A model generated the notes under the pieces. The model made no database searches, had not been told where the DNA came from, and saw only the letters and a program-made list of their open reading frames with translations. Positions 1 through 64,000 of a stretch of DNA of 64,000 bases are shown here, piece after piece; the stretch's first letter is position 1, and each line of letters opens with the position of its first letter. The DNA is from Ignavibacteria bacterium (GTDB lineage Bacteria; Bacteroidota; Ignavibacteria; Tepidaquicellales; Tepidaquicellaceae): positions 352,975 to 416,974 of the forward strand of contig JAQTLX010000002.1 in assembly GCA_028714695.1 (NCBI GenBank), read 5' to 3'. A program made the position numbers and the translations under genes.

Positions 1-1
1 G

Positions 2-406
2 AAAGCGCAGGATGCTTTCAGAACTGAAACTCTGCGCAGTATAAGAGCCGAAATCCTCAAAATGGATAAATCGGGAATGAACAGGGAAATGAATGAAGAA
101 GAAGAACTGCAATTATTAATGCGCCAGGTGAAGATGAGAAAAGAATCAATTGAAATGTTTGAAAATGCAGGAAGAACCGACCTCGTTGAAAAAGAATCGA
201 AACAGGTTGAAATTATAAGCGAATATCTGCCGAAACAAATGGCAAGAGAAGACGCTGAAAAAATTATCTACGGCATTATAGAAAGCGTGGGCGCCCAATC
301 ACCAAAAGATATCGGCAAAGTGATGGGTCCCGTGATGAAAGAACTCAAAGGCAAATTTGACGGAAAAATTATTCAGGAGATTGTTAAAAATCGTCTGGGC
401 GGGTAA
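2..406 (+). CDS. GatB/YqeY family protein, 5' end outside window
   Basis: The reading frame is open from base 2, and residues before the first ATG (base 62) already fit the family (a TLRSIRAEI helix), so the true start lies upstream. The visible part holds an all-helical domain followed by a YLPKQM segment and a KDIGKVMGPVMKEL motif, both typical of YqeY. The family shares its fold with the C-terminal tRNA-binding tail of the amidotransferase subunit GatB; its own role is not firmly known. The next gene starts 3 bases after the stop, so it is probably co-transcribed with the CvpA gene and mutS2. Confidence 0.88.
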   Translation, partial: KAQDAFRTETLRSIRAEILKMDKSGMNREMNEEEELQLLMRQVKMRKESIEMFENAGRTDLVEKESKQVEIISEYLPKQMAREDAEKIIYGIIESVGAQSPKDIGKVMGPVMKELKGKFDGKIIQEIVKNRLGG

Positions 407-409
407 GCC

Positions 410-943
410 TTGAATGCTCTTGACATAATAATATTAATCCTCATACTGCTTCCCGCAGTGTTCGGTCTTAAAAAAGGTCTGATTAAATCCATATTTTCTT
501 ATATCGGAATTATTGTCGGCATTATTCTCGCAGTAAAATTCAATTCAGGCGTTACGCTGATTCTTAAAAATGTAATTAAAGACCCCAAACTCGTTCAGAT
601 TGCATCTTTCATCGTAATAATTTTAATCGTATATCTCGTTTTTGTTTTCATTGCAAGCAAGATTTCAAAACTAAATTTTGTTTCCGAGACAATAGATAAA
701 ATAGGCGGATTCCTCTTCGGCGGACTGAAAGGAATACTCTTCACAAGTTTAATGTTCATATTGCTTGATTCTTATTCGATGATTCCGAATTCTCAAAAAG
801 CAAATTCAAGTTTGTTCGGTTATGTGCATAATGCGGCGCCGGCTACATATAATTATGTGAAAGATTATGTGCCGCTCTCAAAGAAAGATTTCGATGATGT
901 TATGAATTTTATAAAAAGCGATACTACAAACACTAAGAAGTAA
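410..943 (+). CDS. CvpA family membrane protein
   Basis: A 177-residue integral membrane protein with about four hydrophobic helices (roughly residues 4-20, 25-45, 60-84 and 100-122) and a loop rich in GGxxGGLKG, the usual CvpA pattern. CvpA was named for colicin V production in E. coli; in other bacteria the family is linked to envelope homeostasis. It starts at TTG, three bases after the preceding stop, and ends four bases before mutS2. The CvpA-MutS2 pairing is common in Bacillota and Bacteroidota, which supports the call. The mechanism is not known. Confidence 0.82.
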   Translation: MNALDIIILILILLPAVFGLKKGLIKSIFSYIGIIVGIILAVKFNSGVTLILKNVIKDPKLVQIASFIVIILIVYLVFVFIASKISKLNFVSETIDKIGGFLFGGLKGILFTSLMFILLDSYSMIPNSQKANSSLFGYVHNAAPATYNYVKDYVPLSKKDFDDVMNFIKSDTTNTKK

Positions 944-947
944 AATT

Positions 948-3272
948 TTGGATATTAAGGAAATACAAAAAAAACTTGAGTTTGACAAAATTCAGGATAA
1001 ATTAAGAAATTACTGCTATTCGCCTCTCGGCGCGGGCAAAATAGATGATATTGAAACATTCTATTCCCGCACCGCTCTTATAAAAGAATTCGATAAATTA
1101 AGAAATCTAAGGAGTATTCTTGACGCCGGCGACGACATTCCTCTCGACGGTTTGAAAGATATCAGGGATTCGCTTGAACTGATAAGGATTTCCGGGAATT
1201 ATCTCCAGCCGGATAAATTCATCTGGATAAAAGATTTTCTTACAATCAGCAGACTGATTAAATCGCGCGTAACATCGTTCTTCGAAACTGAGAACGAACT
1301 TACCGCGCTTGCTGCTAACTTATATTCCGACAGGATTCTCGAACATAATATAGACTCGATTGTAGATGCAAGCGGAACCGTAAAAGATACGGCATCAAAA
1401 GATTTGAAGAAAATCCGCTCCGCACTAATTGAAAAAAGAGATACTCTAAGAAAGTCGCTTTCAAAATTGCTTAACAGAGTTTCGGAACAGGAATATTCGC
1501 AGGACGATATTATTACGCTCAGAGACGGCAGGTCCGTTATTCCGGTCAAAGTCGAAAACAAGAGAAAAGTTCCGGGAATAATACACAGTTCTTCATCTAC
1601 AGGCTATACGGTATTCATTGAGCCTGCGGAAACAATAGAACTTAACAACGAAATAACCGAGTTATATTTCGAAGAAAAACGCGAAGTCGAAAAAGTGCTC
1701 AGATATCTTTCCGAGGATATTTCGAAATACTATTATGAACTGAAGGTCAACTGCGATATTCTCGGAGAACTCGATTTCGTAAGGGCGAAAGCAAAATATG
1801 CCGTTGAATATGATTGCAGCGAACCGCAGATTTCAACGAATAAGATTTCTTACATAAAAGCATATCATCCGCTGCTGCTTCAGAAGTTCGGTGTGAAAGA
1901 AATTGTTCCTCTCGAATTTTCCGTGAAGGAAGGCATAAACACAATCGTTATAACGGGACCGAATGCAGGCGGTAAAACGGTTGCTCTTAAAACTGTGGGA
2001 ATACTTCAACTCATGCTTCAATCGGGCATGTTCGTTCCTGCTTTTCCCGACAGCGAATTCAGAATATTCGACAAGATGTATGTTGTAATAGGGGACGAGC
2101 AGTCAATTGAAAACAGTCTCAGTTCATTCAGTTCGCATCTGAAAGAATTAAAAGACGTAATCAGCAATGCGGGCAGCGAATCGCTCGTACTTATCGATGA
2201 AATTTGCAGCGGCACCGACCCAAAGTTCGGAAGCGCGCTCGCGGCTTCAATATTAAAGGATTTTTCGGATAAGAATGCGTTTACAATTGTTACAACACAC
2301 ATAGGCGATTTGAAGGTCTTCGCACATAATAACGAAAAATTTGAAAATGCGTCGCTCGAATTCGATTTCGACAGACTGGCTCCGTCATTCAGATTCCAGA
2401 TGGGAATTCCGGGACAGAGTTATACTTTCGAACTCTCAAGAAAGTTTAATATTCCGGAAAGAATAATCGAATATGCCGCTTCATTCATTGCCGGCGACCA
2501 GCACAAACTCGAAGATATTCTGGTTGCGTTGAATAAGAATAAAAACAAACTTGAAGAGCAGGCAAGAGATTTTGAATCTAAAAACAAAGAACTCGACAAA
2601 ATAATAAATGACTATGATGCGAAATTCTCTGACATAAAATCCAGAGAGAAAGAAATTTTGAAAGATGCTAAGTCAAAAGCGGGTGAAATTGTAGATAAAG
2701 GCAGGGCGCTGATTGAAAAGACAATTAAGGATATAAGAGAAAAAGAAAAATCAGTTTCCGAAATAAAAAAAGAATACAAGAAGGAATCCGATAAACTAAA
2801 ACCCGAAATCAAACCGGAAAATAAGGTTGAAAAGACGTTCGCCAAAGGCGATATTGTAATGATAACCGACACGCTTACGAGAGGGGAGATTCTTGAGATA
2901 GACGGTGATAATGCAATTCTAAATACGAACGGGATGATTTTCAAAACAAAACTGAATTTACTGACGCACGTCGATTCGAAGAAAGAAAAAAAGGATTCCG
3001 ATTACAAAATTATACTGAAAGAGAGTTTTATTCCCAGATTGGACATACGCGGAAAATATTCGAATGAGATTGAGGAATTACTTGAAAATTTCATTTACGA
3101 AGGGCAAATTAATTCAATGAACGAATTGACAGTCGTTCACGGCAAAGGTTCGGGAACTTTGAGAAAAACCGTACATGATATTATTAAAAAGAATAAGATT
3201 GTCAAAAGTTTCAGGCTCGGTAATTGGAACGAAGGAGATACAGGGGTTACTATTATAGAATTAAAAAATTAA
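948..3272 (+). CDS. mutS2: Endonuclease MutS2
   Basis: A 774-residue MutS2. The core and lever region is followed by an ABC-type ATPase with the Walker A motif GPNAGGKT near residues 337-344 and the Walker B motif LVLIDE near 414. A long charged coiled coil (about 520-625) leads to a C-terminal Smr nuclease domain starting at LDIRG (about 698) with HGKGSGTLR near 731. It lacks the N-terminal mismatch-recognition domain of MutS1. MutS2 proteins suppress recombination and, in Bacillus, act on collided ribosomes; which role applies here cannot be told. The start is TTG, fixed by the domain alignment and the 4-base gap to the upstream gene. The length is normal. Confidence 0.95.
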   Translation: MDIKEIQKKLEFDKIQDKLRNYCYSPLGAGKIDDIETFYSRTALIKEFDKLRNLRSILDAGDDIPLDGLKDIRDSLELIRISGNYLQPDKFIWIKDFLTISRLIKSRVTSFFETENELTALAANLYSDRILEHNIDSIVDASGTVKDTASKDLKKIRSALIEKRDTLRKSLSKLLNRVSEQEYSQDDIITLRDGRSVIPVKVENKRKVPGIIHSSSSTGYTVFIEPAETIELNNEITELYFEEKREVEKVLRYLSEDISKYYYELKVNCDILGELDFVRAKAKYAVEYDCSEPQISTNKISYIKAYHPLLLQKFGVKEIVPLEFSVKEGINTIVITGPNAGGKTVALKTVGILQLMLQSGMFVPAFPDSEFRIFDKMYVVIGDEQSIENSLSSFSSHLKELKDVISNAGSESLVLIDEICSGTDPKFGSALAASILKDFSDKNAFTIVTTHIGDLKVFAHNNEKFENASLEFDFDRLAPSFRFQMGIPGQSYTFELSRKFNIPERIIEYAASFIAGDQHKLEDILVALNKNKNKLEEQARDFESKNKELDKIINDYDAKFSDIKSREKEILKDAKSKAGEIVDKGRALIEKTIKDIREKEKSVSEIKKEYKKESDKLKPEIKPENKVEKTFAKGDIVMITDTLTRGEILEIDGDNAILNTNGMIFKTKLNLLTHVDSKKEKKDSDYKIILKESFIPRLDIRGKYSNEIEELLENFIYEGQINSMNELTVVHGKGSGTLRKTVHDIIKKNKIVKSFRLGNWNEGDTGVTIIELKN

Positions 3273-3276
3273 TTTT

Positions 3277-4635
3277 ATGGGAAGACGAATATTAATAGTA
3301 GACGACGAACGCTCTATACTCGAAAGTCTGTCGCTCATATTGAGCCATAATAAATATGAGGTCGATACCTGCATCGACGGTTTTTCCGCACTCGAAAAAG
3401 TAAACAGCACCGAATACGACCTTATACTACTCGATATTAAGATGCCGCGAATGGACGGGCTTGAAGTGCTCGAAAAGATAATTGAAATTCGCCCCAATCA
3501 GGTTGTGATAATGATTTCAGGACACGGGAATGTTGAAACTGCCGTTGAAGCCACGAAAAAAGGCGCGTATTACTTTCTTGAAAAACCTCTGCCTGATATT
3601 CCCGAACTGATACTTACAATCAGAAATGCGATAGAGTTTAAAAATTCCAAAGACGAGATACTCCGCCTGATGAACAAGCAGTTTGAAGAGAACATTATTA
3701 TCGGTCAGAGCAGCGGGATTATGAACGTTCTCGAACTCATAGAAAAATTCAAAGACCTGCAGTTTAACGTGTTGATTACAGGCGAAAGCGGAACGGGCAA
3801 GATGCTCGTTGCAAACCAGTTGCATTTTAACTCAAATAGAAAAGACAAGCCTTTTGTAATTATTAACTGCGCGATACTTAATGATGCGACTGCCGATAAC
3901 GAACTCTTCGGTTTTGTAGAAGGCAACATAATTAAGAATAAAGGTAAACTTGCCGAAGCCGAAGGAGGAACGATTCTTTTTGATGAAGTTTCTAATCTGG
4001 GACCCGATGTGCAGTCAAAACTTCTTAAAGTGATTGACGAAGGCAAGTTCAGCAGGACTGGACAGATAAATGACGTGAAAACCGATTTGAGGTTCCTTTT
4101 CGCATCAAATAAAGATTTAAAGAACGAAATCGAGGAAGGACGATTCAGAGAGGATTTCTATCACCGTATTAATGTCATGCAGATTCATGTCCCGCCGCTT
4201 CGTGAAAGAATAGAAGATATAGAAATACTTGCCGATTACTTCATTGATCAGGTCTGCAAAGTCTATACCGTAACGCATAAAACTTTTACGGAAGAAGCGA
4301 TTTTACGGCTTCAATCATTCAGGTGGCCCGGTAACGTAAGGGAACTGAAGAATTTCACTGAAAGACTTATGTTCACTATTGACGGCGAAATGATAACAGA
4401 AGACGATATAGAACTTCCCGGAAACAGGCATTCAAAAGAACTGAATGATTTGCTGAATAAAGATCTTTCGCTGAATGATTTTCAGAATGAGTCCGAAAAA
4501 ATGTTTCTTATGAAAATGCTGGGTGATTACAAATATAACATAAGCCAGACTGCGGAAGCATTGAAAATACAAAGAAGTCATTTATACAAACTGATGAGCA
4601 AGTACGAGATACCCACTCCAAGCAAGATTAAGTAA
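3277..4635 (+). CDS. NtrC-family response regulator without GAFTGA loop
   Basis: A 452-residue regulator with three domains: an N-terminal receiver (acidic D9/D10, phospho-acceptor D53 in LLDIKMP), a central AAA+ domain (Walker A GESGTGK at 169-175, Walker B with D236-E237) and a C-terminal Fis-type helix-turn-helix (about 424-447). In classical sigma-54 activators the L1 loop after ELFG carries GAFTGA. Here ELFGFVE is followed by GNIIKNKG, so the sigma-54 contact loop is absent. TyrR and HupR show that such proteins can regulate sigma-70 promoters instead. It starts 4 bases after mutS2, and no histidine kinase is nearby. The stop overlaps the convergent kinase gene by 8 bases. Confidence 0.92.
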   Translation: MGRRILIVDDERSILESLSLILSHNKYEVDTCIDGFSALEKVNSTEYDLILLDIKMPRMDGLEVLEKIIEIRPNQVVIMISGHGNVETAVEATKKGAYYFLEKPLPDIPELILTIRNAIEFKNSKDEILRLMNKQFEENIIIGQSSGIMNVLELIEKFKDLQFNVLITGESGTGKMLVANQLHFNSNRKDKPFVIINCAILNDATADNELFGFVEGNIIKNKGKLAEAEGGTILFDEVSNLGPDVQSKLLKVIDEGKFSRTGQINDVKTDLRFLFASNKDLKNEIEEGRFREDFYHRINVMQIHVPPLRERIEDIEILADYFIDQVCKVYTVTHKTFTEEAILRLQSFRWPGNVRELKNFTERLMFTIDGEMITEDDIELPGNRHSKELNDLLNKDLSLNDFQNESEKMFLMKMLGDYKYNISQTAEALKIQRSHLYKLMSKYEIPTPSKIK

Positions 4636-5269
4636 AAAGTTTGAGGTCTAAAAGAAGGTCTTCCTCTATGGATTTGATTATGAAATCGAAATCGCTTTCT
4701 TTGTGAACAAAATCCAAATCGTCCGTTTTAATTGTTAGTACTCTTCCGAAACTGTAATTGCTAATCCATTCATCGTAACTTTTATTCAGTTCGGTGAGGT
4801 AATTTATATCGATATCCTTTTCGAAATCTCTTCCTCTTTTCTTTATCTGTTTCACGAGCGTTTCGATGTCTGCCTGCAGGTAAACAAGCAGGTCGGGCGC
4901 GCGCAGGTAACTCGTCATTTCGGCAAAGAGATTCCTGTAAGTCGTATAATCCCTGTCGGACATCTTCCCGAGTTTATGCAGATTCGTAGCGAATATTTCG
5001 ACATCCTCATAAATGCTCCTGTCCTGTATAACGGAAGTCGGTCTTTCGGTAATTTCTTTGTGAATGTTGAATCTGTGCGCAAGAAAATAAATCTGAAGGT
5101 TGAATGACCATCTTGTCATATCGGCGTAGAAATCTTTCAGGTAAGGATTATCGGATACGGATTCGTAATAGGGGACCCAGTTAAATCTGTTCGCCAGCAA
5201 TCCTGTCAGCGAAGATTTACCCGATCCAATGTTTCCGGCAATCGATATGAAAATTTTTTTTGAGGGCAC
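4628..5269 (-). CDS. Deoxynucleoside kinase (dAK/dGK type)
   Basis: A 213-residue kinase that would phosphorylate deoxynucleosides for dNTP salvage in the cytoplasm. It has the P-loop GNIGSGKS (residues 12-19), the likely catalytic base E36, the family DRS motif (D83-R84-S85) and a lid RGRDFE near residue 150. This is the deoxyadenosine/deoxyguanosine kinase group, and substrate choice cannot be read from the sequence. The start is GTG: the frame has a stop two codons upstream, so no longer form exists. The 3' end overlaps the convergent response-regulator gene by 8 bases. A strong terminator lies just upstream, which separates it from the rplS operon. Confidence 0.9.
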   Translation of the reverse strand: MPSKKIFISIAGNIGSGKSSLTGLLANRFNWVPYYESVSDNPYLKDFYADMTRWSFNLQIYFLAHRFNIHKEITERPTSVIQDRSIYEDVEIFATNLHKLGKMSDRDYTTYRNLFAEMTSYLRAPDLLVYLQADIETLVKQIKKRGRDFEKDIDINYLTELNKSYDEWISNYSFGRVLTIKTDDLDFVHKESDFDFIIKSIEEDLLLDLKLFT

Positions 5270-5280
5270 TGGTTAAATGT

Positions 5281-5312
5281 AAATGAAAAAGGTCAGGCGT
5301 AATGCCTGACCT
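5281..5312 (-). terminator. Rho-independent terminator of the rpsP-rplS operon
   Basis: A perfect 9-bp stem AGGTCAGGC / GCCTGACCT (5290-5298 and 5304-5312) with a 5-base loop. Read on the minus strand it is followed by TTTTTCATTT. It sits just after the rplS stop. Its GTCAGG core also appears in hairpins at 18901, 20768, 26023 and 26048. Confidence 0.85.
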
Positions 5313-5328
5313 CAAACTTATTCATACA

Positions 5329-5751
5329 TTAAGCCTGGACTGTATTTTCCGGTGTCGTTTCCGCCGGTGTTGCAGTAGGCTCTTCGATTACTGTCTCAAG
5401 AATCTTTCTTTTTTTCTCTTTAATCTTTGTTGCAGCCTTGCCGGTTAATTTTCTCAGATAATACAATTTTGCTCTGCGGATGCTGCCGTGTTTTACTATT
5501 TCGACTTTTGCAATTTTCGGCGAGTTAATAGGGAATATTCTTTCAACTCCGACTCCGTTCGAAATTTTTCTTACTCTGAAAGTCTTGCTCAGTCCGCTTC
5601 CTTTAATACCCATTACAATTCCCTTGAATTGCTGTATTCTTTCCTTGTCGCCTTCGATAACCTTAACGTACACCGAAATCGTATCACCGACATGAAAATC
5701 AGGTATGTCTTTTCGTAACTGTGCTGCCTCAACTAACTTAATTTTGTCCAT
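5329..5751 (-). CDS. rplS: 50S ribosomal protein L19
   Basis: A 140-residue L19 located at the 30S-50S interface. The N-terminal part has [20 protein letters not shown] and the family [13 protein letters not shown] segment, which fixes identity. It is about 25 residues longer than usual; the extra tail is lysine-rich and then Thr/Ala/Pro/Glu-rich. It is the last gene of the rpsP-khpA-rimM-trmD-rplS cluster, 35 bases after trmD, and is followed by a clear terminator. ATG start. Confidence 0.97.
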
Positions 5752-5786
5752 TTTAAGATTTGCTCCTGTTGTTTCTGCTTTATAAT

Positions 5787-6467
5787 TTATTTATTTAATT
5801 TTTTTATTTTTCTGTATTTTGCAAGCGCCTTCTTGCTTCTCCACTTGCTTATCTCCGAGTGATTTCCCGACATAAGTACTGCGGGTACTTTTAATCCTTC
5901 GTATTTTTCAGGTCTCGTGTACTGAGGACTGTCAAATCCCGTCTCTACCTGAAACGTATCGCTCAACGCCGATTCACCGTCGCCAAGCACTCCCGGTATC
6001 AGCCTTGCGACCGAGTCCATGAACACCATCGCCGCTATATCTCCGCAGGAAAGAACATAATCGCCGATTGACACTTCAGTTGTTACAAGTTTTTTAATAA
6101 CTCTTTCGTCGATTCCCTTGTAATGTCCGCAAATCAGAATCATATTCGATTTCAGCGAAAAATCATTTGCCGATTTCTGATTCAGTTTAATTCCCTGAGG
6201 CGAAAAATAAATCACTTCGTCATATTTTCTCTGCGACAGAAGTTTCTTCACGCATTTGAAGATAGGCTCGGGTTTAAGTATCATCCCTGCACCGCCTCCG
6301 TAAGGGGAATCGTCAATCTGTTTATACTTTCCTTCGGCATAATCCCGAAGATTGTGTACATGCACGTCTATAAGTTTCTTTTTTACCGCACGCGAAACCA
6401 ATCCGTTTGTTAAAGAACTTTCCAGTATTCCCGGGTTTGCGCTTACTATGTCAAATCTCATTTTCAT
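5787..6467 (-). CDS. trmD: tRNA (guanine37-N1)-methyltransferase TrmD
   Basis: A 226-residue TrmD that uses S-adenosylmethionine to methylate G37 of tRNAs reading CNN/CGG-type codons, preventing frameshifting. The trefoil-knot motifs are present: [19 protein letters not shown] and [11 protein letters not shown] (about 131-141), then PQYTRP and VLMSGNH. The usual YVLSGGE is YVLSCGD here, a small departure in the SAM-binding loop. It overlaps rimM by 17 bases, the standard order in this ribosomal operon. ATG start; MKMR offers a second ATG two codons later. Confidence 0.96.
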
Positions 6468-7008
6468 CCGTAAATCCGTCGATTAGTTCAACGTCAATTC
6501 TCTTATTCACTATATCGATATTCTTTACGAATTCCTTCAGCAGCGGCACAAGCAATTCTTTTTTTTCAACGCCGCGCACAATCAACAAATCCGAACTGCC
6601 GTAATTATCCACGCTTGTTACTTTTCCGATGAATTTATCTTTCTCGAAAACCTGACAGCCGATAATATCATAAAAGTAAAACTGATCCGTTGGAAGTTTA
6701 ACGCGTTTTTCTTCTTCAACGCCAATCAGCATACCCTTCAGTTTTTCGGAATCATTAATATCATCGTAATCTGCAAAAGTCAGTTTAATGAAACCCTGCA
6801 TAAATTCAACATCACTGATTTTGAATTTAAAAGAATCATTAAACTGATTTTTGACCAATTCATGTTTGCGCTCGTCAACAAGATAAACATAATCTGTTTT
6901 TTCAAATCTCTCGGGAAAATCGGTCAATGAAAATACTTTCACCGACCCTTTAATCCCGGTTGTCTTCGAAATCTTGCCTATGTAAATAAGTTGACTTGTG
7001 TTAATCAA
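6451..7008 (-). CDS. rimM: Ribosome maturation factor RimM
   Basis: A 185-residue 16S rRNA processing factor that binds S19 during assembly of the 30S head. The N-terminal beta-barrel begins IGKISKTTGIKGSVKV, and the C-terminal PRC-barrel carries DQFYFYDIIGCQV and LLIVRGVEKKELLVPL. The start is TTG, one base after the khpA stop; the next in-frame Met would remove the conserved N-terminal barrel, so TTG is preferred. It overlaps trmD by 17 bases, which implies translational coupling. Confidence 0.94.
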   Translation of the reverse strand: MINTSQLIYIGKISKTTGIKGSVKVFSLTDFPERFEKTDYVYLVDERKHELVKNQFNDSFKFKISDVEFMQGFIKLTFADYDDINDSEKLKGMLIGVEEEKRVKLPTDQFYFYDIIGCQVFEKDKFIGKVTSVDNYGSSDLLIVRGVEKKELLVPLLKEFVKNIDIVNKRIDVELIDGFTDENEI

Positions 7009-7009
7009 A

Positions 7010-7258
7010 CTAAATCTCTTTTAAAACCCTGTCAGGAATTTCCAGGGAAACTTTCTTCCCGTTCTTGGCACCTACTGCTATAAGGAGAACCCTCATAGCC
7101 TTGGCCGTTTTTCCTTTTTTCCCAATCACTTTTCCTGTTTCGCCAGGGTCGACGAGAAGTTGATAATGTATCACTCCTCCCGAAACAGTTTCTTCTACGG
7201 TTACACCCTCCGGTTTATCCACAAGATTTTTCGCTATATATTCTATGAATTCTTTCAT
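7010..7258 (-). CDS. khpA: KH-domain RNA-binding protein KhpA
   Basis: An 82-residue single KH domain with the RNA-binding loop I45-GKKG-K50. KhpA (YlqC) binds RNA, usually as a dimer with KhpB, and is linked to cell-size control and small-RNA metabolism. The position between rpsP and rimM is the classic one. A strong Shine-Dalgarno GGAGGAG lies 4 bases before the ATG. Confidence 0.94.
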   Translation of the reverse strand: MKEFIEYIAKNLVDKPEGVTVEETVSGGVIHYQLLVDPGETGKVIGKKGKTAKAMRVLLIAVGAKNGKKVSLEIPDRVLKEI

Positions 7259-7325
7259 AGAACTCCTCCGATTAAGTTGAAAAAATAAACTTGTGATCCG
7301 CCGGAATTTTAGATCTGATTACTAT

Positions 7326-7739
7326 TTATTCCGATTTGGGCTCTTCAGCTTTTTCAGCCTTCTTCTTAGCCCTGTTCTGTTTTTGTCTGAGTTTTCTGGC
7401 TTTTTCTCTTTCGAGTTTATTCGCCTTATCGTTCATGAACGCCGACATCTTTTCGCTTATCTTATCTTCGCTTACTTTCGATTTCATCAGTCTGAACTTC
7501 ATCATTACACCTTCGCGTCTGAACAGGTTTCTGACGGTTTCCGTGGGCATTGCGCCTTTTGCAAGCCAATGCATAACCCTGTCCTCTTTCAGTATTACCT
7601 GAGCAGGCTCTGTATGCGGGTTATAGTTACCAATGGATTCAATGAATCTTCCGTCTCTTGGCGAACGGGAGTCGGCAGCAACTATTTTGTACATAGGCGC
7701 CTGCTTCTTACCCATTCTTTTTAATCTCAATTTTACCAA
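7326..7739 (-). CDS. rpsP: 30S ribosomal protein S16
   Basis: A 137-residue S16. The first 80 residues match the family closely ([26 protein letters not shown]), and the remaining 55 form a charged Lys/Glu/Ala-rich extension seen in Bacteroidota-type S16. The start is [12 protein letters not shown] is the canonical S16 beginning, and an AGGAG lies about 10 bases upstream. It is the first gene of the operon that runs to rplS, 74 bases after ffh. Confidence 0.97.
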
Positions 7740-7813
7740 TTAGGTGTTACTCCTTTCGAATTCTATTTATCTATTAAATATTATTTAAATTATATTAAAA
7801 AGCGATACAAAAA

Positions 7814-9166
7814 CTAGAATTTAAAATCGTTCATTGCTCCCGGGGGCAGTTTCATTCCTTTCAGTAAATTCTTCATTTTACCCGAAGAAAAGCCCTTCAT
7901 CATCTTTTTCATATCCTCAAATTGTTTTATGAGCCTGTTTACTTCCTGAATGCTCGTTCCGCTGCCGTCCGCTATTCTCCTTCTTCTCATTCCGTTTAGT
8001 ACGTTCGGTGTTTCTCTTTCAACTGCCGTCATGGATAGAATTATTGCTTCTATTCTTACGAATGCTTTCTCATCTACTTCTTTATCTTTCAATGCCTTTG
8101 CAGCACCGGGTATCATGGAAACTAAATTCTGTATTGAACCCATTTTCTTAACCTGTTTTATCTGGCTTAGAAAATCGTTAAAATCAAATTTATTTCTTCT
8201 TAATTTCTCTTCTAATTTTGAAGATTCCGTAAGGTCAAGTTCCTGCTGTGCTTTCTCAACAAAAGACACAATGTCGCCCATACCAAGTATGCGCGATGCC
8301 ATTCTGTCGGGATGGAACTGTTCAAGCGCATCGAGTTTTTCACCCAGACTTACAAACTTAATAGGCTTGTTTACAACAGCCTTTATCGATAAAGCAGCGC
8401 CGCCTTTTGTATCACCGTCGAGTTTTGTAAGAACTATTCCCGTGAAATCCAGTTTGTCATGAAATGCTTTCGCTGTATTCACGGCATCCTGTCCTGTCAT
8501 CGAATCTACAACGAAAAGAATTTCGTCGGGTTTCAATGCAGACTTGAGGTTCGAGACCTCATTCATCATTTGTTCGTCAATTGCAAGCCTGCCCGCAGTA
8601 TCGACGATTAATATATCTCTTGCATTTTTTCTTGCATAATCTTCTGCGGCTTCGGCTATTTTTATAACATTCTTTTCGCCGTCAATAGCAACAACCGGGA
8701 CATCGATTTCTTTCCCGAGAATTTTTAATTGTTCGATTGCCGCAGGCCGGTATATGTCGCATGCAGCAAGAACCGGATTTCTTCCCTTAGATTTCAGATA
8801 CTTTGCAAGTTTCGCTGCAAAGGTGGTTTTACCCGAACCCTGCAGACCTGCAAGCATTATAGAAGAAGGAATCCTGTCCGAAAATTTCAAATCACTTTTT
8901 TCGGAACCCATTAGTTCGATGAGTTCGTCGTTAATAATCTTTACGATTAATTGTCCGGGAGTGATGCTGTTCATCACATTCTGCCCGAGTGATTTTTTCT
9001 TGACTTCGGCAATAAAATTCGAGACGACTTTGTAATTAACATCGGCGTCAAAAAGAACACGGCGAACCTCACGCAGCGATTCGTCTACGTTTTTTTCCGT
9101 TATCTTTCCCTGTCCTCTGATTTTCTTAAGGACCGAATCGAATTTATTTGTTAAATCCTCAAACAT
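7814..9166 (-). CDS. ffh: Signal recognition particle protein Ffh
   Basis: A 450-residue SRP54 GTPase that binds signal sequences and 4.5S RNA and delivers ribosomes to FtsY. An N-terminal helical bundle precedes the G domain (P-loop GLQGSGKTT near residues 106-114, then DTAGRLAIDE and TKLDGDTKGGAALS). The C-terminal M domain ends in a methionine-rich stretch. The length is normal. It lies directly upstream of rpsP on the same strand, as in many bacteria. Confidence 0.98.
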   Translation of the reverse strand: MFEDLTNKFDSVLKKIRGQGKITEKNVDESLREVRRVLFDADVNYKVVSNFIAEVKKKSLGQNVMNSITPGQLIVKIINDELIELMGSEKSDLKFSDRIPSSIMLAGLQGSGKTTFAAKLAKYLKSKGRNPVLAACDIYRPAAIEQLKILGKEIDVPVVAIDGEKNVIKIAEAAEDYARKNARDILIVDTAGRLAIDEQMMNEVSNLKSALKPDEILFVVDSMTGQDAVNTAKAFHDKLDFTGIVLTKLDGDTKGGAALSIKAVVNKPIKFVSLGEKLDALEQFHPDRMASRILGMGDIVSFVEKAQQELDLTESSKLEEKLRRNKFDFNDFLSQIKQVKKMGSIQNLVSMIPGAAKALKDKEVDEKAFVRIEAIILSMTAVERETPNVLNGMRRRRIADGSGTSIQEVNRLIKQFEDMKKMMKGFSSGKMKNLLKGMKLPPGAMNDFKF

Positions 9167-9232
9167 CTAAAAATTTCACATAAACACTAAAGTTAACAAA
9201 AAAACCCTATTTTTTCAATGAAATAAATAATA

Positions 9233-10159
9233 TTATGATTGCTGAAAATCAATGGTCCTTGTTTTAAATCCGTCGCCCATAACGTCGTTTACATCTACAA
9301 GTATCATAAATGCCTTCGGGTCCTCTTCTTTTACTATTCTTCTTAAACTTGTTACCTGCCTTCTGTTTATTACAATGAACAGAACATTTTGTTTTTCTCC
9401 GGAATATCCTCCTTCGGAATGAAATATCGTTATTCCGCGGTCAAGTTCATTTATTACTCTGTCTTTTATAACGTCTTCGAATTTGGATATAATATATGCT
9501 CCTTTAACGTATGGGAGTCCCTCTGCCGTAATATCGACAATCTGAGTAGTGATAAACAGGTTAAGATATCCCCAGATTATAAGATTCAGATCTCTGAATG
9601 CCACGCCGATAGAAAAAATAATCAAAGTTTCTATTACCCAGTAACCTGAACCGATGGATATACCGGAGTATTGCTTTAGCATAGCAACGGGAATATCCGT
9701 GCCGCCTGTGGAACCTTTGAACCTGAAAATAATGCCCAGCGAAACACCCAGCAGCACAGAGCCGGCAATGGATGCAAGTAAAATATTATCCGTAAATGCC
9801 CAGTATTGAGTATTGATGAATTCTCTTAAGAAAGTAAATTGCTTATACAGAAGTTCGGGGTTTAGAAGGTCAATAAAAATTGAACCCATGAACATTCCAA
9901 AAAAAGATTTGAACCCGAATTGCTTGCCAAGAAATATCCAGGCAAGAATAAACAATGGAATATTTATTATCATCATCGAAATACCTGCCGGTATACCAAC
10001 AAAATAATAAATAACCTGAGCAATGCCGCCAACGCCGCCCGGCGATACTTTAAACGGTATCAGGAACCATGAATATGCAATTCCAAAAATTATGCTTCCG
10101 ACAATAATGCCAATAAAATCGCGTATGTTTTCTAATAGTTTTCTCTTTTTGCTGATCAT
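9233..10159 (-). CDS. YitT family membrane protein
   Basis: A 308-residue protein with five or six N-terminal transmembrane segments (about residues 12-210) containing PGGVGGIAQV and KGSTGGTDI, followed by a cytoplasmic DUF2179 domain (about 220-305). This is the usual YitT layout. The family is widespread and its function is unknown; transport or sensing has been suggested by fold only. It stands alone, convergent to nothing and 66 bases from ffh on the same strand. A second DUF2179-containing protein (UPF0316) is at 17914. Confidence 0.88.
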   Translation of the reverse strand: MISKKRKLLENIRDFIGIIVGSIIFGIAYSWFLIPFKVSPGGVGGIAQVIYYFVGIPAGISMMIINIPLFILAWIFLGKQFGFKSFFGMFMGSIFIDLLNPELLYKQFTFLREFINTQYWAFTDNILLASIAGSVLLGVSLGIIFRFKGSTGGTDIPVAMLKQYSGISIGSGYWVIETLIIFSIGVAFRDLNLIIWGYLNLFITTQIVDITAEGLPYVKGAYIISKFEDVIKDRVINELDRGITIFHSEGGYSGEKQNVLFIVINRRQVTSLRRIVKEEDPKAFMILVDVNDVMGDGFKTRTIDFQQS

Positions 10160-10530
10160 AATAAGAATAAAATTTGATGTGTAGATTTAAAATACATAAT
10201 TATAACAATTTTATAAAGTCAGTACACTATTAAATGATTTTTCCTGTCGTTTGATTCAAATATAAAACACTAAAAAACAATAATTTAGGAAATCGTTTGC
10301 AATATTCAATTTTTTATTAATTTTCATAAGGGAGAATCAATATAATAGTGTTTATACTATGAAAAATGTACTAATCACTATTTTTTGGAAAGAAAATATG
10401 CTTTTAAACGATTTTTTTGAGGTTTTTTCTGGCATGAATATTGCAATACTAATTGTGTGTCTAAATAATACTCACGACAGAGTCAACAGGATACAAAGAA
10501 ACAAAATTTTAAATTGAAAGGGTGCAAGGA
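10160..10530 (+). promoter_or_regulatory. Sigma-54-type promoter in the 371-bp spacer before the T9SS gene
   Basis: At 10430-10445 the sequence reads TGGCATG AATA TTGCA, matching the sigma-54 consensus TGGCAYR-N4-TTGCW. The invariant GG (10431-10432) and GC (10443-10444) are separated by exactly 10 bases. Transcription would start near 10456, giving a leader of about 75 bases to the ATG at 10531. A TGTGTCTAAATAAT stretch follows at 10454. The rest of the spacer is AT-rich; I see no clear upstream activator palindrome. Confidence 0.7.
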
Positions 10531-12717
10531 ATGAAGTTTTACATAATTCTAATTTTAACGGCAGTAATAACTATTCAAGGTTTCTCACAAAATATTTCCT
10601 CGGATAACAATTACAATAAAAAAACTAATAATCACGAAAACGATTTAGGAACAACAATTGTCACCAGACAAAATGGCGATTGGAGTTCAACAAGTACATG
10701 GCAAAACGGTGTTGTGCCTACAGCCAGCGATGTTGTAATAATTGATAATGCAGTCACGGTTAGCGGCGACTATTCATGTAACGGATTTACTGTAAATTCA
10801 GGAAAGAGCATTACAATAAATTCTAATTACTCATTATCGGTTTTTGGAAATGCCATGAACAATGGAACTGTGACATTAAACAATGGTACCTCATCAGCAT
10901 ATACTCATTTAACATTGTACGGCAATTATTTTAATAATTCAGGTGCTTCTACATCGGCGCAGGGTTCATATACAAGGATTGAATTCTACGGATCATCGGC
11001 ACAGGCATTTTTTAATAATGGTTCAATAACAAATAAAATTTACGGATTAAGTCTGAGCAATAACGCCGGATTAACACTTTATAACAGCACTTTCCCGATT
11101 GTAAGAGTAAATCTGTTTAACGGTAAGATAACGAACAGCAATATGATTTCATTAGGAGACGGTTCGACTTTCGGATTGGTGCAAAGAGGCGTAGCCGGAG
11201 CAACGAGTCCTGCAGGTTCTTTCGATAGGAGTATTTCTGTCAATGTCGGAACAACGGGAACATATTATCTTAGATACGACGGTTCATCGACTGCGGTAAC
11301 TACGGGCTATGAAATGTCATCAGCGACAAGCATATATTATATATTCAGCAATAGCACAAATAATACAACATTAAATCAGTCAGTTACGGTAACAAACGGT
11401 GTTGAACTTGACGGCGGTCAATTTATAATAGGGAACAACACACTTACTATGAACAACGCTCTTTTCACATCAGCGGGCGGCACATTAACGGGCGGCAGTT
11501 CTTCAAAGATATCATTTACAGGTACCGCAGCAAATGCTACCTTGCCTTCGGTTACTTTGAATACACTTACTTTGTACAACAGCAACGGATTAACACTTAC
11601 AGGAAACGTTACGATTACAAATTTACTTACTTTAACAAGCGGAATTCTGAAAACCGATGTCAATAAATTATATTTCACAAGTACGGCAGTCAATCCGGCA
11701 GAAACAAACAGCAATCATATTGACGGATATGCTGTCATGAATGCAAGAACAGTCGGAACAGGAAGTCTTAATTTCCTCGGCTGTTATTTTGCAGCCGGTA
11801 CTGATAATCTTGGTAGCGTTACTTTAACAAGAACAACAGGAACCAATGCGGTATACACAAACAATAACAGTAAGAGCATTGCATGCAACTGGGATATAAC
11901 GGCAGGTAATCAGCCGGTATCGGGCAGAAACATGACATATAATTGGTTCTCAGCCTATGATAATTCGAATTCATTCGGTTCCGCAAACAGAGCACAGGTT
12001 TATTTCAGCACTGACAACGGAACAACCTGGGCATTAATCGGCGCCTTGGCAAACCCTGTAGTTAATTCAACACAGAGATCAATCACAATCAACACTACAC
12101 ATTATTCCAGATGGTCAATCGGTGCTGAAGATTCACCTCTTCCGGTAACTTTAAGTTCATTCACTGCAAGCGTCAGCGGCAGCAGCGTAAAACTTACATG
12201 GGGAACAGCAAGCGAAATAAACAACAATGGATTTGAAATTTACAGAAGCGAAAAAGGATTGAACAATTTTGCAAAAACAGGATTCGTAAAAGGAAACGGA
12301 ACAACGAACGCACCTTCATTATATACATTCGAAGACAGGAAACTCAATACGGGAAAATATGATTATCAACTGAAACAGATCGACAACAACGGAAACTATG
12401 AAATATTCAATCTCAGTAACTCGGTTGAAATCGGTGTTCCTTCGAAATTTACGGTATCGCAGAATTATCCGAATCCGTTCAATCCAGTAACCAAAATTGA
12501 TTTCAGTCTTCCTTTCGTATCGAAAGTTAAGATCACCGTGTACGACATAACGGGAAAGACAATTAAAGTGCTTGTCGACGAAACAAGAAATGCAGGTACT
12601 TACACAGTTGATTTTAACGGCAGCAATCTTGCAAGCGGAGTTTATTTCTATGCGGTGACGGCAACATCGAATGGTAATGATTACAAGGAAGTAAAGAAAA
12701 TGAGCGTTATCAAATAG
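10531..12717 (+). CDS. Secreted protein with T9SS C-terminal sorting domain
   Basis: About 728 residues. A signal peptide (MKFYIILILTAVITIQGFSQ) leads into a long Asn/Thr/Ser-rich region with repeated NGT and TLTLYNS strands, likely a right-handed beta structure such as an adhesin or surface-layer stalk. The last about 85 residues are a type IX sorting domain (SQNYPNPFNPVTKIDFSLP and VYDITGKTIK, ending KKMSVIK). An in-frame GTG exists at 10522, but the ATG at 10531 starts the signal peptide properly and has GAAAGGG 8 bases upstream. It is transcribed alone from a sigma-54-type promoter and closed by a strong terminator. The ligand or role is unknown. Confidence 0.85.
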   Translation: MKFYIILILTAVITIQGFSQNISSDNNYNKKTNNHENDLGTTIVTRQNGDWSSTSTWQNGVVPTASDVVIIDNAVTVSGDYSCNGFTVNSGKSITINSNYSLSVFGNAMNNGTVTLNNGTSSAYTHLTLYGNYFNNSGASTSAQGSYTRIEFYGSSAQAFFNNGSITNKIYGLSLSNNAGLTLYNSTFPIVRVNLFNGKITNSNMISLGDGSTFGLVQRGVAGATSPAGSFDRSISVNVGTTGTYYLRYDGSSTAVTTGYEMSSATSIYYIFSNSTNNTTLNQSVTVTNGVELDGGQFIIGNNTLTMNNALFTSAGGTLTGGSSSKISFTGTAANATLPSVTLNTLTLYNSNGLTLTGNVTITNLLTLTSGILKTDVNKLYFTSTAVNPAETNSNHIDGYAVMNARTVGTGSLNFLGCYFAAGTDNLGSVTLTRTTGTNAVYTNNNSKSIACNWDITAGNQPVSGRNMTYNWFSAYDNSNSFGSANRAQVYFSTDNGTTWALIGALANPVVNSTQRSITINTTHYSRWSIGAEDSPLPVTLSSFTASVSGSSVKLTWGTASEINNNGFEIYRSEKGLNNFAKTGFVKGNGTTNAPSLYTFEDRKLNTGKYDYQLKQIDNNGNYEIFNLSNSVEIGVPSKFTVSQNYPNPFNPVTKIDFSLPFVSKVKITVYDITGKTIKVLVDETRNAGTYTVDFNGSNLASGVYFYAVTATSNGNDYKEVKKMSVIK

Positions 12718-12740
12718 AACCTTTCAACTTAATACAAATA

Positions 12741-12774
12741 AAAAAAGGAGCAGGTGAAAACCTGCTCCTTTTTT
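12741..12774. terminator. Bidirectional rho-independent terminator
   Basis: A perfect 14-bp stem (12741-12754 and 12761-12774) around a TGAAAA loop, with A-tract and T-tract flanks built into the stem. It can stop both the T9SS gene (plus) and the convergent lepB (minus). Confidence 0.92.
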
Positions 12775-12795
12775 GTTATACAAAAATTTTATTTG

Positions 12796-13710
12796 TTACT
12801 TAATCAGTGTCCCGATTCTTTCCCAGCGTATTGTACCGATGAGTTTTAAGAAATCACCGAAGGATACATTCGCATCCCAAGACCAGTAAATCATAAACGC
12901 TTCTCCGACAACATTCTCCATAGGCATGAAACCCCAAAAACGGCTGTCGAGTGAATTATTTCTGTTATCGCCCATCATAAAGAGGTAATCCCTTTTTGAT
13001 ACATAATTACCGTTCGGGTAAGTTTGTCCGTCGACAACAAGATCGCCGCCCGGATTTAATTTTATATTTACACCGCCTTCTTTAATAAGGAACATTTTAT
13101 ATCCGTCGAAATTAGTACTGTCGATTTTTACTATGTCGCCTTTTTTCGGAATCTTAAGCGGTCCGTAATTATCTTCATTCCAGCCTGAACCTTTTGGGAA
13201 AATCCGGTTTTCGGCAACCGATGCCGGCCGCAAAGGTGATATAAACTTCGACTGCGGAGGATTCGGGAATATCTGTCCGTTCCTGTACAGCACTTTATTA
13301 ATGACCTGTATAGAGTCACCCGAGACGCCTACGCACCTCTTGATGTAATTCAGGACTTCGCCGGATTGTTTTTCATCCCTGTCGCCGGGGAAATCGAATA
13401 CAACCACGTCGCCGGGTTTTGGTGATTTAATTCCCGGGAGTCTGAAATAGGGGATTCTGATATCGGTAAAAGGTATGTTTCTTGGTGTTGTTGCACCGTA
13501 TGTAAATTTAGTAACAAGCAGAAAATCTCCGACAAGCAGAGTATTTTCCATCGAGCCTGTAGGAATGCGGTATGCCTCAAATAAAAATACTTTTATCAGG
13601 AATGCCACTACTGCAGCCCAAACTAATGCATCAAAATATTCTTTAGGTTTTGATTTTCTTTTCGCGAGTTGTCTCGGCAATTTATCCGGAACGTTTTCCT
13701 TTAATCCCAT
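12796..13710 (-). CDS. lepB: Signal peptidase I
   Basis: A 304-residue membrane-bound serine protease that removes Sec signal peptides. After a Lys/Arg-rich N-terminus there is one transmembrane helix (about residues 27-44). The catalytic Ser is S53 in PTGSMENTL, and the general-base Lys lies in NYIKRCVG near residue 124. The box E motif GDNRNNSLDSRFWG lies near 246-259. There is a family-typical insert of about 70 residues between boxes D and E. It lies 17 bases after lepA on the same strand, a common pairing. Confidence 0.96.
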   Translation of the reverse strand: MGLKENVPDKLPRQLAKRKSKPKEYFDALVWAAVVAFLIKVFLFEAYRIPTGSMENTLLVGDFLLVTKFTYGATTPRNIPFTDIRIPYFRLPGIKSPKPGDVVVFDFPGDRDEKQSGEVLNYIKRCVGVSGDSIQVINKVLYRNGQIFPNPPQSKFISPLRPASVAENRIFPKGSGWNEDNYGPLKIPKKGDIVKIDSTNFDGYKMFLIKEGGVNIKLNPGGDLVVDGQTYPNGNYVSKRDYLFMMGDNRNNSLDSRFWGFMPMENVVGEAFMIYWSWDANVSFGDFLKLIGTIRWERIGTLIK

Positions 13711-13727
13711 TTATTTTAATTTATTAT

Positions 13728-15527
13728 TTATTTGTCAATTGATAATACTGCAAGGAATGCTTCCTGGGGTATTTCGACTGATCCTACTTGTTTCATACGT
13801 TTTTTTCCTTCTTTTTGTTTCTCAAGAAGTTTACGTTTTCTGGAAATGTCTCCCCCGTAGCATTTTGCAATAACATTTTTTCTTAAAGCGCTTATTGATT
13901 CGCGCGCGATTACTTTTGAGCCGATTGAAGCCTGTATTGCGACTTCAAACATGTGCCTCGGTATCAACTTTCTGAGTTTTTCGCATAATCTTCTTCCCCA
14001 GAAATACGCGTTCTCCCTGTGAATGATTGTTGAAAGCGCGTCGACAGGTTCACCGTTGAGAAGTATGTCGAGTTTCACGAGTTCGGATTCGCGGTAATCT
14101 ATAAGTTCGTAATCGAAAGATGCATAGCCCTTCGAAATTGATTTCAGTTTATCGTAAAAATCAAAAATTATTTCCGACAGCGGAAATTCTATTGTCAAAT
14201 CAACTCTCTTCGCGTCTATATAATGCTGATTCTTGAATACTCCTCGTCTGTCGTTTGCAAGTTTCATAATGTTGCCGATGAACTCTATCGGCGTGATTAT
14301 CTGCGATGATATGAACGGCTCTTCAATATGGTCAATGATGGATTGATCGGGCATAAGAGAAGGATTATCAACGAGCAGTACATCCCCGTTCGATTTAAAA
14401 ACTTTATACTCAACGTTTGGGACGGTCGTGATGATATTTAAATTATATTCCCTTTCAAGCCTTTCCTGTACAATTTCAAGATGAAGAAGTCCTAGAAACC
14501 CGCATCTGAAACCGAAACCAAGTGCTACGGATGTTTCCGGCTCGAACGAAAGCGCCGCGTCGTTAAGTTTTAATTTCGCAAGCGATTCTCTCAGGTTCTC
14601 AAAATCGTTTGCAGCAACGGGATAAATTCCGCTGAACACCATCGGTTTCACTTCTTTGAATCCAGGTATAGGTTCTACGCTGAGGTTGTTCACGTCTCTG
14701 ATTGTGTCTCCGACCTTAGAATCGTTTACGTCTTTCACGTTTGCAATCAAATAACCAACATCGCCGGAATTCAAATGTCCGGTCCTTTTTCTTTCCATCT
14801 TGAGTATTCCGACCTCTTCCGCTTCAAAAACTTTTCCGTTTGCAACAAACTCAATTTGGTCGCCTTCCTTGAGAATTCCGTCAACAACTCTGAGGTAAAC
14901 AATAACACCTCTGTAATTGTCGAACTTCGAATCGAAGATAAGCGCACGGAGCGGCTTTTTTTCTTCCACTTTCGGGCTCGGGATTTTTGTAATAATGGCG
15001 TCGAGAATTTCCTGTGTTCCTATTCCGACCTTCGCGCTAGCGGATAGTATATCTTCTCTCTTTCCGCCGATTAATTCAATAATCTGGTCTTTGACCTCGT
15101 CTATCATTGCGCTCTGAAGGTCGATTTTATTTATAACCGGAATAATCTCAAGACCGTTGTCAATCGCAAGATATAAATTGCTTATTGTCTGCGCTTCTAT
15201 TCCTTGTGTTGCGTCAACCACGAGCAGCGCACCTTCGCATGCTGCGAGAGAGCGTGAGACTTCATAGGAGAAGTCAACGTGTCCGGGTGTATCTATCAGG
15301 TTAAGAACGTATTCGTTACCGTCCTTAGCCTTATAGTTCATTTGTATAGCGTGGAGTTTAATTGTTATACCGCGCTCCTGTTCGAGATCCATATCGTCCA
15401 GGATTTGCTTTGTCATTACACGGCTTTCGATTGTGCCTGTAAATTCAAGCAGTCTGTCGGCTAAAGTTGACTTTCCGTGATCAATATGAGCAATAATACA
15501 AAAATTTCTAATGTTTGATTTCTGCAC
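13728..15527 (-). CDS. lepA: Elongation factor 4
   Basis: A 599-residue translational GTPase (LepA/EF4) that binds ribosomes and affects initiation and elongation. It has G1 [10 protein letters not shown]2 RGITI, G3 DTPGHVDF and G4 NKID, then the EF-G-like domains and the LepA-specific C-terminal domain with [20 protein letters not shown]. The start is GTG (MQKSNIRNF), the only start that gives the normal length. lepB follows. A terminator at 15562-15595 isolates it from the histone-like gene upstream. Confidence 0.98.
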
Positions 15528-15561
15528 TTTTTAAGCGTATCCTCTTATTTAATATATAATA

Positions 15562-15595
15562 CAAAAAAAGTGGGTTAAAAAGTCGCAACCCACTT
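15562..15595 (-). terminator. Rho-independent terminator after the histone H1-like gene
   Basis: A 9-bp stem AAGTGGGTT / AACCCACTT (15568-15576 and 15587-15595). Read on the minus strand it is followed by a run of T (plus-strand A7 at 15563-15569). Confidence 0.8.
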
Positions 15596-15631
15596 GAAAC
15601 TTTAAGAAGTAAATTTGGAACAAAACCCTGA

Positions 15632-15820
15632 TTACGCGCCGGTTTTCCTTGACGACCTGATATCCTGAATATCTTTTCTGATATCAGCCGCCATTTTTCT
15701 TAAGTTGTTGAGTTCTTTTCTTAATCTGGTTCCGGCAGCATTCTGCGATTTTTCATAAAATTTTTCGATGTCGATCTTCATTCCGTCTAAAATTTCTTGT
15801 AACTTGGTAAATTTTTCCAT
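15632..15820 (-). CDS. Histone H1-like protein (Hc1 family)
   Basis: A 62-residue basic helical protein with the Bacteroidota Hc1/H1-like signature: MEKFTKLQEILDGM, then AEKFYEKSQ-type and AAGTRLRKELN segments. Such proteins are thought to bind and compact DNA in the nucleoid. A GGAGACT Shine-Dalgarno precedes the ATG, and a terminator follows the stop. It is encoded between sdhD and lepA but has its own signals. Confidence 0.8.
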   Translation of the reverse strand: MEKFTKLQEILDGMKIDIEKFYEKSQNAAGTRLRKELNNLRKMAADIRKDIQDIRSSRKTGA

Positions 15821-15878
15821 TGTAGTCTCCTGTTGAGTTTATAAAATATAATAAAATTAGTGATTAATGTTAATTCAA

Positions 15879-16250
15879 TTATGTTAAATTTTTTAAGTAC
15901 GGTATGGAAAATATAATATTGTATCCCCAGGCAATAAAAGCAATCCCTAAAATTACGAGTGTGGACAGAATACTAAGTTTGAGCCACGATTTCAATTTGT
16001 AATCCCTGAATATGCCCCAGATACCGTTCAACCCGTGATACATGCCAAGTGTCACAAAAACAAGATCAACAATCCTGTACCAGGAGAACTGCATTCTCCC
16101 CAGCACTGCATCGTATGTATGTCCCGAATCGGGATGATAATGCATTAATATGTAATGTCCTATCATAAGAACTACGAGCGCCAAACCTGAAATTCTCTGT
16201 AAAACCCAACTTGTTGCACCCGAATTTTTTGAAGACTGATACCTATACAT
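15879..16250 (-). CDS. sdhD: Succinate dehydrogenase membrane anchor subunit (SdhD-like)
   Basis: A 123-residue protein with three transmembrane helices. It starts with SWVLQRISGLALVVLMIGHY, the typical SdhD opening, and has YHGLNGIWGIFRDY in helix 2. With SdhC it anchors the flavoprotein and iron-sulfur subunits and helps form the quinone site and haem pocket. It lies 8 bases after sdhC. The catalytic subunits SdhA and SdhB are not next to it here. Assignment of C versus D rests on the N-terminal motifs. Confidence 0.85.
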   Translation of the reverse strand: MYRYQSSKNSGATSWVLQRISGLALVVLMIGHYILMHYHPDSGHTYDAVLGRMQFSWYRIVDLVFVTLGMYHGLNGIWGIFRDYKLKSWLKLSILSTLVILGIAFIAWGYNIIFSIPYLKNLT

Positions 16251-16258
16251 TCACTTAT

Positions 16259-16684
16259 TTATTTTCCGAATAATTTTAAAATTTCGTGTGAAAACATTAT
16301 ATAACCCATTGCAAGGAATAGAATAATTCCGGCAATCCAGGAGATGCGGTACAAAGATTTTTGATATCTTGCGCCGTCTGCCCAATCAACAAGAACAATT
16401 CTTATACCGTTCAGCGAATGAAACAGAACAAAAATGAATAAAATCCACTCGAGTGCCATAAACATAGGCGATACAAATGATTTCATTTTTGCTTCGAAAA
16501 CTTCTCTGCCGCCCGTTAATGTACTTAACGAATAAATATGCAGAAATAAATAACCGATGAGCGCGATACCCGTTATTCTGTGATAAATCCACGCCCAACT
16601 TCCGCTGTCTTTGTGGTATGAGATATTCTCTTTAATCCACTCTTTTTGGTCGAATGTTTTAATCTTTCCTAAATCTTCAGACAT
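16259..16684 (-). CDS. sdhC: Succinate dehydrogenase cytochrome b subunit (SdhC-like)
   Basis: A 141-residue membrane protein with three helices. The SWAWIYHRITGIALIGYLFLH segment (split about residues 28-48) and the FHSLNGIRIVLVDWAD segment match SdhC; the His residues in these helices are the likely haem b ligands. It is the first gene of an sdhC-sdhD pair. The plus-strand hisC starts 121 bases away in the opposite direction, so sdhA/sdhB must lie elsewhere. Confidence 0.87.
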   Translation of the reverse strand: MSEDLGKIKTFDQKEWIKENISYHKDSGSWAWIYHRITGIALIGYLFLHIYSLSTLTGGREVFEAKMKSFVSPMFMALEWILFIFVLFHSLNGIRIVLVDWADGARYQKSLYRISWIAGIILFLAMGYIMFSHEILKLFGK

Positions 16685-16805
16685 TAAAAATCTTTTGTTT
16701 TGTGAAATTATGTAATTTTTTCCTATTAAACAATTAAATTATTCTTAAAAATTTCATTTTTTGTAATTTTTAAAAGGATTAATTTCTAACAATCAAATTA
16801 TTAAA

Positions 16806-17909
16806 ATGTTTAAAACTCCTGATTATATCAGTAATTTAAAGCCTTATGTTCCCGGAAAATCGATTGAAGAACTCGAAAGGGAATTCGGGCTTACTGAAAT
16901 ACACAAACTCGCATCTAATGAGAATCCGCTCGGGCATTCACCGCTTGCTAATGAATCCATGATGAAAATGATTAATGAAATCAACAGATATCCGGATGTC
17001 GGTGCAGTGAAACTTCGAGAGAAAATATCAGAGAAATTCGGAATTCCATTCAAAAACATCGCGGTGGGAAGCGGAAGCGAAGGAATCATGGCTAACCTGC
17101 TGCGCTGTTATCTTTGCGAAGAAGATGAAATGATTACTTCGGAAGCCACATTCATAGGATTTCAGGTGCTGGCAAGAGGCAGAGCGAACAAGACACATTA
17201 CGTACCTATGTCGAAAAAGACATATAAATTTGACCTGAACGGAATTCTTGACAGAATAAATACAAACACAAAGATGATTTATCTCTGTAATCCCAATAAT
17301 CCTACGGGTACAATAATCACAAAGAAAGAATTCGATGAATTTCACAAGCAGGTTCCGCAGGGTGTGATGATAATTCTTGACGAAGCATATTTTGAATATG
17401 CGGATATACATGATGAATATCCGAATTCGCTTTTTTACAGATACGATAATGTCGTGACGTTCAGGACGTTCTCGAAGATTTACGGAATAGCGGGACTTAG
17501 AATCGGTTATGCCATGGGACAGGAAGATATTGTAACAACGCTTATGAAATCGAAACTCCCGTTCGAGCCTAACACGCTTGCTCAGGCGGCGGCATTAGGC
17601 GCTCTTGACGATGATGCGTTTTTGAATAAGTCGATTGAACTGAACAATCACGGTTATGAATATTTTAAACGAGAACTCGCCGGTTTAGAGATAAAAGGGA
17701 GTTTAAAACTCATACCATCATACGCTAACTTCATAATGCTTGATTTATTTTCTGAAGAAAAAGTGAATACGGTAAACGAAACGCTCCTTAGCCGCGGAGT
17801 TATCATTCGTCCTCTGAAGCCTTTCGGGCTTGCGAACTGTATTCGCGTGACTATGGGGCTGATGAATGAGAACGAAGCGTTCATTAGAGAATTTAAAAAA
17901 TTACTCTGA
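16806..17909 (+). CDS. hisC: Histidinol-phosphate aminotransferase
   Basis: A 367-residue fold-type I PLP enzyme that transaminates imidazole-acetol phosphate in histidine synthesis. It has the HisC hallmarks ASNENPLG near the N-terminus, NPNNPTGT, DEAYFEY, and TFSKIYGIAGLRIGY with the PLP lysine K224. No other his genes are adjacent, so it could instead serve aromatic amino acids, as some HisC paralogues do. The DUF2179 gene begins 4 bases after its stop. No clear Shine-Dalgarno precedes the ATG. Confidence 0.92.
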   Translation: MFKTPDYISNLKPYVPGKSIEELEREFGLTEIHKLASNENPLGHSPLANESMMKMINEINRYPDVGAVKLREKISEKFGIPFKNIAVGSGSEGIMANLLRCYLCEEDEMITSEATFIGFQVLARGRANKTHYVPMSKKTYKFDLNGILDRINTNTKMIYLCNPNNPTGTIITKKEFDEFHKQVPQGVMIILDEAYFEYADIHDEYPNSLFYRYDNVVTFRTFSKIYGIAGLRIGYAMGQEDIVTTLMKSKLPFEPNTLAQAAALGALDDDAFLNKSIELNNHGYEYFKRELAGLEIKGSLKLIPSYANFIMLDLFSEEKVNTVNETLLSRGVIIRPLKPFGLANCIRVTMGLMNENEAFIREFKKLL

Positions 17910-17913
17910 TTAA

Positions 17914-18432
17914 ATGATAGAAACGATTTTATATGCACTGATGATAATGGGACTTCGAATAATCGACGTTTCATTAGGCACAATACGCGTAATTATAACC
18001 GTGCACGGGAAAAAATATAAAGCGGGGCTGATAGGATTTTTTGAAGTGACAATCTGGGTTATTGCTATCAGCACAGTTATGAGCCATCTTAACAATGTTA
18101 TAAATATTTTTGCTTATTCGGGCGGATTTGCGCTCGGAACGATAATAGGAATCACAATAGAGCAGAAACTCGGTTCGGGATTCGTGTGGCTGAACATCAT
18201 TTCTTTAAATTATCCCGACGATATTGCAAACGCGCTTCGTGAAAATAAAATAGGCGTTACAATGCTTCCGGGCGAAGGAGCGAGCGGGGGAGTCACTATT
18301 CTGATGGTGCTGATTTCACGCAAACGCCAGAAAGAAGTGATTTCCATGATAGAAAAAATCGACCCGAATGCTTTTATTTCCATTCAGCCATCCATTCCTC
18401 ATAAGGGAGGATATATACAAATGAGGAAGTGA
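17914..18432 (+). CDS. UPF0316 membrane protein with DUF2179 domain
   Basis: A 172-residue protein with three N-terminal transmembrane helices, IIDVSLGTIRVI and a FFEVTIWV segment (the DUF5698 part), followed by a C-terminal DUF2179 domain from about residue 95. The family (YebE-like in Bacillus) has no known function. It is 4 bases downstream of hisC and probably shares its transcript. The stop is followed 6 bases later by a long 7-bp tandem repeat array. Confidence 0.87.
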   Translation: MIETILYALMIMGLRIIDVSLGTIRVIITVHGKKYKAGLIGFFEVTIWVIAISTVMSHLNNVINIFAYSGGFALGTIIGITIEQKLGSGFVWLNIISLNYPDDIANALRENKIGVTMLPGEGASGGVTILMVLISRKRQKEVISMIEKIDPNAFISIQPSIPHKGGYIQMRK

Positions 18433-18438
18433 AACAAG

Positions 18439-18571
18439 AATCTAGAATCTAGAATCTAGAAGTTAGAATCTAGAATCTAGAATCTAGAAGTTAGAATCTA
18501 GAAGTTAGAATCTAGAATCTAGAATCTAGAATCTAGAATCTAGAATCTAGAAGTTAGAATCTAGAGGTTAG
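18439..18571 (+). repeat. Heptamer tandem array AATCTAG, 19 units
   Basis: 19 consecutive units of 7 bp with no gaps: 14 AATCTAG, 4 AAGTTAG and 1 AGGTTAG. It starts 6 bases after the stop of the UPF0316 gene. It is not CRISPR, since there are no spacers. A short inverted repeat GATTCGC / GCGAATC follows at 18580-18596. Confidence 0.97.
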
Positions 18572-18653
18572 AAGTCGAAGATTCGCATAGCGAATCGAAG
18601 ACTCGCTGCGGCAGGTTAGGAGTTTGAAGATAATTTGATTCATGAGATAAATT

Positions 18654-18779
18654 AGCGATTAACCATTAACGATTAACAATTAGCGATTATCCATTAGCAA
18701 TTTACGATTAGCAATTTACGATTAGCAATTAGCGATTAGCGATTAGCAATTAGCGATTAACGATTAACGATTAGAAATT
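18654..18779 (+). repeat. Heptamer tandem array A(G/A)C(G/A)ATT, 18 units
   Basis: 18 contiguous 7-bp units, consensus AGCGATT with variants AGCAATT, AACGATT, TACGATT, AACCATT and ATCCATT. Units of the same type recur at 34252, 35999, 36673, 40404 and 52929. Confidence 0.95.
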
Positions 18780-19004
18780 AATTATTTTCAAGAACTATTT
18801 GCTGATTGTTCTCTTCACATGGATACTTAATTTATTAATACCTATTTTTATTATCAATAACTGACCGTCTTCGACCCGGGAGGCTCACCACCTATCGGTG
18901 CTGTCAGGAGGTAACTTCCCGAAAGATTGGGACAAACTCTTACTGGCAAAACAAGGCGGCACAGAAGATATTAAATCTTAGCGAATTCAATTTCGGATAA
19001 TAAT
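18780..19004. repeat. Spacer with REP-like palindrome piece
   Basis: No gene is seen. At 18901-18922 it holds CTGTCAGGAGGTAACTTCCC, closely similar to the hairpin at 26048-26071, preceded by a CACC-TATC-GGTG mini-hairpin at 18889-18900. The start of the next gene has no strong Shine-Dalgarno. Confidence 0.55.
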
Positions 19005-20171
19005 ATGAAAATAAAATTCACTCTGCTTATTCTAATCATCGCGCCGCTCGTTTACGGGCAGTCAAACCGCGTAACTATTCAGTCAGACATCAAACTTCCG
19101 AAGGATTCGATTGCAGCGGAACAAATCATCGAATCGCTTAACGGTTTTTTGGAACTTAAAGACAAACCGAACAGAGAAAATACATTCGTGCTGAAAGAAG
19201 ATTTGCCAGAAACTTCAATTCTGCTCGATGAAATGAAAGGCATTGAAATAGATTCGAAATCGGGAGACAGTAGTTTTTACAAATGTTACCTGACAAACAT
19301 CGTTCAAACAGATGACGGAAACTATTTAATTCAGTTTTCTTACATAGGCGTAAAAGAAAATATACCCGTGCTTGCGGCGAGTTTCGAAGTTGTCGGGAAA
19401 AAATCGGGAAATCAATTTTATTTCACGTCGCCTCTGAGAAGAAATACTTTATCTCGAAACTTCAAGCAAATTAACAACGGCACATTCCGTTTCAAGAATA
19501 TATTAAATGAATCGAGCGCGGCTGATTTTGTTATAACGGCGGAAAAGTTTGATGATATACTGAACGTGAAAGGCGCAAAGATAGAGTGGTACGGCTGCGA
19601 TGACATGCCTGAAATGCTGCGGATAATCGGTGTACTCTACAAAGCGGAATACAACGGGAGAAAGTACGGCTCATTATACGCGAACGAGAACAACACTACA
19701 ATAATTGTAAGCGGCTCGAATGATTCCGAGTTCCGCGCTTACGACCCGCATGACCTTTTTCATGACAGGGCACGAATCGTGATTCCCGCCGATAAATACA
19801 ATCATTACATGGTGTGCGGCTGCGCTTATCTTTACGGCGGCAGTTGGGGAATTAAATGGCAACAAATAGTCAGCATGTTCAATGAGAAAATGACATCTGA
19901 CCCCGATGCCGACTGGCTTAAACTTTACACAGAAGGATACAATTTCGGCGAAAGCAAAGAGAAGCATTTGCTTGTAACGCAGTATATCAACGCTTTAATC
20001 TTACGGAAAACGGAAAGGGAAAAAGGAAACCTCGGAGTTATGGATTTGCTTTCGAGCGGAAATCAAAAAAAGGACCCTGAAACATTTTTCAAAATACTCG
20101 AGAAGGTAACTGGCATTAACAAAACAAACTTCAACGAAAAAGTTTGGGAATTAATTAAAGATGCAAAATAG
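19005..20171 (+). CDS. Secreted protein of unknown function with HDLFH motif
   Basis: 388 residues with a clear signal peptide (MKIKFTLLILIIAPLVYGQ). I do not recognise a named family. The C-terminal half has H249-D-L-F-H253, like an HExxH zinc-protease motif with the catalytic Glu replaced by Asp, followed by CAYLYGGSWGIKW and KITGINKTNFNEKVWELIK, which resemble peptidase_MA-like proteins of Bacteroidota. Whether it binds metal or acts as a peptidase is open. The deformylase-like gene begins 5 bases after its stop, suggesting co-transcription. Confidence 0.75.
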   Translation: MKIKFTLLILIIAPLVYGQSNRVTIQSDIKLPKDSIAAEQIIESLNGFLELKDKPNRENTFVLKEDLPETSILLDEMKGIEIDSKSGDSSFYKCYLTNIVQTDDGNYLIQFSYIGVKENIPVLAASFEVVGKKSGNQFYFTSPLRRNTLSRNFKQINNGTFRFKNILNESSAADFVITAEKFDDILNVKGAKIEWYGCDDMPEMLRIIGVLYKAEYNGRKYGSLYANENNTTIIVSGSNDSEFRAYDPHDLFHDRARIVIPADKYNHYMVCGCAYLYGGSWGIKWQQIVSMFNEKMTSDPDADWLKLYTEGYNFGESKEKHLLVTQYINALILRKTEREKGNLGVMDLLSSGNQKKDPETFFKILEKVTGINKTNFNEKVWELIKDAK

Positions 20172-20176
20172 GGCAA

Positions 20177-20668
20177 ATGAAAAAATTAAATGACTTGCTG
20201 CTGCTTGGCAATCCGCTGCTTTACGAAGTTTCCGAACCTGTTCAGGAAACGGAATTTCATCTCGTTCCGGGATGGGCAGAAGATTTGCACAACGTAATGG
20301 AAGAAATCCGCGCCAAATACGGATTCGGCAGGGCTATAGCGGCGCCGCAACTCGGAATAATGAAAAGGGTGATATATATGAATATCGACAAGCCTGTGAT
20401 AATTATTAATCCCGAATTGAGTAATCTAAGCGATGACACGTTCGAACTCTGGGACGACTGCATGAGTCTTCCGGAATTATTTGTGAAAGTAAAACGGCAC
20501 AGGCGCCTGACGCTGAATTTTACGGATGAAAACCGTGAGAAACACGTATGGAATTTAAGCGATGATTTATCCGAGTTAATACAGCATGAAAACGACCATC
20601 TGGACGGAATACTTTGCACGATGCGCGCTTTGGACGGAAAGTCATTTAAGTGGAGAAAAAGAAATTGA
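20177..20668 (+). CDS. Divergent peptide deformylase-like protein
   Basis: A 163-residue protein of the peptide deformylase fold. Motif 1 is GFGRAIAAPQLG (usual GxGLAAxQ, two residues longer). Motif 2 is WDDCMSLP (usual EGCLS, with the metal-binding Cys kept). Motif 3 is QHENDHLDG (HExxH-like, intact ligands). All three metal ligands are therefore present, but the residues flanking the Cys differ. It is probably a second, specialised deformylase or related amidohydrolase rather than the essential Def. It follows the HDLFH protein by 5 bases. Confidence 0.8.
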   Translation: MKKLNDLLLLGNPLLYEVSEPVQETEFHLVPGWAEDLHNVMEEIRAKYGFGRAIAAPQLGIMKRVIYMNIDKPVIIINPELSNLSDDTFELWDDCMSLPELFVKVKRHRRLTLNFTDENREKHVWNLSDDLSELIQHENDHLDGILCTMRALDGKSFKWRKRN

Positions 20669-20765
20669 AATCAGTATTATCATACCGCATGACCTTTATT
20701 ACGGCAGAGATGTCATCAAGCAAGAATGTATGAGTCAATTACTAACGCGCACGGAAAATTCATTG

Positions 20766-20788
20766 CCGTCAGGCGTTACACCTGACAC
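20766..20788. repeat. GTCAGG palindrome
   Basis: An imperfect hairpin GTCAGG-N7-CCTGAC (20768-20773 and 20781-20786), part of the same family as 5290, 18901, 26023 and 26048. It sits 98 bases after the deformylase-like stop and may act as a weak terminator or a REP element. Confidence 0.55.
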
Positions 20789-20809
20789 AAATAAATATTT
20801 AAATGTATA

Positions 20810-21478
20810 ATGAACATCAAACGAGTTACAACACAGACAAAAGATTTTAATATTCCATGCATATTTATTGAGCCTGACGAATCTTCCGGTTTAGTAATCA
20901 TCATTCACGGATACGGCGGAACAAAAGAAGAACAACTTGGACTCGGCTGGCGAATAGCGAACTCCGGATTCACTGTCTGTCTAATCGACTTGCCCGGACA
21001 TGGCGAGAGTACTGATTACTTTGAAGGAGACATAAAACAATATATCGATTCCTTAATTGTTCATCATAAAGACAAAGGCAGAATAGCGGCGATAGGGCAT
21101 TCAATCGGCGGCAGACTTGCTTTAACGAGCAGCGCGGATTACGTCATAGGTTTATCTCCGACACTGGTACGGGACTTCAGCGATGAAACAAAGGGCTTCA
21201 CAAAAAATATCAGAAGTTACCGTGTGTGCGAACGCGGCAATGATTTTTTATGGGAATTGCACAGGCAGTTGCCCATGTTTGATATTACGGGAAAAGAGAA
21301 CGCGTTAATAATTTACGGTTCACGCGACCTTCCTGAAATTACAACGTCATGCAAAAAAATGAAAGAAAACTCGGAGCGCGTATTTGAAATAGACAAGGCT
21401 TTGCACAGCGACGTATTCTTAAACGATGAAACTTATTCAATAATAATTGAGCAATTGAAAAAGTGGATGTGTGAATAG
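20810..21478 (+). CDS. Alpha/beta hydrolase
   Basis: A 222-residue cytoplasmic hydrolase of the alpha/beta fold. It has the oxyanion strand IIHGYGGTKEE, the DLPGHGES turn, the nucleophile elbow GHSIGG with S98, and a likely acidic residue after LIIYGSRD; a His near residue 203 (LHSDVF) would complete the triad. The substrate is unknown. The ATG follows an ATTTAAATGTATA spacer without a clear Shine-Dalgarno. It is a single gene in the accessory zone. Confidence 0.83.
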   Translation: MNIKRVTTQTKDFNIPCIFIEPDESSGLVIIIHGYGGTKEEQLGLGWRIANSGFTVCLIDLPGHGESTDYFEGDIKQYIDSLIVHHKDKGRIAAIGHSIGGRLALTSSADYVIGLSPTLVRDFSDETKGFTKNIRSYRVCERGNDFLWELHRQLPMFDITGKENALIIYGSRDLPEITTSCKKMKENSERVFEIDKALHSDVFLNDETYSIIIEQLKKWMCE

Positions 21479-21557
21479 CGCTGCGCGATTTTGAAATTCC
21501 GAATTGCGGCAGTGTTTCTTAAAATCACAGCAGTTTGAAGATAACAAAAAAAAGAAA

Positions 21558-22082
21558 ATGGGACAAGTAAAATGGTTCGAAAGAAAGTTTGATTTTGAAT
21601 TTACGCAGAATATATTTCCTTCAATCATAGAGCGTCTTTCAGGCACTCCCGCGAGGCTGGAAGAAAAGTTCAAATCGATTCCTGAGGCTATAATGTCTAT
21701 AAGGCATGATGGCGGCTGGACAATAAAGGAAAACGCGGGTCACCTTACGGACCTTGAACCGATATTCCTCGGGAGATTTGAAGACATAAGAAACGGTGAA
21801 CCGGAACTTCGCGCGGCGGATTTGCAGAACACTAAAACAAATCTGGCTAATCACAATGATAAGCCGGCTGCCGAATTGCTTTCTGAATTCAGGCGAATAA
21901 GGGAGCAGACAATAAAATCAATTGAGGATATAGATGAAAAAACAGTTTTTAAATCTGCAATACATCCGAGATTAAAGACTCCGATGCGGACTATGGATTT
22001 ATTCCTATTCGTTGCCGAACACGATGACCACCATCTTGCGAGAATCACTGAGTTGGTGAAAATATTAAGCAGACAGAAATAA
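21558..22082 (+). CDS. DinB family protein
   Basis: About 174 residues, a four-helix-bundle DinB/YfiT-type protein with the metal-binding His triad in GHLTDLE and EHDDHHLARI. Such proteins are putative metal-dependent hydrolases or thiol transferases. A longer frame begins at TTG 21504, but MGQVKWFERKFDF at 21558 gives the usual DinB opening, so ATG 21558 is chosen. It stands alone, and intergenic repeats follow. Confidence 0.85.
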   Translation: MGQVKWFERKFDFEFTQNIFPSIIERLSGTPARLEEKFKSIPEAIMSIRHDGGWTIKENAGHLTDLEPIFLGRFEDIRNGEPELRAADLQNTKTNLANHNDKPAAELLSEFRRIREQTIKSIEDIDEKTVFKSAIHPRLKTPMRTMDLFLFVAEHDDHHLARITELVKILSRQK

Positions 22083-22694
22083 TAGAGTGATCAAGCGAAG
22101 TCATGACGAAATAGCATAAACTTGAATCAGAAATAATTGAACATTGAAGACTGAAGATTGAAGATTTGACATGTACCTGTCAAAACCTGTCACAAATGAC
22201 ACAAAAACTATAATCTTCTTTTGTGTTTGTATTGATTGCTATTGACCATTTTTATAAACGCCTCACAGAAGCGAAATCCCATAGAAATTATTGAATATTT
22301 AAATTGAACCGAGGACTTGTCTGCAACACCTAATATAACAGGACGAGACAAAGTAGCGGCATCTCAATTAGGTTATGTAAAAATTGAGCATTGAAGACTG
22401 AAGACTGAAGATTGTATATATAATCTGTATTGCAGATATCTGTTATTTATGCTACATTTGTGGAGTGGAAAAAATTAATGTATAGGCTTGGGAGCGAATC
22501 GAATACAACAGGAGAAAATCAACCAACACCTAAAAAGATATCTTTACTTAATACTTTCTTATTCATGCTTTATTAAATTAATATATCTATCTATAGTTAA
22601 GTGATAGTAATAATACAGATAAAACGATACACGAATATCTAAGTTATTGGTATAAAAATGAAGTAGTGGTAATTTAAAATAATAAAACGATAAT
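22083..22694. other. 612-bp spacer with heptamer arrays, direct repeat copy A and promoter
   Basis: No gene is seen. It contains two 4-unit heptamer runs (GAAGACT/GAAGATT type) at 22139-22166 and 22387-22414. Copy A of an 80-bp direct repeat spans 22423-22504, whose partner is 26995-27074. Composition becomes clearly AT-rich from about 22520 on, marking entry into the ATPase/nuclease block. Confidence 0.75.
22431..22461 (+). promoter_or_regulatory. Bacteroidota-type promoter
   Basis: TTG at 22431-22433 and TACATTTG at 22454-22461 fit the -33 TTG / -7 TAnnTTTG pattern with a 20-base spacer. It could drive the ATPase gene, although the leader would be about 225 bases. The same site in repeat copy B (near 27026) is degenerate. 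Confidence 0.35.
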
Positions 22695-24473
22695 ATGAAA
22701 ATAAAAATAACTCAAAAGCACAAATCAATAAGTCCACCTTGTGAATTTGATCTTCCACAGTTTTCGGTTCTTACTGGTAAAAATGGAAGTGGGAAAACTC
22801 ATTTATTAGAAGCTATTGCCGACCCAAATAAATCTCAAGTGTTTTTAAATGGTGCAATATTAAAAAATATCAGATATATAAAATTCAATGGGCTGAATCC
22901 TAAAATAGAAGAAAATTGTAATCCCCAAATAATAAGCCAATTCATTAAAAATTCTTGGAATAGTTATGATAATGCTATGAAAAGTATTTTGACTGAATCT
23001 GTTCTAAACCATAATATAGATCGGTTATTTAAACGCATTGGAGATAAAAACATTATTAATTATACATCTAAAATATTTGAGGTTACAAAAAAACCACTCG
23101 GCAAACTTACTGAAGATGATTATGCTGATAATTTTGATATATCTTTCATAGCCCAAACTGATTTCTTTACGGCTCAGTTTGCGCTAGTATTCAAAAACTA
23201 TCATAAAAGACAAGAAGAGAATAATATAAATGAATATTATCTTTCTAAAGGGAATGCCTCATCGAGACCAGTGCTTTCGAAAAATGAATTTGAAGATAAA
23301 TTTGGAACACCACCCTGGGATTTTGTAAATAAAATTCTTCTTCAAACTAATATCCCTTATGAAGTAAATAGTCCTATTGGTACTAGGGTGGATTCGGATT
23401 TTACTTTTAAATTAAAAGACCGAACTGCGGGTTTTGAAATTAGTTCAAGAGATTTGTCCACAGGAGAAAAAGTATTATTGTCTCTCGCACTTGCAATATA
23501 TAATGCAGGTGGAGATGTCGGAAAGCCTGATTTATTGTTGATTGATGAACCTGATGCTGGACTTCACCCATCAATGTCGAAAATGATGGTAGATATACTA
23601 AACAAGAATATAGTCACGGATAATAAAATCCAAACAGTGATTTCAACGCATTCTCCAACAACAATCATTGCATCTGAAGGAGTTTCAATCTATCAAATGA
23701 CAAGAAGTGATAATATTCCGAGAAAAATATCCACACAACAGGCAGTCGAGATTCTATCCTCTGATATTCCCTTTCTAAAGATATCAAATGATAAAAGAAG
23801 ACAAGTTTTCGTAGAAAGTAAATATGATGTAAATTATTATGAACTATTGACTAATATATATTCACGAATTGAAAAATTGCCAGCAGAGCCTATTTATTTG
23901 CCAGCAAAAACAACAAGTGGTTCAAATTGCACAGAAGTAATTGCTATAGTAAATAACTTATCAAAAAATGGAAATGACCAAGTATATGGAATTATAGATT
24001 GGGATAATGCGAACTCTTCCTTTGGTAGAGTAATAGTGCTAGGAGAAAGTGATAGATATGCAATAGAGAATTATTTACTTGATCCATTTCTGATGGGAAT
24101 ATTGTTTATTAGAGAGAGAAAATTAAATTTCTCAGATTTTGGTATAGCCTCTTACACAAACTATTCAGATGTTAGTAAATTAACGCAAGAAGAAGCGCAA
24201 CAAATAGTTAATAAAGTTTTACTTGATTTGAATCTTAATTCAACAAACTTGGTATCTAGTAAACTTCATAATGGATGGATTTTAAATATTAGCAAAGAAT
24301 TTAATTTTCACAAAGGACATGATTTGGAATTATTATATAAATCTAAATACCCATTTTTAAATGCATACAAAAGAGAAGATGAGTTGAAAAAAGACGTAAT
24401 TGAAAAAGTAATAAATGACTACCCACATTTAACTCCTATAAAAATATTTGAAGCTATTAAAAAAATAAAATAA
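22695..24473 (+). CDS. ABC-type AAA ATPase with TOPRIM-like C-terminal domain
   Basis: 592 residues. The N-terminal ATPase has the P-loop GKNGSGKT (28-35), signature DLSTGEK (about 254-260), Walker B LLLIDEPDAGLHPS (about 278-291) and H-loop ISTHSPT (about 316). The C-terminal part begins VFVESKYDVNYYELL (about 372) and continues with GIIDWDN (about 432), acidic motifs like those of TOPRIM/DUF4435 nucleases. This architecture is shared with OLD-family and other anti-phage ATPases. Codon use is far more A/T-biased than in the neighbours. It is the first of three AT-rich genes and most likely a defence ATPase-nuclease; no function is proven. Confidence 0.82.
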   Translation: MKIKITQKHKSISPPCEFDLPQFSVLTGKNGSGKTHLLEAIADPNKSQVFLNGAILKNIRYIKFNGLNPKIEENCNPQIISQFIKNSWNSYDNAMKSILTESVLNHNIDRLFKRIGDKNIINYTSKIFEVTKKPLGKLTEDDYADNFDISFIAQTDFFTAQFALVFKNYHKRQEENNINEYYLSKGNASSRPVLSKNEFEDKFGTPPWDFVNKILLQTNIPYEVNSPIGTRVDSDFTFKLKDRTAGFEISSRDLSTGEKVLLSLALAIYNAGGDVGKPDLLLIDEPDAGLHPSMSKMMVDILNKNIVTDNKIQTVISTHSPTTIIASEGVSIYQMTRSDNIPRKISTQQAVEILSSDIPFLKISNDKRRQVFVESKYDVNYYELLTNIYSRIEKLPAEPIYLPAKTTSGSNCTEVIAIVNNLSKNGNDQVYGIIDWDNANSSFGRVIVLGESDRYAIENYLLDPFLMGILFIRERKLNFSDFGIASYTNYSDVSKLTQEEAQQIVNKVLLDLNLNSTNLVSSKLHNGWILNISKEFNFHKGHDLELLYKSKYPFLNAYKREDELKKDVIEKVINDYPHLTPIKIFEAIKKIK

Positions 24474-24650
24474 CCTACGTAATTTGAACTCAGAGATAGA
24501 AAAATATCTATGTTTTTATTAGTAACAATTACGGCTAAACATTCGTCATTATGAGTAATAAAATTAAATTATGATTGAAAGTAATAGTAGAATATCAATT
24601 CTAATTAATACTATTTATGATAAACTTTATAATTAGAAATTATTTAAATA

Positions 24651-25244
24651 ATGAGACAAACTTATTCAAATAAAATGAAGAAACCATTTTATAAACAAAT
24701 ATGGGCAAAAATTGTTGCTTCGATAACATTTATTGGAATCCTATTAGGCATCATAACTCAAGGTTTTCAAGTATGGGACAAATTTAAAATATCAACATCC
24801 TCAAAAAGCCCTATTATTGATATAAGAGTTGATCCTTTCGAGCGCAATTATGGTGATACATCAAATTACCAATACGGAAAAACCTTTTTCACAATTCAAA
24901 CATCAAACGGCTCTTATCAAATATTAGATAGCATTTTGTTTGAAAAATTTATCGTTTTAAGACCCGACTATTTTGTGGAAACTGAACAAAAGCCAAATTC
25001 AATATTAAGTGACGTAATAATAGATAATATGATTTTGGATTATCGAATCCCTAGCGAAATCGGAATGCTAAAATTCAAAAATAATTTTATATTGCGAGGT
25101 GATAAAACTACTGAGCTGATAAACAGTAAACAAAAAATAAAAATAGGAATAATTATTTTAAGTATACCTTATAAATATGAAAATGAAATATATCATATAA
25201 AAAAAGAAATTCCAATTCTTGTATATTATGAAGAAAAAAAATAA
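24651..25244 (+). CDS. Single-pass membrane protein of unknown function
   Basis: 197 residues with a basic N-terminus, one transmembrane helix (about 19-40, IVASITFIGILLGIITQGF) and a soluble domain of predicted beta strands. I do not recognise a family. It is 177 bases after the ATPase gene and 41 bases before the nuclease gene, and shares their AT-rich codon use. In a defence context it could be a membrane effector or anchor, but this is only inference. Start choice: ATG 24651, with ATG 24675 possible. Confidence 0.6.
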   Translation: MRQTYSNKMKKPFYKQIWAKIVASITFIGILLGIITQGFQVWDKFKISTSSKSPIIDIRVDPFERNYGDTSNYQYGKTFFTIQTSNGSYQILDSILFEKFIVLRPDYFVETEQKPNSILSDVIIDNMILDYRIPSEIGMLKFKNNFILRGDKTTELINSKQKIKIGIIILSIPYKYENEIYHIKKEIPILVYYEEKK

Positions 25245-25285
25245 GATTATTCGATTAATTCCACTTAAAATATAAAATATAAATT

Positions 25286-25957
25286 ATGATACATCATCAT
25301 TATATAATTATAAAAGGAGACAACGGCGAACCAAATCAGTTTCCACTGAAACCCTGGCTTAGACTCAATACTGAGTATTTATCAAAAGGTATTGATCCTG
25401 ATAATCAGTCATCTCATAAAATCAGACGATTATTGGTACAAATTGGTTGGCGATTAGTTAAAACGGATAATGAAGTATTTATTATTAAACCTGATGAAGA
25501 CGGAAAATATGATTACGCAAATAAATTGGTCTCTGAAATTCAAAGTGAGGATGATGCTGATACTATTGAAGATGAAGAAGCACTCGAAATCACTTTTAGT
25601 CTTGAAAAAGATTTACAGACTGCATTGAGAAAGAATATTAATTCATTAGAAAAAGGGCTTGTAATTATTGACGATGGAAAAGAGAGAAATACTGAAGCCG
25701 GGAGAATCGACATTACGGCTAGGGATGCAAAAAACCGAGTTGTTGTTATTGAATTAAAAGCAATAGATGCAAAACCAGAGGTCATAGCCCAAACACTTGC
25801 TTATATGGAAGCCGTAAAATCTGTTGATAAGGTTGACGTTAGAGGTATAATAGTGGCGAGCGGCTTTCCGGACAGGGTAAAATTGGCAGCAAGGCAAATT
25901 TCGAATTTGAAACTTGTAAAATATGCATTTCAATTTAATTTTAATGTTGTGGAATAA
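25286..25957 (+). CDS. NucS-like PD-(D/E)xK nuclease
   Basis: 223 residues. The N-terminal about 100 residues are unfamiliar and end in a very acidic linker. The C-terminal half matches the nuclease domain of NucS/DUF91: SLEKDLQTALRKN, then AGRIDI with catalytic D142 and VVIELKA with E156 and K158, then AQTLAYMEAVK. NucS cuts mismatched or branched DNA in Actinobacteria and Archaea; here the context suggests a DNA-cutting effector. It is the third gene of the AT-rich block, and REP-like hairpins follow its stop. Confidence 0.8.
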   Translation: MIHHHYIIIKGDNGEPNQFPLKPWLRLNTEYLSKGIDPDNQSSHKIRRLLVQIGWRLVKTDNEVFIIKPDEDGKYDYANKLVSEIQSEDDADTIEDEEALEITFSLEKDLQTALRKNINSLEKGLVIIDDGKERNTEAGRIDITARDAKNRVVVIELKAIDAKPEVIAQTLAYMEAVKSVDKVDVRGIIVASGFPDRVKLAARQISNLKLVKYAFQFNFNVVE

Positions 25958-26315
25958 TATCTTTGTTATTTCATTTTCCAGATTTCTAAATGGATGAGAA
26001 ATTTGCAAGAGAGTTTTGTAACCGTCAGGTGTTTCCACCTGACGATGCTGTCAGGAGGAAACTCCTGACAGGCACAGGAAATGAATGATTGAGATGGCAT
26101 AATGCGAATGTTTACAAACAAAAGGGATACGACACAATGAACAATCAGTTACTAATAATATTCGACACTTATTAAATATTTCTGTTGCTTGTTATATGGA
26201 TCCCCGATAAGAGCACTCGGGGATGACAAATAAGGGAGCGCGGTGTGGATCCCGGCTTTCGCCGGGATGACAAAAGAGGATTGGATAGTTAATATTACAT
26301 TAATAGGAGAGATTT
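25958..26315. repeat. 358-bp spacer with four REP-like hairpins
   Basis: There are two perfect palindromes, CGTCAGGTG-TTTC-CACCTGACG (26023-26044) and CTGTCAGGAG-GAAA-CTCCTGACAG (26048-26071). Two GGATCCC-type hairpins follow: TCCCCGA/TCGGGGA (26201-26223) and ATCCCGGC-TTTC-GCCGGGAT (26249-26268), each followed by TGACAAA. They lie just after the nuclease gene and may terminate its transcript. No gene is seen. Confidence 0.8.
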
Positions 26316-26453
26316 ATGATGAAAATAATATTTAGTAAAACATTATTTAGGAAAATAATATTTCTTGTTTTTGGAGTTTTGGTTTCGGTACTTACTTTTT
26401 CGCATTTGGTGTATCCGCAGAGCGGGTGGGCTTTTTCAATCTTCAATCTATAA
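26316..26453 (+). pseudogene. Truncated 5' end of a YCF48-type secreted protein gene
   Basis: The 45-codon frame encodes a signal peptide and the first mature residues (FSHLVYPQSGW), nearly the same as the start of the intact gene at 31715 (FSHLVYSQSGW). It then runs into a TTCAATC heptamer array (26435-26462), which supplies the stop. The upstream GGAGAGATTTATG ribosome-binding site is kept. This is a gene remnant cut at the repeat; a functional 45-residue secreted peptide is less likely. Confidence 0.8.
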
Positions 26454-26505
26454 TCTTCAATGTAAAATGATTAATTTTTAATCTTAAAATTCTAATTAAT
26501 TGTTA

Positions 26506-26973
26506 ATGCCGATAATCGGGGAAATAAACGATAAAATTATTTTATATCAAAAATATGATACGGAGACAGACTGGGAAAGAGAACTGCCTGACAAAGAGTG
26601 GCTATTTCTATGCATTACAGAGATTGAAGATTCAAATGTTCTAAATGAGATTGCGCGCAAAATTATTGACAGGAATGTATGCTGGGCGAGTTGTGCCGGT
26701 AAGTACGGAGAAAAATTACATGACATAATTGATGAGAATGTCTGGCAAAGAGAATCCGATATCGAAAACAATTACCTGCCGGATCATCTAATCATGACAA
26801 CGTGGGAGGAGAAACTTGATGAAGAGTTATGGTATTCTGCAAATTATGCTTTTAATGAATCGGTGGACATCAAAAAGATATTTTGTTTGGATTTAAGTGC
26901 TGACAATCATAAAGACGAATTGATTGATTTAATTGGTAAAATTAAAAATGGATTTCTTCCAGGTGACGAATAA
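26506..26973 (+). CDS. Protein of unknown function
   Basis: About 155 residues, acidic and without a signal peptide. I do not recognise it with certainty; the pattern PDKEWLFLCITEI, then an LNEIARKIIDRNV helix and a DHLIMTTW strand, looks like a small alpha/beta Rossmann-like conserved hypothetical of Bacteroidota. A TTG at 26500 gives two more residues, but the ATG at 26506 is simpler. It lies between the YCF48 remnant and direct repeat copy B, inside the bracketed block, but its codon use is less A/T-biased than that of the three genes before it. Confidence 0.6.
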   Translation: MPIIGEINDKIILYQKYDTETDWERELPDKEWLFLCITEIEDSNVLNEIARKIIDRNVCWASCAGKYGEKLHDIIDENVWQRESDIENNYLPDHLIMTTWEEKLDEELWYSANYAFNESVDIKKIFCLDLSADNHKDELIDLIGKIKNGFLPGDE

Positions 26974-27259
26974 TCCTTTATGTCAATTATTATCAATCTG
27001 TATTGTAGATGTTTGTTATTAATGTTAAATTATGGGGAGGAATAATTTTTATAAGGGCTTAGGGGCGTGTCGAAATCCACATGAGAGAATGTCTTTTCAA
27101 TCAAAGAGTACAAAATAATATTTTATCAATAATTTGGTATATGTCCGCGTGCATTGCTGAATATACCGGATAAGAATTTTCTATCGTATATCCGATAAAA
27201 CCGGATATATTAGGTTTTTCTGGCAAGCGTATTGTTTACAAATTAGGCTGCAAAATTCA
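26974..27259. promoter_or_regulatory. Direct repeat copy B and inverted-repeat operator candidate
   Basis: Copy B of the 80-bp repeat spans 26995-27074. Further down is a perfect inverted repeat TATATCCG-N7-CGGATATA (27187-27209), with a third half-site ATACCGGATAAG at 27163-27174. A sigma-54-like TGGCAAG-N4-TTGTT (27221-27235) follows; its -12 box has GT instead of GC, so that call is weak. All lie upstream of the YiiX-like gene. Confidence 0.45.
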
Positions 27260-27940
27260 GTGAAAAAAACAGTAATTTTAATTGGACTTTCTGTACTGAT
27301 TTTATTGACCGGTTACTACGTCAAGCGGAAATATTATGACCCGGGCCGCAGGCTTGACGAAGCAGCGGAGCAGGTCAAACAACTTGCCGACAGCAGCAAA
27401 ATTAAAGACGGCGACATTATTTTTCAAACATCACTTTCACAACAGAGCAAAGCCATCCAAAAAGCAACGAAATCCTCTTATTCGCACTGCGGTCTGATAT
27501 TCAAAGAAGGGAATGAATTTTTTGTATATGAGGCAGTGCAGCCCGTAAAAAAGACACTGCTTGACAAATGGATAGCAAGAGGAAAAGACGGACATTACGT
27601 TATCAAGCGGCTTAAAAACGCAGACCGTGTTTTAAACTCCGAAACGACTCTGAAAATAAAGCAAATCTGCGAATCATTTTTCGGTAAAAGTTACGACCTC
27701 ACATTTGAATGGTCGGACGATAAGATATACTGTTCGGAGTTAATCTGGAAAGCCTACGAGCGCGGTGCGGGAATCGAGATAGGCAGACTTCAGAAGTTAC
27801 GTGAATTCGACCTGACGGATGACGCGGTTAAAGAGAAAATGAAAGAGCGTTACGGCGGCAGCATTCCTTTAGACGAAACGGTAATTTCACCATCCGCGAT
27901 TTTTGAAAGTGATTTATTAATGACTGTAAAATCGAATTAA
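27260..27940 (+). CDS. YiiX-like permuted papain-fold cysteine hydrolase
   Basis: 226 residues with an N-terminal membrane anchor or signal (about 4-20), then a permuted NlpC/P60-type domain (YiiX/YebB). The catalytic His is H76 in SSYSHCGL, an acidic/polar partner lies in VYEAVQP, and the nucleophile is C158 in IYCSELIW. Such enzymes cleave amide bonds in peptidoglycan peptides or lipids at the envelope. The start is GTG. The next three genes follow closely on the same strand and include an L,D-transpeptidase, so a cell-wall role fits. Confidence 0.83.
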   Translation: MKKTVILIGLSVLILLTGYYVKRKYYDPGRRLDEAAEQVKQLADSSKIKDGDIIFQTSLSQQSKAIQKATKSSYSHCGLIFKEGNEFFVYEAVQPVKKTLLDKWIARGKDGHYVIKRLKNADRVLNSETTLKIKQICESFFGKSYDLTFEWSDDKIYCSELIWKAYERGAGIEIGRLQKLREFDLTDDAVKEKMKERYGGSIPLDETVISPSAIFESDLLMTVKSN

Positions 27941-27949
27941 AATTATAAT

Positions 27950-28795
27950 ATGAGGAAAATAATATTTGCAGTAATATTCACGACATTGTCGTTTACGGCA
28001 ATTGCTCAGACAAATATCACAGAGCAATATTTTAAAGCGGACAGTTTGTTATTGTCCGGCAGATTGCCGGAGGCATATAATATTTATAAAGAGATCCTGC
28101 CGAAAATAGACAAGAATGACACATTGTATAATTATGTTGTATGGTATTTTGTTCAAGTAACATCTATTCTTGAAGATGACAGACAGTTGCACGAAGATTA
28201 CACGAATTCGCTTAAATACAGTCTGGAAGCCCTTAAGTTAATACAGGATAACAAAGAAAATTTCGATAAGGAATTCGCGGACAGGGAACCATGGATGGTG
28301 AAGAATGTGATTGTTGCATATTTTGGACTGGAAAAACTCGATGAAGCAAAAAAATACAGGGATATTTTGTACAAAGGGTACAAAGAAAGGAATCTGCCTG
28401 ATGTAATTAATGAATACTTCAACTTTGACTTTTTTAAAGTCGGCGATAAAAATGTCTGGGGATATGAATGGTACCCTGAACTTCCCGATGACAGAGTATC
28501 CACCAGTTTTACTAAAATTGTTTACTACGTTTATTCAACAAAGCCTGACGGAACGGATAATGAGCAATTATACAGACTGCATGTCCTTATGTTCCATCAG
28601 GACAAAAAGGAAACCGAATTTGATTACATACTTGAAAAACAGCAGGATGTTGATAATTCAAAAGTTTGCGGCTCATATTACTCATGCACTTACAAAAAGG
28701 AAATCGATTACAAAAAACTAAGAAAAGATATAAAAGAAATTGTAAAAAACAACACGCAGCCTGATACGAAAAGAATAACTACCTGGAAAAAATAA
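27950..28795 (+). CDS. Secreted protein of unknown function
   Basis: 281 residues with a signal peptide (MRKIIFAVIFTTLSFTAIAQ). The middle has helical, TPR-like character (KADSLLLSGRLPEAYNIYKEI), and the C-terminal part has mixed strands ending in a Lys-rich tail. I do not recognise a family. It is 9 bases after the YiiX-like gene and 12 bases before the L,D-transpeptidase gene, so it is probably part of the same envelope operon. Confidence 0.7.
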   Translation: MRKIIFAVIFTTLSFTAIAQTNITEQYFKADSLLLSGRLPEAYNIYKEILPKIDKNDTLYNYVVWYFVQVTSILEDDRQLHEDYTNSLKYSLEALKLIQDNKENFDKEFADREPWMVKNVIVAYFGLEKLDEAKKYRDILYKGYKERNLPDVINEYFNFDFFKVGDKNVWGYEWYPELPDDRVSTSFTKIVYYVYSTKPDGTDNEQLYRLHVLMFHQDKKETEFDYILEKQQDVDNSKVCGSYYSCTYKKEIDYKKLRKDIKEIVKNNTQPDTKRITTWKK

Positions 28796-28807
28796 AAACA
28801 CTCGCGG

Positions 28808-29326
28808 ATGAAAAGAAAATTAATATGGGCTGCTGTTTTTGTTTTGCTGGCATGCATAGCGTTTTATTATTTTTATCCTGAAGAGGAACTGCCTGCCGGG
28901 GTAAAGGTGGACAATATTGTCGTTTTGAAATCGAAACGGGAGATGCTGGCATATTCGAAGGGACAACTTGTAAGGACGTACAAAGTATCGCTCAGCAGTC
29001 AATCCACAGGCGATAAAGAATTCGAAGGTGACAAAAAAACACCTGAAGGGGTATATTTCATAAACGACAAAAATCCGAACAGCGGATATCATAAAAATCT
29101 CGGAGTCTCATATCCCGACAGCATACACATTGAAAAAGCAAAACGTTTCGGGAAAAGCGCAGGCGGAGACATTAAAATTCACGGAATACGAAACTACATG
29201 GGATTTATCGGCAAGTTTCACCGCTGGCGCGACTGGACATTGGGCTGTATAGCATTGACAGATTGGGAAATAGACGAACTATACGACGCCGTGGATATAG
29301 GCACGCGAATAGAGATAAAGCCGTGA
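28808..29326 (+). CDS. L,D-transpeptidase (YkuD family)
   Basis: 172 residues with one N-terminal transmembrane or signal segment, then a YkuD domain starting IVVLKSKREMLAYSKG. The catalytic motif is present: H125 in IKIHGIRN and C147 in WTLGCIALT. These periplasmic enzymes make 3-3 cross-links in peptidoglycan or attach proteins to it. A helpful substrate motif GDKKTPEGVYFI is also seen. It follows the unknown secreted gene by 12 bases. Confidence 0.9.
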   Translation: MKRKLIWAAVFVLLACIAFYYFYPEEELPAGVKVDNIVVLKSKREMLAYSKGQLVRTYKVSLSSQSTGDKEFEGDKKTPEGVYFINDKNPNSGYHKNLGVSYPDSIHIEKAKRFGKSAGGDIKIHGIRNYMGFIGKFHRWRDWTLGCIALTDWEIDELYDAVDIGTRIEIKP

Positions 29327-29386
29327 CGGCATGGAAAATTATAAACTGTTACAGGCTTTTAACAATATCGGGAAAAAATAATTACA

Positions 29387-30340
29387 TTGAGAAGAAAAAT
29401 TTACAAACGGATAATTTGGTTTTTAGCGGTAATATTTATTCTTATGAATATTATCGCTTTGTTTCATGCATACAAATTCACGCATTTTGCGGAGAGCAAA
29501 ACCGAAAGGACAAAGAGCCCTGAATCTCTAACGGCATTTGACAAATTCCGTGCATTGCTTTTCGGTGTGAACAATCCAAGACCGGAGAACAATAAAATGC
29601 CCGGGAGGAATTACAAAGTAATAAACCTATCAGGCAATAAAAAAATCGAGTGCTGGCAAATTGAATCCGAGAAAAAAGATTCCGCATCAGGAACAGTGAT
29701 TATGTTTCACGGATATGGCGGCAACAAATCTTCTCTGCTTGGCAAATCGGAAGAACTTAATAAATCAGGTTACAACACTTTTGCTGTCGATTTCATGGGA
29801 AGCGGAGGTTCGGAAGGAAACCGGACTACACTTGGATATGAAGAAGCGGAAGAGGTGAAGACCGCATTTGATTACATAAAGGCGCAGGGAGAAAAGAACA
29901 TTTATTTATTCGGAACATCGATGGGTTCTGCCGCGATATTGAAAGCCATTTCCGATAATGATATTCATCCGAAAGGAATAATAATTGAATGTCCCTTCGG
30001 CTCGATGTATCAAACAACGTGCGCGAGGTTTAAAATCATGAACGCGCCGGTTTTTCCGATGGCGGGGCTGCTTGTTTTCTGGGGCGGCGTTCAGAACGGA
30101 TTCTGGGGGTTCGGGCACAACCCTGCGGAATATGCAAAGAAAGTGAATTGTCCCGCACTGCTTTTATACGGAGAAGAGGACAGGAAAGTGAGCCGAGCAG
30201 AAATAGACGAAATATATACAAACATGCACGGAGTGAAGTTTCTTAAAACCTATAAATACGCAGGGCATGATGACTATTTTGTGCAATACAAAGATGAATG
30301 GACAAAGGATGTAACGGATTTTTTAAAAAAAGTAAATTAA
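29387..30340 (+). CDS. Membrane-anchored alpha/beta hydrolase
   Basis: 317 residues with an N-terminal anchor helix (about 9-29) and an alpha/beta hydrolase domain. It has MFHGYGGNKSS, DFMGSGGSEG, the nucleophile elbow GTSMGS (S178), an acid in LLLYGEEDRKVS, and His in AGHDDYF. It is similar to the S33/BD-FAE-like peptidase or esterase group (YqkD type). The start is TTG at 29387; the first ATG would cut the anchor in half. It follows the L,D-transpeptidase by 60 bases. Confidence 0.83.
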   Translation: MRRKIYKRIIWFLAVIFILMNIIALFHAYKFTHFAESKTERTKSPESLTAFDKFRALLFGVNNPRPENNKMPGRNYKVINLSGNKKIECWQIESEKKDSASGTVIMFHGYGGNKSSLLGKSEELNKSGYNTFAVDFMGSGGSEGNRTTLGYEEAEEVKTAFDYIKAQGEKNIYLFGTSMGSAAILKAISDNDIHPKGIIIECPFGSMYQTTCARFKIMNAPVFPMAGLLVFWGGVQNGFWGFGHNPAEYAKKVNCPALLLYGEEDRKVSRAEIDEIYTNMHGVKFLKTYKYAGHDDYFVQYKDEWTKDVTDFLKKVN

Positions 30341-30374
30341 AAATCATATCAACATCACAATCAATATAAAAATC

Positions 30375-31466
30375 ATGGCAAACAAAATCAAAATTATCGG
30401 ATTGTTTCTGTTTTTAATCACGGGGCAGATTATATTCGCTCAAACAAACAAAGAAAAGGCGCTTGCAAAAGGAGAGGAAGCCGTCAAATTAATGGATGAA
30501 GGGAAAATTGATGCAAGCATAAAACTTCTGGAAGAAGCGCAAAAACTGGACCCTGAAAGTCTGAGTTTTCCGTATGAAACGGCATATGCCCTGTATTTGA
30601 AAAAGGATTACAACGGGGCGCTGAAAATATTAGAAAAAAATAAGAACCATAAAGATGTTAGCGAACGGTTTTTTCAGTTGTTCGGAAATAGTTATGATAT
30701 GTCAGGGAATTCAGAAAAAGCATTGGAAACGTACGATGCCGGTCTCAAAATTTTTCCTAAATCAGGCTGTCTGAATCTGGAGAAAGGTAATGTTTACTGG
30801 GGAAAAGAGGAATACGAAAAAGCGCTCCCATTCTATGAAAAGGGAATAATAGTCGAACCGGATTTTCCATCGAATTATTACAGGGCGGCGATATTATATT
30901 TCTGTTCGAATGAAAAAGTATGGGGAATGATATACGGCGAGATTTTTATGAATCTGGAACCGGGGAGTAAACGAACTGAGGAAATAAGCAAACTTTTGTA
31001 CGACACATACAAAAGAGGAATCAAGTATACATCCGACACAACATTTTCTGTCAGTTTCAGCAAGGAAATGGATTTACAGATTGACAGAACATCGGAACCT
31101 GACAAGATGAAAATGCCTTTTGGCATTTTTGTTTATGAACCGACATTGTCGTTAGCATTGATAAACGAGAAATCAATTAATATAAACTCACTGGACAGAA
31201 TCCGCAAAAACTTTGTAGAAATATATTACGAAAGCGGGATGGACAAAAAATATCCTAATATTCTTTTCGATTATCAGAAAAAATTACTTGATGCAGGTTA
31301 CCTCGAATGCTATAATCACTGGGTTCTAATGAAGGGCAATGAAGATGCTTTCGGTGACTGGTATGATTTAAATAAAGATAAATGGAATGATTTTATGAAA
31401 TGGTTCCCGAAAAATACACTTAAAGTCGATGAGTCGAACAGGTTTTATTCAGGACAGTATAAGTAA
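30375..31466 (+). CDS. Secreted TPR-repeat protein
   Basis: 363 residues with a signal peptide (MANKIKIIGLFLFLITGQIIFAQ) and about four tetratricopeptide-like repeats in residues 25-190 (AVKLMDEGKIDASIKLLEEA, ALETYDAGLKIFPKSG and EEYEKALPFYEKGI are typical). The C-terminal 170 residues are not recognised. TPR proteins of this kind act as protein-binding scaffolds at the envelope. It is last in the run of five envelope genes starting at 27260. Confidence 0.8.
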   Translation: MANKIKIIGLFLFLITGQIIFAQTNKEKALAKGEEAVKLMDEGKIDASIKLLEEAQKLDPESLSFPYETAYALYLKKDYNGALKILEKNKNHKDVSERFFQLFGNSYDMSGNSEKALETYDAGLKIFPKSGCLNLEKGNVYWGKEEYEKALPFYEKGIIVEPDFPSNYYRAAILYFCSNEKVWGMIYGEIFMNLEPGSKRTEEISKLLYDTYKRGIKYTSDTTFSVSFSKEMDLQIDRTSEPDKMKMPFGIFVYEPTLSLALINEKSININSLDRIRKNFVEIYYESGMDKKYPNILFDYQKKLLDAGYLECYNHWVLMKGNEDAFGDWYDLNKDKWNDFMKWFPKNTLKVDESNRFYSGQYK

Positions 31467-31623
31467 AATATCAGTTCTGAAAGTTGAACCTGAAGGTAAT
31501 TGGAAATAATTTTAGAATTTACGAATAGTGTTTTTGTATTCGTTATTTGTTATTCGGTATTTCGGCAAAGAACTACATATTCAATTGCAAATTGTAAATG
31601 TTAAATTAGTTATAGACAATTAA

Positions 31624-31682
31624 TCCCGATAGATAGGGACGTCCGCCATAGAGATGGCGGATCTTCGACAAAGAACGCATAA
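31624..31682 (+). repeat. 59-bp direct repeat, copy 1
   Basis: Matches 32772-32830 at 56 of 59 positions. It contains two small hairpins, TCCCGATAGATAGGGA and TCCGCCATAGAGATGGCGGA. The pair brackets the YCF48-type gene at 31715-32767. Confidence 0.93.
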
Positions 31683-31714
31683 TTAGTAATTAATATTTTT
31701 TTTTGGATGGATTT

Positions 31715-32767
31715 ATGGAAAAAATAATATTCAGAAAAATAATATTTTTTGTTTTTGGAGTTTCGTTTTCGGTCCTTTCATTTTCGCATTTGGTGTATTC
31801 GCAGAGCGGGTGGATTGCTCAGACGGTGAATGCTGCCAAATCGTTTAATGATGTATTTTTTATTAATTCGAATACGGGGTGGGCTGTGGGCGATACCGCT
31901 TTGGTTTTTAAGACTACTAACGGCGGGATTAACTGGGTGAGCCAGTATGTTAATCGCACAGGGGTCAAGTTGTTTTCGGTCAGGTTTATAAATCCAAATA
32001 CGGGTTTTGCCGCGGGGAGTCCTTCAACTGGTATTTTGGTTGATACTTATTTTTTCAAGACTACAAACGGCGGAATGAACTGGAACTGCACTTATTCGGA
32101 ATCCGGACATATTTATTTCAGAAGTATATTTCCCATCGATGAAAATATTATCTACGCTGCAATGGAAGGCAGTACGGGGTACCATTTGACAGGCGGTATT
32201 TATGTCTCTACAAACGGCGGTTCCAATTTTACAGAATTGGTAAGCAGAGGAGAGGGCAGTACTTTATATTTCATCAATGCAAATACAGGCTGGGCGTGCA
32301 CATATTATGCAGATGATACCGGAATGTCAGAAGGGTGTATTATGCAGACAACGGATGCCGGATTTAACTGGACTGTGCAGTATGCCGATTCGCTTACAAT
32401 TTCAACTCAGTTTCACAAAATACAGTTCTTGGATTTAAATACAGGCTATGCAATCGGTAGTTACCACAGGGGTACAAGATTATTTAAGACATCAGACGGA
32501 GGTGCAAATTGGGTGATTAAAGAATATTCGCACGATATGAATAAGGCGATGTTTTTTCTTAACCCTTCCGCAGGCTGGATTGGCGGGATGTGTTCTTCCG
32601 ATTCGGTATGCCTCTCTTATACTTCAGACGGCGGCGCAGCGTGGAATCCGCAGAAAACAAATTTTAATGAAGCGGTACAGAGCATTTACTTTATTGATAA
32701 ACTTACTGGCTGGATGGCTTTATCGTGTAATAACATATTGAAGACCGTCACAGGGGGGATTAAGTAA
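31715..32767 (+). CDS. Secreted YCF48-type beta-propeller protein without sorting domain
   Basis: About 350 residues. A signal peptide ends near VYSQSGW, followed by repeated F-(I/L)-N-x-N-TG(W/Y/F) and KTT(N/S)GG(I/A)NW units typical of YCF48/BNR-like propellers. Unlike the relative at 59155 it ends at TVTGGIK with no NPFNP sorting domain. An in-frame TTG at 31703 exists, but ATG 31715 matches the start of the remnant at 26316. It is bracketed by two nearly identical 59-bp repeats. The function is unknown; PSII assembly, the original YCF48 role, is not implied. Confidence 0.82.
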   Translation: MEKIIFRKIIFFVFGVSFSVLSFSHLVYSQSGWIAQTVNAAKSFNDVFFINSNTGWAVGDTALVFKTTNGGINWVSQYVNRTGVKLFSVRFINPNTGFAAGSPSTGILVDTYFFKTTNGGMNWNCTYSESGHIYFRSIFPIDENIIYAAMEGSTGYHLTGGIYVSTNGGSNFTELVSRGEGSTLYFINANTGWACTYYADDTGMSEGCIMQTTDAGFNWTVQYADSLTISTQFHKIQFLDLNTGYAIGSYHRGTRLFKTSDGGANWVIKEYSHDMNKAMFFLNPSAGWIGGMCSSDSVCLSYTSDGGAAWNPQKTNFNEAVQSIYFIDKLTGWMALSCNNILKTVTGGIK

Positions 32768-32771
32768 TTAG

Positions 32772-32830
32772 TCCCGATAGATCGGGATGTCCGCCAGAGA
32801 GATGGCGGATCTTCGACAAAGAACGCATAA
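32772..32830 (+). repeat. 59-bp direct repeat, copy 2
   Basis: Partner of 31624-31682 with 3 mismatches in 59. It starts 5 bases after the stop of the YCF48-type gene. Confidence 0.93.
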
Positions 32831-32877
32831 GTAATAATTAATTTTTAATTTTCGATAATCAACAATGAAGGATACAA

Positions 32878-33285
32878 ATGATGAAACATTTTAAGTTTAT
32901 TGAGACTATAATTTATGTCGAAGATCAGGAAGCGAGTTGCGAGTTTTACCGGAATATTTTCCGGAAGACGGCTGATCTAAATGTGCCGGGAATGACGGAA
33001 TTTATTTTATCGGACGATTTCAAATTCGGAATAATGCCGAACAAAGGGATAGCAAAAATTCTTGAGGGTAAAACTCCGCATCCGGACAGCGGGACAGGCA
33101 TCCCGAGGTGCGAGTTGTATTTGTATGCCGATGATATTCAATTTGAATTTGACAACGCGGTTAAAAGCGGCGCTAAATTAATCAGTCCGATAATTGACAG
33201 AGACTGGGGAGACAGAGTCTGTTACTTTTCGGATCCTGACGGGCATATAATAGCCTTTGCCGAGAAAATAATTAAAGAAGATTGA
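32878..33285 (+). CDS. VOC family protein (glyoxalase/bleomycin-resistance fold)
   Basis: 135 residues forming one vicinal-oxygen-chelate unit: ETIIYVEDQEASCEFYRNIF at the start and VCYFSDPDGHIIAFAEK at the end, the normal family boundaries. Substrate and metal use are not predictable; the usual first His/Glu ligand is replaced by E in IETI. AAGGA lies about 6 bases before two consecutive ATG codons. It is a single gene in the accessory zone. Confidence 0.85.
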   Translation: MMKHFKFIETIIYVEDQEASCEFYRNIFRKTADLNVPGMTEFILSDDFKFGIMPNKGIAKILEGKTPHPDSGTGIPRCELYLYADDIQFEFDNAVKSGAKLISPIIDRDWGDRVCYFSDPDGHIIAFAEKIIKED

Positions 33286-33434
33286 GCGATTTAAGATTCT
33301 GCTTCGTCTTAATTATTAGTTATAGACGGCAATTTCCATTTTGATTTCTTGCTTAATGTCCTGCCGCACAATATTTTACTAACCATAATCCATCAGGAAC
33401 AATTCCGCATTACTATTGTATAGATAAAAAGTTT

Positions 33435-34249
33435 ATGCTGTTTTTTTCTATGAAATATTTTATGAGCATGCGGTGGTTTTCAATTTTGATGTTTGTATTT
33501 ATCGTAATGTATCAAGCAGCGCATGCGCAGAGCGCGGGGCTGGAATACGCGATTACGCATTCGGCTTTAGAAGGCGGTTTTAAGAGCATGACGGTTGAAA
33601 ATGACGGGAGAGTCTGTCAGGAAAGCGGTTTCGCGGGCATTCCTCAGTTCAATCTTATGACGGCGCTTTTAAGAAAAGGACTTGAGATATCCAAAACAGG
33701 AAAGGGAAATTCGGGAGACGTGATAAAGGAGGAAGAGCAGCGGAGAATGAATCAGAAGGACACGCTTTTATTGATTTACCCGAATGCGCTTCCGGGTCTA
33801 AGTTTTTAAATGCTACTATCTATGACAGCATTAAAAATTGCCTCTCTTTTTATATCTCGAATTCCATGTCTGCCTCGACTACAAATTACTTTTTTGATAC
33901 GTCAGGAATGATAATACGGATGACGGGTTCTTTTCAGTCGGAATGCGCATCCAGCGGAGGAACATCTGAAACAGATTATACTTATTACCCTGAAAGGAAT
34001 GCCGTGAAAACCGTGTATTCATTCAGGAAAAGATATGAGCAGGTGTCTGAGATACAGTATATAACAGAATTGTTCTGGGGTGCGGATTTGATGCTGCCTG
34101 TTAATGAGGTTATTACGTATAAGCAAACGGGCAAAACGTATTCGTTTGAGTTTTCGTACAGGAATAATATTTTACGAAAAGCGGAAGTGACGGCGAGTGA
34201 AAAAGGGAAGTGCGTAAAAGAAAGTGAGTTGGTTTATTGGTTTAAGTGA
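33435..34249 (+). pseudogene. Secreted protein gene split by a frameshift
   Basis: The first frame (33435-33809) encodes a signal peptide and 100 residues ending NALPGLSF-stop. The second frame continues without a stop from about 33791 as GSKFLNATIYDSIKNC and runs to 34249. Joined at the TCCGGGTCT stretch near 33791-33799, the two give one protein of about 270 residues, consistent with loss of one base, perhaps in the G run. Either the gene is a young pseudogene or the assembly has an error. The ATG at 33866 is unlikely to be a real start. The product is not recognised. Confidence 0.75.
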
Positions 34250-34251
34250 AT

Positions 34252-34293
34252 TGCAGTTAGCGATTAGCGATTAGCAATTAACGATTAGCGGTT
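34252..34293 (+). repeat. Heptamer array AGCGATT type, 6 units
   Basis: Units TGCAGTT, AGCGATT, AGCGATT, AGCAATT, AACGATT and AGCGGTT, starting 2 bases after the stop of the frameshifted gene. Confidence 0.9.
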
Positions 34294-34766
34294 AGTTCTA
34301 TAATTTGGGATGTACGCGCGAAGGGGTCAGGGGATTTCAACTGACGGCAGTGAATATTGGATATGCATAATAATATCGTCCCTACAGGACTCTTGTTTCA
34401 ATCTTCAATCTTCAATTTTTAATCTTCAATGTTTCCCACTTCAATTTTTAATCTTCAATGTTTCCCAATCAAGAACAATGGGACGTCAGCCAGAAGGGCG
34501 GCGGATTTTGGATTTTCGCGTGTATGTCGAAAGAGGAGTAGCCGAATAAAAATGTTTGCTGCTCGTAATATTGATCCCCGATAAGAGTCCGCCCGGTCAT
34601 TTGATTCTAATCCCCACTCCGCGCGCCGCGGGCATCCCGCCCCGGCAAACTCACCTTAGTAAAACTTTGGCGGGCGGGTGCATATTCGGCAGAACTTTAT
34701 TGTTTTATTTTTTATTTTTGTGATATTCAGCAAAAATACAAAACAGTAATTTGACAGAGAAAATTT
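34294..34766. repeat. Spacer with higher-order TTCAATC array and GC-rich patch
   Basis: 34397-34467 is a heptamer array. After two TTCAATC units, the four-unit block TTCAATT-TTTAATC-TTCAATG-TTTCCCA occurs twice (34411-34438 and 34440-34467). At 34570-34585 there is a partial copy of the GATCCCCGATAAGAG hairpin found at 26200. 34620-34681 is strikingly GC-rich with GCATCCCGCCCC facing CGGGCGGGTGC, a likely hairpin. A 79-codon frame at 34310-34549 is not credible. Confidence 0.75.
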
Positions 34767-36014
34767 ATGAAAATTATTAAGTACATATTTCTGACAATCA
34801 TATCGATTGTTACAATACTCATTCTTTGGGTCAATGTTAGTCTGCATTCAGGAAACTATACACCTGCGGAAAAGAAAGCGGATATAATTTCTCAACTGAA
34901 ATATCTTGAATCGGAGTTGAAGAATAATAATCTCGGCGGCAGGATGCAGAAAGTATATCCTGAGGGTTTTGTTTTCTCAAATGTTTTATACGGTTTAACG
35001 TGGTGCGAACTAGCGCTTTCGGATAAAAACAATGACCCTGCGCTTAAAGAAAAAGCGGTTCGTGAAGCGCTTTATGCTTATAACGAAATTAATTCGGATA
35101 TAGCGAAATCGACTTTCGATAAGTCGCTTCTGCCTGAGTACGGAATATTTTACGTCGGCTGGAAAAATTATCTCCTTTCAAAAATACTGAGCGTGGATAC
35201 AACATTTGCGGAACATAAATTTTATTCAGATACGTTTGCCGCTCAATGCGATTTAATAAATGACAATATTAAAGGCGTTCTGAGTCCGTATCTGCAATCG
35301 TATTCCGGACAGGCATGGCCGGTCGATATGTTTGTGGCGATGACGTCTTTAAAAAATTACGATAAAATATACGTACCGAAGTACGAATCGGATATCGCCG
35401 GCTGGATGCTTAATGTAAAGCGGCGCCTTGACCCAGCAACGCTTATGATACCTCATAAAGTAGATACAAAAAACGGCAGGTCGGCGCAGGGAACACGGGG
35501 GTCATCAATGAGTTTAATTCTCAGGATGCTGGCGGAAATCGATATGGATTATGCTAAGGAGCAGTATAAACTTTTCGAAAGTAAATTCGTATCGACAACA
35601 TTCGGACTGCCGTCCGTTCTGGAATACCCGGAAGGTCAGAAGGGCAGCGGTGATATTGATTCAGGTCCCGTAATATTCGGAGTCGGATTTTCGGGGACAA
35701 TTGTGTCTATCGGCACTTTTTCAGTAATGGGAAATAGTGAATTATCGGAAAAACAGTTTAAGACAGTCAATGCATTCGGTTTTTCAAATTCTTTTAGTAA
35801 TGAAAAGAAATATTTATTCGGTAAAGTCCCGATTGCGGACGCGTTTATTGCATGGGGGAGAGCAAGCGGGTTAAAAAATCAGGAATCCGCGCAGAACTAT
35901 TCTTCTTCGTGGACAGTTAAATTTCACATCATATCATTTTTCATTATTGCAGTGCTCTGGGCGGCGTATTTTATTGGAAATGTTTTGAGGAGGAAAAGGA
36001 CGATTAGCAATTAG
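34767..36014 (+). CDS. Membrane protein with helical extracytoplasmic domain, unknown function
   Basis: 415 residues with a transmembrane helix at each end (about 5-24 and 388-408) and a large domain between, probably all-helical. Motifs such as SGQAWPVDMFVAMTSL, GTRGSSMSLILRML and GDIDSGPVIFGVG recall alpha/alpha-barrel enzymes (the linalool dehydratase/isomerase fold is one possibility), but I cannot name the family. Its last codons (T-I-S-N-stop) are encoded by the heptamer array that begins at 35999, so the original C-terminus may have been replaced. Confidence 0.75.
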   Translation: MKIIKYIFLTIISIVTILILWVNVSLHSGNYTPAEKKADIISQLKYLESELKNNNLGGRMQKVYPEGFVFSNVLYGLTWCELALSDKNNDPALKEKAVREALYAYNEINSDIAKSTFDKSLLPEYGIFYVGWKNYLLSKILSVDTTFAEHKFYSDTFAAQCDLINDNIKGVLSPYLQSYSGQAWPVDMFVAMTSLKNYDKIYVPKYESDIAGWMLNVKRRLDPATLMIPHKVDTKNGRSAQGTRGSSMSLILRMLAEIDMDYAKEQYKLFESKFVSTTFGLPSVLEYPEGQKGSGDIDSGPVIFGVGFSGTIVSIGTFSVMGNSELSEKQFKTVNAFGFSNSFSNEKKYLFGKVPIADAFIAWGRASGLKNQESAQNYSSSWTVKFHIISFFIIAVLWAAYFIGNVLRRKRTISN

Positions 36015-36068
36015 CGATTAACGATTATATATTAACAATTAGCAATTAGCGATTGACGATTTATCATT
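35999..36068 (+). repeat. Heptamer array AGCGATT type, 10 units, overlapping a gene end
   Basis: Ten units (GACGATT, AGCAATT, AGCGATT, AACGATT, ATATATT, AACAATT, AGCAATT, AGCGATT, GACGATT, TATCATT). The TAG stop of the preceding gene lies inside units 2-3. A reverse-oriented run (TTAATTA, TTAATTA, CTCATTA, CTAATTA, CTAATTG) is at 36234-36268, just before the next gene. Confidence 0.93.
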
Positions 36069-36272
36069 TACGAAATTACTTACATCTGAAATTACATTAA
36101 TTCAATAGATAAATTTGTTTTGAATCCCGGGTTTGCGGAGATATAAGCAAATTCAATTTTAAATTTTAAATTAGTTAATTTATATTTCGAAATATAGAAT
36201 GAGTTCCGATACTCCCGGATTAGTCGTTTATCTTTAATTATTAATTACTCATTACTAATTACTAATTGTTAA

Positions 36273-36695
36273 ATGTTCCATCGACATTTAAATACCGACT
36301 TAATAGCCGCATGCGGTATGAACTGCGGGATATGCATGGCATACCTTAGGGAAAAGAACGTTTGCAAGGGATGCAGGGTTACGAGCGACAGCATGGCAAA
36401 ACATTGCGGTCTATGCGCTATCAGAAATTGCGAATTGCTGAAGGAAACGGATTCGTTTTTTTGCTATGACTGCGAAATTTATCCTTGCAAGAGACTAAAG
36501 AATCTGGATAAAAGATACAGAGCTAAGTATCATATGAGTATGCTTGATAACCTCGATTATATAAAGAAATTTGGTCTCGAAAAATTCGTCAGGAAGGAGC
36601 AGAAAAGATGGAAATGCAGCAAGTGCGGCGGGACTATAAATGTGCATAGAAGTGTGTGCTCGAAATGCGGTTTACAATTAGCAATTAGTAATTAG
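36273..36695 (+). CDS. DUF3795 cysteine-rich zinc-binding protein
   Basis: 140 residues. The N-terminal DUF3795 domain reads IAACGMNCGICMAY, then CKGCR, CGLCAIRNC and FCYDCEIYPCKRL, a dense set of CxxC-type zinc ligands. A second small ribbon (WKCSKCGGTI and VCSKCGL) ends the protein. The final LQLAISN residues come from a heptamer array. The role is unknown; a protein or nucleic-acid binding zinc module is likely. A reverse-oriented heptamer run lies right before the ATG. Confidence 0.83.
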   Translation: MFHRHLNTDLIAACGMNCGICMAYLREKNVCKGCRVTSDSMAKHCGLCAIRNCELLKETDSFFCYDCEIYPCKRLKNLDKRYRAKYHMSMLDNLDYIKKFGLEKFVRKEQKRWKCSKCGGTINVHRSVCSKCGLQLAISN

Positions 36696-36707
36696 TAATT
36701 AATAATT
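36673..36707 (+). repeat. Heptamer array AGTAATT type, 5 units, overlapping a gene end
   Basis: Units TACAATT, AGCAATT, AGTAATT, AGTAATT, AATAATT. They encode the last seven residues and the TAG stop of the DUF3795 gene. Confidence 0.92.
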
Positions 36708-37378
36708 AGCGGCTTTACTTAGCGTTTCAATATGAATGTTTTTCTTACCCGATATGCACATCTTTTTGCATTGTAATATCAAACAATGTACCATATATTA
36801 TTATGGTTAATATTGTTCTTTGAAATTACTCAAGTGTTCGCAAAATTTAATAAAATTTAAGGAATCGAATTAATCTCTGCAGTTTATGTCTCATTAACCG
36901 AAATTTTCCTGCCCGGTATTTGGTTCTTATGTTCTATAGCAGAACGTTTGCAAAACTTTTTACCGTGAACAATTAATCTGATACAATTCGATGTTTATAA
37001 ATCATTTTGAATGACCCAATACGGTAAAAATTAAAACGGCAAATTTAAAAATGATACCTGAAATGATACCTGAGGTATCATTAGCGAAATACATAAAAAT
37101 CAATTACTTAAGCCTATAAATTCATTGAAATGATACCTGAATGATACCTTTTTTGAAAAATTCACTAAATCTTTGATTTCTCACTAAAATCGCATTTTCT
37201 TCATGATACTTGATGATAAAGGTATCATTTTGGAAATAGGCAGTAAATGCGGTATATCGTTTGATTCAATTGGAATCTAATTTGGAATGTAAAGTAATTT
37301 CACGCGGGATTAGTTTTGAATAATCTATAACCGCATGCATCACAATATTTATATCATATAAGTTATAAATCTTAGAAT
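36708..37378. promoter_or_regulatory. Spacer with six AATGATACCT sites
   Basis: Six perfect copies of the 10-mer AATGATACCT: plus orientation at 37050, 37062, 37129 and 37140, and minus orientation at 37073-37082 and 37220-37229. Copies at 37062 and 37073 form a perfect 21-bp palindrome with a single central G (37072). Neighbours are spaced 11-12 bp apart, one helical turn. A weaker TGATACTTG is at 37204. This looks like an operator cluster or iteron set upstream of the methyltransferase gene. No gene is seen. Confidence 0.75.
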
Positions 37379-38263
37379 ATGGAAAATGAAAATCTTCAGA
37401 ACTTTGCAAACAGAAATTTCAGTACAATAAGTCTGTCTGCAAAATGGTTACTACTCATGAAGGGGCACACCGATATTCCTTACGCCCGGCATACGGCTGA
37501 ACTCATACAATATCCCGAAAAATTTATACCTGATTTTGACAAAAGGGATTATACTTTTTGGGCGCGAACCGTGCATTTCGAGGCGCGATACAAGAGCGTA
37601 AACCAACTGCTGGATGAACTGTCAATAAAAAATATACTGGAAATATCTTCAGGCTGCTCTTTCCGAAGTCTCGAAAAAATAAAAGAGGCCGGATTTTATT
37701 ATATCGACACTGACTTACCGGATATGATTGAATCGAAGAAAGAATTCATTAAAGAACTGCAAAATGGCAGCGATGAAAAAGGGAAGTTGGAACTGCTTCC
37801 GTTAAACGCGCTCGACGAAGAACAATTTAGTAAAACAGTTAATCGTTTTCCTGCCGGAGAAATTGTAATCCTAAATGAAGGATTGTTGATGTATCTTAGT
37901 TTGAATGAAAAGGAACAACTTTGCAGAATCATACATAAAATATTAAAAGAACGCGGAGGATACTGGATAACCGCGGATATTTATCTTAAAAGTCAAAATG
38001 CGAAACTCGGACTTAAATTTGACGAGAAGACAAAGGATTTTTTCGACCTGCATAATACTGAAGAAAACAGATTTGAGAGTTTCGATGAAGCGGAGGCATT
38101 TTTCGGGAGAATGGGTTTTGTTATCGACAAAGAATCTAAAAGCGAACAAATTAAATTAAGTTCTCTGAAATATTTGCTCGGCTGTGCTTCTCAGGAACAA
38201 TTATTAAAAATACGCAGCACCGGTAAAATACAATCAACATGGCGTTTGCGGATTGCGGATTAA
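37379..38263 (+). CDS. Class I SAM methyltransferase, leucine carboxyl methyltransferase family
   Basis: 294 residues. It resembles the LCM/TcmP O-methyltransferases: a helical N-terminus with AKWLLLMKGHTDIPYAR and DFDKRD, a SAM-binding loop ILEISSGCSFRSL (usual ELGAGxDTR), the acidic YIDTDLPDMI after strand 2, and VILNEGLLMYL (the family EGxxMYL motif). The substrate is unknown; relatives methylate carboxyl or hydroxyl groups of proteins or small molecules. It is the only gene downstream of the AATGATACCT cluster. Confidence 0.82.
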   Translation: MENENLQNFANRNFSTISLSAKWLLLMKGHTDIPYARHTAELIQYPEKFIPDFDKRDYTFWARTVHFEARYKSVNQLLDELSIKNILEISSGCSFRSLEKIKEAGFYYIDTDLPDMIESKKEFIKELQNGSDEKGKLELLPLNALDEEQFSKTVNRFPAGEIVILNEGLLMYLSLNEKEQLCRIIHKILKERGGYWITADIYLKSQNAKLGLKFDEKTKDFFDLHNTEENRFESFDEAEAFFGRMGFVIDKESKSEQIKLSSLKYLLGCASQEQLLKIRSTGKIQSTWRLRIAD

Positions 38264-38375
38264 AAAGAAAATGTGCTTTCTCTGCCGATTTATTTACTGT
38301 AAACACCGTTCAAATACATTAAATTGGAATATGTATTATTATTTTCATCAATTGCATAATCGGTCAATTTTAAAA

Positions 38376-40406
38376 ATGGGATTTATGAGAAAAGGTTTTT
38401 CAAATTTCATTCTTCTTTTTATCCTATTTCTAGTTTTTTCGAATTTATACGGACAGAATGCCGGAGATGGAATTGATGTAAACTGCTCGCATAAAAAATC
38501 ATTCAGGAATTATTCTTCCGGTAATTACGATAATATATTTTCCGCTGTACGGCATTCATTCGATGTGGTGAATTACAAATTATACATCGATATTCGTAAT
38601 TGTTTTTACAGCCCTTATCCGTATTCGTTTGCAGGGAATGTAACAATTAAATTTATTGCCGATTCGGTTATCAATTCAATGAAAATTGATGCCAATTCGG
38701 GCGCAATCGTGATAGATTCGGTGAGACAATCAGGCGTCGGTTTTACTCATAATCAGAATATTGTAAACATCAGTCTCGACCGAACTTATAATCCGGGCGA
38801 TACGGGTCAGGTAATAATATTTTACAGGCACAATAACATTGCCAATTATTTTTTCTACGTCAATACATCATATTTCCCGGATGGAGTTTATACTGACACT
38901 GAGCCTGAAGGTTCGCGTTACTGGTTTCCATGCTGGGATAAACCGTCTGATAAGGCATTCTGGGATTTTACGGCGAAGGTTCCTGCAAATGTGAGGCTGG
39001 CTTCCAATGGTCTTCTTGCTGACTCCGCAGTGTCGGGTGACTCGATTTACTATCACTGGGTGAGCAGAGACCCGATGTGCACATATCTGATGCATTTCAC
39101 ATCGAAGGTTGATTTCAGAATTGATAAAAAATACTGGCACAAGACTGCAAATCCGAATGACAGCATACCCGTTGTGTTTTATTCATGGCCGGCAGATACG
39201 TTGAATTATTTTAAATCGAGAATTTTGGATGCTGCAACATTTTTTTCACGGAAATTCGGAGATTATCCTTTTGAAAAAATTGGATTTTCAAATACCGGAG
39301 GCGCGATGGAAAATCAAACGATGATAAATTTATACGGCTGGGTTGTAAACGGACTTGCAGACCATGAACTTTCGCATTCATGGTTCGGTGATTTAATTTC
39401 GCCTGCCACATGGGCTGATATATGGCTGAATGAGGGATTTGCGACATTTTCCGAAACTCTGTGGGAGCAATACGCAATAAGTGATTCGGCTTACAGTGCG
39501 AATATGAATTCAAAAGGAAAGTATATAGTAAACAATAATCCCGGGTTTCCTATTTATAATCCTTCGTGGATTATTCGTACACCCGGAAATGATACTTTGT
39601 TTAACCCATTCATCACATATTATAAAGGATGCTGTGTGTTGGGAATGCTGCGAAATTATGTCGGCGATTCACTGTTTTTCGCGGGGATGAAAGCGTATAC
39701 AACAGACCCTGCGTTCAGATTTAAAAATGCGGCAACCGCGGAGTTTATTTCGAAGATGAACTCGGTCATAGGTCAGGATTTGAATTGGTTCTTCGATGAA
39801 TGGGTCTATCAGCCGCATCATCCTGTTTATGAAAACTCATACACTATTACGCAAGCGGGAAGCAACTGGCACGTAGCGTTTAAGTTCAAACAGACGCAGG
39901 CAAATCCTGCATATTTCAAGATGCCTTGTGATTTGAAATTTAAGTTCGCGAGCGGTCCTGATTCGGTTGTGAGAAAGATAATGAACGACCAAAACAATCA
40001 GATATTCAATTTTACATTCAGCAGGCAGCCGACTCAGGTAATTTTCGACCCTGATAGTTTAATTTATATTAAAGCATCGGCGACAGTAGGAATTCAAAGC
40101 ATAAGCAGCGAAATACCGGACAGGTTTTCATTGTCACAGAATTATCCTAATCCTTTCAATCCGGTTACGAAGATAAAATTCGCGATAGTTGAAGATGGAA
40201 TATCGAAAATAGAAAATGGCGTAGTGACTTTAAAAGTATATGATATGCTCGGCAAGGAAGTTGCACTATTAGTGAATGAGAAATTACGACCGGGATTTTA
40301 TGAAGTACAATTTTCAGGAAGTCAATTACCGAGCGGGGTGTATTTCTATCGGTTAATTGTCGGCGACGAGAAGATAGGGATAAGGAAGATGATGCTTTTA
40401 AAATAA
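38376..40406 (+). CDS. M1 family metallopeptidase with T9SS sorting domain
   Basis: About 676 residues. A signal peptide (MRKGFSNFILLFILFLVF...) is followed by an M1 aminopeptidase: substrate motif GAMEN (309-313), zinc site H330-ELS-H334 and E353 in NEGFATF, the correct 18-residue spacing. The C-terminal about 80 residues are a type IX sorting domain (SQNYPNPFNPVTKI and VYDMLGKEV, ending RKMMLLK). It is likely a secreted or surface-attached aminopeptidase. Upstream in-frame starts exist at TTG 38253 and ATG 38271, but only 38376 or 38385 gives a proper signal peptide. Confidence 0.9.
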   Translation: MGFMRKGFSNFILLFILFLVFSNLYGQNAGDGIDVNCSHKKSFRNYSSGNYDNIFSAVRHSFDVVNYKLYIDIRNCFYSPYPYSFAGNVTIKFIADSVINSMKIDANSGAIVIDSVRQSGVGFTHNQNIVNISLDRTYNPGDTGQVIIFYRHNNIANYFFYVNTSYFPDGVYTDTEPEGSRYWFPCWDKPSDKAFWDFTAKVPANVRLASNGLLADSAVSGDSIYYHWVSRDPMCTYLMHFTSKVDFRIDKKYWHKTANPNDSIPVVFYSWPADTLNYFKSRILDAATFFSRKFGDYPFEKIGFSNTGGAMENQTMINLYGWVVNGLADHELSHSWFGDLISPATWADIWLNEGFATFSETLWEQYAISDSAYSANMNSKGKYIVNNNPGFPIYNPSWIIRTPGNDTLFNPFITYYKGCCVLGMLRNYVGDSLFFAGMKAYTTDPAFRFKNAATAEFISKMNSVIGQDLNWFFDEWVYQPHHPVYENSYTITQAGSNWHVAFKFKQTQANPAYFKMPCDLKFKFASGPDSVVRKIMNDQNNQIFNFTFSRQPTQVIFDPDSLIYIKASATVGIQSISSEIPDRFSLSQNYPNPFNPVTKIKFAIVEDGISKIENGVVTLKVYDMLGKEVALLVNEKLRPGFYEVQFSGSQLPSGVYFYRLIVGDEKIGIRKMMLLK

Positions 40407-40438
40407 CTATTAGTAATTAGTAATGAGTAATAAATAAT
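40404..40438 (+). repeat. Heptamer array AGTAATT type, 5 units
   Basis: Units AACTATT, AGTAATT, AGTAATG, AGTAATA, AATAATT. They start at the stop codon of the M1 peptidase gene. The rest of the spacer to 40568 contains a TTTGATTCCCGAC fragment at 40501, also found at 50644. Confidence 0.8.
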
Positions 40439-40568
40439 TGATTTTGTTTATACAAAGTGTTAGTGTAGACAGCGGGATTATTTTTATAATTATTTTGTCT
40501 TTGATTCCCGACAAAACCAATACCAGACGAGTATTCGGCATTATAGATGATAAAACAGAAAAGCGGTT

Positions 40569-41273
40569 TTAAAAAGAGATTGCGCCCTGAATGCCCATTG
40601 AGATTGTGTAAGTGCAAAATCCGAATAACGGGACTCCGCTCATTACGATGGGGAACGTCATTGAGGTGACGAACTTCAGGTTTTCGCTCCCTATTTTGCC
40701 AACAATAGAGGGTTCAAAGAATGTGCATTCGCTATGAGTTGCAGGAATATAGTTATCTCTTAAGGTAGTAAACTTCACGTTGCTGAAACGCATTGTGAAT
40801 CCGCCTTCGAAATTTTTTGTGACGTATCCTATATTCGTCTGTAGGAACCATCTGTTGAATGCGCCGTATGAACTTCTGCTGAACTCGGAATAGAAAAAGT
40901 CTGTAAGTCCTGCCGTATCCGAAGATGTACCGTATCCGTATCCTCCGTAGAGTTCGTACACAATTGAATTATCGAGTTTACCGTAACCGCCGATTCCGAT
41001 TTCGCGGAAATATTGTTTCTTCTGATTTGCTGTGAGGAATGAACCGTTTACGATTATGCCGAGATGGTTTACCGGTGAATAAGCAATCTTTGTTTCGATG
41101 CCTGCGGTTCCGTAAGTTCCTTCCGCCTTTATCTGCTGCTTATTATCGCCGTTAAACAGCGGCACGGTCGGTTGGTTTGCTGTATAGAGAACCGTTTGAC
41201 ATGATGAAAATATTATTGCAAATACTGTTATTAAAACAAAATTGGTTATGAGGTAAGCAAATTTATTTGTCAT
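40569..41273 (-). CDS. Outer-membrane lipoprotein of unknown function
   Basis: 234 residues with a lipoprotein signal (about residues 10-25, lipobox FSSC) so the mature N-terminus would be acylated at Cys. The rest alternates aromatic strands (YGGYGYGTSSDTAG, GGFTMRFSNVKF) consistent with a small beta-barrel or beta-sandwich. I do not recognise the family. It is transcribed alone on the minus strand. Confidence 0.75.
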   Translation of the reverse strand: MTNKFAYLITNFVLITVFAIIFSSCQTVLYTANQPTVPLFNGDNKQQIKAEGTYGTAGIETKIAYSPVNHLGIIVNGSFLTANQKKQYFREIGIGGYGKLDNSIVYELYGGYGYGTSSDTAGLTDFFYSEFSRSSYGAFNRWFLQTNIGYVTKNFEGGFTMRFSNVKFTTLRDNYIPATHSECTFFEPSIVGKIGSENLKFVTSMTFPIVMSGVPLFGFCTYTISMGIQGAISF

Positions 41274-41527
41274 TTCGAATTTTGGTTCTCTACAAGATTG
41301 TGGTTTTACGTAAAATTTTCAACACATTTTGTAATGAACATTTAGCAATTATGTATCGTAGATTCTGTAAGCCGGGAAACCGGATATTGTTTCTTTTAAC
41401 CAATCGGCAACATATTACTTATAATTATGTTACACTTATATATACGCGTTTTAAAGAATAAAGGGTATGCGTTTTATTTAAAAAGATTCAAAATAAAAAC
41501 GGTTCAATTAATTTAAAAGGAGTAATA

Positions 41528-42232
41528 ATGAAAAAGATTTTACTGTCGGTTTGTGTCGTATTTCTAATGTCTTCGAATTTATTTTCGCAGACACCGTTTA
41601 GTTTCGGCGCCAAAGTAGGCGCGAATATTCCTATCGGAACATTCAGCGATGTTTACAAGAGCGGTGTTTCAGGAGAAGTCGTATTATATTATTCAACACC
41701 ATTGCCTGTGCTCGATCTTTCATTGACAGTCGGTTATGACGGCTTCAAATATAAAAATGATTATTTTACAAATCAAATCAGCACAAATTTTCCGGGTGTG
41801 ACAGTTGATAATTTCAGTCCTTCCTGGACCGCAACCGATATACCGATTATGGTTGGTGCGAAGGTGAAATTGCCGTTTGTCAGCATGGGTCCTTATTTTA
41901 CAGGCGAGGTGGGTATCCATTTTTTAAGTCTTAATGACAGGTTCATGGCAGGTCAGATAAATGTTTCGAGTTCAAATCCTATGCACATTAATACGGTTGG
42001 ATATTCCGAATCTAAAAGCGTTGCAGGTTTCGGATTCGCTCTTGGCGCAGGTTTGGAAATACCCCTTGTGCCTAAAATCGGCATTGATATCGCGCTGAAA
42101 TATAATTATGCAACCAATACCTACGCGAATTCATATACGATATTCAGAAATAATAATGAACAGTTCACTACGTTAGAACTCAAGAATATTTCTTACATTA
42201 CGGCAAAAGCAGGTGTGATTGTACACCTTTAG
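41528..42232 (+). CDS. Outer-membrane beta-barrel protein, copy 1
   Basis: 234 residues with a signal peptide (MKKILLSVCVVFLMSSNLFSQ) and an alternating pattern of about 8-10 beta strands (FGAKVGANIPIGTFSDVYKSG at the start, YITAKAGVIVHL at the end). The terminal aromatic or hydrophobic residue pattern is usual for OmpA-like or porin-like barrels. It is paralogous to the next gene (42399), of the same length. An AAAAGGAG Shine-Dalgarno precedes the ATG. A terminator follows. The function is unknown. Confidence 0.8.
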   Translation: MKKILLSVCVVFLMSSNLFSQTPFSFGAKVGANIPIGTFSDVYKSGVSGEVVLYYSTPLPVLDLSLTVGYDGFKYKNDYFTNQISTNFPGVTVDNFSPSWTATDIPIMVGAKVKLPFVSMGPYFTGEVGIHFLSLNDRFMAGQINVSSSNPMHINTVGYSESKSVAGFGFALGAGLEIPLVPKIGIDIALKYNYATNTYANSYTIFRNNNEQFTTLELKNISYITAKAGVIVHL

Positions 42233-42261
42233 TAATTGATGATTTGTAAACGGTAAATTAG

Positions 42262-42286
42262 AGCGGGCGTGAGTCCGCTTTTTTTT
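42262..42286 (+). terminator. Rho-independent terminator
   Basis: A 7-bp stem AGCGGGC / GTCCGCT with a GTGA loop, followed by an eight-T run. It closes copy 1 of the barrel pair. Confidence 0.85.
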
Positions 42287-42398
42287 ATCGAAATATGAAA
42301 TTCAAAAGGGGGAGAAAATTTACTTTCTTATAAAAATTCTTTAAATTATTATAATATTCGATATTTAAGTCAGAACAGAAAAATTTAAAGGAATCAAA

Positions 42399-43103
42399 AT
42401 GAAAAAAATAGTATTGGCATTCATAGTTATTTTGATGTATTCGGGAAATCTATATTCACAACTGCCGTTAAGTTTTAGCGCAAAAGCCGGCACTAACATG
42501 ACGTTCGGCAGTTTTAACGATGTGTACAAAAACGGATTATCGTGGGAACTTTCGGCATATTATTCCACGCCATTACATGGACTTGATCTTTCTGCATCGT
42601 TAGGTCACGACGGTTTCAAATATCAGAACACATATCTGGCAGATCAGGTCAGTAAAAATTTTACCGGTGTAACGCTGAAGGATTTTAGTCCTGACTGGAC
42701 AGCATCGGATATGAATTTACTCTTTGGCGCGAAATTCACGCTGCCCGTTGGTACGACAAAGACATATCTCACTGCCGAAGGGGGTGTTCATTTCGTGAAT
42801 TTTGCTGACAGGTTAAAAGGACAGAGGATTAACGGTTCGAGCAACGCACAGATGACAATTGATTTAAATAACAATACTGAATCGGTATCTCAGTCGGCAT
42901 TCGGCTATGCAATCGGCGGGGGAATGGAATTACCAATTGTACCTAAAGTAGCGCTTGATATAAGTCTGAAATACAATTATACCGGAGTTAAGTTTTCAAA
43001 TGCATACACAATATACAGAAACAGCAACGAACAGTTTACAGTATCGGAACTTAAAAACATGAATTATTTGACTGCACGAGGCGGAATAATAATTCATCTT
43101 TAG
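42399..43103 (+). CDS. Outer-membrane beta-barrel protein, copy 2
   Basis: 234 residues, clearly paralogous to 41528: same signal peptide layout, the shared motifs SFSAKAGTNMTFGSFNDVYK and SLKYNYTGVKFSNAYTIYRN, and the same C-terminal barrel strand ending GIIIHL. It is a tandem duplication with independent terminators, so the two copies can be expressed separately. AAAGGAA precedes the ATG. Confidence 0.8.
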   Translation: MKKIVLAFIVILMYSGNLYSQLPLSFSAKAGTNMTFGSFNDVYKNGLSWELSAYYSTPLHGLDLSASLGHDGFKYQNTYLADQVSKNFTGVTLKDFSPDWTASDMNLLFGAKFTLPVGTTKTYLTAEGGVHFVNFADRLKGQRINGSSNAQMTIDLNNNTESVSQSAFGYAIGGGMELPIVPKVALDISLKYNYTGVKFSNAYTIYRNSNEQFTVSELKNMNYLTARGGIIIHL

Positions 43104-43138
43104 CAATTGAAAGTTTATAAGTAATAATTGTGTATAAG

Positions 43139-43163
43139 AACGGGCGAGAGCCCGTTTTTTTTT
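43139..43163 (+). terminator. Rho-independent terminator
   Basis: A 7-bp perfect stem AACGGGC / GCCCGTT, GAGA loop, nine-T run. It is between the barrel gene and the convergent MFS gene. Confidence 0.9.
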
Positions 43164-43172
43164 AAGGATAGA

Positions 43173-44447
43173 TTACCTGAATATGTCGGGAGTGATAATT
43201 TCTTTGGATACATAAATCGGTCTGACTAATTGTCTGATTTGTGGTAGTTTGAATGCGAATACGACAGCGCCAATTACAATACAGATACCTCCGACAAGGA
43301 TTGTAGTTGTGACACCTATGAGATCCGACATTGTTCCTGCGAGGAGGTTTCCGAACGGCACTGTTCCCATAAACGCCATTGAATAGAAACTCATAACCCT
43401 GCCGCGTTTATCATCATCAACTATTGTCTGCAGTATAGTATTGCTTGAAGTCATCTGAAGCATCATACCGAGACCCACGAAAGTAATAATTATCAATGAA
43501 AGCCATAAGGTAGAAGACAGTGAGAATAATATGAGTCCGGAACCGAAAATACCTGCCGCAATCGCAATCTTTTTCCCGAGTCCAAGTACGGTTGTGCGGG
43601 ATGCAAGATAAATAGCACCCGTAAGAGCGCCAATGCCGAATGCTCCCATAAGATAACCGAATGTATGAGGACCGCCTTGAAATATATCTTTTGCAAATAT
43701 CGGCATAAGTACCTGTATTGGCATACCCATGAGACTTACAAGCGCAAGCAGCATAAGTATATATCTTATGGGAATAAAATTATAAGCATACTTGAATCCT
43801 TCTTTAAGTTCTTTCAAAGGTCCGGATTTTTTGTATTCAATTTTTTCGGCAGGAAGTTTCATCATAAGAAGAGTTGCAATGATTGCAACGAAACTGAGAG
43901 CATTAATAAGGAAGCACCATTTTTCGCCGAAAGCAGCCACAAGTAAACCCGCAATGGTAGGTCCAATAAGCCGCCCAGCATTTACCATAGCCGAGTTTAG
44001 GGCAATGGCATTGTTCAAATCCTCTTTCTGCTCAATCATTTTAATTACGAGCGACTGCCTAACGGGCATATCGAATGTATTTACAACACCAAGAAAGATA
44101 CCGAGCAAAAGAATATGCCAGATTTGAATTACGCCTGTGAAAAGCAAAACAGTAATAATTATAGCCTGAATCATTGACAGAATCTGAGTGATAAGAAGCA
44201 ATTTAAATTTATTCATTCTGTCAATTATAACTCCTGCGAAAGGACCGATAAACAATGTCGGCAGACGGCTTGCGAACCCTATAAGACCCAGCATAAAAGC
44301 CGAATTAGTAAGGTCATAAACCAGCCAGCCCATTGCAAGAATCTGAATCCATGTGCCAATAAGCGATATGCTCTGACCGATGAAATATAGTCTGTAGTTC
44401 CTGTTTTTCAGCGAACGGAATATTTGTTTTGTGCCGGTAAAATTCAT
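43173..44447 (-). CDS. MFS transporter (EntS/MFS_3-like)
   Basis: A 424-residue inner-membrane protein with 12 predicted helices. It has the MFS signature near the helix 2-3 loop (GPFAGVIIDRMNK) and a helix 5 motif with NAGRLIGPTIAG. It is closest in pattern to the MFS_3 group that includes the enterobactin exporter EntS and drug exporters; the substrate is not known. It is divergent from the ECF-sigma locus, 554 bases away. ATG start. Confidence 0.88.
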   Translation of the reverse strand: MNFTGTKQIFRSLKNRNYRLYFIGQSISLIGTWIQILAMGWLVYDLTNSAFMLGLIGFASRLPTLFIGPFAGVIIDRMNKFKLLLITQILSMIQAIIITVLLFTGVIQIWHILLLGIFLGVVNTFDMPVRQSLVIKMIEQKEDLNNAIALNSAMVNAGRLIGPTIAGLLVAAFGEKWCFLINALSFVAIIATLLMMKLPAEKIEYKKSGPLKELKEGFKYAYNFIPIRYILMLLALVSLMGMPIQVLMPIFAKDIFQGGPHTFGYLMGAFGIGALTGAIYLASRTTVLGLGKKIAIAAGIFGSGLILFSLSSTLWLSLIIITFVGLGMMLQMTSSNTILQTIVDDDKRGRVMSFYSMAFMGTVPFGNLLAGTMSDLIGVTTTILVGGICIVIGAVVFAFKLPQIRQLVRPIYVSKEIITPDIFR

Positions 44448-45001
44448 TTTGTTCTAAACGGAAATAATCTATAAAATACCATGAAATTATATAAAATTAA
44501 ATGTGTTATAATAAAATAACAAAAAGAATTTATTTAGATTACATTTACGAATTAAAATTTACGGGAAATTATTAAGATTATAATTCCAAATCATTTCCGC
44601 ACTGATTATAGGAGAAATTTAGATTTAGAATATATAAATACTCGACTAGAAATCTTTGGAATGAAAATGAAATATAATCGAATATGTTTTTATCAGACGG
44701 AATAACTTTCCGAATATGCACACTGTCATTCAAATTTGTTTCTCTTGCAAGCAGTACATAACTCATCAGCCCTTTACTATCACAGTACAACATTTAATAC
44801 TGATACAAAGCAGATATATGAATAATATGCAGTACTTTTGGAGTGGACAATTTGTTTCGGTATTAGGCGGAAGATTTTAAATCATAATTTGTACCGGCAA
44901 TTAAATATAAAGAAAATTGATTTCACATATTAAAATCAGTTTAATCAATACAAATTAATTGATAAAAAATGTAAATTTATATTAAACTGCTATTTATATT
45001 A
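44448..45001. other. 554-bp AT-rich spacer with promoter-like box
   Basis: No gene is supported; a 71-codon frame on the minus strand (44578-44793) looks random. TACTTTTG at 44833-44840 fits the Bacteroidota -7 box TAnnTTTG. The following GGAGTGGA resembles the same region of repeat copy A (22462-22468), but the -33 box is not clear. It could drive the ECF sigma gene. Confidence 0.4.
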
Positions 45002-45559
45002 ATGGATGACAAAGAAATAATTTCGGAATTAAAGAATGGCAACAAAGATGTCTTCAGGGAATTAATTCTCAGTCATCAGAAATTCATTTTGAATATTTGT
45101 TACAAGTTTGTGAACAACATAGACGATGCGCACGACATATCGCAGGAAGTCTTCATAGAAGTTTACAAGACGATAGGGAAATTCAGAGGAGATTCGGGTA
45201 TAAAGACATGGCTATACAGGATAGCGGTCAACAGGTCGCTGAATTTCATAAGGGACAACAAAAAGAGCAAGACTACGGACAGTTATTCGGAAAATCCTCA
45301 GAATATATACGACAGCACTACGGGATCAACACCGGAGACAGATTTAGAAGATAAAGAACGAAAGAAGATATTGACAGATTCAATAGATTCATTGCCTGGC
45401 AACCAGAAAGCGGTTTTCGTACTTTGCAAGATAGAAGGTTTGAGTTATGATGAAATTAGCAAGATATTGGATTTATCCGTCAAAGCCGTAGAGTCTTTAT
45501 TAATGAGAGCAAAAAAGAATCTCCAAAAATCGCTGCTTGACTATTATTCACAATCCTGA
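45002..45559 (+). CDS. ECF (sigma-70 family) RNA polymerase sigma factor
   Basis: 185 residues. Region 2 (about 20-85) has NIDDAHDISQEVFIEVYK and FRGDSGIKTWLYRIAVNR; region 4 (about 125-180) has LPGNQKAVFVLCKIEGLSYDEI and SVKAVESLLMRAKKNL. It directs RNA polymerase to a small set of promoters when released by its anti-sigma factor. The anti-sigma gene (46278) is two genes downstream, with a Cys/Met-rich gene between, an unusual order. No Shine-Dalgarno is obvious before the ATG. Confidence 0.93.
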   Translation: MDDKEIISELKNGNKDVFRELILSHQKFILNICYKFVNNIDDAHDISQEVFIEVYKTIGKFRGDSGIKTWLYRIAVNRSLNFIRDNKKSKTTDSYSENPQNIYDSTTGSTPETDLEDKERKKILTDSIDSLPGNQKAVFVLCKIEGLSYDEISKILDLSVKAVESLLMRAKKNLQKSLLDYYSQS

Positions 45560-45643
45560 TTTGCAAAAATTCCAAATTATTTTTAATGCATTGTATATCA
45601 GTCCTGATACGGCTATTTTTTTATATATTAATTAAATCAATCG

Positions 45644-46015
45644 ATGAAAACAAAATTATTTTTCCTCTCCATTGTTATAGTTACTGCATTTTTATTTATT
45701 TACGGAGCAACGTACAGTTCAAATACCGATAAAAGCAACAAATATACTTTGAACGGAAAAGACTCGATGAAATGCAAAATGGACGGCAAATGCATACAGG
45801 AATGCAAAAAAATGCAGGACGGCAAATGTATGAAAGACGGCAAATGCAATATGAACGGCGAAGGGAAGTGCATGAAAGAAGGAAAGTGTGATATGAATGA
45901 TACATGTAAGATGAGGAAAGACTGCGAAATGAAAGACTGCGAAATGAAAGACTGCGAAATGAAAGACGGCATGAAATGCAATAAGGGCGATAGGAAATGT
46001 CCCAATTCGAAATAG
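45644..46015 (+). CDS. Secreted Cys/Met/Lys-rich repeat protein
   Basis: 123 residues. A signal peptide (about 1-24) precedes a low-complexity domain that holds 13 Cys and 12 Met in about 80 residues, arranged as DGKC(M/N) units and three tandem MKDCE pentapeptides (45926-45970). Hydrophobic residues are almost absent, so it is probably disordered until it binds metal or forms disulfides. It resembles MxKDx pentapeptide-repeat proteins but adds Cys. It sits inside the ECF-sigma locus; a soft-metal (Cu/Ag/Zn) or redox role is inferred, not shown. Confidence 0.85.
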   Translation: MKTKLFFLSIVIVTAFLFIYGATYSSNTDKSNKYTLNGKDSMKCKMDGKCIQECKKMQDGKCMKDGKCNMNGEGKCMKEGKCDMNDTCKMRKDCEMKDCEMKDCEMKDGMKCNKGDRKCPNSK

Positions 46016-46060
46016 AGAATTGTAATACAGGTTTTAAGTACAGATAGAGTTTAACAAAAT

Positions 46061-46099
46061 AGGATTTAATCAATTTACAGTATTAAATCCTGTTTTTTT
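46061..46099 (+). terminator. Rho-independent terminator
   Basis: A 10-bp stem AGGATTTAAT / ATTAAATCCT (46061-46070 and 46082-46091) followed by a T run. It separates the Cys/Met gene from the anti-sigma gene. Confidence 0.8.
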
Positions 46100-46277
46100 A
46101 TATTATAGTTTCTACAATCCGATAATTCGCATTAATGATATGCGTTCCACATTTTAAATCTTTACAAAAGAACTTCGTAAAATATGTAATTACAATAATT
46201 TACATAAAATTTCAATTTTTTCTTAAAAAACCGAAGGATTTAGGATTTTTCTGTGTCTAATAATTAAAACGAATCAA

Positions 46278-46706
46278 ATGGATTGCAAACAAATAAGAGA
46301 ACATTTCCTTGTCATGGCAGAAAAGGGGTTAAAAAAGGAAGAAGAGGCTGAAATTACCGGGCATTTGGCTTCCTGCAGCGAATGTTCTGCATTATACGAG
46401 AAAGTCGCCTCAGCATACGGTTTGCTAAATGTGATTGAAGAAGTTGAGCCAAGAGCATTTTTTGCAGAAAGCATCATGAATAAACTGGATGCAGTAACCG
46501 AATCCATAAAAGAACCGAATCTGATATACGATTATCTTTTTTCGGGATTTTTTAAAAAGATTGCACTTTCGGGTGCCGCATTTGTTGTGGGGTTGATATT
46601 ATTCTTTTACATAACAGAGGGAACAATATCGTTCAATTTTCTCGGTGAAGAAGACAACTCTTCATCGAATAGTGTCACGGAATTATTCCTCGACAATTTT
46701 AATTAA
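46278..46706 (+). CDS. Zinc-finger anti-sigma factor
   Basis: 142 residues. The N-terminal ZAS domain has H29-x3-C33-x2-C36 plus C3, the usual zinc ligands of anti-ECF sigma factors (zf-HC2). One transmembrane helix lies near 93-112, leaving about 30 residues in the periplasm, shorter than most. It would hold the ECF sigma at the membrane until a signal arrives. It is followed 8 bases later by the Spy-like gene. A TGTGTCTAATAATT stretch at 46251-46264 resembles 10454-10467, a possible shared promoter element. Confidence 0.88.
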   Translation: MDCKQIREHFLVMAEKGLKKEEEAEITGHLASCSECSALYEKVASAYGLLNVIEEVEPRAFFAESIMNKLDAVTESIKEPNLIYDYLFSGFFKKIALSGAAFVVGLILFFYITEGTISFNFLGEEDNSSSNSVTELFLDNFN

Positions 46707-46714
46707 AAAGGAAA

Positions 46715-47077
46715 ATGAAAAAGAAACATATTATAATATTATTATCGACATTAATAATAGGCATCATAATCGGCGGATTGGCGATGGGTATCTATTCTCA
46801 CAAAAGAATGAATTCTTATATGGAAAATCCGACTCCGGAAAAACTTAAAAGCAGAAATATGCACATGCTCGATCCTGATGTAAGCCAGTTGAAACAGATA
46901 GAACCGATACTGGATAAATATTCGGTAAAGGCATACAATGCTTTAAAGGAAAACGAATTCAGGATGTACACGATGTATGATTCGCTTTACCAGGAGTTAA
47001 AGCCTCTGCTTAATGAAACGCAGCAGGACAAGTTTGAAAAAAAATTAAACAGGATTAAAACAAAAATCGGAAAATGA
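46715..47077 (+). CDS. Spy/CnrX-like periplasmic protein
   Basis: 120 residues. One N-terminal signal anchor (about 5-27) is followed by a helical, Met- and Lys-rich domain: SRNMHMLDPDV, RMYTMYDSLYQELKPLLNETQQDKFEKKL. The last segment is the typical helix of Spy, CpxP and CnrX/ZraP-type proteins, which sense metals or chaperone proteins in the periplasm. It lies between the anti-sigma gene and the outer-membrane receptor gene, and its stop overlaps the next start (ATGA), so it is translationally coupled. Confidence 0.75.
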   Translation: MKKKHIIILLSTLIIGIIIGGLAMGIYSHKRMNSYMENPTPEKLKSRNMHMLDPDVSQLKQIEPILDKYSVKAYNALKENEFRMYTMYDSLYQELKPLLNETQQDKFEKKLNRIKTKIGK

Positions 47078-49596
47078 AAATGAAAAAAATAGTAAATATT
47101 TATCTGCTTATTCTCATAGTTTTTTCAGTAGTACTGTTTACAGGAAATATATCCGCCCAACCGGTTAAGCAAAAAGTGAAGGGCAACGGAAAAATCACAG
47201 GGACGGTAATGGATAAGGAAACTAAGGGACCGCTTTTTTCGGCTACAGTACAGGTATTCAAGCAAAAGGATTCAACAAAAATCGCCGGCGCGGAAACAAA
47301 TGAGAACGGTCAGTATTCAATAGATGTACCGTTCGGAAGATACAATGTTGTAATAAGTTACATCAGTTACAGTTCATCTGTTTACAACGGAATACAAATC
47401 AATACTGCTTCGCCCATACATGACATCGGGATTACCAATTTATCATCAAGCGTCACAACGACTGAAGTAATTGAAGTCACAGCAGAAAAAGATTTCATGG
47501 AAACATCAATAGACAAGAAAGTTTTCAATCTTGACAAGAGTTTAGTGACGGAAGGCGGAACGGCGACTGACGTACTGGCTACTATTCCTTCGGTAACAGT
47601 TGATGGAGACGGAAACGTAAGCCTTCGCGGAAGTTCAAACGTAAAATTTCTTGTTGATGGAAAGCCGTCGGGGCTTATAGGAAATGATCCGACGAATGCG
47701 CTTCAGCAGATTCCGTCTAACATGATAGAAAGGGTTGAAATAATTGACAATCCTTCGGCGAAATACGACCCGGACGGAACATCGGGTATTATAAACCTTA
47801 TAATGAAGAAAACCGAGGAGGCGGGATATAATGGAAGCGTAAGCGTCAATACAGGTGTGCACGACAAATACAACACATCCGTTAATTTGAATTACAAGAC
47901 TAAAAATTTCAATGTATTCGGAAGTTATAATTACAGGCTGTTCAATATGATAGGTCACGGTGTCAGTACGAGGGAAAATATTTTTGGAGATTCAACATTT
48001 TTCTTTGATCAAAATTCGACGCAGCATTTCACGATGCAGGGAAACATGGGGTCGCTTGGTTTCGATTATTTCGTCAGTGCGAAAGATAAATTAAGTTTAA
48101 GCGGCACATACAATAACAGGAACAGGACTATTAATCAGACTTTAAATTTCAAGAATCTGGATGCAACGGGCGACATCACATCGCAATACGTCAGGAATAA
48201 CAAGGAAGAGCACACCGGAAATGTCGGCGATATCACACTAAGTTACGACCACAAGTTCGCGAATCCGAAAGAAGATCTCTCGGCTGTCGTATATTATTCA
48301 ACGACCAAGGACGATGAGACGCTTAATATAAATCAGTTGAACCTGTCTCCGGGTGGCAATCCGCTTATAAATCCTTTACTGCAGAACACTTATACAAACG
48401 GCAAATACACCTTAGGTTCATTTCAGGTTGATTATACGCATCCTTTCGGCAGTATTAAAGACAAAGGAATCGGAAACAGAAGCGGTAGCGACGATTCACG
48501 ATATGAACTTGGTTATAAAGGTTCAATTAAGAATACGAGTTCTGATTTCAGGTCAGAGACCTTTGATTACAATCTCGGAGGATATACGGATGATGCGCTT
48601 CTGGACAATAATTTTGATTACAAAGAGCAGATACATTCGTTTTACGGATTATATGCAAACGCCTACAAGGATTTCAAGTATCAGATTGGTCTAAGGCTTG
48701 AAGAAGCTCTGACGACATCCACATTAGTCACGACGAATCAGACATACGACAACAATTATTTCAGTTTCTTTCCGAGTTTTTATCTATCCCAGAAATTTGC
48801 TGAAACGAATGAATTACAGTTAAACTACAGCAGAAGAATCAACAGACCTAATCTTAGAATGCTGAATCCATTCATTGATTATTCGGATCCATACAATTTA
48901 TCGCAGGGAAATCCTTATTTAAAACCTGAATATATAAATTCATTTCAGTTCAGTTACATCAAATATTTAGATTTTGCTTCTATAACATCGACAATATTCT
49001 ATAAGCAAATCAACGATATGATGTCAAGGATAGTGACCGTAACGCCAGACGGAGTTTCGACGACTACATTTCAGAATCTAAACAGCGCGAAATCATACGG
49101 AGCGGAAATAACGACCAGCGGACATCCTTTTAAGTGGTGGAATTTCAACGGCGACTTTACTTATTTCAGAACAGTAATAAACGGGGGCGATGCAAATGCG
49201 GTACTGAATAACGATAACTACAGTTACACCGCGAAACTAATGAATAATTTTACAGTTGGAAGCCTTTTCGATTTTCAGATAGCATATAATTATCAGGGAC
49301 CTTCGGTGCTTGCTCAGGGTAGAATGGATCCCATACAATCATTCGATCTTGCAATTAAGAAGAATATTTTAAACGGGAAGGGGAGCATAGGATTCAGAGT
49401 AAGCGATATCTTTAATCAGGCAAGATATTCAAGCGAAACAAGCGGACCTAATTTTATACAGGACAACTTAAGATACAGAGATTCAAGAATTGCATTCCTG
49501 ACATTCTCATACAGATTCGGTTCTGACGGAATGCAAAAGCAGAAGAAAGAAAAACCGAAAAACGAAGACGAGAATAACGATAACGGAGATTATTAA
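47074..49596 (+). CDS. Outer-membrane receptor-like beta-barrel protein (OMP_b-brl_3)
   Basis: 840 residues. It has a signal peptide, a carboxypeptidase-D regulatory domain (about 38-115; GKITGTVMDKETKGPL), and a plug-like region (VLATIPSVTVDGDGNVSLRG, VDGKPSGLIG, IERVEIIDNPSAKYDPDG). It ends in a long beta-barrel of the OMP_b-brl_3 group with a C-terminal FLTFSYRF strand. Such proteins form part of the TonB-dependent receptor superfamily and import nutrients or metals, though a TonB box is not clear. It is the last gene of the ECF-sigma locus and probably its main regulated product. Confidence 0.88.
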   Translation: MKMKKIVNIYLLILIVFSVVLFTGNISAQPVKQKVKGNGKITGTVMDKETKGPLFSATVQVFKQKDSTKIAGAETNENGQYSIDVPFGRYNVVISYISYSSSVYNGIQINTASPIHDIGITNLSSSVTTTEVIEVTAEKDFMETSIDKKVFNLDKSLVTEGGTATDVLATIPSVTVDGDGNVSLRGSSNVKFLVDGKPSGLIGNDPTNALQQIPSNMIERVEIIDNPSAKYDPDGTSGIINLIMKKTEEAGYNGSVSVNTGVHDKYNTSVNLNYKTKNFNVFGSYNYRLFNMIGHGVSTRENIFGDSTFFFDQNSTQHFTMQGNMGSLGFDYFVSAKDKLSLSGTYNNRNRTINQTLNFKNLDATGDITSQYVRNNKEEHTGNVGDITLSYDHKFANPKEDLSAVVYYSTTKDDETLNINQLNLSPGGNPLINPLLQNTYTNGKYTLGSFQVDYTHPFGSIKDKGIGNRSGSDDSRYELGYKGSIKNTSSDFRSETFDYNLGGYTDDALLDNNFDYKEQIHSFYGLYANAYKDFKYQIGLRLEEALTTSTLVTTNQTYDNNYFSFFPSFYLSQKFAETNELQLNYSRRINRPNLRMLNPFIDYSDPYNLSQGNPYLKPEYINSFQFSYIKYLDFASITSTIFYKQINDMMSRIVTVTPDGVSTTTFQNLNSAKSYGAEITTSGHPFKWWNFNGDFTYFRTVINGGDANAVLNNDNYSYTAKLMNNFTVGSLFDFQIAYNYQGPSVLAQGRMDPIQSFDLAIKKNILNGKGSIGFRVSDIFNQARYSSETSGPNFIQDNLRYRDSRIAFLTFSYRFGSDGMQKQKKEKPKNEDENNDNGDY

Positions 49597-49620
49597 GAGC
49601 AGTACCTTAATGAAGACAAA

Positions 49621-49656
49621 AAGCATCCGGTTGATATACAGCCGGATGCTTTTTTA
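49621..49656 (+). terminator. Rho-independent terminator of the ECF locus
   Basis: A perfect 10-bp stem AAGCATCCGG / CCGGATGCTT (49621-49630 and 49642-49651) with a T run. The 241 bases after it, up to 49897, are AT-rich and show no other feature. Confidence 0.9.
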
Positions 49657-49897
49657 TTTATTTCAATAAACAGCATTGTATAACAATATATTTGCAATTC
49701 AGATTAAAGCCTTATAACTTTTTTATTACAAAAACGTAAATAATTTATATTGAACCGAAATAAAGGCGATTCTGCAGCGAAATATTACTTATTTTTTATT
49801 AAAATTATGAATATTTTCTTTTTAATATTCAACAAACAGGAAAACAGAATATGTATCAAGCATTTCAAGAATTTTTTTTAAATTTATAATTAAATAG

Positions 49898-50545
49898 ATG
49901 AAGCAATTCGGGGAAACAGTGGAAGGCTACAAAATTCCGGTATTAAACGAGAGAGAGATACGGGCATCTGCCGGAATATTATTCGCATTTCTTGTAATAT
50001 GCGTAATGACGGCAATATTAAAACAGGAATTTTTGCTCTTGAAATATTTTATAGTAATATTCCTGACGGATTTTATAATAAGGCTTTTTATCAATCCGAA
50101 ATATTCGCCGACGTTAATAATCGGGCGGCTGATTGTCAGCAGGCAGAACCCGGAATATGTAGGCGCGGCGCAGAAGAAATTCGCATGGTACATCGGATTA
50201 TTTCTGGCAGTAGTGATGTTTTTTCTTTCAATAGTACTCAATTCGTTCAGTCCTATCACAGGAATTATTTGTCTGATATGCCAGATATTTCTATTATTCG
50301 AATCCGCTTTTGGAATTTGTCTTGGCTGCCTTGTTTTCCACTGGTTTAAAAAAGAGAAAGCACAGTACTGTCCGGGTGAAGTATGCGACGTAAAGGCAAA
50401 GCAGGAGATTCAGAAGACATCGATGGCGCAGTTGCTTGTTGTTATAGGCTTTATTGTATTTTTTATTGCGGTTGTAATATTATTCAATGAAACATTCAGC
50501 GTGAAGTCGCATGCTTTGTGGGATTTCATTAATACTCCGAAATAA
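49898..50545 (+). CDS. DUF4395 integral membrane protein
   Basis: 215 residues with about five transmembrane helices. It has the DUF4395 signature VLNEREIRASAGILF near the N-terminus, RLFINPKYSP and KKFAWYIGL, and a conserved Cys pair in GICLGCLVF plus YCPGEVC. Family members often occur near thiol-redox genes, and a disulfide or metal-related function is suspected. It stands alone here but directly follows the ECF metal/redox-type locus. Confidence 0.85.
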   Translation: MKQFGETVEGYKIPVLNEREIRASAGILFAFLVICVMTAILKQEFLLLKYFIVIFLTDFIIRLFINPKYSPTLIIGRLIVSRQNPEYVGAAQKKFAWYIGLFLAVVMFFLSIVLNSFSPITGIICLICQIFLLFESAFGICLGCLVFHWFKKEKAQYCPGEVCDVKAKQEIQKTSMAQLLVVIGFIVFFIAVVILFNETFSVKSHALWDFINTPK

Positions 50546-50706
50546 TATACCGGTATTAATCATTTGGACTGGATAAATAATAAATAAGGGATTTATTGTC
50601 TATTATACATCGTAGATTGTTATTCACTTTATAAATCATTTTGTTTTGATTCCCGACTGCCACGTCAGTTCTTCGACGTTCGCAGGAATGATAATCAATC
50701 AATAAG

Positions 50707-51795
50707 TTAGGTGATTATACCGCCGCCGATGACGTCATTGTCTTCATAGAAAACGGCAGACTGTCCCGGGGTTATTGATTTCTTGGGTTCGTCGAAAGCG
50801 ACATTAATTTCCGTATCGCTGATTTGTTCTATTATCGCGGGGGAGCCAATGTCTTTATAACGGATTTTTACATTTGCTCTCATAGGTCCGGAAAGTTTTT
50901 CATATTTCATTAGATTAATATCTTTTGCAATGAAAGACCGGTTGAACAATCCTTCGACATCATCCACAAATATTTTATTGTTTTCAGAATCAATTTTTGT
51001 AACGTATAGAGGTTTTCCCGCGGAGACGTTTATTCCGCGTCTCTGTCCGATTGTATAATACGGAAATCCTTTATGAGTGCCGACTTTTTTATCTTTATAA
51101 ATTATATCGCCTTTATCAAGTTTCTCTTTTATTCCGGGCATACGGATTTCAAGCAATTCGCGGTAATCGTTATTAGGCACGAAGCAAATTTCCTGAGAGT
51201 CTGGTTCGTGCGCGGTTTTCAGACCGAGTTTCTCCGCCATCTTTCTTGTTTCGGGTTTTGTATATTCGCCGAGAGGGAACAAAGTCATTCCGAGACCTTC
51301 CTGCGATACCTGCCATAGAGCATACGTCTGGTCCTTATTGGAATCATGAGAATTTGAAATAAAATATCTTCCGGTTGATTCATCTTTATTTACTCTTGCA
51401 TAATGTCCGGTAGCGATGAAGTCGGCGCCGAGTTCTTTGGCCCTGTCGAGAAGCACTCCCCATTTGATAGTTTTATTGCAGAGTACGCACGGATTGGGCG
51501 TATGACCCGCCATATATTCTTTTATGAAATTGTCTATTACTGTTTCATTAAATCTTTCCGTGAAATCAAAAGTATAATGAGGAATACCGAGTTTCGTAGC
51601 GACATTTCTAGCATTATAGATTGCTTCCAGCGAACAGCATCCAGAATCCTTAAGAGGAAAATCATCATAACCCCATGTTTTCATGGTAATGCCGATTAGG
51701 TTATAGCCTTCTTCTTTTAAAAGTGCAGCAGCAACTGAAGAATCTACTCCTCCGCTCATAGCCACAACAACGGTTTTATTTTTCTTATCAATCAT
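50707..51795 (-). CDS. mnmA: tRNA-specific 2-thiouridylase MnmA
   Basis: A 362-residue enzyme that inserts sulfur at C2 of wobble U34 in tRNA-Lys/Glu/Gln. It has the PP-loop AMSGGVDSSVAA near the N-terminus, the catalytic Cys in NPCVLCNKTIKWG, the second Cys in SQEICFVPNNDY, and C-terminal beta domains with GQRRGINVSAG and TPGQSAVFY. The length is normal. It is divergent from the gene at 51908 and separated from DUF4395 by a short spacer with a degenerate hairpin at 50644-50690. Confidence 0.97.
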   Translation of the reverse strand: MIDKKNKTVVVAMSGGVDSSVAAALLKEEGYNLIGITMKTWGYDDFPLKDSGCCSLEAIYNARNVATKLGIPHYTFDFTERFNETVIDNFIKEYMAGHTPNPCVLCNKTIKWGVLLDRAKELGADFIATGHYARVNKDESTGRYFISNSHDSNKDQTYALWQVSQEGLGMTLFPLGEYTKPETRKMAEKLGLKTAHEPDSQEICFVPNNDYRELLEIRMPGIKEKLDKGDIIYKDKKVGTHKGFPYYTIGQRRGINVSAGKPLYVTKIDSENNKIFVDDVEGLFNRSFIAKDINLMKYEKLSGPMRANVKIRYKDIGSPAIIEQISDTEINVAFDEPKKSITPGQSAVFYEDNDVIGGGIIT

Positions 51796-51850
51796 ATAAC
51801 AATAAACTAATACTTACGTATAAAAGTTAACTTTTATATTTTATGTATGT

Positions 51851-51858
51851 TATATTTG
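51851..51858 (+). promoter_or_regulatory. Possible Bacteroidota-type promoter -7 box
   Basis: TATATTTG matches TAnnTTTG, 50 bases before the ATG at 51908, but no good -33 TTG lies at the right distance. AAAAAAGGA precedes the start. Confidence 0.3.
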
Positions 51859-51907
51859 TAACAAAATTATAATATTACAAAAATCAAAATAAAAAAGGAC
51901 TTATAAA

Positions 51908-52384
51908 ATGAAAAAAACTGCGTTAATTTTATTATTTCTCACCATCATCTCAATTAATAAAGTATTTTCGCAGACAAGCGGTACAGGGTTAGGCATTATA
52001 GTCGGAGAGCCGACAGGATTAACATTAAAGCACTGGGTATCGTCGAGCAATGCCATCGATGCGGGATTAGCCTGGTCATTTCTGGATAACGGAAATTTTC
52101 ATATACACGCGGATTATCTATATCACATGAATGTTTTGAACAGTTTATTAAAAACGAACAACACATCATTATATGCAGGAATTGGAGGGAGAATAAAACT
52201 AAAGAATTCGGATAAAGGGGAGACTGATAACAGGCTCGGATTACGCGTGCCTGTGGGGGTTGTGGTTTATTTTCCGGAGCCGAGGCTGGATGCTTTTCTT
52301 GAAGTTGTCCCAATACTTGATCTGACACCGAAGACTGATTTTTCATTTAATGCAGCAATTGGAGTAAGATATTTCTTCAAATAA
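51908..52384 (+). CDS. Small secreted or outer-membrane protein of unknown function
   Basis: 158 residues with a signal peptide (MKKTALILLFLTIISINKVFSQ) and a strand-rich mature part (GLGIIVGEPTGLTLKHWVS, RLDAFLEVVPILDL, ending FNAAIGVRYFFK). The terminal aromatic residues suggest a small outer-membrane barrel. Similar short proteins are widespread in Bacteroidota, with unknown function. The DoxX gene begins 12 bases after its stop. Confidence 0.75.
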   Translation: MKKTALILLFLTIISINKVFSQTSGTGLGIIVGEPTGLTLKHWVSSSNAIDAGLAWSFLDNGNFHIHADYLYHMNVLNSLLKTNNTSLYAGIGGRIKLKNSDKGETDNRLGLRVPVGVVVYFPEPRLDAFLEVVPILDLTPKTDFSFNAAIGVRYFFK

Positions 52385-52396
52385 TATTATAAAATT

Positions 52397-52933
52397 ATGA
52401 GTATAGTTTTTAAAGCCAGGGGAAATGCTTCGTTCGGTTTGTTACTGATAAGACTGTCAATAGGAATTACTTTCCTGATGGCGGGTGCTCACAAAGCAAC
52501 GGATGTTGAAGCATTTATAAATTATGTGAAAGGGCTCGGAGTTCTGCCTCCGAACATGGCTTTTGTACTTGGATTCATTCTGCCGTTCGCAGAACTTTTT
52601 TTTGGAGCATTATATATTATCGGGATATTCACTCCGCTTACAAGTCTTGTGCTAAGCGTCATGATAATAAGTCTTATATCGACATCAAACGGCATAATGC
52701 CGGATGCGCCTTACGTTATTCCGATGACGGCTTTTTATATGATAATGCTTGCCTGCACGCTGACAACAATGTTCAGCGGGGCAGGAGTAGTTTCATTTGA
52801 TGCATTTTTCGACAGGAAGAAACAGGGCAGGGAAATAGATAATGAAGAGAAAATTCCCGAGCCTGCAAAACCGCCGGCGGATATTAAGGATGCGAATTTT
52901 ACGGACGTGAATGATAACAGCCCCGGGGTTTAA
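52397..52933 (+). CDS. DoxX family membrane protein
   Basis: 178 residues with four transmembrane helices (about 9-28, 52-72, 77-96 and 110-130) and the DoxX pattern LLIRLSIGITFLMAGAHKATD at the start. The C-terminal about 45 residues are a charged soluble tail. DoxX proteins occur with quinone or thiosulfate redox systems, and many are uncharacterised. It is probably co-transcribed with the gene at 51908. Confidence 0.85.
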   Translation: MSIVFKARGNASFGLLLIRLSIGITFLMAGAHKATDVEAFINYVKGLGVLPPNMAFVLGFILPFAELFFGALYIIGIFTPLTSLVLSVMIISLISTSNGIMPDAPYVIPMTAFYMIMLACTLTTMFSGAGVVSFDAFFDRKKQGREIDNEEKIPEPAKPPADIKDANFTDVNDNSPGV

Positions 52934-52970
52934 TTAGTAATTAGTAATTAAATATTAGTTATAAGTAATT
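52929..52970 (+). repeat. Heptamer array AGTAATT type, 6 units, overlapping a stop codon
   Basis: Units TTTAATT, AGTAATT, AGTAATT, AAATATT, AGTTATA, AGTAATT. The stop codon of the DoxX gene lies inside unit 1. Confidence 0.8.
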
Positions 52971-53029
52971 TTAAATAATAAAATTGATTATTGGTTTACG
53001 GCTGATAATGTTTAGATTATATTAAACAA

Positions 53030-53052
53030 AAAGCCCCTCGGTGAGGGGCTTT
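53030..53052. terminator. Bidirectional terminator between doxX-like gene and purA
   Basis: A perfect 10-bp stem AAAGCCCCTC / GAGGGGCTTT with a GGT loop. Confidence 0.9.
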
Positions 53053-53120
53053 CGTTTTATAAAAAAGATAATTCGCTGTTTATGTTATTTTGAAAAATTT
53101 AATTCACAATATTTGATTTC

Positions 53121-54446
<1,326 letters not shown>

Positions 54447-54462
54447 TTATTTCGTGAAATCA

Positions 54463-54762
54463 TTATACTTTGAAGTCAAAAATAAGGTCAAGTTTAGTTA
54501 TTTTAAAAATATGCATAATCCTTTCGTCGGCGTTCAGCATTTTGAGTGAACCGTTTTTTGTTTTCACCCTGTTGAGTATGCCGATAAGAACACCAAGCCC
54601 TGAACTATTAATTGAGTTCAAATCCTTTAAATCAAGCGCGATATTTATGTTTCCGAGTTCCAGTTCGTCTTCAATCTTCTTCTTCATTTCGCCGATATTG
54701 GACAAACCCAGGTCATTATCGCTGATTTGAACCGCCTTAAATTCTTTGCCTTCAATAATCAT
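54463..54762 (-). CDS. STAS-domain anti-sigma factor antagonist
   Basis: 99 residues forming one STAS domain with the phospho-acceptor serine S54 in SINSSGLGVLIG. Such proteins bind a kinase/anti-sigma partner and are controlled by Ser phosphorylation. The true start is ATG 54762: it overlaps the secF stop (54767) closely, and a longer frame reaching to 54921 would run back inside secF. No partner kinase or PP2C phosphatase is in the window. It is probably the last gene of the secD-secF transcript. Confidence 0.87.
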   Translation of the reverse strand: MIIEGKEFKAVQISDNDLGLSNIGEMKKKIEDELELGNINIALDLKDLNSINSSGLGVLIGILNRVKTKNGSLKMLNADERIMHIFKITKLDLIFDFKV

Positions 54763-54766
54763 GACT

Positions 54767-55714
54767 TTATGATTGATTAGTTGTAAATTTTGCTTTGTGT
54801 TTATCTCCGAGAACATGATGTCTCCAGTCGACGACGATTGAACTAGCAACGAATACGGAAGAATAAGTACCCGTAATAATACCGACTGAGAACGTAAATG
54901 CAAACGCTCTGAGAACTTCACCGCCGAATATCAATAATACGAGAACTGTAAGCAAAACGGTACCTGATGTAATAAGTGTTCTGCTTAAAGTAGTATTGAC
55001 CGATTTATTCATTACATCTTCGATATCATCGTTTTTGAACAGTTTTATATTTTCACGAATTCTGTCGAAAATAATAACCGTATCGTTTACTGAGAAACCG
55101 ATAAGTGTAAGGAACGCAGCGAGCATTTGCTGATTAAATTCCAACTGAAGCATCGGGAAACAAGCATCGAAGAGAGCGACAGCGGAAATTGTAATCAGAA
55201 CGTCATGGAACAGCGCGATAACAGCGCCGATAGCATAAACGAACTGGAATCTCAGTGCGAGATAAAGCAATATACCGATAAGAGAAAATATAACCGCATA
55301 GAGTGCGTTCTTTCTCAATTCGGCTCCGATTTTCGGTCCCACTTTATCGACTCTCATTACCTGATACTGATTATTCGGCATATTATCTTTAATACCGGCC
55401 TGAATTTTATCCGCAACAATTTGTCCTTCTCCCTGCAAAGGAGTTCTGAGAAGGTAATCGGCGGCGCTACCCATCGATTTGATTTCCATTCCGACGAAGC
55501 CTGCTTTATCCATTGCGCCTCTAAGATCACTAACCTCGATAGGGGCAGAGAATCTTATCTGCATTTCTGTTCCTCCCTGGAAGTCAATTCCAAGAGGTAT
55601 TCCGCGGAAAGCTAATACCGTCAAACCTATGACTATGAAAGCTATAGATACGATATAGAAGATTTTTCTTTTTCCGAGAAAATCTATTGTACTTGTGTGT
55701 TTAAAAAGTCTCAT
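54767..55714 (-). CDS. secF: Protein translocase subunit SecF
   Basis: A 315-residue inner-membrane protein that, with SecD, uses the proton gradient to pull secreted proteins across. It has six helices, the LGIDFQGGTEMQIRF start after helix 1, and the FSVNDTVIIFDRIREN motif in helix 4-5. It is separate from secD (a 40-base gap), as in many bacteria. ATG start. Confidence 0.96.
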   Translation of the reverse strand: MRLFKHTSTIDFLGKRKIFYIVSIAFIVIGLTVLAFRGIPLGIDFQGGTEMQIRFSAPIEVSDLRGAMDKAGFVGMEIKSMGSAADYLLRTPLQGEGQIVADKIQAGIKDNMPNNQYQVMRVDKVGPKIGAELRKNALYAVIFSLIGILLYLALRFQFVYAIGAVIALFHDVLITISAVALFDACFPMLQLEFNQQMLAAFLTLIGFSVNDTVIIFDRIRENIKLFKNDDIEDVMNKSVNTTLSRTLITSGTVLLTVLVLLIFGGEVLRAFAFTFSVGIITGTYSSVFVASSIVVDWRHHVLGDKHKAKFTTNQS

Positions 55715-55754
55715 TTCAAAATTATAATAAAAATTTAAATTCCAATTAAGTTAA

Positions 55755-57782
55755 TTAGCCGATACTAATATGTCTTCCTTTTTCGAGCATGATATCAAAT
55801 ACAAAGTGCGTAATAACGATAGCCGTAAACAGGTTAGCACCCAAACCAAATAATAACGTCAGAGCAAAACCCTGGATAGGACCTGAACCGAACTGATACA
55901 GAATCAAACCAGTGATAATACTTGTAACGTGGGAGTCGATAATAGCGGAGAATGCTTTTTTATATCCGATATCGACTGCCGTTCTGAGCGGCTTGCCGGA
56001 TGTTAATTCTTCACGTATCCTCTCAAAGATAAGTACGTTCGTATCTACAGCCATACCGAGAGTAAGCACAAGTCCTGCGATACCCGGCAGTGTGAGAGTA
56101 GCTTTGAATGATGCCATGATACCAACTACGAATAGAACGTTGATAACAAGAGCAAGGTCGGCGATGGAACCGCCTACATTATAATATGCAATCATGAACA
56201 GGGCAACAAGAATGAGTGCCACGAACGATGATGTAAGCCCTTTTTTAATTGAGTCTTCACCGAGTGACGGTCCGATAGACCTTTCTTCGGCAATTTTAAG
56301 CGGTGCTGGAAGAGCGCCCGCTTTGAGAACGATTTCAAGAAGTTTTGCTTCCTGGATGCTACCCATGCCTTCAATCTGCGAATGTCCACCGGTAATCTTT
56401 GACCTGATAACGGGAGCCGAATAGACGACGCCGTCTAGGACGATTGCGCAGCGTTTATTAATATTTGCACCCGTGATTCTTGCCCAGTCGGCAGAACCTT
56501 CAGTACTCATTGACATAGTAACGATAGGTGTATTTGTCTGCGGATCGATATTTGAGCGCGCATCTTCAATAACTTTTCCTGTAAGTTCGGCATCTTTCTT
56601 TAGGCAGTACAAAGTATAAATCTTTTCATTTCCTGCAACAAATGATCTCTGCGACCATGCGAATACTACGTCTGTTGGAATTACTGCTTTAACGTCTTCG
56701 CGTTTGAGAATGAGGTCGACTTTTTCTTTATCCTGTTCCTTAACGTACCCGTCAGCCGTACCGCTTTGTTCGTTCATTCTAACGAGATAAAAGAAGGGGA
56801 ATTTAACTTTGAATTCCTCTTCGGAAAGATTTGCCGCTGAAGTATCCTTTAAATCGTTTGTATCGGATTTCAATTTTGATGTATCCGATTTCTTAGTAGT
56901 ATCTTTCTTTTTATCTGAAGATTTTTTTTCTGAATCTTTCTTTGTTTTTGTAGTATCCTTTTTAACTTCTTTCTTTCCGGCGGATTCCTTAGTACTTGAA
57001 TCTTTGGATGAAGTCAGCGATTCTGTTTTCTTTTTAAGAGAATCAACTTTCAATTCTGCCGTATTCTTTACAGTATCGGTAACGCCTTTTCCAATAAGAA
57101 CATTGTTAATGGACTGCATTATTTTAACCGCAGATTCGGGGTCTTTAAGCAATTGGAACTGCAGAAGCGCCGTTCCCTGTAAAAGTTTTCTTACTTCCTC
57201 GGGATTACTTACGCCTGGCAATTCAACTATGATTCTTTTTCCGCCGATTTTCTGTATCTGTGGTTCAGCAACACCATACTGGTCAACTCTATTTCTGACG
57301 ATTTCAACGGCTCTGTCGATTGAATTATCGATTTCCGTGTTAAGTTTTTTCTCGACATCCTTCTCCTCATCACGGATTTCGCCGTAAAATGATTTAAGAG
57401 TCAAACCTCTTTCTTTTAATTTGACTTTTAAAAGGTCAAGAATAGGTTCATTGGATGTTTCGGGAACTGCTCTTAATTCAGTCAGGATCTGATTAAGTGT
57501 AGGATCGTCTTTTTTCTTTGAAATATCCTGTAATAACTTAACGACGTCAACGTCAAGAACAACATAAACGCCGCCTTTAAGGTCAAGACCTAACTTAATT
57601 CTTCCTTCCCTCGATTTTCTTATTTTATCCGCATTTTTAGTCGCATAATCCAGACTATCGGCACCGGTAAGACTGTGTAATTCCTTGGTCAACTGGTTAT
57701 CCTGATAAGTCGGATAAATGTAAATAAAAGCGGCAATAACAAATAGAACTGTAAGAATAATTCTAAAAAGATTCTTCTTCAA
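55755..57782 (-). CDS. secD: Protein translocase subunit SecD
   Basis: 675 residues. It has LGLDLKGGVYVVLDV after helix 1, the P1 domain with NRVDQYGVAEPQIQKIGG, and C-terminal helices with GMAVDTNVLIFERIREE. It is about 60-90 residues longer than usual because of a Lys/Ser/Thr/Asp-rich low-complexity insert (about 236-322) in the periplasmic part. The start is TTG (MKKNLFRI), which gives the normal N-terminus. The secDF pair is transcribed together. Confidence 0.96.
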   Translation of the reverse strand: MKKNLFRIILTVLFVIAAFIYIYPTYQDNQLTKELHSLTGADSLDYATKNADKIRKSREGRIKLGLDLKGGVYVVLDVDVVKLLQDISKKKDDPTLNQILTELRAVPETSNEPILDLLKVKLKERGLTLKSFYGEIRDEEKDVEKKLNTEIDNSIDRAVEIVRNRVDQYGVAEPQIQKIGGKRIIVELPGVSNPEEVRKLLQGTALLQFQLLKDPESAVKIMQSINNVLIGKGVTDTVKNTAELKVDSLKKKTESLTSSKDSSTKESAGKKEVKKDTTKTKKDSEKKSSDKKKDTTKKSDTSKLKSDTNDLKDTSAANLSEEEFKVKFPFFYLVRMNEQSGTADGYVKEQDKEKVDLILKREDVKAVIPTDVVFAWSQRSFVAGNEKIYTLYCLKKDAELTGKVIEDARSNIDPQTNTPIVTMSMSTEGSADWARITGANINKRCAIVLDGVVYSAPVIRSKITGGHSQIEGMGSIQEAKLLEIVLKAGALPAPLKIAEERSIGPSLGEDSIKKGLTSSFVALILVALFMIAYYNVGGSIADLALVINVLFVVGIMASFKATLTLPGIAGLVLTLGMAVDTNVLIFERIREELTSGKPLRTAVDIGYKKAFSAIIDSHVTSIITGLILYQFGSGPIQGFALTLLFGLGANLFTAIVITHFVFDIMLEKGRHISIG

Positions 57783-57985
57783 AATTTATCTCCGGCTTAA
57801 AATTTCCTTAATATTAATCAAAAATGTGCAAACCGAAAAATAATTTTAATTAAAAGCAAAGTCAATGAAGAATGGCGGGAATGTATTGTTCTTATGGCAC
57901 TTGCGGGTATATCCGGGGATGAAAAAACATATCTTTAGTGTATAAGATGATAATAAGAGTTACGAACGACGGAGTAGAAGAGAAA

Positions 57986-58672
57986 TTACCGCATACCCCT
58001 GCCTGAAAATCTGCAATATTCGAAATAATCACATACCTTTGGAGTCTTACAGTGATCTCCTATTGGAATTTCGGGTATAGTTTTCCGCTTTATAACATTT
58101 TTAAGTTTTAAAAGTCTATCTTCAACATGTTCCTGCAAAAAAATAATACGTTCTCTTGCTGAAACTACATTATAATCGAGGTGCATATTATTATTATCGT
58201 CAAGTGAGGTTTTATATTTTATGGTAAGATAATCGTCAATCCTGATTCTGCAGCGTGTTATCACAAAATACTGTAATGCACCAGTCAGAGTAATATGGTC
58301 ATCCGGATCAAGAACATCCCATATTCCATAGGCTTTCCAGTAACCATGCTCTCTATTAAGAACGTCAACTATACAGAAAATATCTTCATATTTGAAACAG
58401 GCATTATAAATTGTTTTATGTTTGCCTGCCAAAAGATTTTTTGTAAGTTCAAATGATTCATCACAGCTTCCTGTCACATCGACTCCGGCAAATACTCCCT
58501 TCGGAAATAAATGTTTTGTAAGTTGTGCAATTGTATATCTCCGGTTAATTCCAGGGGCAGAATTTTTTACAGTAGAATCTCTTAATTCAGGATAATTTGC
58601 ATGCAGGAAAAGAGATTTTTCACATTGTGTTCCCCTTAGAAAAGAAGCCGTTGAGAATATTTCAAACCCCAT
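57986..58672 (-). CDS. Cas4/RecB-like protein (DUF2779-type) with degenerate active site
   Basis: 228 residues. The pattern ASFLRGTQCEKSLFL near the N-terminus and ALQYFVI in the middle match the RecB/Cas4 nuclease fold of DUF2779 proteins. The four iron-sulfur Cys are present: C17, C208, C214 and C220. The catalytic Asp D103 is kept (CIVDVLNR), but the E-x-K motif that should follow is GIW (116-118), so nuclease activity is probably lost. It may bind DNA or a Fe-S cluster without cutting. No CRISPR or cas gene is nearby. AAGGAGA precedes the ATG. Confidence 0.75.
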   Translation of the reverse strand: MGFEIFSTASFLRGTQCEKSLFLHANYPELRDSTVKNSAPGINRRYTIAQLTKHLFPKGVFAGVDVTGSCDESFELTKNLLAGKHKTIYNACFKYEDIFCIVDVLNREHGYWKAYGIWDVLDPDDHITLTGALQYFVITRCRIRIDDYLTIKYKTSLDDNNNMHLDYNVVSARERIIFLQEHVEDRLLKLKNVIKRKTIPEIPIGDHCKTPKVCDYFEYCRFSGRGMR

Positions 58673-58945
58673 AGTGTCTCCTTAACTAAATCCCTTATGC
58701 AATATTAGTATCAAGTTGAAAAAAAAACAAGGAAGAAAAGAGAATCAAGAATTAAGAACCAAGAATGCAGGAGTTAGAATATGGACTGCTTTTTAAAAAA
58801 GTAAAAACATTATGGAACTAAAAATTTTTAATTTTTAATAGTAATTTTGATTTTTAAATTTTGATTACTAAAATTATGATTTTATATTTTGAATTATTAA
58901 ATAAATACAGGGATAATTTCGCGGGAAATAAAACTTGTAAGTTAG
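58673..58945. repeat. Spacer with six-unit GAATCAA-type heptamer array
   Basis: Units GAATCAA, GAATTAA, GAACCAA, GAATGCA, GGAGTTA and GAATATG at 58742-58783. The rest is AT-rich, and no gene is seen. Confidence 0.7.
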
Positions 58946-59019
58946 TACGCCCGAGTGGATTCGAACCACTGACCCACAGCTTAGAAGGCTGTTGCTCTAT
59001 CCGACTGAGCTACGGGCGC
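58946..59019 (-). tRNA. tRNA-Arg (anticodon TCT)
   Basis: 74 bases on the minus strand. It has the acceptor GCGCCCG / CGGGCGT (G1-U72 wobble), D-arm GCTCAGTCGGATAGAGC, anticodon arm CAGCCTTCTAAGCTG with TCT, and T-arm GTGGTTCGAATCCAC; discriminator A, no encoded CCA. It reads AGA codons, which are common in this AT-rich genome. Confidence 0.95.
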
Positions 59020-59154
59020 ATACTAAAGAATTGCAAAATAGCAAAGTTACGTCTAACATTCAAACCAAAATTTAAATCTCGATACAATTTTACGGAATAA
59101 TAACTGAATATTGAACTAAATGGGTTCAATAATGTTATATTGATAAACAATAAA

Positions 59155-61254
59155 ATGAAAACAACGATAACATTTTTTATTTTGCTATTTTTAATTTCAA
59201 CAAATCTCAATGCTCAAAACTGGACTTGGCAGAATCCATTACCTAATTCAAATCAATTATATACATCTTATTTCTTTGATGCGAATACCGGATTCTTCGG
59301 CGGGGACTTTGGAACATTATTAAAAACTACAAACGGCGGAATTAACATCAGCGTAATTTCTACAGGAAATAATTATAATGTAAACTCAATTACTTTCTTA
59401 AATTCTGCAACCGGATATATGGCATGCGGCTTTAACGAAAAAGTTATAATGAAAACGACGAACGGAGGCAGTAACTGGGTTGTTACGAATTTCGGGGCAC
59501 CATATTCTTTAAGTGATGTTAAGTTCATCAATGCCAACAGCGGCATCGCAATTTCATCATATCAAACTATATTTTACACAACGAACGGCGGAGCAAACTG
59601 GACAGGAGTAAACGGCGCAGCGCTGGGTTTGTATTCGGTGGAATATGTCACGCCGACACTTGCTTATATTGTATCTTCGGGCGGTACTCTTCAAAAATCC
59701 ACTAACGGCGGTATAAACTGGTCATCGCAAGTGATTACGGCGCCCGGGGCATCATTGTATGATATTAATTTTACAGATTCATTAAAGGGGTATATTTGCG
59801 GTTCAAGCAGTATCGTATTAAAAACAACCAATGGCGGAGTTAATTGGACGAATACAAATGCGCCCGGATCATACTCGTTTAAATCAATTTCATTTGTCGA
59901 TTCATCAACCGGCGGAGCAGTTACAGATGACGGAAAATTTCTGAAAACTACCAACGGAGGAACAAATTGGACTATTAGTTCACCTCCTCCCGCAAACTAT
60001 AACGGTTTAAATGCAATAAAATATTTACCTGCCGGTGTCATATATTTATCAGGTCTTTACGGAAACAACATGAAATCTACGGACGGCGGCGCGTCATGGA
60101 CGAGCCTTGTCACAGGTGAAAACACGTACATTTTCAGTTCATATTTCATGAATGTTAATACGGGATTTGCCTCCTTGACCGGCGGCTCGATGCTGAAAAC
60201 TACAAACGGCGGATTGAATTGGACTTCGCAGTTAACTCCTGCGGCAGGAAATAATATCGTTGGGGTTAATTTTGTTGACGCCAATACAGGGTATGCTGTA
60301 CCCATATTCGCAACGGACGAATATTTAAAAACAACTAATGCAGGTACAAACTGGTTTATCGTTAATCCGGGTATAAACAGTGCCTTTGCGGATATGAAGT
60401 TTGTGAATGCAAATACAGGATTATTGATATCACAAAGCAATACATACAGGACTACTAATGCCGGAATTAACTGGGCGTTCATCGATTCCGTCAGTACCAC
60501 GCTTGTGAGAATGGATTTTGTAAACTCATCTACAGGATACGTTTCAACATATAATTCTCCGAATACATATTTCAGAAAAACAACAAACGGGGGTGCGAAC
60601 TGGGTTTTGCTTCCAGGGAACATACAAAACACTTTTATATCGGTATATAAATTTATTGATGCAAACACAGGTTATGCTGCGGGAACAAATATGTATAAGA
60701 CAACCGACGGCGGTATTTCATGGGTTTCAGGCGGCGCTACAGGTGTGACTGCCCAGTCAATGCATATTTTTGATGCGAACACAATCCTCGTTGGAGGAGT
60801 ATTCGGTTATTTAAAGAAATCAACTGACGGGGGAACAACATTTACGAACATTCCTTTTATTTCAAACAACGGCATCACAACGATGAGTTTTGTGAATGCC
60901 ATGACAGGCTGGCTGATGGGAGAGGGAGGAATGATAATAAGAACAGATGATATTTTAACAAACAGTACTGTTACCGAAACACAAATTCCAAAGGAATATT
61001 TGTTGTCTCAAAATTATCCTAATCCATTTAATCCGACAACAAAGATTTCATTTGAAATACCGAAAAGCGGATTGGTATCGTTGAAGATATATGATGTACT
61101 CGGCAGGGAAGTTGCGGCGGTAATAAATGAATACAGGCAGGCAGGGAAGTACACATTAGATTTCGATGCAGCCGGATTTTCGAGCGGAATTTATTTCTAC
61201 AGACTGAGTACGAACGGATTCAGCGACATAAAGAAGATGTTACTTATAAAATGA
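59155..61254 (+). CDS. Large secreted YCF48-type repeat protein with T9SS sorting domain
   Basis: About 699 residues. A signal peptide (MKTTITFFILLFLISTNLNAQ) is followed by more than a dozen YCF48/BNR-like units with KTTNGG(I/A/V)NW and F-x-N-xNTG repeats, probably one or two beta-propellers. The last about 80 residues are a type IX sorting domain (SQNYPNPFNPTTKISFEIP, ending KKMLLIK). An in-frame TTG at 59140 exists, but ATG 59155 starts the signal peptide. It is related to 31715, which lacks the sorting domain, and to the remnant at 26316. Confidence 0.88.
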   Translation: MKTTITFFILLFLISTNLNAQNWTWQNPLPNSNQLYTSYFFDANTGFFGGDFGTLLKTTNGGINISVISTGNNYNVNSITFLNSATGYMACGFNEKVIMKTTNGGSNWVVTNFGAPYSLSDVKFINANSGIAISSYQTIFYTTNGGANWTGVNGAALGLYSVEYVTPTLAYIVSSGGTLQKSTNGGINWSSQVITAPGASLYDINFTDSLKGYICGSSSIVLKTTNGGVNWTNTNAPGSYSFKSISFVDSSTGGAVTDDGKFLKTTNGGTNWTISSPPPANYNGLNAIKYLPAGVIYLSGLYGNNMKSTDGGASWTSLVTGENTYIFSSYFMNVNTGFASLTGGSMLKTTNGGLNWTSQLTPAAGNNIVGVNFVDANTGYAVPIFATDEYLKTTNAGTNWFIVNPGINSAFADMKFVNANTGLLISQSNTYRTTNAGINWAFIDSVSTTLVRMDFVNSSTGYVSTYNSPNTYFRKTTNGGANWVLLPGNIQNTFISVYKFIDANTGYAAGTNMYKTTDGGISWVSGGATGVTAQSMHIFDANTILVGGVFGYLKKSTDGGTTFTNIPFISNNGITTMSFVNAMTGWLMGEGGMIIRTDDILTNSTVTETQIPKEYLLSQNYPNPFNPTTKISFEIPKSGLVSLKIYDVLGREVAAVINEYRQAGKYTLDFDAAGFSSGIYFYRLSTNGFSDIKKMLLIK

Positions 61255-61258
61255 TAAT

Positions 61259-61284
61259 TCATCCGCCGTAATTTTGGCGGATGA
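61259..61284. terminator. Hairpin after the YCF48/T9SS gene
   Basis: A 9-bp stem TCATCCGCC / GGCGGATGA with an 8-base loop, directly after the stop. It has no T run, so it probably works with the next terminator. Confidence 0.6.
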
Positions 61285-61310
61285 TGCTGAAAATAAATAT
61301 ATTCAATAAA

Positions 61311-61345
61311 AAAAACAAAAGCCCTGATTAAGGGCTTTTGTTTTT
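61311..61345. terminator. Bidirectional rho-independent terminator
   Basis: A perfect 15-bp stem (AAAAACAAAAGCCCT / AGGGCTTTTGTTTTT) with a GATTA loop. It stops the plus-strand T9SS gene and the minus-strand operon that ends at 61365. Confidence 0.93.
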
Positions 61346-61364
61346 ATATTCTTTGTTTGATTTG

Positions 61365-62078
61365 TCACATTTTAAAGAACGGGTTATTCAGTCTTTCATC
61401 GAGGGTTCTTTTATATGCTTCTCTTTTTTCAGGAACATTATCCATAAGATATGTATAATACATTTTGAAATATTCCTGTTCGGCATTTTTATCCTTGAAC
61501 CTGCTAAGTTTCGGCTGAATGGCATATTCATCGGCCAGGGGTTCGATAACATAATATTCGAGCGCGCGTATTCTGTCGTCCGGCTGATATGTATTAACGG
61601 CGCCGCAACTGTCGCACTTGATATTTACAGCCATGAATGAATAAATATTAATCGGAAGTTCGGCGGCGCACTGCGTACAGCGGTGTATTTTCTTCTCGTC
61701 GATGTGTTTTTTTACGTTATCGAGAATTTTCCTGGCTGCTCGGGCAAAGAGGTTAACTTCGAATTTTATAAAATCGGTTTCCATCCAGCCGCGGAAAATT
61801 TCCATCTTGTTACGCTGTCCATTAATTTGAGTGAAAAGACCGGCTTTCGATATTTCGTCCTGCATTTTATACCAGCCTTCTTCGGCTTTTTTATATAATT
61901 GTTCGACTGTCTGGTTATGAAGCGCTGTTTTAATATTGATTATAATAACATTGTCATACTGAAGGTTTTCGATAACTTCATTCAGGGGTTCTTCCGCCTG
62001 TTTTAGTATTTCGAAATACCGTTCTTTAAGTTTACCGAGATAATTATCCCAGCGGTTTATTAATTCTTCGGCTGACAT
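61365..62078 (-). CDS. Zinc-ribbon protein of unknown function, third gene of operon
   Basis: 237 residues, helical N-terminal half (LINRWDNYLGKLKERYFEIL), then a four-Cys zinc ribbon (HRCTQCAAELPI ... IKCDSCGAVNTYQPD) near residues 135-168 and a helical C-terminus. I do not recognise a family. It follows 62084 by 5 bases on the same strand, and all three genes at 61365-63214 probably form one operon. Confidence 0.75.
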   Translation of the reverse strand: MSAEELINRWDNYLGKLKERYFEILKQAEEPLNEVIENLQYDNVIIINIKTALHNQTVEQLYKKAEEGWYKMQDEISKAGLFTQINGQRNKMEIFRGWMETDFIKFEVNLFARAARKILDNVKKHIDEKKIHRCTQCAAELPINIYSFMAVNIKCDSCGAVNTYQPDDRIRALEYYVIEPLADEYAIQPKLSRFKDKNAEQEYFKMYYTYLMDNVPEKREAYKRTLDERLNNPFFKM

Positions 62079-62083
62079 TTTTA

Positions 62084-62599
62084 TCAGGTTTTAATTTCAA
62101 AAAGTTTGCTGCCGCAAAAGAGGCAGTTATCGTACTGCATTACCTCGAGTCTCGGCGCACCGCAGTTTTTGCAGGTCATGGTTTTTTGTTTTTCCTTTTG
62201 AAGTCCCGAAGAATATTTCTGTGTTCCTGTTTGTGCGTTTTTGAAAATATCACCGAGTCCCGCAAAGGGTTTAATTTTAATGTAGTACTCCTTTACTTTC
62301 GCATCGAGATCGAAATTATTCACTGATGCTGAGAGTTCGGGAGAAACGGCAGACTGCATTTTATATTTTTCCAGTATTCTTTCATAGACTCGTCTGAGTT
62401 CAATAGGGAATGCGCCGCGTACAATTTTCATTTCGGAGTTCAGAAGATAATTCCTGTCGTCGGTACTGAGGGGAGTGATACCGTATTCTGAAAGTGTTTT
62501 ATTCCAGTTCTCATCTCCGCCTTTTTCCGAATGCCATGCGTTCCGGAAAGCATTGTCAATTTCAGTGTTGAAATCTTTAACAAGGTTGTTTTCACTCAT
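62084..62599 (-). CDS. Zinc-ribbon protein of unknown function, second gene of operon
   Basis: 171 residues with a helical body and a C-terminal zinc ribbon (TCKNCGAPRLEV ... NCLFCGSKLFE). I do not recognise a family. The position between a DUF6620-like gene and another zinc-ribbon gene suggests a shared pathway. ATG start; AGTATA spacing shows no strong Shine-Dalgarno. Confidence 0.75.
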   Translation of the reverse strand: MSENNLVKDFNTEIDNAFRNAWHSEKGGDENWNKTLSEYGITPLSTDDRNYLLNSEMKIVRGAFPIELRRVYERILEKYKMQSAVSPELSASVNNFDLDAKVKEYYIKIKPFAGLGDIFKNAQTGTQKYSSGLQKEKQKTMTCKNCGAPRLEVMQYDNCLFCGSKLFEIKT

Positions 62600-62695
62600 A
62601 TGCTAAAATTAAATTGCGAACAAGATATACTTCGTCCGGGAATTGACATTCCGAACAAAAGTGAAAAACGTATTTTGCAGAACAAACAAATAATA

Positions 62696-63214
62696 TCAGA
62701 AAGTGATATCGGAATTAGCATCACCGCCGGACATGCTTTCGTATTTTGCTTTGTATTCATTCATCAACTGCTGCATTTTCATAGCGTATGAAAAGTCTGT
62801 CATCATTTTACCGTTCCAGTAAGCGCTGATATTAGAATAATCCGCAACTGTCAGTCCGAAATCCTTAAGAATATCCTGAGCATCGCGTCCCTGTTTACCG
62901 AGTACATCCTGGGCGACCATTGCTTCTATCCATTTTTCGAAGGGGTATGAATCCGCAGATAACTGCGAGCCGCTCCCGAGATTTCCCGAAGCGGATTTAT
63001 TGAATGCCGCACCGTATATTTTTGAAATTGTGAATGTTGTATCGTTGCGCATTCTTGTAAGCCATTCATTATTAGCGCGGTCCCACTTCGGCATATCACA
63101 GCCGATTGTTTTGATTGCTTCTTCAAGTGCAGTGCCTGATACGACAGCAGCATTGACGTCAGCCCACTGTTCGAGTGTGATGCCTTCGAAAGGTTCCAAT
63201 AAAGGATTTCCCAT
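62696..63214 (-). CDS. DUF6620-like protein, first gene of operon
   Basis: 172 residues, mostly helical, without a signal peptide. The opening GNPLLEPFEGITLEQWADVNAAV and the YWNGKM segment resemble DUF6620-type proteins of unknown function, a family call made from memory with moderate trust. A Gly/Ser linker (GNLGSGSQLS) sits mid-protein. It is followed 96 bases later by the zinc-ribbon gene 62084. Confidence 0.6.
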   Translation of the reverse strand: MGNPLLEPFEGITLEQWADVNAAVVSGTALEEAIKTIGCDMPKWDRANNEWLTRMRNDTTFTISKIYGAAFNKSASGNLGSGSQLSADSYPFEKWIEAMVAQDVLGKQGRDAQDILKDFGLTVADYSNISAYWNGKMMTDFSYAMKMQQLMNEYKAKYESMSGGDANSDITF

Positions 63215-63441
63215 AATATGTATTTTTGGTTATTAAAAAGAAAATTGTACGATCTGCAAATATCGTAAAACTGTATTACAATATTTCAGATAAATAGACT
63301 ACAGATATTCCTCCAAAATAATCCGTCTTGGAAAAGAAAATAATAAAAGCGCTTTTAAATTGCAAATAAATCCGTCTTTACAAAATACAATTAAGGATGT
63401 AAGTTTTAGATAACAACAGAACAGCAAATTTAGTTATTAAG

Positions 63442-63473
63442 AAAAATCCCGTATTAATTGATACGGGATTTTT
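63442..63473. terminator. Rho-independent terminator after the RND pump gene
   Basis: A perfect 13-bp stem AAAAATCCCGTAT / ATACGGGATTTTT with a TAATTG loop. The rest of 63215-63441 shows no other feature. Confidence 0.9.
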
Positions 63474-63477
63474 ATCA

Positions 63478-63999
63478 TTAAAGATTTTCGAGTTCGTTAT
63501 TCGTTATGGATTGATGGTGGAATTTTTCTTCGAAGACAGTATAGAGTACAGGAACCAGGAAAAGCGTAAGAAATGTCGATGCTGAAAGTCCGCCAATAAC
63601 CGCGATTGCCAGAGGAGCCTGAGATGATTCACCGCCGATGCCGACAGCCATCGGAATAAGTCCGAGTACTGTTGCAAGAGTCGTCATAAGAATCGGGCGT
63701 AGTCTTGTTTTTCCGCCCCTCGTAACGGCATCATGCAATTCAACGCCTCTTTTCCTTAATCTGTTCATATAATCTATAAGAAGAATACCGTTGGAAACAA
63801 CAATACCTACCATAACTATCACTCCTTCGAATGAAGTAACGGATAAAGTTGTATTTGTGATGAAGAGCAGCCAAATGACACCAACGAATCCCAATGGTAC
63901 GGTGAACATGATTATCAACGGGTCAATGAGCGACTGAAACTGCGAAGCCATAATCATATATACGAGTATGATAGCAAGACCGAGAGCGAGGAACAAAGA
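63478..63999 (-). CDS. RND efflux transporter, C-terminal part, 5' end outside window
   Basis: About 174 residues of the C-terminus of an AcrB/MdtC-type inner-membrane pump. The frame is open to the window edge. It has transmembrane helices with LVYMIMASQFQSLIDPLIIM, MVGIVVSNGILLIDY and the family segment RLRPILMTTLATVLGLIPMA, ending ALYTVF-like. The pump exports drugs or metals using the proton gradient; which group (HAE1 or CusA type) cannot be told from this part. Confidence 0.93.
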   Translation of the reverse strand, partial: SLFLALGLAIILVYMIMASQFQSLIDPLIIMFTVPLGFVGVIWLLFITNTTLSVTSFEGVIVMVGIVVSNGILLIDYMNRLRKRGVELHDAVTRGGKTRLRPILMTTLATVLGLIPMAVGIGGESSQAPLAIAVIGGLSASTFLTLFLVPVLYTVFEEKFHHQSITNNELENL

Positions 64000-64000
64000 A

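Follow-up and report, generated by a model that had tools for sequence, protein, structure and literature searches.

A family-specific ECF sigma factor with an RsiW-type zinc anti-sigma factor in Ignavibacteria, and a candidate regulon of outer-membrane receptors and DUF6600 proteins

The window, i.e., the whole stretch of 64,000 nucleotides that was analysed, belongs to a genome of 3.85 Mb from an Ignavibacteria bacterium (G000). Five open reading frames had been predicted in the part discussed here; all were confirmed at their predicted positions, and all lie on the plus strand. The first (45002-45559, 185 residues) encodes an ECF sigma factor. It is followed by the gene of a secreted or anchored protein rich in Cys and Met (45644-46015, 123 residues) and by an intrinsic terminator at 46061-46099 of the plus strand, the stem of which (−13.8 kcal/mol, z −5.7) runs into a T run. 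An ECF-type promoter of the form CCGAAGG-N15-GTGTCTAA occupies positions 46231-46260 of the same strand, 17 bp 5' of the start codon of a membrane anti-sigma factor (46278-46706). The two remaining genes encode a membrane-anchored periplasmic helical protein, which weakly resembles Spy and CnrX (46715-47077, 120 residues), and a TonB-dependent-receptor-like outer-membrane protein (47074-49596, 840 residues); the start codon of the latter overlaps the stop of the Spy-like gene. A strong intrinsic terminator (49618-49654, plus strand) closes the series. Since the promoter is placed between two terminators, the genes of the anti-sigma factor, the Spy-like protein and the receptor form a single operon with a promoter of its own, and the genes of the sigma factor and the Cys/Met-rich protein lie outside this bracket. 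The promoter and the terminator ahead of the operon had not been mentioned in the initial annotation.

Of the sigma-70 regions, the sigma factor has only 2 and 4, both above the Pfam cut-offs (Sigma70_r2, 4e-17; r4_2, 2e-16), and its size fits the ECF class with its typical 180 or so residues. The anti-sigma factor is RsiW-like. It combines a ZAS zinc motif, a single transmembrane helix and a short conserved periplasmic tail. Its Pfam match to zf-HC2/ZAS is weak (19.9 bits versus a cut-off of 22.2). The motif itself, H-x3-C-x2-C, is invariant in all five orthologs and lies within the anti-sigma domain, as is characteristic of class I (ASDI), RsiW-like proteins, and the family profile matches the RsiW structure 5wuq at 7e-7. 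In RsiW the zinc motif is described as structural (PMC7406223). A redox-sensing ZAS protein of the RsrA type was considered and is improbable: RsrA is soluble and gives up its zinc when a disulphide forms, while the present protein has a hydrophobic helix of the transmembrane type, and its match to RsrA is weak (E 0.85; 23.1 versus 62.5 bits). The periplasmic tail, some 25-30 residues long, has [LF][FL]DN(F) as its conserved end; that it is very short had been rightly noted before.

The receptor-like protein is composed of an N-terminal CarboxypepD_reg domain, a Plug domain (1e-10) and a PF14905 (OMP_b-brl_3) barrel (1e-103). By Pfam, neither an STN domain on the receptor nor a FecR domain at the locus was found, which bears out the earlier view that the system of ECF sigma factor, zinc anti-sigma factor and receptor is distinct from the FecR-type loci. 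A search of the PDB with the receptor yielded nothing useful.

The Spy-like protein is more elusive. It has no direct Pfam match; a profile comparison with hhalign gave a match, with a probability of 78%, to paralogs of the LTXXQ/Metal_resist type. The predicted model is a membrane helix with a helical bundle (pLDDT 75). Foldseek returned no significant match for it. In a second fold comparison, Spy came up with a Z of 4.3 over 60 residues (rmsd 4.1), no better than helical bundles that have no relation to it, and CnrX was not listed. Searching PDB sequences with the profile gave only chance matches to coiled coils, and tblastn of the protein against plasmids gave no match. Judged from the match to the paralogs, the label and the link to Spy and CnrX have moderate support at most. 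The orthologs share no invariant His, Cys or Met besides Met1; His50, for instance, is missing in G001.

Four further genomes of the family (G001, G008, G009 and G023) have orthologs of the anti-sigma factor and also carry the sigma factor (56-62% identical to that of the window). When about 85,000 species genomes were scanned for the anti-sigma factor, the same four relatives came up and no others. They are metagenome-assembled genomes of Ignavibacteriae or Bacteroidetes from a fen, from Lake Pavin and from other samples. The order sigma, anti-sigma, Spy-like protein, receptor is kept in G008 and G023 and, distributed over two contig ends, in G001. These contig ends differ within their overlap, and G001 may therefore hold two copies of the locus or two strains. 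Anti-sigma and Spy-like genes lie side by side in G000, G008, G009 and G023, and in G001 they are again split over the two ends. In G009 the receptor is not next to this pair, and the sigma gene resides on a separate contig. A sixth genome, G002, retains the Spy-like gene beside mnmA, the remaining genes being gone; the protein may therefore have a role of its own. Of the five-gene order that had been proposed as the unit to look for in relatives, four genes are thus conserved, but the Cys/Met-rich gene is missing at the loci of the relatives.

The key to the locus is its promoter. CCGAAGG-N15-GTGTCTAA precedes the anti-sigma gene in all five genomes that have the sigma factor, with a spacing of exactly 15 bp, and it does so even in G009, where the sigma gene sits on a different contig. 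Among the 391 genomes of the class that were searched, the exact motif is present in five of the five with the sigma factor versus 1 of the 386 others; within the family, the figures are 5/5 versus 0/24 (p ~8e-6). This pairing is one of co-occurrence only, and from it we infer that the present sigma factor reads CCGAAGG-N15-GTGTCTAA. The promoter was not found in front of the sigma gene itself, nor is there any GTGTC word on the plus strand from 44400 up to the promoter. One might suspect two unrelated neighbours, one unit being the sigma and Cys/Met-rich genes with a role of their own and the other an anti-sigma operon under the control of a different sigma factor. The terminator and the gap of 262 bp that separate them in the window would agree with this, as would the location of the sigma gene on another contig in G009. 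The perfect co-occurrence of sigma clade, anti-sigma factor and motif in five of the 29 family genomes, however, makes such an arrangement very improbable.

G009 is instructive in other ways. One of its contigs, C354, contains the promoter, then a decayed fusion, in which a large deletion joins the first codons of the anti-sigma gene to the last part of the Spy-like gene, and then an intact receptor gene. Promoter and receptor were kept while the anti-sigma and Spy-like copies decayed, which speaks for the receptor as an independent target. The receptor could also be viewed as the sensor, i.e., the PF14905 protein would perceive a substrate outside the cell and signal to the anti-sigma factor, similar to FecA and FecR, yet lacking the domains known from these. 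Its place in the operon and its persistence under the promoter after the loss of the anti-sigma/Spy-like copy in G009 are compatible with that idea. It lacks, however, the STN signalling domain, and the locus has no FecR domain either; the anti-sigma tail, with some 25-30 residues, offers little length for a contact of the FecR type; the receptor gene of G009 lies apart from the working anti-sigma gene; and altogether the receptor looks like an output. Signalling by the receptor is therefore unlikely.

Further sites provide a candidate regulon, here defined by pattern searches, exact or with up to two mismatches. G000 has two more sites within that limit, one 5' of a DUF6600 gene and one 5' of a TPR gene that overlaps a second DUF6600 gene. 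G009 has two additional exact sites, one 5' of a DUF6600 gene and one 5' of the gene of a PF14905 receptor, the latter being the site on C354. The sole additional site in G008, as that in G023, contains one mismatch and precedes the gene of a DUF6600 lipoprotein. G009 has a fourth site that deviates at two positions; it falls within a coding gene and probably arose by chance. The chance of a random site falling within 200 bp 5' of a DUF6600 gene is about 1e-4 per site. In G001, a gene directly 3' of the receptor resembles the N-terminus of DUF6600 proteins; the relation is partial, as the contig stops before the domain and there is no Pfam match. DUF6600 genes are also found in family members without this sigma factor. 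The DUF6600 proteins are therefore an output here and not unique to the system. The literature searched contained no paper on DUF6600. The regulon, with one promoter word and no more than a few sites in each genome, is a specific and testable one in poorly studied bacteria, and it connects DUF6600 with a single envelope sigma factor and with a family of receptors in the outer membrane.

The Cys/Met-rich protein had attracted attention as a supposed member of the system. Its composition is indeed unusual: 13 Cys and 12 Met, and no His, in the 96 residues that follow the signal or anchor. The length of the reading frame was matched in none of 2000 base shuffles of the region, and a relative with 63% identity exists in another genus. 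Probably, the protein binds metals or thiols. It did not match any known bufferin/DUF2282 profile. The gene is missing from all four other loci, where the distance from sigma to anti-sigma gene was 268 bp (G001), 275 bp (G008) and 71 bp (G023). Relatives in the 391 genomes of the class amount to two copies, both in G009, on contigs that carry genes of thioredoxin, DsbD-type and TlpA-type proteins, and no sigma gene. The other loci do not have the gene, a separate terminator closes it off, no regulon promoter precedes it, and its relatives lie in other places; it is therefore an independent passenger outside the conserved locus, and its membership in the system is not supported. A metal-rich neighbour can be a passenger, and its presence should not be taken as the function of a locus.

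With it, the proposal of a metal or thiol-stress system loses its main pillar. According to this proposal, the Cys/Met-rich protein and the Spy-like protein, the latter in analogy to CnrX, bind metal and relieve the inhibition by the zinc anti-sigma factor. The adjacency of the Cys/Met-rich gene to the sigma gene, the conserved ZAS motif and the weak relation of the Spy-like protein to Spy and Metal_resist proteins speak for it, and so do the redox-type neighbours of the two relatives in G009. The G009 operon also contains, 4 bp 3' of the Spy-like gene, the gene of an unrelated Cys-rich secreted protein, and this is the one fact that keeps a metal or thiol role open. In G003 and G004, however, the same Cys-rich gene is flanked by two other genes and the sigma system is absent, which suggests that in G009 the sigma cassette was inserted into an existing cluster. 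Against the proposal also stand the absence of the Cys/Met-rich gene from four of the five loci and its position outside the promoter-terminator bracket, the lack of a conserved metal ligand in the Spy-like protein, and the nearest structure of the anti-sigma factor, which is RsiW with its structural zinc and not the redox sensor RsrA. Finally, the inferred regulon, made up of receptors, DUF6600 and TPR proteins, includes no efflux or thiol genes. A zinc motif and a likeness to Spy do not by themselves imply sensing. The sensing of metals or thiols is therefore not supported, and we regard it as improbable.

The reading to which we assign a probability of roughly 0.72 is a family-specific switch of an ECF sigma factor and an RsiW-type zinc anti-sigma factor that feeds back on itself and drives the receptor and the DUF6600 proteins. 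Its mechanism may be envisaged as follows. The sigma gene would be expressed separately from its target operon, and the anti-sigma factor would hold its product at the membrane. A cue from the outer membrane or the periplasm is probably relayed to the short conserved tail of the anti-sigma factor, whereupon the sigma factor is released; the likeliest partner of the tail would be the Spy-like protein encoded in the operon. Freed sigma factor would then recognise CCGAAGG-N15-GTGTCTAA and transcribe the operon of anti-sigma factor, Spy-like protein and receptor, which would supply negative feedback and output at the same time. It would also transcribe the unlinked genes of the secreted DUF6600 proteins, the TPR gene and, in one relative, a second receptor. 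The signal probably belongs to an envelope-related class. More tentative is the thought that the locus represents a new ECF layout, in which the Spy-like protein controls, in trans, an RsiW-type zinc anti-sigma factor with no more than about 25-30 residues in its tail, and in which a surface structure of DUF6600 proteins and PF14905 receptors is assembled or supplied under the direction of the sigma factor; we consider this possible, though rather doubtful. If true, this layout would provide the first regulatory context for DUF6600.

The system has several known counterparts. Their similarity differs. With SigW/RsiW of Bacillus subtilis it shares an ECF sigma factor, a single-pass anti-sigma factor with the H-x3-C-x2-C motif and an envelope-type logic. 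In contrast to RsiW, the present anti-sigma factor has a very short periplasmic tail with a conserved end of its own; its gene shares an operon with those of the Spy-like protein and the outer-membrane receptor and belongs to another transcription unit than the sigma gene. CnrYXH of Cupriavidus metallidurans also comprises an ECF sigma factor, a short-tailed membrane anti-sigma factor and a membrane-anchored periplasmic helical protein that are encoded together. CnrY, however, is a class II protein, whereas the present anti-sigma factor is of the ZAS type and RsiW-like; conserved metal ligands, by which it could qualify as a metal sensor like CnrX, are missing from the Spy-like protein; and the candidate regulon has no efflux pump, while a receptor has been added. 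The FecIRA-type and the Bacteroidota ECF/FecR/SusC loci resemble the locus in that an ECF sigma gene lies by those of an anti-sigma factor and a TonB-dependent-receptor-like protein, but here FecR and STN are missing, the receptor is of the PF14905 type and the anti-sigma factor carries a zinc motif. Closer to home, cassettes in G000 (contig C5), G003, G008 and G009 line up, in the same order, a sigma factor, a small membrane anti-sigma factor and a membrane-anchored, LTXXQ-like (Spy-like) protein. They differ from the present locus in that their anti-sigma factors are devoid of the zinc motif and that, as far as these stretches were read, no receptor gene comes next. Judged by its genes and motif, the locus is a genuine ECF/RsiW-type system that is specific to the family and has a clear-cut promoter, and the link to DUF6600 is its most interesting lead.

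Decayed or partial copies of the sigma locus are also met with. On contig C354 of genome G009, the N-terminus of the anti-sigma factor is fused to the C-terminus of the Spy-like protein (stretch L076, 2696-2925); this decayed fusion is flanked by the regulon promoter and the receptor gene, both of which are intact. Genome G002 has lost sigma, anti-sigma and receptor; a lone Spy-like gene is retained there, adjoining mnmA (contig C150, L065 2423-2929).

The surroundings of the locus comprise further elements. In the window, two paralogous outer-membrane barrel proteins of 234 aa are encoded in tandem beside it (41528-43103), and a relative is likewise found close to the locus in G001. Non-coding repeats of the type ggtaacgcctacggcgttaaagagctaaa lie 5' of the anti-sigma promoter in G009 (L021 1200-1540). 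On contig C92 of the same genome, the gene immediately 3' of the Spy-like gene encodes a 120-aa secreted Cys-rich protein (GKCGSCCCKKQCGKEKC; L115 2448-2810). Its relatives in G003 and G004 are flanked on one side by a protein of 625 aa and on the other by a YCF48-like one, in neighbourhoods from which the sigma system is absent.

Within the window's own genome, the regulon's second DUF6600 gene is followed, about 120 bp 3', by the gene of a small secreted helical protein (contig C7, L063 8310-8708), which is LTXXQ-like in look and has no Pfam match. The same genome harbours a further ECF cassette (contig C5, 130787-131341; L057), which consists of a sigma factor, a 99-aa membrane anti-sigma factor devoid of the zinc motif, and an LTXXQ/Metal_resist-like Spy protein. 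Cassettes resembling it are present in G003 (L059), G008 (L056) and G009 (L058).
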